From Akkermansia sp. (lineage in GTDB: Bacteria; Verrucomicrobiota; Verrucomicrobiia; Verrucomicrobiales; Akkermansiaceae): a stretch of DNA of 34,200 nucleotides. The stretch is from contig JAFQEF010000057.1 of the NCBI GenBank assembly GCA_017399165.1, positions 1-34,200 on the forward strand, read 5' to 3'. Below, piece after piece: positions 1-34,200 of this stretch. The notes under the pieces were generated by a model. The model was not told the DNA's origin. It made no database searches and worked only from the letters and a program-made list of their open reading frames with translations. Both the position numbers and the translations under genes were made by a program. The stretch's first letter is position 1; the number at the start of each line of letters is the position of its first letter.

Positions 1-6
1 TAACAT
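1..6 (-). CDS. Start of a probable IscB/IsrB gene, cut by the window edge
   Basis: Only the first two codons (Met-Leu) lie in the window; the gene runs leftward out of it. An ATG at 6-4 is preceded on the minus strand by GAAGGAG, 7 bases upstream, an unusually good ribosome-binding site for this window. The identification as the RNA-guided nuclease IscB or its relative IsrB comes wholly from the OMEGA RNA just upstream, because in IscB loci that RNA precedes the gene. Nothing of the protein can be seen, so the coding call is inference from context. Confidence 0.4.
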
Positions 7-14
7 GACTTGTC

Positions 15-242
15 TCCTTCTCGGTTACGGACGTTTAGTCCTTTCAATTATTCGAGACGAATCGCGGAGCCTCCACTATGGAGGGGCTGGGGTGACCCAT
101 ACTTCTAATCGGGACGTTCTTCTTCCCTTGTCCCCTAAACGGGTGTACCCCCAGCCGGCTTGTCAAGAGTAGCTAACTTCGACAAGCCTCTCCGTCGGCT
201 CGGATTTTACTCCGAACAGCCGCATGTTACCACATTTAATTA
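15..242 (-). ncRNA. OMEGA RNA (HEARO-type) of an IscB-family locus
   Basis: Read on the minus strand this stretch folds into a compact RNA. A stem CGGCT/AGCCG (196-222) encloses CGGA/TCCG. It is followed directly by the block GCCGACGGAGAGGC, then by an 8-bp stem GGCTTGTC/GACAAGCC (157-188) and GCCGG. An 8-bp long-range stem pairs 85-92 with 149-156, and local hairpins lie at 70-84 and 29-41. The order and sequence of the first two stems with the GACGGAGAGGC block agree with what I recall of the IscB OMEGA RNA scaffold (HEARO motif). In such loci the RNA lies 5' of the nuclease gene and its guide comes from the DNA flanking the 5' end, which here would be near 243-265. The boundaries are approximate. 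No covariance model was run. Confidence 0.75.
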
Positions 243-252
243 ACCGGGTCCC

Positions 253-369
253 CAATTTGTTTATATCGTAGGGTGGGACTTAAGTCCCACTTTCATGGTG
301 GTATACCTTGATAATATGTTGGACTAAAGTCCAACACTCCGATAGCATTCGCCCCACAAATACCAATTT
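253..369 (+). repeat. 117-bp palindrome-rich repeat, copy A
   Basis: By eye this is identical, as reverse complement, to 3095-3211. It contains two near-perfect palindromes, GTGGGACTTAAGTCCCAC and GTTGGACTAAAGTCCAAC. A third weaker hairpin (CCCC/GGGG around 351-375) begins at its right end. It has no reading frame of note, so it is probably a non-coding mobile or REP-like element. It abuts the OMEGA RNA on the left and the GYF-domain gene on the right. A hairpin related to its right end, without the rest, occurs again at about 3410-3437. Confidence 0.9.
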
Positions 370-423
370 ATAGGGGCACTGCAAAATAAATAATTTTGCT
401 GCGTTTTCCGGACATCCCCGGTT

Positions 424-849
424 TTAGATACGCCCTGTCTCCCACACATCATACGCAAACTTAAAGGCAAACCAACAGAATGCCAGCAAGATGATGACGG
501 AGACAAGGAAAAACAGGTTCCAACGCAAGGCGGAGCGGGATGCCGCTGCGGCCTCTTCATAACGCCCCTGCCCGTACAGCTCCGCCACACGAGCAGATTG
601 GCGCATTGCTATCAGGCTGAAGGGGAAACAACAAAACACGCTCACAAAGCTCCACACAGAATACGTAGGCGGGCATGGGGGCACCGGAGGTAATTGCTCA
701 TAACTGCACCATGCGCCCTGTCCGTTCATTAACACGGGCACATCTGCCGGCAGCTCCTTGCGCGCCACCAAGTCTGCCAAAGCGGCTCGGGTATATGGCC
801 CCTCCGGCACTGCTCCGGGGCTGCGCTGTATGTAGTGGGAATCCGCCAT
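424..849 (-). CDS. GYF-domain and dispanin/CD225-like membrane protein
   Basis: A 141-residue protein. Residues about 5-53 resemble the bacterial GYF_2 domain (GPYTRAALADLV, then GAWCSYEQLP), a small domain usually thought to bind proline-rich partners. A proline-rich linker follows. The rest resembles CD225/dispanin: a first membrane segment around 63-81 (SVWSFVSVFCCFPFSLIAM), a polar loop with AELYGQGRYEEAAAASRSA, and a second membrane segment around 111-131. The Met at 849 is chosen because the GYF domain begins there; an upstream in-frame Met at 891 would add 14 unrelated residues. It is divergent from the GreA-like gene and has no visible operon partner. Its function is unknown; the family is often annotated as DUF4339/CD225 protein. 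Confidence 0.75.
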   Translation of the reverse strand: MADSHYIQRSPGAVPEGPYTRAALADLVARKELPADVPVLMNGQGAWCSYEQLPPVPPCPPTYSVWSFVSVFCCFPFSLIAMRQSARVAELYGQGRYEEAAAASRSALRWNLFFLVSVIILLAFCWFAFKFAYDVWETGRI

Positions 850-950
850 AAAATTCGCTTTGGAACAGAGAATAACCCATAATACCCCCATTTGGCAAGT
901 AGTAGGACGCAGAAATTCTAAAAAAAATTAAAAAAATTATCATTCGGGGG

Positions 951-978
951 TTGACCTTGACAAAAGGTATGGTAATAT
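951..978 (+). promoter_or_regulatory. Promoter of the GreA-like gene
   Basis: TTGACC (951-956), a 16-base spacer and TAATAT (973-978). The -10 box overlaps the upstream candidate ATG at 977, so that codon cannot be in the message from this promoter. Transcription should begin near 985, only a few bases before the ATG at 989. Confidence 0.65.
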
Positions 979-988
979 GGTTGCACGT

Positions 989-2929
989 ATGCATGGTGAT
1001 TTAGAAAAACTTGTAGCAGCCGGTAAAATACCGGCAGACTTTGCGATGCGCTTGGACAAATTCTCTCCCGCCAACTACGTCATGCACCCTGAGTGGGGCG
1101 TTGGCAAGGTAGAGGCTTGGTCTCTGGCCAAAAATCTCGTTAAAGTCGACTTTGAGCAAAAGCCCCATTTTGTAATGGGCCTCAAGCTGGCATTCAACCA
1201 GCTCACCCCTGTACCTGAAGGTCACTTCCTGATTACCTGTTTTGAAGATGCTGCCGGCTGCCGAGCCAAGGCAGAAGGCAAAGAAACGATACTGGAATTC
1301 ATCGCTTTTGTACTGGAGCACAACCTCTCCCTGCGAGAGGGCGTAAATGAAGTACTAGAAATGGAGCCGGAGGATTTGGAGAAATTCCTCAGTGGCCGCG
1401 TTATCCCTGCGGAGAACTGGAAAGCTTGGTGGGAGAAAGCCCGCACTGCCATGAAGGAAGACCCGCGATTCCGCCTGCCCACCAAGAAGGGCGAAACCAT
1501 CCGTACCCGTGAGGCCGGCAGCGCTGCAGAAGCTCTGTTGGCAGACTACAAAGAGGCTACCTCTCTGGAGAGCTGCGTGCGCATCATCGATCAAAGCCAC
1601 ATAGAGGCCTTGGCCGGTGAGTACACCTTGGCTGCCCAATTGGTAAAAGCCATGGAGGAGGATATTGAGCGCGACCGCAATGAGCCGCAGCACGTGCTGG
1701 AGCTCATCATCATTCGCGACGACATTTTGGAGGCCACCACCGGCAACGATGCCGCCAAGCAAGAGCAGCTTAATGCAGCCCTGACAGAGGCCGGTGTTAC
1801 CGAACTTAAGACCTTGGCAGACAAGCTGCAAACCATCCCCTCTGAGGAGCTGGTGCAATACATCGGTGAGTTATCCGTAGCCCGTCAAAATAAAGTGTAC
1901 GAGGCCCTGCCCGAGGCTTATGCCGACAGCTGGCTGGCCTACACCACCAACATTTTCCTGTTCGGTGGAGCCAAAGTAACGGCAGCAGCGGCAGACTTCA
2001 TTATCGCTAAGGGCGGCAAGGAGCAACTGTTTGCAGACCTCACCAACGGCATCTCCCGCCAAAACCTCAGCCCGGATGTGCTCATTTGGATTTGCCGTGA
2101 GCGTAACGGGGTTGCCAAGGAACTGGTGGACAAGAACAAGATGCTGTTGGGTGCAGCCATCATCAACGCCATTGAGCGCGACAGCGCAGAGGGCGGCCCC
2201 AACAGAGCCCTGCGCCTGCGCAACCTGTTGTTGGATGACAAGGAATTGGCCCCGGATCTGGTGACCGGTATCTCTGAGCTGGAGGCTCGCCCCTTTGCCA
2301 AGTCTCTGTACGATTCCTCCGTACTGCCGGACTTGGATCGCAACCTATTGCTTGCCAACATGATGAAAGTACACCCCACCTTGCAGGAGGTAGTACTGGC
2401 ACGTGTACAGGTTAAGGAGAAGCAGCACCTGTATGTCTCCCTGCGCTCTTATGCAGCCCGTAAGGCTGAGTATGAGGAGCTTATCAACGTTAAGATCCCC
2501 AAGAACAAGCACGACTTGGAGATTACCCGTGCCGAGGGTGACCTGCGTGAGAACGGCGGCTACCAAGACGCCAAGGCCACGCGCCAAGTGCTCATGCGCC
2601 GCTCCGAGGAGCTCTCTCGCCTGCTCTCTCAGGCAGAGCCCACCGACTTTGCGGATGCCTCTTGCGAGCAAACAGGCGTTGGAACTCAGGTTATCTTCAC
2701 CAACAGCAAGGGGCTCAAGGCCGTTTACACCATCTTGGGTGCTTGGGATTCCATCCCCGAGCAGGGCGTTATTCCCTATAACTCCAAGCTTGGTGCACGC
2801 CTTATCGGTCTGAAGGTGGGTGACGCTGTCCGCATTCCCCTTGAGGTTGGCGGCTCCCAGCACAAGATGACCGTTAAGGAGATTGTGCCTGCACCCAAGG
2901 AGCTCATCTTCCCCGATGACGAGGCCTGA
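989..2929 (+). CDS. Large GreA/GreB-domain transcription factor
   Basis: About 646 residues, roughly four times a normal GreA. The N-terminus (MHPEWGVGKVEAWSL, then VDFEQKPHFVMGLKLAFNQL) looks like a small beta-barrel of the CarD/Tudor type. The middle is helical and unassigned. The C-terminal 150 residues are GreA-like: a coiled coil with AEGDLRENGGYQDAKA, keeping the acidic tip residues that coordinate Mg2+ in the RNA polymerase secondary channel, then an FKBP-like domain (NSKLGARLIGLKVGDAVRI). It therefore probably rescues backtracked RNA polymerase by transcript cleavage. Similar long GreA proteins are known in Verrucomicrobia and relatives. The start at 989 is preferred over 977 because of the promoter position and the good family-like beginning MHGDLEKLVAAGKI. 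Confidence 0.85.
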   Translation: MHGDLEKLVAAGKIPADFAMRLDKFSPANYVMHPEWGVGKVEAWSLAKNLVKVDFEQKPHFVMGLKLAFNQLTPVPEGHFLITCFEDAAGCRAKAEGKETILEFIAFVLEHNLSLREGVNEVLEMEPEDLEKFLSGRVIPAENWKAWWEKARTAMKEDPRFRLPTKKGETIRTREAGSAAEALLADYKEATSLESCVRIIDQSHIEALAGEYTLAAQLVKAMEEDIERDRNEPQHVLELIIIRDDILEATTGNDAAKQEQLNAALTEAGVTELKTLADKLQTIPSEELVQYIGELSVARQNKVYEALPEAYADSWLAYTTNIFLFGGAKVTAAAADFIIAKGGKEQLFADLTNGISRQNLSPDVLIWICRERNGVAKELVDKNKMLLGAAIINAIERDSAEGGPNRALRLRNLLLDDKELAPDLVTGISELEARPFAKSLYDSSVLPDLDRNLLLANMMKVHPTLQEVVLARVQVKEKQHLYVSLRSYAARKAEYEELINVKIPKNKHDLEITRAEGDLRENGGYQDAKATRQVLMRRSEELSRLLSQAEPTDFADASCEQTGVGTQVIFTNSKGLKAVYTILGAWDSIPEQGVIPYNSKLGARLIGLKVGDAVRIPLEVGGSQHKMTVKEIVPAPKELIFPDDEA

Positions 2930-2958
2930 TAAAGCCTGTGCGCAGCATATCATTTCAT

Positions 2959-2991
2959 CCCGCCCTTGCCCCACGGCATCGGCGGGGTTTT
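2959..2991 (+). terminator. Terminator of the GreA-like gene
   Basis: CCCGCC pairs with GGCGGG across a 16-base loop, followed by GTTTTC. It lies 30 bases after the stop codon. The U-run is short. Confidence 0.55.
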
Positions 2992-3094
2992 CATCGGGCT
3001 ATTTGAGGTACGAATTACGATATACGAAATGGGGACCTCGAAAAACTCAACCAAGCCATTAATCTTCCATCCTGAGACTTACCGAGGTCCCTAC

Positions 3095-3211
3095 AAATTG
3101 GTATTTGTGGGGCGAATGCTATCGGAGTGTTGGACTTTAGTCCAACATATTATCAAGGTATACCACCATGAAAGTGGGACTTAAGTCCCACCCTACGATA
3201 TAAACAAATTG
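3095..3211 (-). repeat. 117-bp palindrome-rich repeat, copy B (inverted)
   Basis: Perfect reverse complement of 253-369. With copy A it brackets 2.7 kb holding the GYF protein and GreA-like genes. On its left an inverted repeat GGGACCTCG (3033-3041) / CGAGGTCCC (3080-3088) and a TACGAA-rich tract (3007-3030) relate it to the other dispersed repeat near 33859-34062. The non-coding stretch 2930-3478 consists largely of these repeats. Confidence 0.9.
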
Positions 3212-3244
3212 CCATTTGTCGAGTTTTTAGAGATGCCCAATTTT

Positions 3245-3390
3245 AAAGTTAGGCGCCTGCGGCGCAATGTTGCAAAGCCTTGCATAAGTTACCGCTGTAA
3301 TTACGGCAGTAAGCGTTGAGATAGCAGTTCTTATTTTGCGAACAGCAAGGGAGACTTCCCGTAGCTGTGAGCCGAACTAATTAACTTCGG
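3245..3390 (-). repeat. Dispersed repeat, related to 33884-34030 in opposite orientation
   Basis: As reverse complement this stretch matches 33884-34030 at roughly 90% by eye. Shared landmarks are TTGCGCCGCAGGCGCC, a TTAC-rich palindrome near the middle, CTACGGGAAGTCTCCCTTG and AATTAGTTCGGCTCAC. Substitutions in the central palindrome suggest a conserved fold. No protein is encoded. The TACGAA-type flank is weak on one side (3384-3408) and separated from the core by copy B on the other, so this copy may be disrupted. Confidence 0.8.
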
Positions 3391-3478
3391 ATTTCGGATT
3401 TCGTATGTTACCCCACAACCACCAATTTGTGGGGGCATCGGCAAGAGATATAACATTCTGTCAGCAATCAAGTATAAC

Positions 3479-3507
3479 TTGACAAAAACACCAAGTAAGT
3501 GTATAGG
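3479..3507 (+). promoter_or_regulatory. Promoter of the AspT-type transporter gene
   Basis: TTGACA (3479-3484), 17 bases, TATAGG (3502-3507). It overlaps a possible GTG start at 3499, which argues for the ATG at 3538. Confidence 0.6.
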
Positions 3508-3537
3508 AATGCGCGACAAAACAACATTCTAACCAAT

Positions 3538-5136
3538 ATGGAAACACTACTGAGCAATTCAACATTGGTACTATTTGCGATTCTCTTTTTGGGTTTAGCG
3601 TTGGGCAATATCAGTATCAAGGGCATTTCATTAGGGAGCTCGGGCGTGTTGTTTGTAGCCATGGTTGCCGGGCATTATGGCTTAAAGATACCGGATGGTA
3701 TATCCGCCATCGGCACAGCATTATTTGTATATTGTGTAGGCCTAGGGGTGGGCAACAGATTCTTTTCATCCCTGAAAAGCCGGGGTAAAAACCTCATTAT
3801 ATTAGCCGGCACCATTGTACTTGTGGGGTGGTTAACCGCTTGGAGCTTATGCGAGCTGATGGGTATAGATTTGACCGTAGGTGCCGGGCTTTTTGCCGGG
3901 GCCTGCACCAGCACGCCGGCACTGGCCGCCTCTCTGGATGCAGCAAAGGCCGCGGGGTATGATGAATCCGTCATTAACATCGGGTATGGCTTAGCTTATC
4001 CCTTTGGTGTTATCGGCATTGTTTTGTTCGTGCAGCTGTTGCCCCGTATTCTCCGCAAAGATCTCAGCAACAATGATAAAGGAAACGATGCAGACCCGCA
4101 CGCCATTATCGCACGGCATGTATGCTGCACCAACCCCGAGGTATTGGGTAAAGACCTGCAAGCCGTAGCCTTGAGCACCGGCATGAGCAGCCGTATCACC
4201 CGTATTCTGAGAGACGGCATATTGCGCCCCCTGCGCAGCACGGATACCCTCAACACTAACGACGAGGTGCTAATGATTGGCGAGCGGGAGAAGATAGCAC
4301 ACGATGCTGCCATACTCGGTCACTTTACCAACCAAGGCAGCAATGCCCTCATTTGTAAAGATGAAGATGCTCAGATTATTGTCCTTGCAGATAAAATGAG
4401 CAATCGCACATTGAAAGATTTGGACACCTTGGGCAACTACGGTGTCACCGTATCCCGCGTAACTCGACTGGGCAACACCTTCATCCCCTCCCCGGATACG
4501 GAAATTATACGCAACGATGTACTGCGCGTTGTGGGCACACCCGAGGCTATCAACGCCTTTAAAAAAGAATGCGGGCACCGCAGTGCAGCCATCAATGCGG
4601 CAGATGTGCTCTCTCTGACAGGCGGCTTGGTGCTGGGTTTATTACTGGGCAGTGTAACCTTCAGCATAGGCGGGGGCAAAGGCTTTTCGCTGGGTATGGC
4701 AGGCGGGCCGCTGGTGGTGGCACTGTTGCTGGGGCACTTTGGCAAGATTGGCCCGGTAGCAGGCTACATGCCGCGCGCCACCCGTGTTTTGGTAATGGAA
4801 CTGGGCTTAATGCTCTTTTTGGCAGGAGCCGGCATCAACGGTGGCGAAAAACTGGTAGAAACTTTAGCCACCAATGGTTTATCCATGTTCTTGGTGGGTG
4901 CCGTTATCACGGTGCTGCCGCTGTTCATCGGGTATTTTGTGGCTCGAAAGTTCCTGAAAATGGAGGTAGCAGAAACCTTGGGCTGTATCTGCGGCTCGCA
5001 AACCTCTACCCCGGCACTGGGGGCCATAACCTCCCAAACGGAAAGTCAGGAGCCCGTTATCGCTTATTCCACCGCCTACCCCATCGCCCTGATTCTCATG
5101 ACGATACTGGCACAGCTCTTGGTAGAAATGGCCTAA
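3538..5136 (+). CDS. AspT/YidE-type membrane antiporter with two RCK-C domains
   Basis: 532 residues. Two homologous membrane halves each carry the family signature: GACTSTPALAA in the first and CGSQTSTPALGA in the second. Between them lie two TrkA-C/RCK-C-like domains (LGKDLQAVALSTGMSSRI and NRTLKDLDTLGNYGVTVSRV), cytoplasmic modules likely to bind a small ligand. This is the architecture of the aspartate:alanine exchanger AspT and the YidE/YbjL proteins. The substrate cannot be read from the sequence; an amino acid or dicarboxylate exchange is likely. The start is set by the promoter just upstream. It stands alone between its own promoter and terminator, but its neighbour downstream is also a carboxylate-type transporter. 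Confidence 0.85.
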   Translation: METLLSNSTLVLFAILFLGLALGNISIKGISLGSSGVLFVAMVAGHYGLKIPDGISAIGTALFVYCVGLGVGNRFFSSLKSRGKNLIILAGTIVLVGWLTAWSLCELMGIDLTVGAGLFAGACTSTPALAASLDAAKAAGYDESVINIGYGLAYPFGVIGIVLFVQLLPRILRKDLSNNDKGNDADPHAIIARHVCCTNPEVLGKDLQAVALSTGMSSRITRILRDGILRPLRSTDTLNTNDEVLMIGEREKIAHDAAILGHFTNQGSNALICKDEDAQIIVLADKMSNRTLKDLDTLGNYGVTVSRVTRLGNTFIPSPDTEIIRNDVLRVVGTPEAINAFKKECGHRSAAINAADVLSLTGGLVLGLLLGSVTFSIGGGKGFSLGMAGGPLVVALLLGHFGKIGPVAGYMPRATRVLVMELGLMLFLAGAGINGGEKLVETLATNGLSMFLVGAVITVLPLFIGYFVARKFLKMEVAETLGCICGSQTSTPALGAITSQTESQEPVIAYSTAYPIALILMTILAQLLVEMA

Positions 5137-5166
5137 AACCACCCATAACATTTTTCCTGAACAGGA

Positions 5167-5199
5167 GGCAATGGCAACATTGCCCCTTTTTTTTATTTT
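5167..5199 (+). terminator. Terminator of the AspT-type gene
   Basis: Perfect 7-bp stem GGCAATG/CATTGCC with loop GCAA, followed by a long T-run with one A. It begins 30 bases after the stop codon and is strong. Confidence 0.9.
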
Positions 5200-5326
5200 T
5201 AAGCAAGTAAAACTTGCAAAAAGAGCTAAAATATAGTACTCTTATGGCAGCACAAGATTTGCCGCAAGCGTGCGCGCCTGCGCATGCACACGACAAACCG
5301 TGCTGAGGTTAACGTAAATATCAGCT

Positions 5327-7165
5327 ATGTCAAGTACTCAAAAAACTCTGATCAAGTTGTTTGTCGTGCTGCTCCTGAGTGGCAGCGCGCTATTCCTGCC
5401 GGACATGCTTAACACACCGGAAGAAACCTTAATCAACCCGATTCAGGCACGTGTGGTAGCGTTGTTCATCTTTGCTGCATTGATGTGGATTTTGGAGGTG
5501 ATCCCGATTTGGACAACCTCTGTTGCGGTGATTGCCCTCACGCTTTTTGCCACCTCTAACCAATCTCTCAACTTCCTCAAAGAGCAGAGATTCGACATGA
5601 AGGAGGTGCACAGCGTTATTGCAAAAGTTACCACCCCCGAGGCCTGCCCCACTGCCGTAAAGAAGTTCATAGAAGCCCCGGATCCTGACAATCCCGGCCA
5701 AAAGCGCATGGAGTCACCGCTGGATCAAATCAAGGCAGATGTCAAAACCAAGCTCAACAAAAAAGGCCAGCTCAGCAATGATGACCTGTACATGGTTGTG
5801 ACCAGCAGCTACATGAACTACGCTGACAAATGCGCTAAAACGGCAGATAAACTTGATAAAGCTGAAAAGAAATCTGATGCAGATACTCAATTGATTGCCG
5901 ACTATCGCACCACGGCAGACGAGCTTTACAAGGCAGCCAATAACTTTAACGCCAAAGAGAATCGCACCGCCCTCAAGGAGGTCAAGATTGTCAACCTTAC
6001 CCAACAGAAGAGCATTTTTGCCACCTTTGCAGACCCCATCATCCTGCTCTTCCTCGGCGGATTCTTCTTGGCAGATGCCGCCACCAAGTACCGCTTGGAC
6101 GTCAACTTAGCCCGCGTACTGCTCAAGCCCTTCGGCACGAATCCCAAGTATGTATTGCTGGGCTTGATGAGTGTTACCGCCGTATTCTCCATGTTCATGA
6201 GCAACACGGCAACCGCCGCCATGATGCTTGCCCTGCTCACCCCCGTGCTGGCACTCTTTAAGCCGGAGGACCGCGGCCGCGCCGCCTTTGCGCTGTGCAT
6301 TCCCGTTGGGGCCAACGTGGGCGGCATCGGCACGCCCATCGGCACGCCGCCCAACGCCATCGCGCTTAAGTTTATGCAAGACATCGGTCTGGATGTTTCC
6401 TTCGGCAAATGGATGTCATTCGGTATTCCGTTTGTGGTTGTCATGCTCTTTGTAGCATGGATTGTGCTGCTCAAGATGTTCCCGATTTCTCAGAAGAGCC
6501 TCGACCTTTCCACCGAGCTGAAAGGCAAGTTCCTCAAGACCCCCAAGGCCATCATCGTTTACATCACCTTCATTGTAACCATCCTCATGTGGGTTATCCC
6601 CAAGGAATACCATGGTCTGGACTCCAACTCCGTAGCCATCATCCCCATTGCCGTGTTCTCCATTACGGGTGTTATCACCAAGAAGGATTTGAAGGCCATG
6701 AGCTGGGATGTGCTGTGGCTGGTAGCCGGTGGCTTTGCCTTGGGTGTAGCCCTCAGCGAGACCAACCTGGCCAAGGATATGATTAACGCCATTCCCTTCG
6801 GCACATGGGATTCCACCATCCTGCTCATCGGTGCCAGCTGCATCTGCCTCTTCATGGCCACCTTCATGAGCCATACGGCAACCGCCGCCCTGTTGGTACC
6901 GATTCTGGGTGGTGTAGCCAGCGCCATGTTGGCCGCAGGCTCCATGGATAGCGCAGGCGCAGTAGCCCTGCTGGTAACGGTAGCCTTTGCCTCCTCTCTG
7001 GGTATGGCACTGCCGATTTCCACCCCGCCCAACGCCATGGCCTATGCCACCGGCCACGTGGAGCAGAAGGGCATGGCTATCTCCGGCACCATCCTGTGCA
7101 TACTCGGCTTGGTCATTACCATTGTAATGATGACCCTGCTCGGCAGCGCAGGCTTCTTTGGCTGA
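5327..7165 (+). CDS. SLC13/DASS-family sodium:carboxylate symporter with a large polar insert
   Basis: 612 residues with many membrane segments. It carries both SNT-type signatures of the DASS family: MSNTATAAMM (near 291-300) and, in the second half, MSHTATAALLVP. It also has GGIGTPIGTPPNAIAL and ALPISTPPNAMAYATG, which form the sodium and carboxylate sites. Substrates of the family are succinate, malate, citrate or sulfate; the exact one is unknown. Residues about 84-232 form a charged, lysine-rich, helical insert where most members have only a short loop. The next gene starts 35 bases after the stop with no terminator between, so it probably heads an operon with a histidine kinase, a receiver protein and a porin. 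Confidence 0.9.
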   Translation: MSSTQKTLIKLFVVLLLSGSALFLPDMLNTPEETLINPIQARVVALFIFAALMWILEVIPIWTTSVAVIALTLFATSNQSLNFLKEQRFDMKEVHSVIAKVTTPEACPTAVKKFIEAPDPDNPGQKRMESPLDQIKADVKTKLNKKGQLSNDDLYMVVTSSYMNYADKCAKTADKLDKAEKKSDADTQLIADYRTTADELYKAANNFNAKENRTALKEVKIVNLTQQKSIFATFADPIILLFLGGFFLADAATKYRLDVNLARVLLKPFGTNPKYVLLGLMSVTAVFSMFMSNTATAAMMLALLTPVLALFKPEDRGRAAFALCIPVGANVGGIGTPIGTPPNAIALKFMQDIGLDVSFGKWMSFGIPFVVVMLFVAWIVLLKMFPISQKSLDLSTELKGKFLKTPKAIIVYITFIVTILMWVIPKEYHGLDSNSVAIIPIAVFSITGVITKKDLKAMSWDVLWLVAGGFALGVALSETNLAKDMINAIPFGTWDSTILLIGASCICLFMATFMSHTATAALLVPILGGVASAMLAAGSMDSAGAVALLVTVAFASSLGMALPISTPPNAMAYATGHVEQKGMAISGTILCILGLVITIVMMTLLGSAGFFG

Positions 7166-7200
7166 TAAAAATATAAACTAAAACCTCATTCCTCCTGAGC

Positions 7201-8625
7201 ATGTTGCCCGCACACATAACAGAGCCGTTAGAAAGACTCAACCGAGTCTACTTCAGCGACCCCGGGCGCACCATCAGCATCTCCCAAGGAGAAATGCTGG
7301 TGGCTCAGGGGGAGGAGTGCCACCGCCTCTACCTCTTGCTGGAGGGGGCGCTGGTGGCCTACCGCCAGGCAGAAACCATCAGCGGCTCGGACCTCCCCAC
7401 AGCCATAGCCCGCAAGCACGAGGTGTTCCGCGCCGGCCCCGGCTCTTACGTGTGTGTGCAGGCTTTCTTCTCCCGCACCTACCACAGCTCTAACGACATT
7501 GTGGCGGTGGAGGATACCAAACTTGCCTACATAGATGACACCACCCCGGCAGAGGAGGAGGCCACCTACGGCACGCTGGAGCACCAATTCATACCCGTGC
7601 TCATGCACGAGCTGGCGGCGCGCAACATACGCATGTTCAGCCACGCCACGGCAAAAGAGGAGGCCCAACGCCTGCTGCAACGGGCAGAAATGGCCTCCAC
7701 CCTGGCACAGCTCTCTGCCGGTATTGCGCATGAGCTCAACAACGCCGTGGGCGTTATCACCCGCCGCACGGAGTTTGTGGCTGAGCACATGGCAGAGTTT
7801 TTGGCAGAGGAGGATAAGCTCAACGCCAAGCTCTTCCGTTTTGGCTATGAGGACACAGCCTTTACCGCTGCCAGTGAGCTGCGCACACTGGCCCGCAAAT
7901 ATGAGCGAGAGCTCAACCTGCCACAACCCGCCGCCAAGGTGCTGGCACACATCATACCCGACACCAAAACACTGGTTAAATACGGGCCGGACTTTGTACG
8001 CCACGTCAAGTTCAACTACAAATACTGGGAGCTGGGGCATGATTTGAGAGACATGCAGGTGGCAGCCAAACACGCCACGGGCATTGTTCGCGCCGTCAAA
8101 CTGTTGGGTGGCGGCAACTCCACCCGCCAAGAGGGGGTAGACGTGCGGGAGTCCGTCAACGATGCCATGAACCTGCTTACCAACAAACTCAAACACGTAA
8201 CGGTGGAAACGGACCTGAACCCCTGCCCCCCGCTTACCGCAGATTTGACAGAGCTGGTGCAGATTTGGACCAACATCATCAACAACGCCTTGGATGCCAT
8301 GCAACAAGCTTCCACCCCCTCCCCCACCATCAGAATCTCTACAGATTCTTTCACCGCAGAGGGCATGCACCTGCTGCCGGAGGAATATGTGCGGGTATCC
8401 ATCTCCAACAACGGTCCGGATATCCCCGAGGATATCCACGAAAAAATCTTTCAACCTAACTTCACAACCAAAAAATTGGGGCTGGACTTCGGACTCGGCC
8501 TCGGCTTATCCATTGTCCGCCGCTTGGTGGACAGTTATAACGGCACCATTGAGCTCACCAGTGCCAATGGTCTAACATCCTTCTCTATCAACCTTCCAAC
8601 CACACAAATCAATGGAAAAAATTAA
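7201..8625 (+). CDS. Soluble sensor histidine kinase with cNMP-binding-like N-terminus
   Basis: 474 residues, no membrane segment. Residues about 15-115 resemble a cyclic-nucleotide-binding fold (ISQGEMLVAQGEECHRLYLLLEGALVAY). A HisKA-like helix pair follows with the H-box LSAGIAHELNNAVGVI, His177 being the likely phosphoacceptor. The ATPase domain has the N-box (NIINNALDAM, 358-367), a G1-like box at SNNGPDIPE (402-410) and G2 GLGLGLS (431-437). In G1 the usual Asp of DNGPGIP is Asn403 and the second Gly is Asp407, which may change ATP binding. It sits between the carboxylate transporter and a receiver protein whose gene it overlaps by 14 bases, so the two form a two-component pair. Confidence 0.9.
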   Translation: MLPAHITEPLERLNRVYFSDPGRTISISQGEMLVAQGEECHRLYLLLEGALVAYRQAETISGSDLPTAIARKHEVFRAGPGSYVCVQAFFSRTYHSSNDIVAVEDTKLAYIDDTTPAEEEATYGTLEHQFIPVLMHELAARNIRMFSHATAKEEAQRLLQRAEMASTLAQLSAGIAHELNNAVGVITRRTEFVAEHMAEFLAEEDKLNAKLFRFGYEDTAFTAASELRTLARKYERELNLPQPAAKVLAHIIPDTKTLVKYGPDFVRHVKFNYKYWELGHDLRDMQVAAKHATGIVRAVKLLGGGNSTRQEGVDVRESVNDAMNLLTNKLKHVTVETDLNPCPPLTADLTELVQIWTNIINNALDAMQQASTPSPTIRISTDSFTAEGMHLLPEEYVRVSISNNGPDIPEDIHEKIFQPNFTTKKLGLDFGLGLGLSIVRRLVDSYNGTIELTSANGLTSFSINLPTTQINGKN

Positions 8626-9085
8626 TATTATCTGCATCGATGACCAGCAAGAAGTGCTGGACTCCGTCATGAGAGACCTGCGTCCTCTCACTCCGCTTAT
8701 TCGCTTGGAAGAGGCCTCCGGCGTGGAGGACTGCCTGAGCCTGATGGACCAAATAGACAGCGACGGCGACTTAGTGGGTATCGTTATCTCAGACCAAGTT
8801 ATGCCCGGAGCCAGTGGCACAGACCTGCTGGCCAAGGTTGCAAGCGACAAGCGCTTTGCCAAAACCCGCAAAGTATTGCTCACCGGCCAAGCCACGCATG
8901 CAGACACCATCAATGCCATCAACGAGGGGCACTTGGACAACTACATCGAAAAACCCTGGCAGCCGGAGAAACTGTTGGGCATTGTCAAAAAATTGCTCAC
9001 ACTTTACGTGCTTGACATGGGCTTGGACCACACGGAATACATGAGCGTGCTGGATCAACAGACCCTGTTCTCCAAACTGCGCTGA
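8612..9085 (+). CDS. Single-domain response regulator
   Basis: 157 residues, made of a receiver domain plus a short C-terminal helix. The acidic pair is Asp10/Asp11, the phosphoacceptor Asp61 (VISDQVMPG), the switch Thr91 (LLTGQA) and the conserved Lys114 (IEKPW). There is no DNA-binding or enzymatic output domain. The gene overlaps the kinase gene by 14 bases and ends 13 bases before the porin gene. The signal must therefore pass by protein contact or phosphotransfer to another regulator. It resembles receivers of the RpfG/HD-GYP N-terminal group in its LTGQA motif, but the output domain is absent. Confidence 0.9.
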   Translation: MEKINIICIDDQQEVLDSVMRDLRPLTPLIRLEEASGVEDCLSLMDQIDSDGDLVGIVISDQVMPGASGTDLLAKVASDKRFAKTRKVLLTGQATHADTINAINEGHLDNYIEKPWQPEKLLGIVKKLLTLYVLDMGLDHTEYMSVLDQQTLFSKLR

Positions 9086-9098
9086 ACATAGCTGAAGC

Positions 9099-10367
9099 AT
9101 GATGAACAAATCTCTCTTACTCCTCGCGGCACTGCCGGTCACCTTACCGGCAGTGGCAGCAGAGCCTGCAAAATCCACAGACTGGGCAGACGAGGTGAAA
9201 AAAGCCCTCGTTGTCTATGAAAATAAGGATACCTTCATTAACAAGGTAAACTTCACCATACGCCAGCAGTGGCAAATGGCCTCCGTACAGCCCAACGGCA
9301 GTAATGGCCTGCACCTTAAGGACGGTGCTACCCCGTTCAACAGCGAGTTCCGCCGCTCTTGGCTAGGCCTTAATGTCAACATGAGCTCCGGCACCCAGTT
9401 CAACATCATCGGGCGCGTGGGTGGCCTGCCCTCCCGCAGCACTTACCCCGGTGGCCGCACTAAACGCAACTTTACCTATACAGACATTTACTCCGTTTGG
9501 GTAAAACAAAATATCCCCGCCGTTAAAGGCCTCAGCGTAAAAGCCGGTAAGTTTGTCCCGGCTTTCACCTCTGACTTCCGTATGTCCAACGCCAACATTC
9601 CGTGCGTAGAGAGGTCATACCTTGCCGCACAATTCGGCATTGACACAAACTGGGGTATTGAGCTCAACTATACAGCCCCGGATAAAGAGAATATCCTCTA
9701 CCTCCAACTCATGGCCAACGACCGCGCTTGTGCATCCAAAAATTTAGCTCACCCGGATGTATACCGCGATGGCCGTGGCTTGAAAGGTGAGTTCGGGTGG
9801 GAGGACAAATGCTTCCTCATTCTGGGTGGCACACATAAGTTTGATGTAACGGAGAACGGCTACCAAGCCATTTCAGCCGAATACATGCATGACTTCAACA
9901 ATGCTTACCACAGTCGTCGCAATCCCGGGGCCAATAACTACGGCTTAGGCTTTAAGGATGCCCTCTCCATCGGTTACGAAATGAAGCAGGATAAACTCAC
10001 CTTCCAAGCCAACGTAGTAGCCGCTTTTGAACAACAAACGGGGCATGGCACCAACAACATCGGCTTGCAGCTACAGCCCATTTACGCCATTCACCCGCAG
10101 GTGGACCTCGTGTTCCGCTACACGGGTATGACCGGCGATGGTGCCTGCAAACTGAGTGGAGACCGCTACATCTACACACAAACCTATGCAGACGCTTGGG
10201 TGGACAGCCTGCACGCCTTCTACTTTGGTGTAGATTTATACGCCTCTGCCAAGCATAAGGATGCCGCTAAACTCATGTTCGGGGCAGAGTACACCACAGC
10301 CCGCAAAGACGGCTCAGACTGCTACAACGGCTGGGAGTTTTCCACCGCCATTCGTTTCAATTTCTGA
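9099..10367 (+). CDS. Outer-membrane beta-barrel porin
   Basis: 422 residues. A signal peptide (MMNKSLLLLAALPVTLPAVAAEP, cleaved about residue 21) precedes a chain of alternating amphipathic strands and a C-terminus TAIRFNF ending in Phe, the signature of BAM-assembled barrels. The closest type is probably the phosphate-selective porin O/P or a related family, but the substrate is not evident. It follows the carboxylate transporter, kinase and receiver genes with only 13 bases of spacing. It is probably the outer-membrane entry for the same solutes. A terminator follows directly. Start at the first of two adjacent Met codons. Confidence 0.8.
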   Translation: MMNKSLLLLAALPVTLPAVAAEPAKSTDWADEVKKALVVYENKDTFINKVNFTIRQQWQMASVQPNGSNGLHLKDGATPFNSEFRRSWLGLNVNMSSGTQFNIIGRVGGLPSRSTYPGGRTKRNFTYTDIYSVWVKQNIPAVKGLSVKAGKFVPAFTSDFRMSNANIPCVERSYLAAQFGIDTNWGIELNYTAPDKENILYLQLMANDRACASKNLAHPDVYRDGRGLKGEFGWEDKCFLILGGTHKFDVTENGYQAISAEYMHDFNNAYHSRRNPGANNYGLGFKDALSIGYEMKQDKLTFQANVVAAFEQQTGHGTNNIGLQLQPIYAIHPQVDLVFRYTGMTGDGACKLSGDRYIYTQTYADAWVDSLHAFYFGVDLYASAKHKDAAKLMFGAEYTTARKDGSDCYNGWEFSTAIRFNF

Positions 10368-10386
10368 TTCAACCTAATTCATTTCA

Positions 10387-10417
10387 AAAGCACCGCGCCT
10401 CCCCGCGTGGTGCTTTT
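10387..10417. terminator. Bidirectional terminator between porin and recO
   Basis: AGCACC/GGTGCT with inner GCG/CGC pairing. It is followed by TTTTTT on the plus strand and preceded by AAAA, so it can also end minus-strand transcripts from recO. Confidence 0.8.
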
Positions 10418-10948
10418 TTATATAAACTCGGCAAATTGCAAGCGCCCGTCGGGGAGGGATTGGAAATGGCGCAAAAGGGATTGATGCGGGGGCATAGCGG
10501 GGGAGTATATGCCATGCAGGGTTGCCAGGCGCTTTTCAAAGTGTTCTAACACGGCGAGGCGTGGTGGAGAGGCGGCCACATAATCCAACGCGCCGCTGAT
10601 AAGCTTATGCCACTCTGCAGAGCCATCCCCGGTCTCTACCGTAGCCAGCAACAAACGACACATATAACCGGCCAAGTACAGGCGGGATAATTCACCGCGC
10701 AGCGGGAGACGGGGGAAAACAAGCTCTGCACTGTGCAGGGTTGCCAAATCCCCCTTAGCAGGCATGGAGAATACAAGCTCGCACTCAAAAAAAGAATCGA
10801 TACGCCCGGTAAAATCACTACCGGGCTTACGGGCATTGCGAGCCGCCGTGCGCAAGATACCATGGGAGGCCGTGCACCAAACAACAATCAGCCCGTGGTC
10901 TCCCAACGGGCTGAGTTTGAGAATGGTACCTGTATCTCGCTCTTTCAT
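10418..10948 (-). CDS. recO: DNA repair protein RecO, short form
   Basis: 176 residues. The N-terminal OB-fold is recognisable (DTGTILKLSPLGDHGLIVVWCTASHGIL, then ARNARKPGSDFTGRIDSFFECELVF), followed by the helical RecO region (RLYLAGYMCRLLLATVETGDGSAEWHKLI). RecO helps load RecA onto SSB-coated single-stranded DNA in the RecFOR pathway. At 176 residues it is shorter than the usual 240 and lacks the cysteine zinc site seen in some members. It is the last gene of a minus-strand run, 15 bases after the TPR gene, and ends in the shared terminator. Confidence 0.75.
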   Translation of the reverse strand: MKERDTGTILKLSPLGDHGLIVVWCTASHGILRTAARNARKPGSDFTGRIDSFFECELVFSMPAKGDLATLHSAELVFPRLPLRGELSRLYLAGYMCRLLLATVETGDGSAEWHKLISGALDYVAASPPRLAVLEHFEKRLATLHGIYSPAMPPHQSLLRHFQSLPDGRLQFAEFI

Positions 10949-10963
10949 GGAGCTTGGCGAAAC

Positions 10964-11770
10964 TTACTTGGTAAAAGTCTCCGCAGTAGTTTTTAATATA
11001 TTTGAGAACTGGATAGCCTGCTTATATGTTTGCAGGTAGGGGTCCTTGCTGTATATTCTATCTGCGGTTGACATTTCTTTCAAAGCTTTTGCTCTGTCTT
11101 TTTCAACCACGGCGAAAATGGATTGACTATAATAATAAAGAGGAGTGAAAGTAAGAGGGGTGATATCCTTCACTATGGCTCGAGCCTCATCCATACGATC
11201 AAGCATGACAAGACATACTAATTTTCTAAATAAAAGAGCATGAGATAACCCCTCCATATTTTCCTTATACTCGATTTCGTACAACAAGGAATCACACATG
11301 GAGATACACTTTTCAAACTCACTGCGCCCCAAATAAAGCAGAGAATAGTTAAGGCTGGCCACGGCATCATCCGGTACTACGGTGTGTACTTTCTTCAACC
11401 AAACCTCAGCAGCATCAAAATTCTGCTGAGCCAAGTGAGCAGCCGCTCGTAAATTCCATACGTTAGGATTTTTTGCATAAATACCCTCACAAATATCCAA
11501 ACAACGTTGGCACATATCTAAAGAGCCCTTGGAGTACGCCCACTTGGCAGCAGCAAACTGATTCATATACTGTTGGCGTTGCGCGGCAGGAAGATTAGAC
11601 AGCTCGTTCACCCAGTTGGGGATATCGTCCACATCGTCTTCCTTCGGTACGTTCGGAGTCTGATGCTCAGGAGCATCCGTTTCATCATCAAAAATATCAA
11701 CGGTGGGCAAGTCTGATGCCATGAGCGGATAAGCCATGGCCGCCATCATACAAAATATGGATTTTTTCAT
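10964..11770 (-). CDS. Exported TPR-repeat protein
   Basis: 268 residues. It has a short signal peptide (MKKSIFCMMAAMAYPLMAS), an acidic linker (about residues 20-50) and helical TPR-like repeats (for example VWNLRAAAHLAQQNFDAAEVWLKKV and ASLNYSLLYLGRSEFEKCISMC). It probably scaffolds other envelope proteins; no catalytic motif is visible. Its start overlaps the dxs stop codon by four bases (ATGA), so it is translationally coupled to dxs, although nothing suggests a role in isoprenoid synthesis. Confidence 0.75.
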   Translation of the reverse strand: MKKSIFCMMAAMAYPLMASDLPTVDIFDDETDAPEHQTPNVPKEDDVDDIPNWVNELSNLPAAQRQQYMNQFAAAKWAYSKGSLDMCQRCLDICEGIYAKNPNVWNLRAAAHLAQQNFDAAEVWLKKVHTVVPDDAVASLNYSLLYLGRSEFEKCISMCDSLLYEIEYKENMEGLSHALLFRKLVCLVMLDRMDEARAIVKDITPLTFTPLYYYSQSIFAVVEKDRAKALKEMSTADRIYSKDPYLQTYKQAIQFSNILKTTAETFTK

Positions 11771-13659
11771 ACCAGTGTATTTAATTTTTGAAGAATTCGG
11801 GAAGCGATATTTTCAGGAGTAAGCCCATGTTTAGCACGCAACAGCTCCAATGTGCCATGCTCCACAAAAGTATCCGGCCAGCCGATGGGCAACACAGGCG
11901 TAGCAGAGCCGTCACGCATCATGAACTCTTGCACGGCACTGCCGAAACCGCCAACCACGGTGTGATCCTCCAGCGTTACCACAAGCTTGCACTTGGCGGC
12001 GTATAAGCGCAGGCAATCTTCATCCAAAGGCTTGATGAACCTGGCATTAATGTGAGCACAATCTATGCCGAATGCCTGCAGTTTTTCTCTTACTTGCGCA
12101 GCAACGGCATTCATGTTACCCAAGGCAAACAACACAACCTCTGCTCCATCTGCCACCACGGCGGCCTTGCCAATGGGCAAGGGCTCCGGCGTTTCCGGCA
12201 GGGCTACGCCTTCCCCACAGCCACGTGGATACCGTATAGCACTGGGGCAATCATTTATTTGGTTCATGGTAGCCAGCATGTGAACAAACTCTGCCTCATC
12301 TGCCGGTTGCATCATGATGATGTCGGGGATGCAACGCAGCATGCTGATATCATACAACCCATGGTGGGTGGGGCCGTCATCCGGGGATAATCCGGCGCGG
12401 TCCATACAGAAACGTACCGGCAATTTCTGCAACGCTGCATCATGGTGTATCATGTCCACCGCACGTTGCATAAAGGTGGAGTAAATGCCCACATAGGGTT
12501 TAAGCCCCTGAGTAGCCAGCCCGCAAGCAAAGAGCGAGGCATGTTCCTCTGCTATGCCTACGTCAAAAAAGCGTTTGGGGAACTGCTTGCGGAAGATATC
12601 CAACTTGGTGCCACTGGGCATGGCTGCCGTAATAGCTGTAATGGCGGGGTCTTCTGCAGCAAGTCGAGTGAGTGTTTGGCCGAATACCTCCGAATAAGTA
12701 ATCGTGTGGGCAGGTTTTGTCGCACCATCCTCCACATTATACTGCCCCACACCATGAAACTTGGTGGGGTTCTGCATGGCGGGCTCATAGCCTTTGCCCT
12801 TACGAGTAATGACATGCAGCACAACCGGCTCATTTTGGCGAGTGGCAATGCGCATCACTTTTTCCAATCGGGCAATGTCGTGTCCATCTATAGGGCCATA
12901 ATAGTTCAAGCCCATTTCACGGAAAAAGCTCAAGGGGTTAATAACGGCTCTGGCAGCCGTTACCAATTTTGAGGCTTGCTCACGCACGCCTTTACCGGCT
13001 AGACTCTCAATAAACTTGATGGATTTGTCTCTGAGCCAAGTATAAGTGGAGGTCTCCTGCAAAGAAGCAAAATAACGAGCTAACGCACCAACATTCTTGT
13101 CAATACTCCACTCGTTATCATTGAGGATGAGAATAAACTTTTTGGTGTGCCCGGCTATGTTGTTAAGTGCCTCCAGCGTGGTACCACAGGTAAAGGCGCC
13201 ATCCCCGACAACGGCGGCAACATGGTAGTCCTCCCCGGCCAAATCTCTGGCAACGGCCATCCCCAAAGCGGCAGATAATGCCGTGCCGGCATGCCCTGCA
13301 CCGTAAGCATCATGAGCGGACTCACTACGCTTACAAAAACCGGATATCCCCCCAAACTGGCGTATGCCACGCATTGCCTCTGCTCGCCCGGTTAATATCT
13401 TGTGTACATAGCACTGGTGAGATACATCGAAAAGGATTTTATCCCGCGGTGTAGAAAGCACGCGGTGCATGGCTATGCACAACTCCACAATACCCAAGTT
13501 GGGTGCTAAGTGCCCGCCGGTAACGGCCAAGGATTCCACTAAATAATGACGAATCTCTGCCGCGAGCTGCTCCAGCTCTTCGGGGTTCAAGTCCTTTACG
13601 CTTTCCCCGTTTTCAAGACGAGACAGCAAGGCGGGTAAATTATATGAGGGAGAAGTCAT
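11767..13659 (-). CDS. dxs: 1-deoxy-D-xylulose-5-phosphate synthase
   Basis: 630 residues, normal length. It condenses pyruvate and glyceraldehyde 3-phosphate, with thiamine diphosphate, to give DXP, the first step of the MEP isoprenoid route. Visible family motifs are DVSHQCYVHKILTGR, the ThDP/Mg2+ site VGDGAFTCGTTLEALN (from about 151) with LNDNEWSI, the transketolase pyrimidine domain (GIAEEHASLFACGLA), DRAGLSPDDGPTHHG and the C-terminal domain with TLEDHTVVGGFGSAV. It overlaps xseB by 20 bases, a gene order common in bacteria, and the TPR gene by four. Confidence 0.97.
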   Translation of the reverse strand: MTSPSYNLPALLSRLENGESVKDLNPEELEQLAAEIRHYLVESLAVTGGHLAPNLGIVELCIAMHRVLSTPRDKILFDVSHQCYVHKILTGRAEAMRGIRQFGGISGFCKRSESAHDAYGAGHAGTALSAALGMAVARDLAGEDYHVAAVVGDGAFTCGTTLEALNNIAGHTKKFILILNDNEWSIDKNVGALARYFASLQETSTYTWLRDKSIKFIESLAGKGVREQASKLVTAARAVINPLSFFREMGLNYYGPIDGHDIARLEKVMRIATRQNEPVVLHVITRKGKGYEPAMQNPTKFHGVGQYNVEDGATKPAHTITYSEVFGQTLTRLAAEDPAITAITAAMPSGTKLDIFRKQFPKRFFDVGIAEEHASLFACGLATQGLKPYVGIYSTFMQRAVDMIHHDAALQKLPVRFCMDRAGLSPDDGPTHHGLYDISMLRCIPDIIMMQPADEAEFVHMLATMNQINDCPSAIRYPRGCGEGVALPETPEPLPIGKAAVVADGAEVVLFALGNMNAVAAQVREKLQAFGIDCAHINARFIKPLDEDCLRLYAAKCKLVVTLEDHTVVGGFGSAVQEFMMRDGSATPVLPIGWPDTFVEHGTLELLRAKHGLTPENIASRILQKLNTLV

Positions 13660-13909
13660 GTTCGTCGGTATGGCTTACTTCATCTTTATGGCCGGAATCC
13701 GCACCGTGTTGCGGATTCTCCAGCGTTTTGATACGCAACTCTGCATTTTCCAACAAAGCCCTGCTGCTTTTCACTAATTTCAATCCTTCCTCCACCAGTC
13801 GAATCGTCTCTTCCAGACCGGTTTCCGGATTCTCCAGAGCGGCAGAAATAGATTCCAACCGCTCCATGGATTGTTCAAAACTGAGGGACTTTGCTGTTTT
13901 GGGAGGCAT
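13640..13909 (-). CDS. xseB: Exodeoxyribonuclease VII small subunit
   Basis: 89 residues. It shows the typical helical core SFEQSMERLESISAALENPETGLEETIRLVEEGLKLVKSS in pieces, followed by a polar tail. XseB partners with XseA in a single-strand exonuclease. No xseA is in the window. The last 20 bases overlap dxs, so translation is probably coupled. Confidence 0.92.
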   Translation of the reverse strand: MPPKTAKSLSFEQSMERLESISAALENPETGLEETIRLVEEGLKLVKSSRALLENAELRIKTLENPQHGADSGHKDEVSHTDEHDFSLI

Positions 13910-13945
13910 AAAATAAAGGATTAATAAAGTTACTGCTTGGGCATA

Positions 13946-15865
13946 TTATTGACCACGTTTTTTGTAAAGAACGGCAGCACCGGCATTCAACGTAACAATG
14001 TCATCGAACTGGGCGTTAGTGCCATTATTGGATATATTGACAATCTCGCCCAACTGGAATTCATCAGGGTTCTGAGAATTGGGGACAGGCGCAAAGTTAT
14101 TAATAAACATGCTTCTACGCGGATCCATAATAGCCAACGGCAAATTAAGAGCTAAGGGAGCAAAGGCACCGGAGCCCTCCGTAACGGCAGTAAAGCCACC
14201 GGGGCGACCGCTCTTCATGTGATTCGTAGGTGAATAGGAGGAGGGAATAATGGGGTCGTACGATAGCGGGGTCATCAAAATCCCCTGAATTACAGCTGCA
14301 CTGCCGGGTATAATCTCCTCATTTATCTTTTTGTAATCCTCCAGCTCCTTGGGCAGCCAAATAGCACGGCGGTCTGCATACCAAGCAACGGCCCACGGCA
14401 TATCCGTCATCAAAATATCGTTCGGATTGGTAATATCAACCAATTTACAGTTTAGAGCAGGCGGATAATACGGAGGATAGTGGGGGGAGCCTTTCTCCTT
14501 CAACCACACACCACGGTACAAATCATTGGGGAAACTGGCAATTTGCGACCCGGCACACAGCAACACAACGCCCAGTACCGCCAAACCGCGCAACTGCCCG
14601 AAAGTAATATGCGGTGTATTGAGCCGAGCGATAAAGTTAAACAGCAGGGAGAAACCGTAAGCCGCAAACAACGGGGCGAAGAGGATGGCAAGCTGACCAC
14701 TGCTCAAGGGCATATCTGTACCGTATAGAGCCATACCCAAGCATGAAAATACCCACATGCTGAACACTGCCCATTTCACACACTGTACTCGCCCTCGCTT
14801 GTAACGGAAGAAAAGAGCCAAGAAGAAGAATGGCGCCACAATGATGGAGCAAGTGTTGACATACAGGCTCTTAACCTGTGAGAATACCGCACCGAAGAAT
14901 CGGAGCACCAACATGGATGAATCCAACGAGGCAACAGAGGCGCTCACCGAGCGCATAGCATCCTCTGTACTTCCGCCGAAACAATCAAAGATACCATAAA
15001 ATGCGTTACCCAAATAACTACCGCAAGCCTGATTATTAGACCACAGAGAATATGCGCAACATATAGCGAAGATGCCGATACCCACACCACCATACATACC
15101 GTAGGGGCGGAAATAGAATGCGCAGAATACCAAATAGCCAACAAAGAGCCATACGCTCAACCACCCGCTCAAGCACATTAATGACAAACAGACAAAAGAA
15201 ATACCGAGATGCAGCGTCACGCCTACGGAGTCATCATGCTCTAACGAATTCTTAGCATTAATCAGGAAATGCAGACCAAGTAGCAGGCAACACATCATCA
15301 GCGGTTGAGGCAACCCACTAACGGCGTAATCCAGAGCCAATTCACTCACCGCCATACAGCAAACGGATGCAGCGGCAACAACCTCATCAAACATACGGGC
15401 TATGAGCAGGTATGCCAACACCATAGCCAAGAAGAAGTAAAAGCAACTGACGGCAGATATCGTGCGGTCCGCGTCATATAGGTTCTGAGACGGGTCTCCA
15501 TTCTCATCCATAGGAATACGTGCCGCCACAAAATCATTATTACCGGTAAGCTTAAGAGCAACAGCCATGCTGACAATATTGAGCGGGGCATGGTTTACAT
15601 CCCGATAGCTATTAAAATCTATCGCCTTAATCTCGCTCTTATTTTTTAAAGTCTGCAACTCAACGGGGCGATAAAATTTGGTAACAAAGCCGTTGCCATT
15701 AGCCACGGAGCGGGCAATCTGGGCTTGATCCATAGCATCCGGTTGATTCAACCCTTTATAACTGAGAAAGAGCTTAAAAGTACACATCAAAGCCAGCAAA
15801 ATCAACACAACGTATCGCATTGATGACCCTACTTTATGCTGCGTATTCTTTTTTAATAATGCCAT
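13946..15865 (-). CDS. Polytopic membrane protein, GT-C glycosyltransferase-like
   Basis: 639 residues. An N-terminal membrane anchor leads into DAMDQAQIARSVANGNGFVTKFYRP, where the acidic residue and the ARsvA-NGnGF pattern resemble the first lumenal loop of GT-C/PMT-type transferases, which use lipid-linked sugars. About ten hydrophobic segments follow. A soluble C-terminal part (from about 470) contains DMPWAVAWYADRRAIWLP, a feature of ArnT/PMT-like proteins in this group. The acceptor and donor are unknown. Its start is 6 bases after the stop of the NtrC-type regulator gene. It could equally be listed as a conserved membrane protein of unknown function. Confidence 0.6.
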   Translation of the reverse strand: MALLKKNTQHKVGSSMRYVVLILLALMCTFKLFLSYKGLNQPDAMDQAQIARSVANGNGFVTKFYRPVELQTLKNKSEIKAIDFNSYRDVNHAPLNIVSMAVALKLTGNNDFVAARIPMDENGDPSQNLYDADRTISAVSCFYFFLAMVLAYLLIARMFDEVVAAASVCCMAVSELALDYAVSGLPQPLMMCCLLLGLHFLINAKNSLEHDDSVGVTLHLGISFVCLSLMCLSGWLSVWLFVGYLVFCAFYFRPYGMYGGVGIGIFAICCAYSLWSNNQACGSYLGNAFYGIFDCFGGSTEDAMRSVSASVASLDSSMLVLRFFGAVFSQVKSLYVNTCSIIVAPFFFLALFFRYKRGRVQCVKWAVFSMWVFSCLGMALYGTDMPLSSGQLAILFAPLFAAYGFSLLFNFIARLNTPHITFGQLRGLAVLGVVLLCAGSQIASFPNDLYRGVWLKEKGSPHYPPYYPPALNCKLVDITNPNDILMTDMPWAVAWYADRRAIWLPKELEDYKKINEEIIPGSAAVIQGILMTPLSYDPIIPSSYSPTNHMKSGRPGGFTAVTEGSGAFAPLALNLPLAIMDPRRSMFINNFAPVPNSQNPDEFQLGEIVNISNNGTNAQFDDIVTLNAGAAVLYKKRGQ

Positions 15866-15871
15866 ATGATA

Positions 15872-17272
15872 TCAGTTTAAATATTGACGGAAAACACTCG
15901 GAGCCTCTGCCATTTTACGTTGCAGGGTTCGACGATTAATACCCAGCAGCTCTGCCGCACGGGAGCGGTTCCCGCCGGTGTACTCCAGCGCACGGATAAT
16001 AGTTCTCTGTACGATGTATTCTAAATTAAAGCCATGGGTAAAATCAAGCCCAAAGTCTGTGTGTACATTATTTTGCTGAGATTCCGGTACATTTTGCGGT
16101 GACAGTGGGCCAAGATACTCCGGCAAATCTGCCGGGGAGATGAGGGAGGAGTCACTCATCACCACCCCATGCTCCATGGCCGTGCGCAGCTGGCGCACGT
16201 TACCGGGCCAAGAGTAGGCACGCAGCAGCTCCAAGGCATCCCGCGTAAGAGTTTTGGAGGCTTTATTGTTTTCTTTACACAACTCTTGCACAAATGCATT
16301 AGCCATCAGCACAATATCCCCTGCTCTTTCACGTAAGGGCGGCAACTGCACAGAGATGACGTTAAGGCGTTGGTAGAGGTCTAGGCGGAAGCTGCCTGCA
16401 GCCACCATCTCCTGCAAGTTGCGGTTGGTGGCAGCCACCACACGCACATTGACGGGTATGGGCTCGTTACTGCCCACGCGTTCTATGCTCTTCTCCGCCA
16501 GCACACGCAGTAGCTTCACTTGAGTGGGCATATCCATCTCCCCAATCTCATCCAAAAAGAGGGTACCGCCGTTGGCCTCCTCAAAACGGCCGATGCGGCG
16601 TTGCAAAGCCCCCGTAAAAGCCCCCTTTTCATGGCCGAAAAGCTCGCTCTCCATCAGCTGCGGTGAAAGTGCCGCACAGTTAACGGCCACAAACTTAGCT
16701 TTAGCACGCGGGGATAGCGCATGCAAAGCCTTAGCCACAAGCTCCTTGCCCGTGCCGGTTTCCCCCTGAATCAACACCGTAGCAGTGGTGGGGGCCACTT
16801 GGCGTATACGGTTAAAAATGCTCTGCATTTGCGGGCTGTCACCCAGCATGGCATCCAAACCGCCCGTCGGGCGCAAGGTGGCATTAAGCGCACGGTTCTC
16901 CGCCTCCAGAGTTCGCGTGTGTGCAGCCCGCTTGAGCAACAGCTCAACTTCATCCAAATTGAGCGGTTTGGTAACAAAATAATATGCGCCGTGGCGCTTG
17001 GCTTCGGCAGCCGTGGCCGGGCTACCGTAAGCTGTCATCATGATACAGGCGGGCGCTTGGGGCAGAGTTTGCGCATAGTCGATGAGGTCCATGCCGCTCT
17101 CCCCGCCCAAGCGCAGGTCTGTCAACAAAATGTCTACCGGTTCACTCTCCAGGATGGCACGCGCAGCCTTGCCGTTGGCAGCGGCGTATACCTCGTAGTC
17201 ATCCTCCAAGGCACTGCAAAGCACATCTCGCGTTGCCTTCTCGTCGTCTACTATGAGCAGAACCGGTAGCAT
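15872..17272 (-). CDS. NtrC-family sigma-54-dependent response regulator
   Basis: 466 residues. The receiver domain has Asp9/Asp10, phosphoacceptor Asp52, Thr80 and Lys102. The AAA+ domain has Walker A GETGTGKE (170-177), the sigma-54 contact loop GAFTGA (217-222), Walker B LFLDEIGE (238-245) and an [10 protein letters not shown] segment. A Fis-type helix-turn-helix ends the protein ([20 protein letters not shown], about 435-454). All parts needed for activation at sigma-54 promoters are intact. No histidine kinase is adjacent; it lies between argC and a membrane glycosyltransferase-like gene. I found no convincing -24/-12 promoter in the window, so its targets are unknown. Confidence 0.95.
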
Positions 17273-17289
17273 ATTGTATTAATGTTGAA

Positions 17290-18333
17290 TTATATCAGCC
17301 AAAGGCCCTCGGTTTCATCAAAACCGAACATGATGTTAAAGGCATGCACACCCTGGCCGCCTGCCCCCTTAATCACGTTGTCCTCAGCGCTCATGAGCAC
17401 CAAGCGGTTGGTGCGGGTATCTATCGCCCAACCAATATCCACAAAGTTAGTGCGGGTCACATTCTTGGTATCTGCCGGTTTGTTAAGGCCCATCAAACGC
17501 ACAAAGGGAGCATCGGCGTATGCCTTCTCCAAACAAGCGGTTACCGCCTCTGCCGTGGCTCCTTCTGCCAACTTGGCCACCGTGGTGGTCACAATGCCGG
17601 TATTAACGGGCATAAGGTGCGGGGTAAAGGTAATTGTCACTTTGCAGCCTGCTGCACCGGAGAGCTCTTGCTCAATCTCAGAGAGGTGGCGGTGGCGCGG
17701 CACACCGTAAGCACGCATGCTCTCATTGCACTCGCAATACAACAGTGTGACATCTGCCTTGCGCCCGGCGCCGGATACACCACTGCCGCTGTTCACCACA
17801 ATATCCTCCGGTTTCACCAAACCGGCCTTCAGCAACGGCACCAAAGGCAAAATAATGCTGGTGGGGTAGCAACCGGGCGAGCCGACGATGCGAGCCTGCT
17901 CAATCTCGGCACGGTGCCACTCGGGCATGCCATACACGGCCTCCTGCATCAACTCAACATCCGGATGCGGCTTGCCGTAAAACTCCTCATACACAGCAGG
18001 GTCATTCAAACGGAAGTCGGCAGACAGGTCAATCACGCGTATACCGGCCTCCACCAAACCACGCCCATATGCAGCACTCACACCATGTGGCAAGGCCAAA
18101 AATGCAGCCTCTGCCCCCGTGGCGGCTATGGCGGCCACATCAGAATCCGTAAACTTCAAATCCGCCCCCGGCACATGGCGAAAACGGGGGAACAAGTCGC
18201 ACAGCTCCTGCCCTGCATACTGACGAGATGTTGCACACACCAACTCCACCCCCGGGTGGCGCAAAAGAATGCGCAAAAGCTCCTGGCCCGTGTATCCACT
18301 GGCTCCAACTACGGCAATTTTTACCTTTTTCAT
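17290..18333 (-). CDS. argC: N-acetyl-gamma-glutamyl-phosphate reductase
   Basis: 347 residues. It reduces N-acetylglutamyl phosphate to the semialdehyde with NADPH in arginine synthesis. The N-terminus has the Rossmann motif VVGASGYTGQELLRIL. The catalytic Cys155 is in GSPGCYPTS, and the RHRHLSEIEQEL and PHLMPVNTG segments are typical. The Met at 18333 (MKKVKIAVVGAS) is the true start. The open frame continues upstream across the divergent tRNA-Pro gene, but that extension is an artefact of tRNA sequence read backwards. The next gene starts 17 bases after the stop, so it likely heads the argC-to-recO run. Confidence 0.97.
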   Translation of the reverse strand: MKKVKIAVVGASGYTGQELLRILLRHPGVELVCATSRQYAGQELCDLFPRFRHVPGADLKFTDSDVAAIAATGAEAAFLALPHGVSAAYGRGLVEAGIRVIDLSADFRLNDPAVYEEFYGKPHPDVELMQEAVYGMPEWHRAEIEQARIVGSPGCYPTSIILPLVPLLKAGLVKPEDIVVNSGSGVSGAGRKADVTLLYCECNESMRAYGVPRHRHLSEIEQELSGAAGCKVTITFTPHLMPVNTGIVTTTVAKLAEGATAEAVTACLEKAYADAPFVRLMGLNKPADTKNVTRTNFVDIGWAIDTRTNRLVLMSAEDNVIKGAGGQGVHAFNIMFGFDETEGLWLI

Positions 18334-18365
18334 GACAAAAAAGATTATATCATGAAAAAAATGTG

Positions 18366-18393
18366 TTGACAACTGTAAAATTTCATGTATAAT
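18366..18393 (+). promoter_or_regulatory. Promoter of tRNA-Pro
   Basis: Consensus TTGACA (18366-18371), 16 bases, consensus TATAAT (18388-18393), 42 bases before the tRNA. It is the best match to sigma-70 consensus in the window. Confidence 0.9.
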
Positions 18394-18435
18394 TCGCCTG
18401 TCGACACGCTGCAAAGCGCAAGACAAACAAATACT

Positions 18436-18509
18436 CGGGCAGTAGCGCAGTCTGGTAGCGCACTTGCATGGGGTGCAAGGGGTCGTGGGTTCGAATCCCG
18501 CTTGCCCGA
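18436..18509 (+). tRNA. tRNA-Pro (anticodon GGG)
   Basis: 74 nt. Acceptor CGGGCAG pairs with TTGCCCG. The D-arm contains TAGCGCAGTCTGGTAGCGCA. The anticodon stem is CTTGC/GCAAG with loop ATGGGGT, giving GGG, which reads CCC and CCU. The T-arm is GTGGGTTCGAATCCCGC. CCA is not encoded, so it must be added enzymatically. It is divergent from argC and followed immediately by a long terminator hairpin. Confidence 0.97.
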
Positions 18510-18510
18510 T

Positions 18511-18556
18511 ACAACAAAAAAGCTTGGTTACGTCAGTGACCAAGCTTTTTTGTTGT
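18511..18556 (+). terminator. Terminator of tRNA-Pro, 21-bp stem
   Basis: A perfect inverted repeat apart from one G-U pair, with loop GTCA: ACAACAAAAAAGC pairs with GCTTTTTTGTTGT at the base. It works in either direction. It begins one base after the tRNA and is duplicated at 18712-18757. Confidence 0.95.
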
Positions 18557-18693
18557 ACTTGCAACATAACCTTCGAACCCACGACCCCGTAGGGGGAGTG
18601 GGCTGGGCGCGAGTACGCGAGTGACCAGACCCCGAGCCGCAGGGACACCTCCCTGCGGGTACCCCGCCAACGGCGGGGCGAGGGGGGCGGGTA

Positions 18694-18801
18694 GAATCCC
18701 GCTTGCCCGATACAACAGAAAAGCTTGGTTACGTCAGTGACCAAGCTTTTTTGTTGTACTCGCAACACAGCGTTCGAACCCACGACCCCGTAGGGGGAAG
18801 T
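18694..18801 (+). repeat. Duplicated tRNA-Pro 3' end with terminator
   Basis: This is a second copy, offset by 201 bases, of the segment from 18493 to about 18600. It holds the last 16 nt of the tRNA plus discriminator, the terminator hairpin with a few changes, and TTCGAACCCACGACCCC (18773-18789). That 17-mer is the reverse complement of the T-arm region 18479-18495 of the tRNA. The first unit carries the same antisense 17-mer at 18572-18588. Between the units (18601-18693) lie two GC-rich hairpins, CCGCAGGG/CCCTGCGG and CCCCGCC/GGCGGGG. The copy has no acceptor 5' half or anticodon arm, so it is not a tRNA gene. Confidence 0.9.
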
Positions 18802-18891
18802 GAAGTACGATTTACGAAGTAAGCCAAGCTATGTTTCCGTCTACCAATACTTCTTTTGACACGAGTGGCTCAATATAGTACAGTTTCATCT

Positions 18892-19326
18892 ATGAAAAAG
18901 CCCCGCAAGCAACAGGCTACTATGGACCGCATGAGGCAACGCGCGATTGAGAGCAAAGCGTTACCGCAGTCTCAACAGTATGCTGCTTATTATTGTGCAG
19001 GCAGGCCATTGCAGGATTTTACATCCGCTATTGTTGAGGGAGATACAACTGCCATTTCTTGGGCTTTGGATGTAGTGCAGACGGAGCAACCGCTCTACCC
19101 CAACAGCGGAGCTCGGTATATCTACCATATACACACAGCTTTAAGAAAAGCATGTGCCGGGCACAAACTTAACGACTCACACAAACGCAGGCTTGAGGAC
19201 ATTGAGATACGCACCTTGCTACGCCTGCTGCTGCGCGCCTACCACTCACACCCAAGCCCGGCTCAAGAGCGGGCAGTACAGCGTTTGGCAGTGCAGCGCG
19301 AACTTTTGAAAATAAAGCATTTATAA
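18892..19326 (+). CDS. Small basic protein of unknown function
   Basis: 144 residues. I do not recognise a family. It is basic at the N-terminus (MKKPRKQQATMDRMRQRA), then predicted helical. It has no signal peptide, membrane segment or cysteine motif, and basic helices near the end (NDSHKRRLEDIEIRTLLRLLLRAYHSH). A nucleic-acid-binding role is possible but not shown. A promoter TTGACA (18856-18861), 17 bases, TACAGT (18879-18884) places the message start close to the ATG at 18892, which rules out the earlier in-frame codon at 18856. The gene converges on the PEP-CTERM gene. Confidence 0.65.
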   Translation: MKKPRKQQATMDRMRQRAIESKALPQSQQYAAYYCAGRPLQDFTSAIVEGDTTAISWALDVVQTEQPLYPNSGARYIYHIHTALRKACAGHKLNDSHKRRLEDIEIRTLLRLLLRAYHSHPSPAQERAVQRLAVQRELLKIKHL

Positions 19327-19330
19327 AGGC

Positions 19331-19362
19331 AAAAAGCCGCTGCTGATTTCTCAGCAACGGCC
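19331..19362 (-). terminator. Terminator of the PEP-CTERM gene
   Basis: On the minus strand GGCCGTTGCTGA, loop GAAA, TCAGCAGCGGC, then TTTTTG. The hairpin and about 15 bases before it (CGGTAAATGTA) are closely similar to the hairpin at 24918-24950 behind the PEP-CTERM remnant. Confidence 0.85.
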
Positions 19363-19408
19363 TGAATACATTTACCGAAAATTTTGCTAATAAACAGTTC
19401 TCTCTTTT

Positions 19409-21403
19409 TTACTTACGACGACGGCGGGCGGCCAACGCTGCCATTGCCAGCAAGCTTAATGTTGCTGTGGTCGGCTCGGGGAGTGTTTTGTATGCACGTA
19501 CCGCTTCATGACCTTCCGCATCTCGAAGAACTATTTCAGTGTCTCCGGAGAACGTGTCCGACGTGTAATTTGTAAACAGATCAGACTTGTTCAGGAAGTT
19601 GAAATCCGTGGTTGTATCTCCATCTGTAATATCGCAGTCCACCAACAACACTATAGAAGAGCCGTTCAAGGTAATGGCATTACCATTCATGTCCAAACTA
19701 CCGTCCATGGTGAAAACGATGTCGGCAGATGAATAATAATCCTGCAAGTTACCGAACATATCAACTATACCCTCAACATTCAGCGAGCCAGCGGTTAAGA
19801 ACACCGTTTGCATAGAGCTGCCATCTACGGCCGTAAGGGTTGTATCAGCAGAATTCAACCACGTTGTGCCCTCTATCCGGCCCTCATTACGCATACCGCC
19901 GGTTGCTGTAAGGGTAAGATAAGCCTCTACGGTTCCTTCATTAACAAATTGCTCAGAGCCGGATACATAAAGATCATCAGCACCCATGGTACCGGTATTC
20001 GTAACTTGCGCAGAGCCGGATACAGTAATCTCAGCAGCACTGATTTTACCGTCATTTTGAACAACCAGGTTTTCAATAGCTCCAGAATACCCCGGGCCGA
20101 ATTCAATACTATTAACTACATTAATTTCTGCTCCCTTATGGTTATTAATAATACCGCCATAAATGTGAGCATCATCCTTTCTGGTAAACATCGAGCCGTC
20201 AGTCATACGATTGTTATCATAAGTGGTGTCGATAGTTACCTTACCATGGTTATTGAGGGTAACACCGTCATGCATGTATAACTGAGCACCGTCAAAAACA
20301 AGCTCAGAGGAAGCATCATGCACGGTAACATCTACAGATGCCCCGTTATTTTTCATGCCCTCATAGCCCAAATGAGTGGTATGATTATTGAAATTAGCGG
20401 TGCCACCCCCCTTAACATCTATCTGGGTTTTGGTGTTTTGAGGATAGCTATCAACTTCTGACATATAACCAAAACCGATATAGGCAGTACCGGAGCGCCC
20501 CTCCGGATATTTTTCGGGGTCAGCGTTGGTCGGATCCATCACAGAGAACGTACCGCCATCTACTGTAATGACAGAGGTGGTGTTACTGTCCTCATTCGTA
20601 GAAAAACCGCCTAAATATTTGTCCATTTCAGAGGCATAAATATCAAGCTTGCCACCGTTGGTAACATTGATTTCTGAGGTAGTGTTTTCACCTACACCCA
20701 AGGATGTTTTGAAGCCTTTGTAATATTCGTTGCCCGAGTCCTTATTACCAAACACGGCAACAGAGTCTTTACCGGTAACAGTAAAAGAAGCTTCACCCAT
20801 TAACACATGGCGGTAAGATGCGTTAAATGTAGAGCCACCGCTTACAATCACATCGCCTCGGCCAAACGTATTTGCACTGCCATTCTTGGCAGGGCTGGTC
20901 ACGCCTGTGAAACCATCTGTAGCGGAGGGGCCATATCCCCCCTGAACACCCACAGTAAAGAGCTCACTGTTATTGCCCTCTATAACAGAACCTTCGGAGA
21001 ATATCAATGTACCATTGCCATCTGCACCACCCACATGCTTCATGGAGCTATCGGACTCCCGATATATGGCATTAACAAACTCCAAAACAGCATTCTTGCC
21101 GGATACACTGAACGCGGTATTGTCTTTAGTTGTATTCGGGTGTAATACCAAGGTTGTATCCGTTTCTGAGCTACCAACCACAACCCTACCTTCTCTCACG
21201 TAGAGGGAGGCATTTTTGGTGACATCTCCTGTTATCACTACGGTTCCACTACCATCTTTTGCAATGCAATCTGCATCGGCAGCCATAAACTCCTCCGTTG
21301 TCGTAACAACAGCACCCGGAATTACAGCTTCTGCACGCAAATTCCCGGCGATTACCGAACCGAGAATTGCCATCATAAACGCTTTGGGCAAATGTAATTT
21401 CAT
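19409..21403 (-). CDS. Exported PEP-CTERM beta-solenoid surface protein
   Basis: 664 residues. A signal peptide (MKLHLPKAFMMAILGSVIAG) is followed by a long run of short beta-rich repeats with many Gly, Asn, Thr and Ser, like autotransporter passenger domains (SGSAQVTNTGTMGADDLYVSGSEQF type). The C-terminus carries the PEP-CTERM sorting signal: LPEPTTATLSLL, a hydrophobic helix and a basic RRRRK end, which exosortase-type enzymes process. No beta-barrel transporter domain is present. The protein is probably surface or matrix material, with partner unknown. No exosortase gene is in the window. A 157-base leader and two 19-bp dyads lie upstream, suggesting dedicated regulation. Confidence 0.88.
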   Translation of the reverse strand: MKLHLPKAFMMAILGSVIAGNLRAEAVIPGAVVTTTEEFMAADADCIAKDGSGTVVITGDVTKNASLYVREGRVVVGSSETDTTLVLHPNTTKDNTAFSVSGKNAVLEFVNAIYRESDSSMKHVGGADGNGTLIFSEGSVIEGNNSELFTVGVQGGYGPSATDGFTGVTSPAKNGSANTFGRGDVIVSGGSTFNASYRHVLMGEASFTVTGKDSVAVFGNKDSGNEYYKGFKTSLGVGENTTSEINVTNGGKLDIYASEMDKYLGGFSTNEDSNTTSVITVDGGTFSVMDPTNADPEKYPEGRSGTAYIGFGYMSEVDSYPQNTKTQIDVKGGGTANFNNHTTHLGYEGMKNNGASVDVTVHDASSELVFDGAQLYMHDGVTLNNHGKVTIDTTYDNNRMTDGSMFTRKDDAHIYGGIINNHKGAEINVVNSIEFGPGYSGAIENLVVQNDGKISAAEITVSGSAQVTNTGTMGADDLYVSGSEQFVNEGTVEAYLTLTATGGMRNEGRIEGTTWLNSADTTLTAVDGSSMQTVFLTAGSLNVEGIVDMFGNLQDYYSSADIVFTMDGSLDMNGNAITLNGSSIVLLVDCDITDGDTTTDFNFLNKSDLFTNYTSDTFSGDTEIVLRDAEGHEAVRAYKTLPEPTTATLSLLAMAALAARRRRK

Positions 21404-21464
21404 TTTGATTCTAGTATATTTTTGTTAAGCCGTGTTCTCTACACAAACACAACACGGACAGATT

Positions 21465-21483
21465 AACTCATTTTAAAGGAGAT
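21465..21483. promoter_or_regulatory. 19-bp dyad, PEP-CTERM gene proximal site
   Basis: AACTCATTTTAAAGGAGAT matches the perfect dyad at 21610-21628 in 16 of 19 positions. Its centre is 71 bases before the start codon. A candidate promoter on the minus strand, TTGAAT (21596-21591), 18 bases, TAAAAT (21572-21567), lies between the two sites, so this site would fall in the leader. Confidence 0.55.
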
Positions 21484-21609
21484 TGCAAGTAAAAATATCA
21501 AAAATGATTGAAAATCAGTGTTTATCATATACCTTTAGTAGGAATAACCTTCTGTGAAAAAAAGTCATTTTATCGAATAACTCACTGAAAATTCAATGCA
21601 ATAGAAAAC

Positions 21610-21628
21610 ATCTCCTTTAAAAGGAGAT
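21610..21628. promoter_or_regulatory. 19-bp perfect dyad, PEP-CTERM gene distal site
   Basis: ATCTCCTTTAAAAGGAGAT is a perfect 9-1-9 palindrome, just upstream of the candidate promoter and 145 bases (centre to centre) from the proximal site. A similar pair, with 134-base spacing, precedes the PEP-CTERM remnant at 25019-25108. Confidence 0.6.
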
Positions 21629-21653
21629 ACACAAAGCGTTTCAGTCTTAAGAC

Positions 21654-21690
21654 AAAACAGCCGTTATCCTTTCGGATAACGGCTGTTTTA
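21654..21690 (-). terminator. Terminator of rpoA-rplQ
   Basis: Perfect stem AAAACAGCCGTTATCC / GGATAACGGCTGTTTT with loop of 4, followed on the minus strand by TTTTGTCTT. Placed 20 bases after the rplQ stop. Confidence 0.93.
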
Positions 21691-21710
21691 TCATTGCTTG
21701 CGCAAAAGAA

Positions 21711-22214
21711 TTACTTCTGCTCTTCTGCAGGGGCCTCCTCGGTAGCGGGAGCTTCCTCAGCAGCGGGGGCAACCTCCTCAGCAGCGGCAGGAGCAGCAAC
21801 CTCGGGGGAGGAAGCGGTGCCGGTGGTCACAGAGGGAGCAACGGGAGCAGAGAGCTGGGGCAGGTCGATGATCTCGATGAGAGCCATGGGGGCACTATCG
21901 GTCATGCGCTGGCCAAGCTTAACGATGCGGCAGTAGCCACCCTGGCGGTCCTTACAAGCATCAGCAACAACGCTGAACAGCTTGGTAACAACTGCGGGCT
22001 GGGGCAGCGTGGCAAGAGCCTGACGGCGGGCGTGCAGGGAGCCATCCTTGCCGAGGGTGATGAGCTTCTCCACGTAGGGGCGCAGGGCTTTCGCCTTGGC
22101 CAGAGTGGTGGTGATGCGACCGTGGGTGATGAGGCTGCAAGCCTGGTTGGCAAGCAGAGCCTTACGGTGGGAGGCCGTGCGCTGAAGCTTAGCCTTTTTT
22201 ACTCCGTGTCTCAT
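21711..22214 (-). CDS. rplQ: 50S ribosomal protein L17 with acidic tail
   Basis: 167 residues. The first 115 are typical L17 (MRHGVKKAKLQRTASHRKALLANQACSLI in pieces, then DRQGGYCRIVKLGQRMTDSAPMALIEI). The last 45 are an alanine-, glutamate- and proline-rich tail (EEVAPAAEEAPATEE) absent from E. coli L17. It follows rpoA by 56 bases, the usual order, and the ATG is preceded by AATACAATACT-like A/T-rich sequence instead of a Shine-Dalgarno motif. Confidence 0.97.
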   Translation of the reverse strand: MRHGVKKAKLQRTASHRKALLANQACSLITHGRITTTLAKAKALRPYVEKLITLGKDGSLHARRQALATLPQPAVVTKLFSVVADACKDRQGGYCRIVKLGQRMTDSAPMALIEIIDLPQLSAPVAPSVTTGTASSPEVAAPAAAEEVAPAAEEAPATEEAPAEEQK

Positions 22215-22270
22215 AGTATTGTATCAGTGTATTGAGTTAATAGTGAAATGTTTATTTTGCAAAGCAGGCT

Positions 22271-23401
22271 TTACTCATCGTCCTCATCGTCCAAACCATA
22301 GGCGGCGATGTTGTGGGAGATAAGAGCCTGAAGGTCGGTAGCGCGGGGCTCCTCTGACTCACGCATGCGAGAGGGGGCTCCCGGCGTAGCCAGCAACTTG
22401 GAGTCAATCTGCATACCCAAGGAGAGGCCGTATTCCACGAGCTTATCCTTAATCTCGTTAAGAGACTTCTTACCGAAGTTGCGGTATTTGAGCATCTCGG
22501 CCTCCGTCTTCATGGCCAACTGACCAACGGTGGTGATGTTAGCGTTGTTGAGGCAGTTAGCGGCACGTACGGAGAGCTCAATCTCGTTCACGCTCATGTT
22601 AAGCAGCTTGCGCAGCTGGGCGGTGTTGGCATCCTGGTCTGCACCGGAGGCCTTGTCGAAGGAGACGCGGCGGCTGTCGCTCTCTACGAACACGTCCAGA
22701 TGGTGGCGCATAATGCTGGCGGCCTGCAACATGGCATCCGTGGGGCTTACACGGCCATCGGTCCAAATGTCGAGCACAAGCTTGTCGAACTCGGTCATCT
22801 GACCTACACGGGCGTTGTCCACAGCGTACTTCACGCGGGTAACGGGGGAGAAGATGGAGTCAATGGGGATAACGCCGATGGGGCGGTCCTTGTCATTGTT
22901 GTCCTCGGCAGTGTAGAAGCCACGGCCAACGTTCACCTCGAAATCGCAGTCAAAGATGGTGCTTTGGTCCAGGTGGCAGATCACTTGGTCCTTGTTTACC
23001 ACGGAGTAGATGTGGTCGTCCTGGATATCACCGGCGGTCACAACACCCTGCTTGGTAACGCGGAGAGAGAGGGTACGGGGCTCTTTGCCGTGGTGGGCAA
23101 ACTTGATTTTCTTGAGGTTGAGGATAATCTCCGTCACGTCCTCCACCACACCGGGCAGAGAGGTGAACTCGTGCTGAGCACCGGCGATACGCACGCTGGT
23201 AATGGCGGCACCCTCAAGAGAGCTGAGAAGCACGCGGCGCAGGGAGTTACCTAATGTGTGGCCGAAACCGGTCTCGATGGGCTCGGCAATAAAGGTTACG
23301 TGGTTCGGATCCTCCGGGTCCTCAATGCGCTTGAGTGTGTTCGGAATCTCGAAATGGGCCAATTGGATGACCTCCTGCTCGTTGTTCTGTTCGTCTAACA
23401 T
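22271..23401 (-). CDS. rpoA: RNA polymerase alpha subunit
   Basis: 376 residues. The N-terminal domain shows FIAEPIETGFGHTLGNSLRRVLLSSLEGAAI, in pieces, for dimerisation and assembly with beta and beta'. The C-terminal domain shows the helices that bind UP elements (IELSVRAANCLNNANITTVGQLAMKTE). A 45-residue acidic extension (ends DDEDDE) follows the C-terminal domain and is longer than usual. rplQ follows. The ribosomal protein genes that often precede rpoA are not adjacent; instead it has its own promoter and a leader of about 90 bases. Confidence 0.97.
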   Translation of the reverse strand: MLDEQNNEQEVIQLAHFEIPNTLKRIEDPEDPNHVTFIAEPIETGFGHTLGNSLRRVLLSSLEGAAITSVRIAGAQHEFTSLPGVVEDVTEIILNLKKIKFAHHGKEPRTLSLRVTKQGVVTAGDIQDDHIYSVVNKDQVICHLDQSTIFDCDFEVNVGRGFYTAEDNNDKDRPIGVIPIDSIFSPVTRVKYAVDNARVGQMTEFDKLVLDIWTDGRVSPTDAMLQAASIMRHHLDVFVESDSRRVSFDKASGADQDANTAQLRKLLNMSVNEIELSVRAANCLNNANITTVGQLAMKTEAEMLKYRNFGKKSLNEIKDKLVEYGLSLGMQIDSKLLATPGAPSRMRESEEPRATDLQALISHNIAAYGLDDEDDE

Positions 23402-23497
23402 AGTATTGTATTGGTGACCGGGTTTCCCCCCATGCGAGCTAAGCTTCCGTGGAAATGGAGGACCAACGATCGGTTTTTAATTAACTCGCGCGGCGCA

Positions 23498-23526
23498 AAG
23501 ATACACGTTTTGAGGCACTTTTGCAA
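23498..23526 (-). promoter_or_regulatory. Promoter of rpoA-rplQ
   Basis: On the minus strand TTGCAA, 17 bases, TATCTT. The bases around the -35 box (GAAAAAAGGCTTGCAAAAG) are nearly the same as at the rpsA promoter (GAAAAAAGGCTTGCCAAAG). The remaining intergenic sequence up to 23650 is very A/T-rich. Confidence 0.75.
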
Positions 23527-23615
23527 GCCTTTTTTCAATTTTTGGCATATTTTGTTCTATTTTCGCCATATATCGGCATTTTTATTTTAATTTAAGATTT
23601 CACTACAAAAGAATC

Positions 23616-23643
23616 TTGCAATTTAAATACAACGTGTTAACAT
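23616..23643 (+). promoter_or_regulatory. Promoter of the CBM9-like gene
   Basis: TTGCAA (23616-23621), 16 bases, TAACAT (23638-23643). The -10 box ends seven bases before the ATG at 23651, so the message would begin at or next to the start codon. Confidence 0.5.
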
Positions 23644-23650
23644 AAACGTT

Positions 23651-24217
23651 ATGCAAAGCATCATTTCAACACAGGGGGAGCAATGGCAAGCCCTGGCAGC
23701 AGAGTGGTATGGGCAACCGGTAGAGCCACCGTATGAGTACAGCTTCACCGCCACGGCAGAGGGGTTATTGTTCAAAGCCCGCCGCAGGACAGCAGCCTTG
23801 GTACACCCACAGGGGCAATGCGGGCAGTTTCAGGCAGAGCTTTGGCGTTATGATGCAGCAGAGTTTTTCATCTCCACCCCCGCAGGGGATCGATATATGG
23901 AGTTTAACCTGAGCCCCAACGGTGCTTGGTGGGCATGCGTGTTCCAAGCACCGCGTGTGGTGGCACAAGGGTATGAGGCATGGCAGCCGGCCGTGCAAGC
24001 CACAGGCCATGCCACGGCAGAGGGCTGGGAGTGCTCCGCCATCATCTCTGCCGCCTCTTTGCAAGAGGCAGGCATTTGCTTACAAGACTGCAAGCTTGCA
24101 GCCTGCGCTATTCTGAACTCCCCGCAGCAAATTTTCCTCACTACCGCCCTGCCCTGCAACACACAGCCGGACTTTCACCGCCCCGACCTCTGGGAAACGG
24201 CAATATACATGCACTAA
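23651..24217 (+). CDS. CBM9-like (DOMON-type) domain protein
   Basis: 188 residues forming one domain. The segment AELWRYDAAEFFISTPAGDRYMEFNLSPNGAWWACVF in pieces is typical of the carbohydrate-binding family 9-like fold: an Asp or Glu-rich edge, YMEFNLSPNG, then strands with WWAC. There is no signal peptide, so it is probably cytoplasmic, unlike most glycan-binding members. Its ligand is unknown. The PIN-domain gene starts 21 bases after its stop, so the two may be co-transcribed. Confidence 0.7.
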   Translation: MQSIISTQGEQWQALAAEWYGQPVEPPYEYSFTATAEGLLFKARRRTAALVHPQGQCGQFQAELWRYDAAEFFISTPAGDRYMEFNLSPNGAWWACVFQAPRVVAQGYEAWQPAVQATGHATAEGWECSAIISAASLQEAGICLQDCKLAACAILNSPQQIFLTTALPCNTQPDFHRPDLWETAIYMH

Positions 24218-24238
24218 CAACAGGCAACATTTTTGCGC

Positions 24239-24907
24239 ATGAAACTAACACGCAAATTAACCCTGCTCGCAATTCTCTGCACCGGGGCATACATACTCTA
24301 CCAATATATAACCGCCACGGCAGAGGTAGAACGCGCCATTAACACATACCTGGACTTTTTGCAACGTTATGGCACTTGGCTCGGGCTCGGCCTGATTGCC
24401 CTGCTTGTGCTTATCATCGTTAAAAGCAGAAAAAACAGCAAGCGCACTAAACATGCTCCCCGGCACGGTAAAAAACAGGCCCCCCGCCCGGCAAATACAG
24501 CAACACAGCCCGGCACCCGGAGTATTCTGCTGCCCGATACTAACATATTGATGAATGAAACTGCCTTAGCCACGCTTCTTCGCATGGCGCGCTCTGCCGC
24601 TAAACAGGATTGGAGCATTCACATAGAATCCATCGTTGTGGGTGAGCTGAAAGGCCTGAGCAAAAACCCGGATAAGTCGGAATCCGCCCGCAGAGGCATG
24701 CGAGGTATCGAAAAATTGCAAATGCTGCTCGGAGACCGCCTTATGATTCAAGACTCCGCCATTCGCGGTAAAGATACCATTGCAGACACCGTACTGCTAC
24801 GCGTTGCTACTACGCATCCCGGCATGATTTTGATTACGGATGATACCGAGCTTCGCATCCTGGCTCGTGGCAAAAAGGTGAGAGTGGTAGGCTCCGCTAA
24901 TCTGTAG
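24239..24907 (+). CDS. Membrane-anchored PIN-domain protein
   Basis: 222 residues. Two N-terminal membrane helices (about 7-25 and 44-61) are followed by a basic linker and a PIN domain from residue 96. Its acidic residues are visible: Asp100 (LLPDTNILM), Glu136 (VVGELKGLSKN), Asp179/Asp183 (GKDTIADTVLL) and Asp201/Asp202 (LITDDTEL). PIN domains are Mg2+-dependent RNases; this resembles the PIN half of PhoH-type proteins and of TRAM-PIN proteins such as YacL, but has neither PhoH nor TRAM. There is no antitoxin gene beside it, so a standard VapBC pair is unlikely. The ATG at 24239 is preferred over the TTG two codons earlier. Confidence 0.8.
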   Translation: MKLTRKLTLLAILCTGAYILYQYITATAEVERAINTYLDFLQRYGTWLGLGLIALLVLIIVKSRKNSKRTKHAPRHGKKQAPRPANTATQPGTRSILLPDTNILMNETALATLLRMARSAAKQDWSIHIESIVVGELKGLSKNPDKSESARRGMRGIEKLQMLLGDRLMIQDSAIRGKDTIADTVLLRVATTHPGMILITDDTELRILARGKKVRVVGSANL

Positions 24908-24917
24908 CCACTGCCAT

Positions 24918-24950
24918 ACAAAAGCCGCTACTGATTTCTCAGTAGCGGCT
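24918..24950 (-). terminator. Terminator behind the PEP-CTERM remnant
   Basis: On the minus strand AGCCGCTACTGA, loop GAAA, TCAGTAGCGGCT, then TTTTG. Perfect 12-bp stem. The loop, most of the stem and the preceding CGGTAAATGTA match the terminator at 19331-19362. Compensating stem changes (T/C and A/G) show that pairing is kept. Confidence 0.88.
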
Positions 24951-25018
24951 GAATTACATTTACCGAATTGCTTCGGGGAATTTTCGTGGTGGTATGCCAC
25001 CTAAAGAGCCTCGCCCTA

Positions 25019-25108
25019 TTATTTGCGGCGACGGAGTACTGCCATTGTAGCCGGGCCGACAAGCTCATCATCGTCGTGGTCGACTCCGTTATTAAAGCAA
25101 TAAATCAT
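25019..25108 (-). pseudogene. Remnant (or mini-gene) of a PEP-CTERM protein, 29 codons
   Basis: On the minus strand an ATG at 25108 opens a 29-codon frame whose end reads VGPATMAVLRRRK and stop. This resembles a PEP-CTERM tail (PEPTTATLSLL...RRRRK) with its hydrophobic helix mostly deleted. The following sequence is the same terminator type as behind the full PEP-CTERM gene, and the upstream 200 bases carry the same pair of dyads. It is best read as an internally deleted PEP-CTERM gene that kept its control region and terminator. The first 16 residues (with an acidic DHDDDE stretch) match nothing I know. Confidence 0.6.
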
Positions 25109-25142
25109 AGTACTCTTATCGCACCGCACAAGGGCAAATCAT

Positions 25143-25161
25143 AGCTCTTTTTTAATGAGAT
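25143..25161. promoter_or_regulatory. 19-bp dyad, PEP-CTERM remnant proximal site
   Basis: AGCTCTTTTTTAATGAGAT keeps the outer CTC/GAG arms and the T/A centre of the 21610-21628 dyad. A possible minus-strand promoter, TTTACA (25192-25187), 16 bases, TATAAC (25170-25165), would place the message start inside this site. Confidence 0.5.
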
Positions 25162-25276
25162 GCAGTTATAAAAACTTTATAATCAATGTAAAATCACCTT
25201 TAATATGAATTAGATTCAATATAAAAAGGCATGGCAATATCACCTAACATGAAAAAAATCAATAAAGGAGCTTGAC

Positions 25277-25295
25277 ATCTCATTAAAAATGAGAT
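25277..25295. promoter_or_regulatory. 19-bp dyad, PEP-CTERM remnant distal site
   Basis: ATCTCATTAAAAATGAGAT is palindromic apart from one pair beside the centre, and extends by one C/G pair on each side. Its centre is 134 bases from the proximal site. The stretch 25109-25310 holds no gene: it is A/T-rich and contains only these sites and the candidate promoter. Confidence 0.58.
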
Positions 25296-25312
25296 GCGCT
25301 ATAAACTAGGAA

Positions 25313-25352
25313 CAAAAAAGGCCAGGCTTGACTATCTGATCAAGATTGGCCT
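25313..25352 (-). terminator. Terminator of the lipoprotein hydrolase gene
   Basis: On the minus strand AGGCCAATCTTGA pairs with TCAAGCCTGGCCT across an 8-base loop, followed by TTTTTT. It lies 25 bases after the stop codon. Confidence 0.88.
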
Positions 25353-25376
25353 GCAAGAAAAAACTCAAGCGCTTAT

Positions 25377-27053
25377 TCAGCGTTTGGCAGACTTAAGGTG
25401 TTCTTTAAGAATGCGCTTGATTTCCTCTGCCGTTTCGGGGGCATCCTGCACGGAGTGGTCGGCAGGCACAATCTTTTCCGTCCCCCAAGGGATATGGCTG
25501 GACCAATAGGGCACCACGCCATCCGAGCTCTTGGGGGTATTATTTTTACCGCGGTCGCCAATGATGGAGTGAGTGGGCACATTGCGCACGGTCAAACCTT
25601 TTAAACCTTTAATGGAGTAGCCCTCGGGCGAGAGCTGATCCCCGCTGGTGAACCAATCCGTAAGGCGGGAGGGTTTCATAATGAGCATATCCTGCTGCAG
25701 GGTGGCAATATTAAAGACCTCTTGCACCACGTTTTGAGGCAGCTCGATAAGCCCCATAAGCCAACCGGTGATACTGTACTGAGCCATGGGGGCCCCGCGG
25801 TGGGGTGTCGCCAAATAGATAACACGGGCTGCCTCCACAGGGCGAAAATAGTAGTCCTTTTGCAGGTTGGTATGCCTTTTGGCAAAGGGCAAACGCTCGT
25901 TAATATAGCGAGCATTCATGTAATCATTCATGTTGAGTTTACCTATCTTGCGATCTCTCAACATCTTCCACGGCTCGGTGCACTGGCTGTAATGGGTAAT
26001 AAGCCCCCCCATGGAGTGCCCTACCACAATCATTTTCTCCCAATTTTTGTTGGTGCGATGGGGGTCCACTTGGGCTCTTACTTTTTGCAGAGACTCACGG
26101 TAATGGCGTGCCGTAACCGTCCAAGCCACACCGGTGGGATAATTATAATACCAGAACTGGTAATGCTTACGGATGAGCGGGTCGCAGATAAGGCGGTTCA
26201 CCAAATTATCAAACGTACCGGCACTACTCATCAAGCCGTGGGTAAGAATAACCGGTATCTTTTTAGGGTTATAGGCCTCTATGCAGGAAAGGCCCTGGGT
26301 GTTACGCAGCTCTTGCGGGCGCAACAGGCCAAGCATGCGGTCCTCTTTCACGCGGGTCAGGTTCCAATATACCTCTATGGGGGCAGAGATATCTGCCGCC
26401 AAGGGGTAGTTGATGCTGCCAACCTTATAGGCCTCTACACGGTTACGCGGAATCAAATGCACGATAACGCGGTGTTTGCCGTTTTCGGGAAACTCCATTA
26501 ACACGGTGAGCGCCTGAATCGTACCACGAGAGGCAATGGAAAAGCGGTTATCGGTCTTACCCACATTATCGGCGGGAATTACTCCCACCATGGGTACACC
26601 CAAGCCCGGCTCGGTGTAATGCTCTTGCAGGGAATCTATCTTCACATCCACCGCCGGCACAATATCCTCATATATATCCCGCAGGGGCACCCCGGGGTCA
26701 ATGCCATCCTGGCGGAACACGACACCCTCCGGCATATAGGAGCGGTTGTTTTCATCCATTGCCTTTTGGAGGTCATGCCTGTAGCGGCGCATCATTAAGT
26801 AAGCATTTTGGTTATAGCGAGCCACCACCTTGGCGCGCTCCTCATCCATAAGCTTACGGTTCTTCAACAACTCCCAATCTTGCTGCAACAGGGTCAACAA
26901 CTGCTCATCCGGCAGTTTCGTACGCTCCATACGGGGTATGCGTGCAGGGGGCAACAAAGGTTGCGCACACCCGGCAAACAGCACAACAACCCCGGTGGCC
27001 AGTGTTGCCCAAGCGCACCGCCCCATTTGCAGAAATTGCAGAATTTTTACCAT
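25377..27053 (-). CDS. Lipoprotein alpha/beta hydrolase (lipase/esterase-like)
   Basis: Up to 558 residues. A signal segment ends in LFAGC, a plausible lipobox with Cys29. The alpha/beta-hydrolase core has the oxyanion motif LTHGLMSS (His272-Gly273), the nucleophile elbow VVGHSMGG (Ser347), then Asp511 (SSDGVVPYW) and His533 (ADHSVQDAP) as the likely triad. The 240 residues before the core are unassigned. It probably cleaves an ester at the cell envelope. The promoter (27060-27088) sets the message start at about the ATG at 27053. A start at the Met nine codons later (27026) would give a more usual lipoprotein signal peptide (MGRCAWATLATGVVVLFAGC) and a 27-base leader. Confidence 0.85.
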   Translation of the reverse strand: MVKILQFLQMGRCAWATLATGVVVLFAGCAQPLLPPARIPRMERTKLPDEQLLTLLQQDWELLKNRKLMDEERAKVVARYNQNAYLMMRRYRHDLQKAMDENNRSYMPEGVVFRQDGIDPGVPLRDIYEDIVPAVDVKIDSLQEHYTEPGLGVPMVGVIPADNVGKTDNRFSIASRGTIQALTVLMEFPENGKHRVIVHLIPRNRVEAYKVGSINYPLAADISAPIEVYWNLTRVKEDRMLGLLRPQELRNTQGLSCIEAYNPKKIPVILTHGLMSSAGTFDNLVNRLICDPLIRKHYQFWYYNYPTGVAWTVTARHYRESLQKVRAQVDPHRTNKNWEKMIVVGHSMGGLITHYSQCTEPWKMLRDRKIGKLNMNDYMNARYINERLPFAKRHTNLQKDYYFRPVEAARVIYLATPHRGAPMAQYSITGWLMGLIELPQNVVQEVFNIATLQQDMLIMKPSRLTDWFTSGDQLSPEGYSIKGLKGLTVRNVPTHSIIGDRGKNNTPKSSDGVVPYWSSHIPWGTEKIVPADHSVQDAPETAEEIKRILKEHLKSAKR

Positions 27054-27059
27054 GCACGC

Positions 27060-27088
27060 ATTCTAGCGTAAAAACAATGCAGTGTCAA
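27060..27088 (-). promoter_or_regulatory. Promoter of the lipoprotein hydrolase gene
   Basis: On the minus strand TTGACA, 17 bases, TAGAAT. The -10 box ends six bases before the first ATG, so a transcript from it either is leaderless or starts translation at the inner Met (27026). Confidence 0.85.
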
Positions 27089-27141
27089 CATGTTAACGGC
27101 GCACATGCAAAAAATCATACCATTATGATAGAATATAGACA

Positions 27142-27828
27142 TCATCTGGGGGCATTGGTACCGCCAATCAGCAGCACCATTTCTCCCTTGGGCGGCTGTT
27201 TTTCGAAAGCGGCAGCCAGCTCTGCGGCAGGGCCACGGTGGTATGTTTCAAAAACTTTGGTAAGCTCACGCGCCACACAAATGGGCACGGCAGGGTCAAG
27301 CTCTGCCAGGGCTTTTACCGTTTTAACAATGCGGAAGGGGGATTCGTAAAAGATGCTGGTATGAGAGGCCGCCAGTGCATTTTGAAGCACCTGCCCTTTT
27401 TTACCGGATTTAACGGGCAGGAAACCGCCGAAGAAGAACGCATCGCACGGCAACCCGGAGCCCACCAGCGCCGTCACCACGGCAGAGGGGCCCGGCAACA
27501 CCGTAAAAGCAACCTCACGCGCCTTGAGCTCTTGGATAAGGCGGTAGCCGGGGTCAGATACCCCGGGCATGCCGGCATCCGTCACCACGGCAAAGCGCTC
27601 CCCGGCCAAGGCGCGCGCGGCAATCTCGGGGGCGCGTGCCGTTTCATTATGCTCATGCAGGCTCAGCAGGGGCTTTTTGATGCCATAGTGGCTGAGCAAC
27701 ATGCCGGTGTTGCGCGTATCCTCACAGCAAATGCAGTCCACCCCCTCCAACACCTGTAAGGCGCGGCGGGTAATGTCCTCCCTATTACCGATAGGCAGGC
27801 CCACAAAGCTGACCGGATACTCAATCAT
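27142..27828 (-). CDS. rsmI: 16S rRNA (cytidine-1402-2'-O)-methyltransferase
   Basis: 228 residues. It methylates C1402 in the decoding centre of 16S rRNA using S-adenosylmethionine. The tetrapyrrole-methylase fold is visible: FVGLPIGNREDITRRAL, CCEDTRNTGMLLSHYGI, VVTDAGMPGVSDPGYRL, VLPGPSAVVTALVGSGLP and FFFGGFLP. It is about 55 residues shorter than E. coli RsmI and lacks the small C-terminal domain, as in several phyla. It starts with a four-base overlap of the lptE stop. Confidence 0.93.
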   Translation of the reverse strand: MIEYPVSFVGLPIGNREDITRRALQVLEGVDCICCEDTRNTGMLLSHYGIKKPLLSLHEHNETARAPEIAARALAGERFAVVTDAGMPGVSDPGYRLIQELKAREVAFTVLPGPSAVVTALVGSGLPCDAFFFGGFLPVKSGKKGQVLQNALAASHTSIFYESPFRIVKTVKALAELDPAVPICVARELTKVFETYHRGPAAELAAAFEKQPPKGEMVLLIGGTNAPR

Positions 27829-28334
27829 GGAAGCGTCAACTCATCCACCAACTCTCGAGCAGCCAAACGGGCGGCATAAGACAAAGCGGCTTCTCTGGCA
27901 GCCTGCACATTACCGGGGGTATTGAAGTAGCTGCCTTCGCCATTAACCTCTCCGCTCTTAACAACCTTACCGGTCTTGCGGTCGGTAATCGAGTAAGAAA
28001 CATGCACCTCCAACCCGATTTCCAAGCTCAGGTAGGAGTCATCGGGGTTAGTGGTCATACTGGAGGCCTGCACACTCGTAACCTTGCCGGATACGGTAAA
28101 ATCGCTCTTCGAGGGTGACACCATGCGGAAGGTGCCATCGCTCTGCAACGCATCTGCCAAAGCCGTTGTCACTTGCATGGCAACGTGCGGGTAATTCGTT
28201 TGGTTCTCAAACATGGTAATATCAAAGGTTTTCATACCCTCCATATCACCATTTACCAAACCACCCAGCTTATAACCACAAGAGGTCGTTACCAAAGGTA
28301 AGGCACAGGCTAAAAGTGTAAATATCCTTTTCAT
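27825..28334 (-). CDS. lptE: LPS-assembly lipoprotein LptE-like
   Basis: 169 residues. The lipoprotein signal peptide ends VTTSC with Cys19, followed by GYKLGG, the classic LptE start. The fold's strands (FDITMFENQTNYPHVAMQVTTALADALQSDGTFRMV in pieces) and an SITDRKTGKVV segment match the LptE/DUF4136-like group. LptE plugs the LptD barrel that places lipopolysaccharide in the outer membrane. It sits between a BamD-like gene and rsmI with four-base overlaps on both sides, so all three are one transcript. Confidence 0.85.
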   Translation of the reverse strand: MKRIFTLLACALPLVTTSCGYKLGGLVNGDMEGMKTFDITMFENQTNYPHVAMQVTTALADALQSDGTFRMVSPSKSDFTVSGKVTSVQASSMTTNPDDSYLSLEIGLEVHVSYSITDRKTGKVVKSGEVNGEGSYFNTPGNVQAAREAALSYAARLAARELVDELTLP

Positions 28335-29305
28335 GACTTTTTCATTTTGGCGTTTTGTGCAGCTTGCAGAGAACGGGCGCGGGCCAAAAGTTGCTGAGCC
28401 TCTTTGGCGGCCTCTGCATTATCCTTCTTTTGGCGAATCACATTTTCAAAGCAGAAAATGGCGGAGGTGTACTCCTTGGAGCGCTCCAGATAGTATCGCC
28501 CTACCTCCAGCTCTTGGCGCACCAGTAAACGGCGCATGTTTGAGGCCTCGGACAACGCTTTGCCGGCATCTGCATGCCCGGGGAAACGCAGGGTAAACTC
28601 CTCGTAAGCCTCTTGTGCGCGGCGCAGGTTCACCAAGTTCTGGTCACCACGGGTGCGGCTGGTAGCCCACAGCTGAGCAACCATCAACTGCGCCTCGGGG
28701 GCGTAGCGGCTGGTGGGGTAGTCCTCCACCAATTTGGAGTATACCATGGCGGCTTCCTCAAACTTTTCACGCTTTACCAAGAACTTACCCAGCAAAGAGG
28801 TAGCAGTGGCAGCCATATCATTGTACGGGGCATTGTTAATCACCTTGGTAAGCCACTCTTCAACGGTTGTGGAGTCCAGGTTAGACTTCCACATTCCCAA
28901 CACAGAAACCTTCAAATCCCCCTCTGCTGCGGCCATAGCAAGGGCTAACTGTTTATCCAAAGCCTTGGCATACAAGGTACTGCTCTGGTAGCGGGTTACA
29001 ATTTTATCATACTCATCAAAAGCATCACGGGGCACTCCCTGTTTTTCATACACCTCTGCCAATAAGAAACGGGCCTCGGGCACACAGGGTGCGTTTTCAT
29101 AGCGTCTGATGATACGCTCCAAATTATCCTCTGCAGCAGAAAGTTTATTTTGAGCTACATGTTGACGTGCTGCACTCAGCAGGGCATCCGCCGCAGGTTC
29201 ATGAGCCACCAAAGTGCCGGCCGGCATCAGTTCGTTACTCGTTTGACACATTGTCAGCGGCAACACCGCCCCCAGGCACCACAAAAGCTGCAGATTCTTC
29301 TTCAT
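28331..29305 (-). CDS. BamD-like TPR lipoprotein
   Basis: 324 residues. The signal peptide ends LTMCQ (Cys20), an atypical lipobox with Met at -1. TPR repeats follow with the YfiO/BamD style (SAAEDNLERIIRRYENAPCVPEARFLLAEVYEKQ and AAMVYSKLVEDYPTSRYAPEAQLMVAQLW, in pieces). BamD belongs to the outer-membrane barrel assembly machine. The length is greater than E. coli BamD (245), so a related TPR lipoprotein such as CpoB/YbgF remains possible. It heads the operon with lptE and rsmI and has its own promoter nine bases upstream of the ATG. Confidence 0.75.
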   Translation of the reverse strand: MKKNLQLLWCLGAVLPLTMCQTSNELMPAGTLVAHEPAADALLSAARQHVAQNKLSAAEDNLERIIRRYENAPCVPEARFLLAEVYEKQGVPRDAFDEYDKIVTRYQSSTLYAKALDKQLALAMAAAEGDLKVSVLGMWKSNLDSTTVEEWLTKVINNAPYNDMAATATSLLGKFLVKREKFEEAAMVYSKLVEDYPTSRYAPEAQLMVAQLWATSRTRGDQNLVNLRRAQEAYEEFTLRFPGHADAGKALSEASNMRRLLVRQELEVGRYYLERSKEYTSAIFCFENVIRQKKDNAEAAKEAQQLLARARSLQAAQNAKMKKS

Positions 29306-29314
29306 AACGCTGCT

Positions 29315-29344
29315 ATATTACCACGCTGCCCCCGCCCTGCGCAA
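29315..29344 (-). promoter_or_regulatory. Promoter of the bamD-like/lptE/rsmI operon
   Basis: On the minus strand TTGCGC, 18 bases, TAATAT. The -10 box ends nine bases before the ATG, so the leader would be two or three bases. From 29345 to 29530 there is no gene; it has a TACGAA-rich tract (29370-29399), similar to the ends of the repeat at 33859-34062, then short direct repeats of TACAATTTACAA. Confidence 0.6.
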
Positions 29345-29531
29345 GCGTTATTTTTATGTAATGCCAGAATTTGAAGTACGAAATACGAGATACGAAGTGA
29401 ATAGAAGTACAATTTACAAGGTACAATTTACAAAGTGAATTTATTGTGAGGCGTATGGGCGGCACATAAAAGGGTTCGCCCAGTCGGCTTTGCTTAGTTC
29501 ACAACTCGCATTTCTAAACGTTAAATATAAA

Positions 29532-29566
29532 TGCCAAAAGAGGGCGTGCACTCACCGTGCACGCCC
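29532..29566 (-). terminator. Terminator of tpiA
   Basis: Perfect 10-bp stem GGGCGTGCAC/GTGCACGCCC with a 5-base loop, followed on the minus strand by TCTTTTGG. It lies 28 bases after the tpiA stop. Confidence 0.9.
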
Positions 29567-29594
29567 CGAAGAAAGGAGATGATGGAAACCGTAA

Positions 29595-30356
29595 TTATAC
29601 GGAGGCCTTGATGATGGCGGCAAAGGAGTCTGCCTTAAGAGCAGCACCACCCACCAAAGCACCGTCAATGTCGGGCTGGCTCATCAGCTCGGCAGCATTG
29701 CCGGGCTTCACGGAGCCACCGTACTGCAGGCGTACCTTATCAGCAGCCTCGGCACCGAAGGTGTCGGCAATCACGCCACGAATGAAGGCATGGGCGCTCT
29801 GAGCATCCTCTGCGGAGGCGGTAACACCGGTGCCGATAGCCCATACGGGCTCGTAAGCGATAACGAGGCCGGCAACCTCCTCAGCGCTCAGGCCCTCAAG
29901 ACCCTCTACCACCTGAGACTTGAGAATAGCCTCAAGCTGACCACCCTGGCGCTGCTCCAGCGTCTCGCCGATGCAGTAGATGGGGCAAATACCGGCAGCC
30001 AAGGCCTTCTTAATCTTCTTGTTGATGTAAGCGTTGGTCTCACCATGGTACTGGCGGCGCTCGCTGTGGCCCAGCACAACGTAGGTGCAGCCCAGCTCAT
30101 TGAGCATGGTGGTGGAGATTTCACCGGTGAAGGCACCGTTGTCGCGGTCGCTCACGTCCTGAGCACCTACGCCGATGCACTTGCACTCACCCAACGTCTC
30201 CATCACGGCAGGAATCGTTACAAACGGAGGCACGATTACCTTATCCACAGCGATGTCGCAGGTGTTCTCTTCCTTGAACGCGGCCAGGAAAGCCTTGGCT
30301 TCTGCCGGGCCCATGTTCATCTTCCAGTTAGCAGCAATAATGGGTTTGCGAGACAT
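29595..30356 (-). CDS. tpiA: Triosephosphate isomerase
   Basis: 253 residues, normal length. It interconverts dihydroxyacetone phosphate and glyceraldehyde 3-phosphate. Visible are AANWKMN with the substrate Lys, the catalytic His in VVLGHSERR, the catalytic Glu in YEPVWAIGTG and the phosphate-binding QYGGSVKPGN with GALVGGAAL. It has its own promoter and terminator. Confidence 0.98.
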   Translation of the reverse strand: MSRKPIIAANWKMNMGPAEAKAFLAAFKEENTCDIAVDKVIVPPFVTIPAVMETLGECKCIGVGAQDVSDRDNGAFTGEISTTMLNELGCTYVVLGHSERRQYHGETNAYINKKIKKALAAGICPIYCIGETLEQRQGGQLEAILKSQVVEGLEGLSAEEVAGLVIAYEPVWAIGTGVTASAEDAQSAHAFIRGVIADTFGAEAADKVRLQYGGSVKPGNAAELMSQPDIDGALVGGAALKADSFAAIIKASV

Positions 30357-30389
30357 AATTGTAAAAGTTTGTCTGTTCTGACGCGCAAT

Positions 30390-30418
30390 AGCCTACCTGT
30401 TCACGGCATTTAAGTCAA
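30390..30418 (-). promoter_or_regulatory. Promoter of tpiA
   Basis: On the minus strand TTGACT, 17 bases, TAGGCT, leaving a leader of about 27 bases. Confidence 0.75.
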
Positions 30419-30448
30419 GAAAAATCAAATACCCCGCCTGCATTTTCC

Positions 30449-31195
30449 TCAGATTTTGCGCGTCAGGCAATACCAAAGGAAGCGCGTATTATGCACCAAA
30501 TAGCGTTTAAAAAGGCGACGGGGCTCCTTGCACAAGCGGTAAAGCCACTCCAGCCCGTGCGCACGCACCCACGCCGGTGCCTGCTTTACCACCCCTGCGT
30601 GAAAATTAAACGCAGCCCCCACACCAAAATAAACGGCAGCCGGCAACTGCGCACGGTGCGTATACAACCACCGCTCTTGCTTGGGGCAGCCAAGCCCCAC
30701 CCACACGCAGTTGGCACCACTCTCGCGGATACGGCAGAATATCTCCTCATGCGTACCCTCCGGCCACTCGCCCATAGGCGGACAATAATGCCCCACCACC
30801 TCTGCCCCGCTGTATCGGGCACCCAGTTTTTCGCGCAGCAGTGCTATAGTCTCCTCTGTACCACCCAGCAAGAAATGCCGCAAGCCGCGCTCTGCGCTCA
30901 GGCTCCACATCTGCTCCATCATATCCGGGCCATACAGGCGGTTAGCGGGGGCGCCCTTGCGCTTCATCAGCCACACAATGGGCATGCCGTCCGGGCAAAT
31001 ATAATCAAATTGTGCCAGCCCTGCACCGTAATCCTTCTCATGCAAAATACGCGTGAGCACATGCACATCTGCATGGGCAACCAAGCAGGGCTCTGCCGTG
31101 CTGCATGCCTGCGCAGCAAAATGCTCCCCGGCCTCCTTTAAATCGGCTGCCACAAACGGGACCCCGAAAATGTGCTGTGTCGTAAGTTGTTGCAT
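30449..31195 (-). CDS. WecG/TagA/CpsF-family glycosyltransferase
   Basis: 248 residues. The family (GT26) transfers N-acetylmannosamine or related sugars to lipid-linked acceptors in polymer or teichoic-acid synthesis. Recognisable segments are NADVHVLTRIL-like (HADVHVLTRIL), DYICPDGMPIVWLMKR, RLYGPDMMEQM, FLLGGTEETIALLREKL, WVGLGCPKQERWL and GVGAAFNFHAG, with the C-terminal PRRLFKRYL. The Met at 31195 is chosen; an upstream Met at 31213 would add six residues. It has no clear promoter: the upstream 800 bases are the hairpin array and then rpsA in the same direction, so it may be reached by read-through from rpsA. Confidence 0.9.
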   Translation of the reverse strand: MQQLTTQHIFGVPFVAADLKEAGEHFAAQACSTAEPCLVAHADVHVLTRILHEKDYGAGLAQFDYICPDGMPIVWLMKRKGAPANRLYGPDMMEQMWSLSAERGLRHFLLGGTEETIALLREKLGARYSGAEVVGHYCPPMGEWPEGTHEEIFCRIRESGANCVWVGLGCPKQERWLYTHRAQLPAAVYFGVGAAFNFHAGVVKQAPAWVRAHGLEWLYRLCKEPRRLFKRYLVHNTRFLWYCLTRKI

Positions 31196-31300
31196 GCAGC
31201 GGCATGCTACCATATCACGCGCCGAAAATCAAGCCATTATTCCCATCTCTGTGCCCGCTCTGCAATCCCTTCTCTTCCTCTCCTCCTCCCCACTACCCAC

Positions 31301-31977
31301 TGAGCCTGCGCAGCAGGCTCAATCTCACTGTTGCGCCTCGGCGCAACAATCTCACTTGAGCTTCCGCTCAAATCTCACTGCGGCGCACGCCGCAATCTCA
31401 CTTCGCCCCGCATGGGGCGAAATAAAAAAAATCTCGTTGCCCGCGGGCGAATGCCCGCCGAAATTCAACATTCAACATTAAACATTACCCCGCTTCGCTC
31501 CGGGCTCACGCCCTACGCTATGCCCATCTGTCGGCCTACGCTCCGTCGCTCCGGGCTCATGTTTGTTATGATTCACATGCAGGGGCTTACGCCCCTGCCT
31601 ATTGGCTGCCGCCCCCGCGGGGCTCATAAATTCGGCTCGCTAATGCTCGCCGTGAAGAACGGCTGCGCCGTAGTGAAGAAGCCACCTTGCGGTGGCTTAT
31701 GAAGAGCGGGCAGAGCCCGCCATGAAGAACTCCTGACAGCGTTGATGGGGTGCCCCTTTCATGTGCCGCAGGCACCCTTCATGCTTGCGATAGCAAGCTC
31801 TTCATGTGAGCGTAAGCGAACCCTTCATGCTTGCGATAGCAAGCCCTTCATGTGAGCGCAAGCGAACTCTTCATGATAGCTCGCGTTGCTCGCATGATAG
31901 TTTTACGTGATAGCGGGGCATGATAGTTCGCCCCTCAAAACAATTCGCGCTTGCAAGCGCGGGGCTTGCAAGCGCGG
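31301..31977. repeat. Array of about 20 short hairpins with constant linkers
   Basis: This non-coding stretch is a string of small inverted repeats, each with a different stem. At 31301-31421 five hairpins (stems TGAGCCTGC, TGTTGCGC, TTGAGC, TGCGGCG, TTCGCCCC) are joined by the same linker ATCTCACT. After a hairpin at 31443-31458 and an ATTCAACATTCAACATT tract come GCAGGGGC/GCCCCTGC (31579-31598), GCCCC/GGGGC, ACGGC/GCCGT, AAGCCACC/GGTGGCTT (31679-31698) and GCGGGC/GCCCGC, with GAAGAA-type linkers. From about 31750 the linkers become CTTCAT, the reverse complement. The last elements are the 16-base palindrome CGCGCTTGCAAGCGCG (31946-31961) and a partial copy of it ending at 31977. I see no gene here. 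Confidence 0.85.
31778..31869 (+). repeat. Two tandem 46-bp units inside the hairpin array
   Basis: Each unit holds TTCAT, the hairpin GCTTGC-GATA-GCAAGC, a CTTCAT linker, then GTGAGCGYAAGCGAAC. The two units differ at three positions. The second element pairs as GT-GA-GC / GC-GA-AC: tandem G-A mismatches closed by a GYAA (GNRA-type) tetraloop. Confidence 0.85.
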
Positions 31978-32001
31978 AAATGTTCGGGTAAGCGGTTGGG
32001 C

Positions 32002-33687
32002 TTACTTCTGGTCGGAGGGGCTCCACTCCTCGGCAGCGGCGGCTGCCAGGTTGAAGGCCTGCTCCAAGCCCACCATGTCGCCGGCGCGAACGGTCTCGAA
32101 AGCGGCCGTCTCGCGGCGCAGCTGCTCGGGATCGTAGTTGACAGCCTTGATGGAAAGACCAATGCGGCGCTCTACCTTGTCTACCTTGATGACGCGAGCC
32201 TTGATGGAGTCGCCCACCTTGATGACGTCCTTGACGCGCTCCACGTGCTCCTCGGAAAGCTGGGAGATGTGGATGAGGCCGTCGATATCGCCGTCCAGGT
32301 TGACGAAGGCACCGAAGGAAGCAATCTTGGCAACCTGACCGGATACGAGATCGCCCACCTTGAAGCGGTTGTCGATGCTCTCCCAGGGATCGCTCTCAAG
32401 CTGCTTGATGCCGAGAGATACGCGCTGGTTCTCCTTGTCGATGTTGAGCACGCGAGCCTCGACAACGTCGCCCTTCTTGAGCACCTCGGACGGGTGGTTG
32501 ATCTTGCGGGTCCAGCTCATGTCGGACACGTGGATCATGCCGTCGATACCCTCCTCCAGAGCCACGAAGGCACCGTAGGGCGTAAGGTTGCGTACAGCAC
32601 CGGAGATGATGGTGCCAACGGGGAAACGAGCCTCGATAGCCTCCCACGGGTTCTCATCGAGCTGACGTACACCCAAGGAAATCTTCTGCTCCTCTACGGA
32701 GATGTTAAGCACAACGGCCTCGATCTCCTGGTCCAGAGAAAGAACGTCGGAGGGGCGGGTAATGCGCTTGGTCCAGGAAAGCTCGGATACGTGTACCAAG
32801 CCCTCTACACCCTTCTCGAGCTCTACGAATGCACCATAAGCCAGAAGCTTGGTCACGCGGCCCTTGACACGGGAGTTGATGGGGTACTTGGACTCGATGT
32901 CTGCCCAGGGGTTGTCGGACAGCTGCTTGAGGCCAAGGGATACGCGCTCTTTGTCGCGATCCACCTCGAGAATGAGTACATCCAAATCCTGACCAATGTG
33001 CAGAATCTCGGAGGGGTGGTTGACACGGCCCCAGCTCATGTCGGTGATGTGCAGCAAACCATCCATGCCGGACAGGTCCACGAAAGCACCGAAGTCTGTG
33101 ATGTTCTTGACGGTGCCGGTTACGCGGTCGCCAACCTTCACAGTCTCCAGGAAGCGCTGACGCTGCTCGCTGCGCTCGGCCTCGATAACCTCGCGGCGGG
33201 AGAGCACTATGTTCTTGCGCTCGTCGTTCACCTTTACAATCTTAAACTCGTAAACCTTGCCCACGAACTCGTTGAGGTCCTTCGGGGGGATGATGTCCAC
33301 CTGAGAACCGGGCAAGAAAGCCTCTACGCCAACGTTGACCATAAGGCCACCCTTGACCACGCTCTTTACCTTACCCTTAACAAGACCACCGTCCTTGTAT
33401 ACGGCTACAATCTTGTCCCAGTTTTGCTTGTGGGCTGCCTTCTCTTTGGAAAGGACGACGAGACCCTCGTCGTTTTCAAGGCTCTCAAGAAGAACCTCAA
33501 TCTGGTCGCCTACCTCAATCTCTTCATCCTCAAATTCAGAGATGGAAATGACACCTTCAGACTTGTAGCCAATGTCCACGAGGACGACCTGCTGGCGAAT
33601 CTCGAGAATCGTACCGTTCACGATATCACCCTTACGGAATGTCGGAAGCTTGGAATCAATCAAAGCCTCCAAATCAGATATACTCAT
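32002..33687 (-). CDS. rpsA: 30S ribosomal protein S1
   Basis: 561 residues with six S1 (OB-fold) repeats, the usual number. The first two are divergent (KGDIVNGTILEIRQQVVLVDIGYKSEGVI; KGKVKSVVKGGLMVNVGVEAFLPGS) and the last four close to consensus (VKNITDFGAFVDLSGMDGLLHITDMSWGRV and similar). S1 helps the ribosome bind and unfold messages. In a genome with few Shine-Dalgarno sites it should matter for initiation at A/T-rich leaders. It has a strong promoter and a leader of about 95 bases. No standard terminator follows; the hairpin array begins 25 bases after the stop. Confidence 0.98.
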   Translation of the reverse strand: MSISDLEALIDSKLPTFRKGDIVNGTILEIRQQVVLVDIGYKSEGVISISEFEDEEIEVGDQIEVLLESLENDEGLVVLSKEKAAHKQNWDKIVAVYKDGGLVKGKVKSVVKGGLMVNVGVEAFLPGSQVDIIPPKDLNEFVGKVYEFKIVKVNDERKNIVLSRREVIEAERSEQRQRFLETVKVGDRVTGTVKNITDFGAFVDLSGMDGLLHITDMSWGRVNHPSEILHIGQDLDVLILEVDRDKERVSLGLKQLSDNPWADIESKYPINSRVKGRVTKLLAYGAFVELEKGVEGLVHVSELSWTKRITRPSDVLSLDQEIEAVVLNISVEEQKISLGVRQLDENPWEAIEARFPVGTIISGAVRNLTPYGAFVALEEGIDGMIHVSDMSWTRKINHPSEVLKKGDVVEARVLNIDKENQRVSLGIKQLESDPWESIDNRFKVGDLVSGQVAKIASFGAFVNLDGDIDGLIHISQLSEEHVERVKDVIKVGDSIKARVIKVDKVERRIGLSIKAVNYDPEQLRRETAAFETVRAGDMVGLEQAFNLAAAAAEEWSPSDQK

Positions 33688-33786
33688 TGTTAATAGTTTT
33701 AGTTAATGTTGCCGCGTGTTCTCAAGACCCCTACACCGGTGACTATCGGGGTGCCTGTACACCACCGGGCGAATTCGCGGTGCGCC

Positions 33787-33815
33787 ATTCTACTGATTTT
33801 TAAACGCTTTGGCAA
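33787..33815 (-). promoter_or_regulatory. Promoter of rpsA
   Basis: On the minus strand TTGCCA, 17 bases, TAGAAT. The -35 region shares GAAAAAAGGCTTGC with the rpoA promoter. Confidence 0.82.
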
Positions 33816-33858
33816 GCCTTTTTTCGCAAAAAAACAAACTAAAGACAAGGAGAGGAGA

Positions 33859-34062
33859 AGTACGAATGACGATTTACGAAGTACGAAGTCAATTAGTTCG
33901 GCTCACCGCTACGGGAAGTCTCCCTTGCGGTTCGCAAAATAAGCATTGCTATCTCAACGCTTACTGCTGTAAATACAGCTGTAACTCATGCAAGGCTCTG
34001 CAACATTGCGCCGCAGGCGCCTAACTCTGAAAATTCGTATTTCGTATATCGTAATTCGTATT
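33859..34062 (+). mobile_element. MITE-like element with 31-bp inverted ends
   Basis: About 204 bp without a coding frame. The ends form imperfect inverted repeats (26 of 31 matching) built from TACGAA-type words. The core (33884-34030) is related to 3245-3390 in the opposite orientation and contains a palindrome around TTACTGCTGTAAATACAGC and the GC-rich TTGCGCCGCAGGCGCC. The right flank GGGGACCTCTAAAAACTCAA recurs almost exactly at 3032-3050. No transposase is present, so it would depend on one elsewhere. Confidence 0.65.
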
Positions 34063-34130
34063 TGGGGACCTCTAAAAACTCAAATTAAGACAAGACCGGG
34101 CAGTATGAAGTAAAGTCATAGAGAGCCGGT

Positions 34131-34169
34131 GACGAAAAATGCGCCTATTTCGGCGCATTTTTCGTCTTT
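34131..34169. terminator. Strong terminator-like hairpin at the right edge
   Basis: Perfect 15-bp stem GACGAAAAATGCGCC / GGCGCATTTTTCGTC with a 6-base loop. The gene it serves is probably outside the window, on the minus strand to the right. The sequence 34081-34130 holds nothing I can assign. Confidence 0.75.
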
Positions 34170-34200
34170 CTGTATTCATTAGGGTACAGTTCACCCTATA

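Follow-up and report, generated by a model that had tools for sequence, protein, structure and literature searches.

What kind of mobile DNA is cut off at the left edge of this Akkermansia contig? The window, 34,200 nucleotides that make up contig C49 (one of 134 contigs in a draft genome of 2.76 Mb), stops two codons into a mobile-element gene (ATG TTA at 1..6, minus strand), as the preliminary description of this DNA had already observed. That description assigned the structured sequence upstream of the gene to the OMEGA (HEARO) RNA of an IscB nuclease. We are highly confident, from sequence comparisons, that the left edge (1-248) belongs instead to an IS110-family insertion sequence, as its left end, and that a bridge RNA, predicted within it, likely directs the recombinase to a MITE-like repeat, present at some 120 sites in this genome, for insertion at the inverted-repeat ends. 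IS110 elements with bridge RNAs are a known kind, of which this is a new member; we found no publications on it in a literature search that covered neither subscription papers nor preprints.

Identity of the truncated element

The first 258 bases of the left edge have two further copies in the same genome, each at a contig end: C62 (99%) and C58 (98%, 226 bases). The window holds only the first two codons of the gene, and the C62 copy runs on: its ATG opens a 325-aa frame starting MLHHKK that is interrupted by the contig end. This frame matches the DEDD (PF01548, 1e-19) and Transposase_20 (PF02371, 1e-12) domains and no other Pfam family, and it scores 170.9 bits against a cut-off of 140 with NF033542, ‘IS110 family RNA-guided transposase’. 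Its only relatives in the PDB are IS621 (2e-28) and ISCro4 (9t56, 3.1e-29), the latter being the closest solved protein by sequence, at most about 30% alike by eye in a comparison of the proteins. Residues D25, D110, D113 and S249 align with D11, D102, D105 and S241 of IS621 (numbering counted by hand, with a two-residue tag in the PDB chain), and the C62 copy thereby joins both domains to the catalytic serine, as in the DEDD/serine transposase of IS621. Upstream of the gene lies a long noncoding left end of the type found in the IS110 group (4..246, minus strand), in which 243 nt separate the core from the ATG; C62 and C58 carry it in identical or near-identical form. Neither the exact left end nor a relative of the transposase was present in the viral contigs searched.

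All of the motifs behind the earlier assignment are indeed present on the minus strand of 1-245: CGGCT/AGCCG around CGGA/TCCG, then GACGGAGAGGC, GGCTTGTC/GACAAGCC and GCCGG, and an 8-bp stem GGCTGGGG/CCCCAGCC followed by GAAGGAG and an ATG. The order of the stems and the position of the RNA directly 5′ of a mobile-element gene, which the HEARO RNA (RF02033) shares, speak for IscB, and a RuvC-like fold occurs in both the IscB and the IS110 protein families. However, the HEARO covariance model returned zero matches in window positions 1-500, even at E 10, and the protein starting Met-Leu is, in C62, an IS110-family DEDD transposase with Transposase_20, for which domain searches of the 325 aa reported no HNH domain. 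An IscB nuclease is thus refuted for the C62 copy, and we dropped the IscB/HEARO reading, which retains virtually no probability for this locus. A HEARO search of the whole genome likewise returned no match, which by itself is no proof, because 0 of 14 control genomes gave a match. The element further differs from IscB, whose OMEGA RNA carries one guide, in having two loops that match DNA. What survives of the proposed transposon-derived RNA-guided nuclease is an RNA-guided mobile element with a structured guide RNA directly 5′ of its gene; the IscB part does not, and the locus passes to the bridge recombinases, another RNA-guided system.

Structure and covariation of the predicted bridge RNA

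The left end folds with a minimum free energy of -94.2 kcal/mol compared to a mean of -70.6 for shuffled sequences (z -4.67), and none of 200 dinucleotide shuffles was as stable. A MAFFT alignment of seven left ends (three from this genome and those of G034, G021, G023 and G011) gave a consensus of 56 pairs, 23 of which had changed on both sides. The covariance model built from these seven sequences (R1) matched the window at 4-248 with 288.2 bits and, among 78 genomes, had matches in 18, this one counted; 17 belong to the genus, and one, a weak match, lies outside it. From the 30 loci of the R1 search, 23 were fitted to the structure in a second alignment (A2), which omitted G057, two G008 pieces, two further G014 copies, G017:C373 and G034:C9. 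Within these 23 sequences, aligned to the model, both sides had changed in 44 of the 56 pairs (shuffled mean, 29.6), and 90.1% of the cells could pair versus 69.5% in shuffles and at most 46.8%, with 23 pairs, when the partners were slid. The covariation score was 0.471, as against 0.150 for shuffles and no more than 0.088 for slid partners. An IS110 transposase piece follows 15 of the 23 matches, and three others run into the edge of their contig (C49, C58 and G025C123). At the remaining five loci (L173, L153, L154, L158 and L168), the 1.3-1.5 kb after the RNA contained no IS110 transposase.

Read 5′ to 3′ on the minus strand, the predicted RNA begins with a stem-loop (196..223; fold and covariation, helix 1), followed by the 5′ strand of a long-range closing stem, CGGAG/CTCCG (190..194, pairing with 65-69; fold and covariation, helix 3), and by a second stem-loop, GGCTTGTC...GACAAGCC (157..188), in which 11 of 12 pairs changed on both sides (helix 4, A2). 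The target-binding loop comes next (85..156), delimited by the covariation of helices 5-7 and by guide matches, and is separated from the donor-binding loop by a stem-loop, CCTCC/GGAGG (70..84; helix 8, A2), and by the 3′ strand of the closing stem (65..69; fold and A2). The donor-binding loop (12..58; covariation and guide matches) contains the ribosome-binding site, GAAGGAG (14-20). The alignments and the guide comparison agree on a conserved structure with internal target and donor loops, as expected of a bridge RNA. A single base within 85-156 of the window copy is unlike C62 and C58 and breaks a pair of the target-loop hairpin.

This architecture resembles that of IS621 (Durrant 2024; Hiraizumi 2024), which likewise encodes its guide RNA upstream of the gene within the left end; that RNA has a 5′ stem-loop, a target loop and a donor loop, each loop with a left and a right guide. 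The succession of stem, left guide, hairpin and right guide described for the IS621 loops (PMC11208158) is the same in both loops here. The predicted RNA differs from that of IS621 in its length (about 206 nt rather than 177 nt) and in having two additional stem-loops and the long-range closing stem. The search also brings to light a group of bridge RNAs in Akkermansia-type gut bacteria that go unrecognized by Rfam and whose guides vary among close relatives.

Target guides and the MITE-like repeat

The left target guide, UUUAGGGGAC (130..139, minus strand), repeats in sense orientation the flank to the left of the core (GGGGAC here) and matches 7 of 8 positions of the left flank of the C49 copy and 6 of 8 in each of the C62 and C58 flanks. 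The right target guide, AUUAGAAG (102..109, minus strand), is complementary to the right flank that would be expected (TCTAA here); it predicts CT-TCTAAT and agrees at 5 of 6 non-core positions with the repeat family, a comparison made with the repeat sequence and not with an actual right junction. Together the guides read GGGGA-C / CT-TCTAA, which corresponds to the inverted-repeat end GGGGACC^TCTAAAAACTCG of a MITE-like repeat. The pattern GGGGACCTCTAAAAACTCG occurs at 124 genome sites with up to 3 mismatches versus 2 sites for the reversed pattern. Among the sites listed, at least 9 carry exactly GGGGACCTCTAA, and C111:34159 reads GGGGACTTCTAA, the target called for by the guide with a CT core. 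A scan of 65 loci of this genome revealed 9 distinct inverted pairs spaced 174-213 bp apart. We had labeled this 124-site repeat REP-like; because of its inverted-repeat ends, on which the label rests, MITE-like is the better word.

The window itself carries the repeat in several states. Next to the insertion, GGGGACC (247..253, minus strand), known from repeat sites and paralogues, forms the first 7 bases of the 19-bp terminal inverted repeat and would supply the left target and the core, and the inner part of the repeat continues to position 379 (253..379, minus strand; dozens of genome copies, query 42-168). One of the 9 inverted pairs is an intact 208-bp repeat with both ends (3031..3238), a predicted target copy that is unoccupied. 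A further unoccupied site lies at 34064..34200 (plus strand), where the same 19-bp end starts another multi-copy element; its first 137 bp close the window, and it has 5 copies at contig ends of this genome and one in G005. All five of the own copies stop at the contig end, and none shows the element's gene.

To what extent do guides and flanks agree across the clade? The left guides of 15 lineages from the 23 sequences of A2 were compared with the left flanks, allowing two guide offsets for true and shuffled pairs alike. The comparison leaves out C62 and C58 (the same element as C49, scored apart at 6 and 6), the near copies G063C66, G063C24 and G025C123, and the rearranged or truncated G031, G022C51 and G022C49. 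The summed match was 85 of 120, a value reached in none of 100,000 permutations (mean, 51.3; maximum, 76). The own flank was strictly the best in 8 of the 15 lineages and tied in 3; the other 4 (G021, G067C29, G024 and G007) fit another lineage's flank better. On the right side, the guide is complementary to the flank in the 5 relatives with known right ends, with 4, 6, 6, 4 and 6 of 6 non-core positions matched in the own flank and 1-4 in the others (0-4 once the repeat row of the present element is included). These scores take the best of three copies for G023 and G014, and the right end of G011 is on another contig.

Two other explanations of these matches deserve consideration. The RNA could merely fold into a leader regulating how the transposase is translated, or the copies could be dead remnants in which the guide matches are a relic. 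The donor-loop stem does cover the ribosome-binding site, the transposase is missing from the 1.3-1.5 kb that follow five of the 23 RNAs, in relatives, and the base change in the window copy disrupts its target-loop hairpin. Yet guide-flank agreement tracks the own site of each lineage, which counts against a leader because a leader would not need such matching, and in C62 the transposase reads through 325 aa uninterrupted, catalytic residues included; we consider either alternative improbable. There is similarly little chance, in our estimation, that GGGGACC is the element's own end rather than its target, in which case the guide match would be no target match. That reading draws on the fact that three of three copies in the genome carry a GGGGACC-type end and that the right junction was absent from the assembly searches. 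The three left junctions share one position within the repeat end, after GGGGACC or GAGGACC, but GAGGACC, seen at one copy, is a variant also found in the repeat, and repeats in which no element has inserted have GGGGACC as well. In C39, an uninterrupted paralogue of the C62 flank (53/60 identical), TCTAAAAACTC stands where C62 has CGGTTAATT, and one of the C49 flank (C94, 43/60 identical) continues with TCGAAAAACGC, so that both diverge right after the core; for the C58 flank, the loci examined included no such paralogue. Furthermore, relatives that share the end CGGTTAATT have other flanks, which match their own guides.

Insertion into the ends of a dispersed repeat has precedents. IS110 elements, IS621 among them, insert into dispersed repeats, with REP described as targets (PMC11208160), and IS4321 and IS5075 insert into the terminal inverted repeats of Tn21-family transposons (PMC8269217). 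The latter two elements thus also target the ends of other mobile elements, though theirs are Tn3-family ends whereas the predicted target here is a MITE-like repeat. They are assigned to the IS1111 group, whose inverted repeats are subterminal and whose RNA lies in the right end (PMC11187229). The natural target of a bridge recombinase can, in our case, be read from sequence alone, and the predicted guide aims at the ends of other mobile repeats. We tentatively suggest, as an idea somewhat more apt to fail than to hold, a lineage of bridge RNAs that makes its home in other mobile DNA: evolution may have reprogrammed the guide to an inverted repeat common to the MITE-like family and the second multi-copy element, providing more than 100 renewable landing sites that are harmless to the host, and the sisters would keep the same scaffold with other guides. 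As part of the same proposal, the structured and unusually conserved right end of the clade may be a second functional RNA.

Core dinucleotide, donor loop and right end

The core at the left junction (247..248, minus strand) was located from the left-end alignment and from the paralogues, which diverge directly after it. It reads CC at three of three left junctions; both guides call for CT, the core of the close relatives G034, G021 and G023. In IS621, the second core base T is nearly invariant, and CT is a strong but not absolute preference, GT, AT and TT having also worked (PMC11208158). The element described here differs from IS621 in its CC core and in a left guide that covers only the first core base. 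If a CC core works, the core rule of IS621 is looser than thought. The left junctions of G063, G067, G024 and G025 have the cores AA, CA and AG, and their guides imply CA or CG.

The right end of this element was absent from the assembly in four sequence searches. The transposase tail and right end of one relative matched only the coding DNA of C62, the right end of another had no match in this genome, the exact end TTATAATTGAC turned up once, at an unrelated position in C111, and nothing in the assembly corresponded to the expected right junction. Because the own right end was not found, the right target, the donor pairing and the promoter are carried over from relatives. Their elements end in CT-CGGTTAATT on the left (CT-CAGGTGAT in G023) and in ATAATTGA-CT on the right. 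The predicted left donor guide, AUAAUUGA (44..51, minus strand), is identical to this right end (ATAATTGA|CT), and the right donor guide, UAACCGAG (20..27, minus strand), is the complement of CTCGGTTA, in a left-end alignment where the end here starts CCCGGTTA. Against the own left end, CGGTTA matches and the second core base mismatches; the right-side match is to the ATAATTGA of relatives. Joining the ends of 5 relatives produces TTGACT, 17 nt and TAnnnT, and only the -10 side is seen in the own element, where TAACAT (224..229, minus strand), 17 nt from the core, is the predicted -10 box.

By analogy with IS621 and its relatives, the element would leave as a circle whose joined ends form a promoter, with the -35 box contributed by the right end, that transcribes the bridge RNA. 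A promoter across the joined ends has been reported for IS110 circles (PMC11208160). The donor loop would pair with the joined ends while the target loop, as predicted from its guides, directs the recombinase to the inverted-repeat ends of the MITE-like repeat, and the DEDD/serine recombinase would exchange strands at the core dinucleotide. The right junction predicted from these steps consists of the right end, CC or CT, and TC[T/G]AAAAACTC.

The right ends of close relatives measure 184-187 nt. The left end of the IS110 group is reported to be significantly longer than the right end; unlike IS621, close relatives of our element have a long, structured right end. A long hairpin is seen in this region of the IS110 clade (L041:3553-3739, L040:1418-1601 and L039:1300-1483). 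Its covariation is weak (5 of 36 pairs), and an Rfam search with a relative's right end gave weak hairpin matches below gathering scores and no family that fits. Between G021 and G023, the right ends are 95.7% identical, compared to 62.9% for the genes and 66.4% for the left ends. One locus matched by the R1 model (L100, in G017:C373, at about 729-860) has a left end and a right end without a gene, with a left core of CC and a right core of CT, and is likely a non-autonomous derivative.

Elsewhere in the window, a 664-aa reading frame (19409-21403, minus strand) ends at its C-terminus in LPEPTTATLSLLAMAALAARRRRK, which resembles a PEP-CTERM-type sorting signal.
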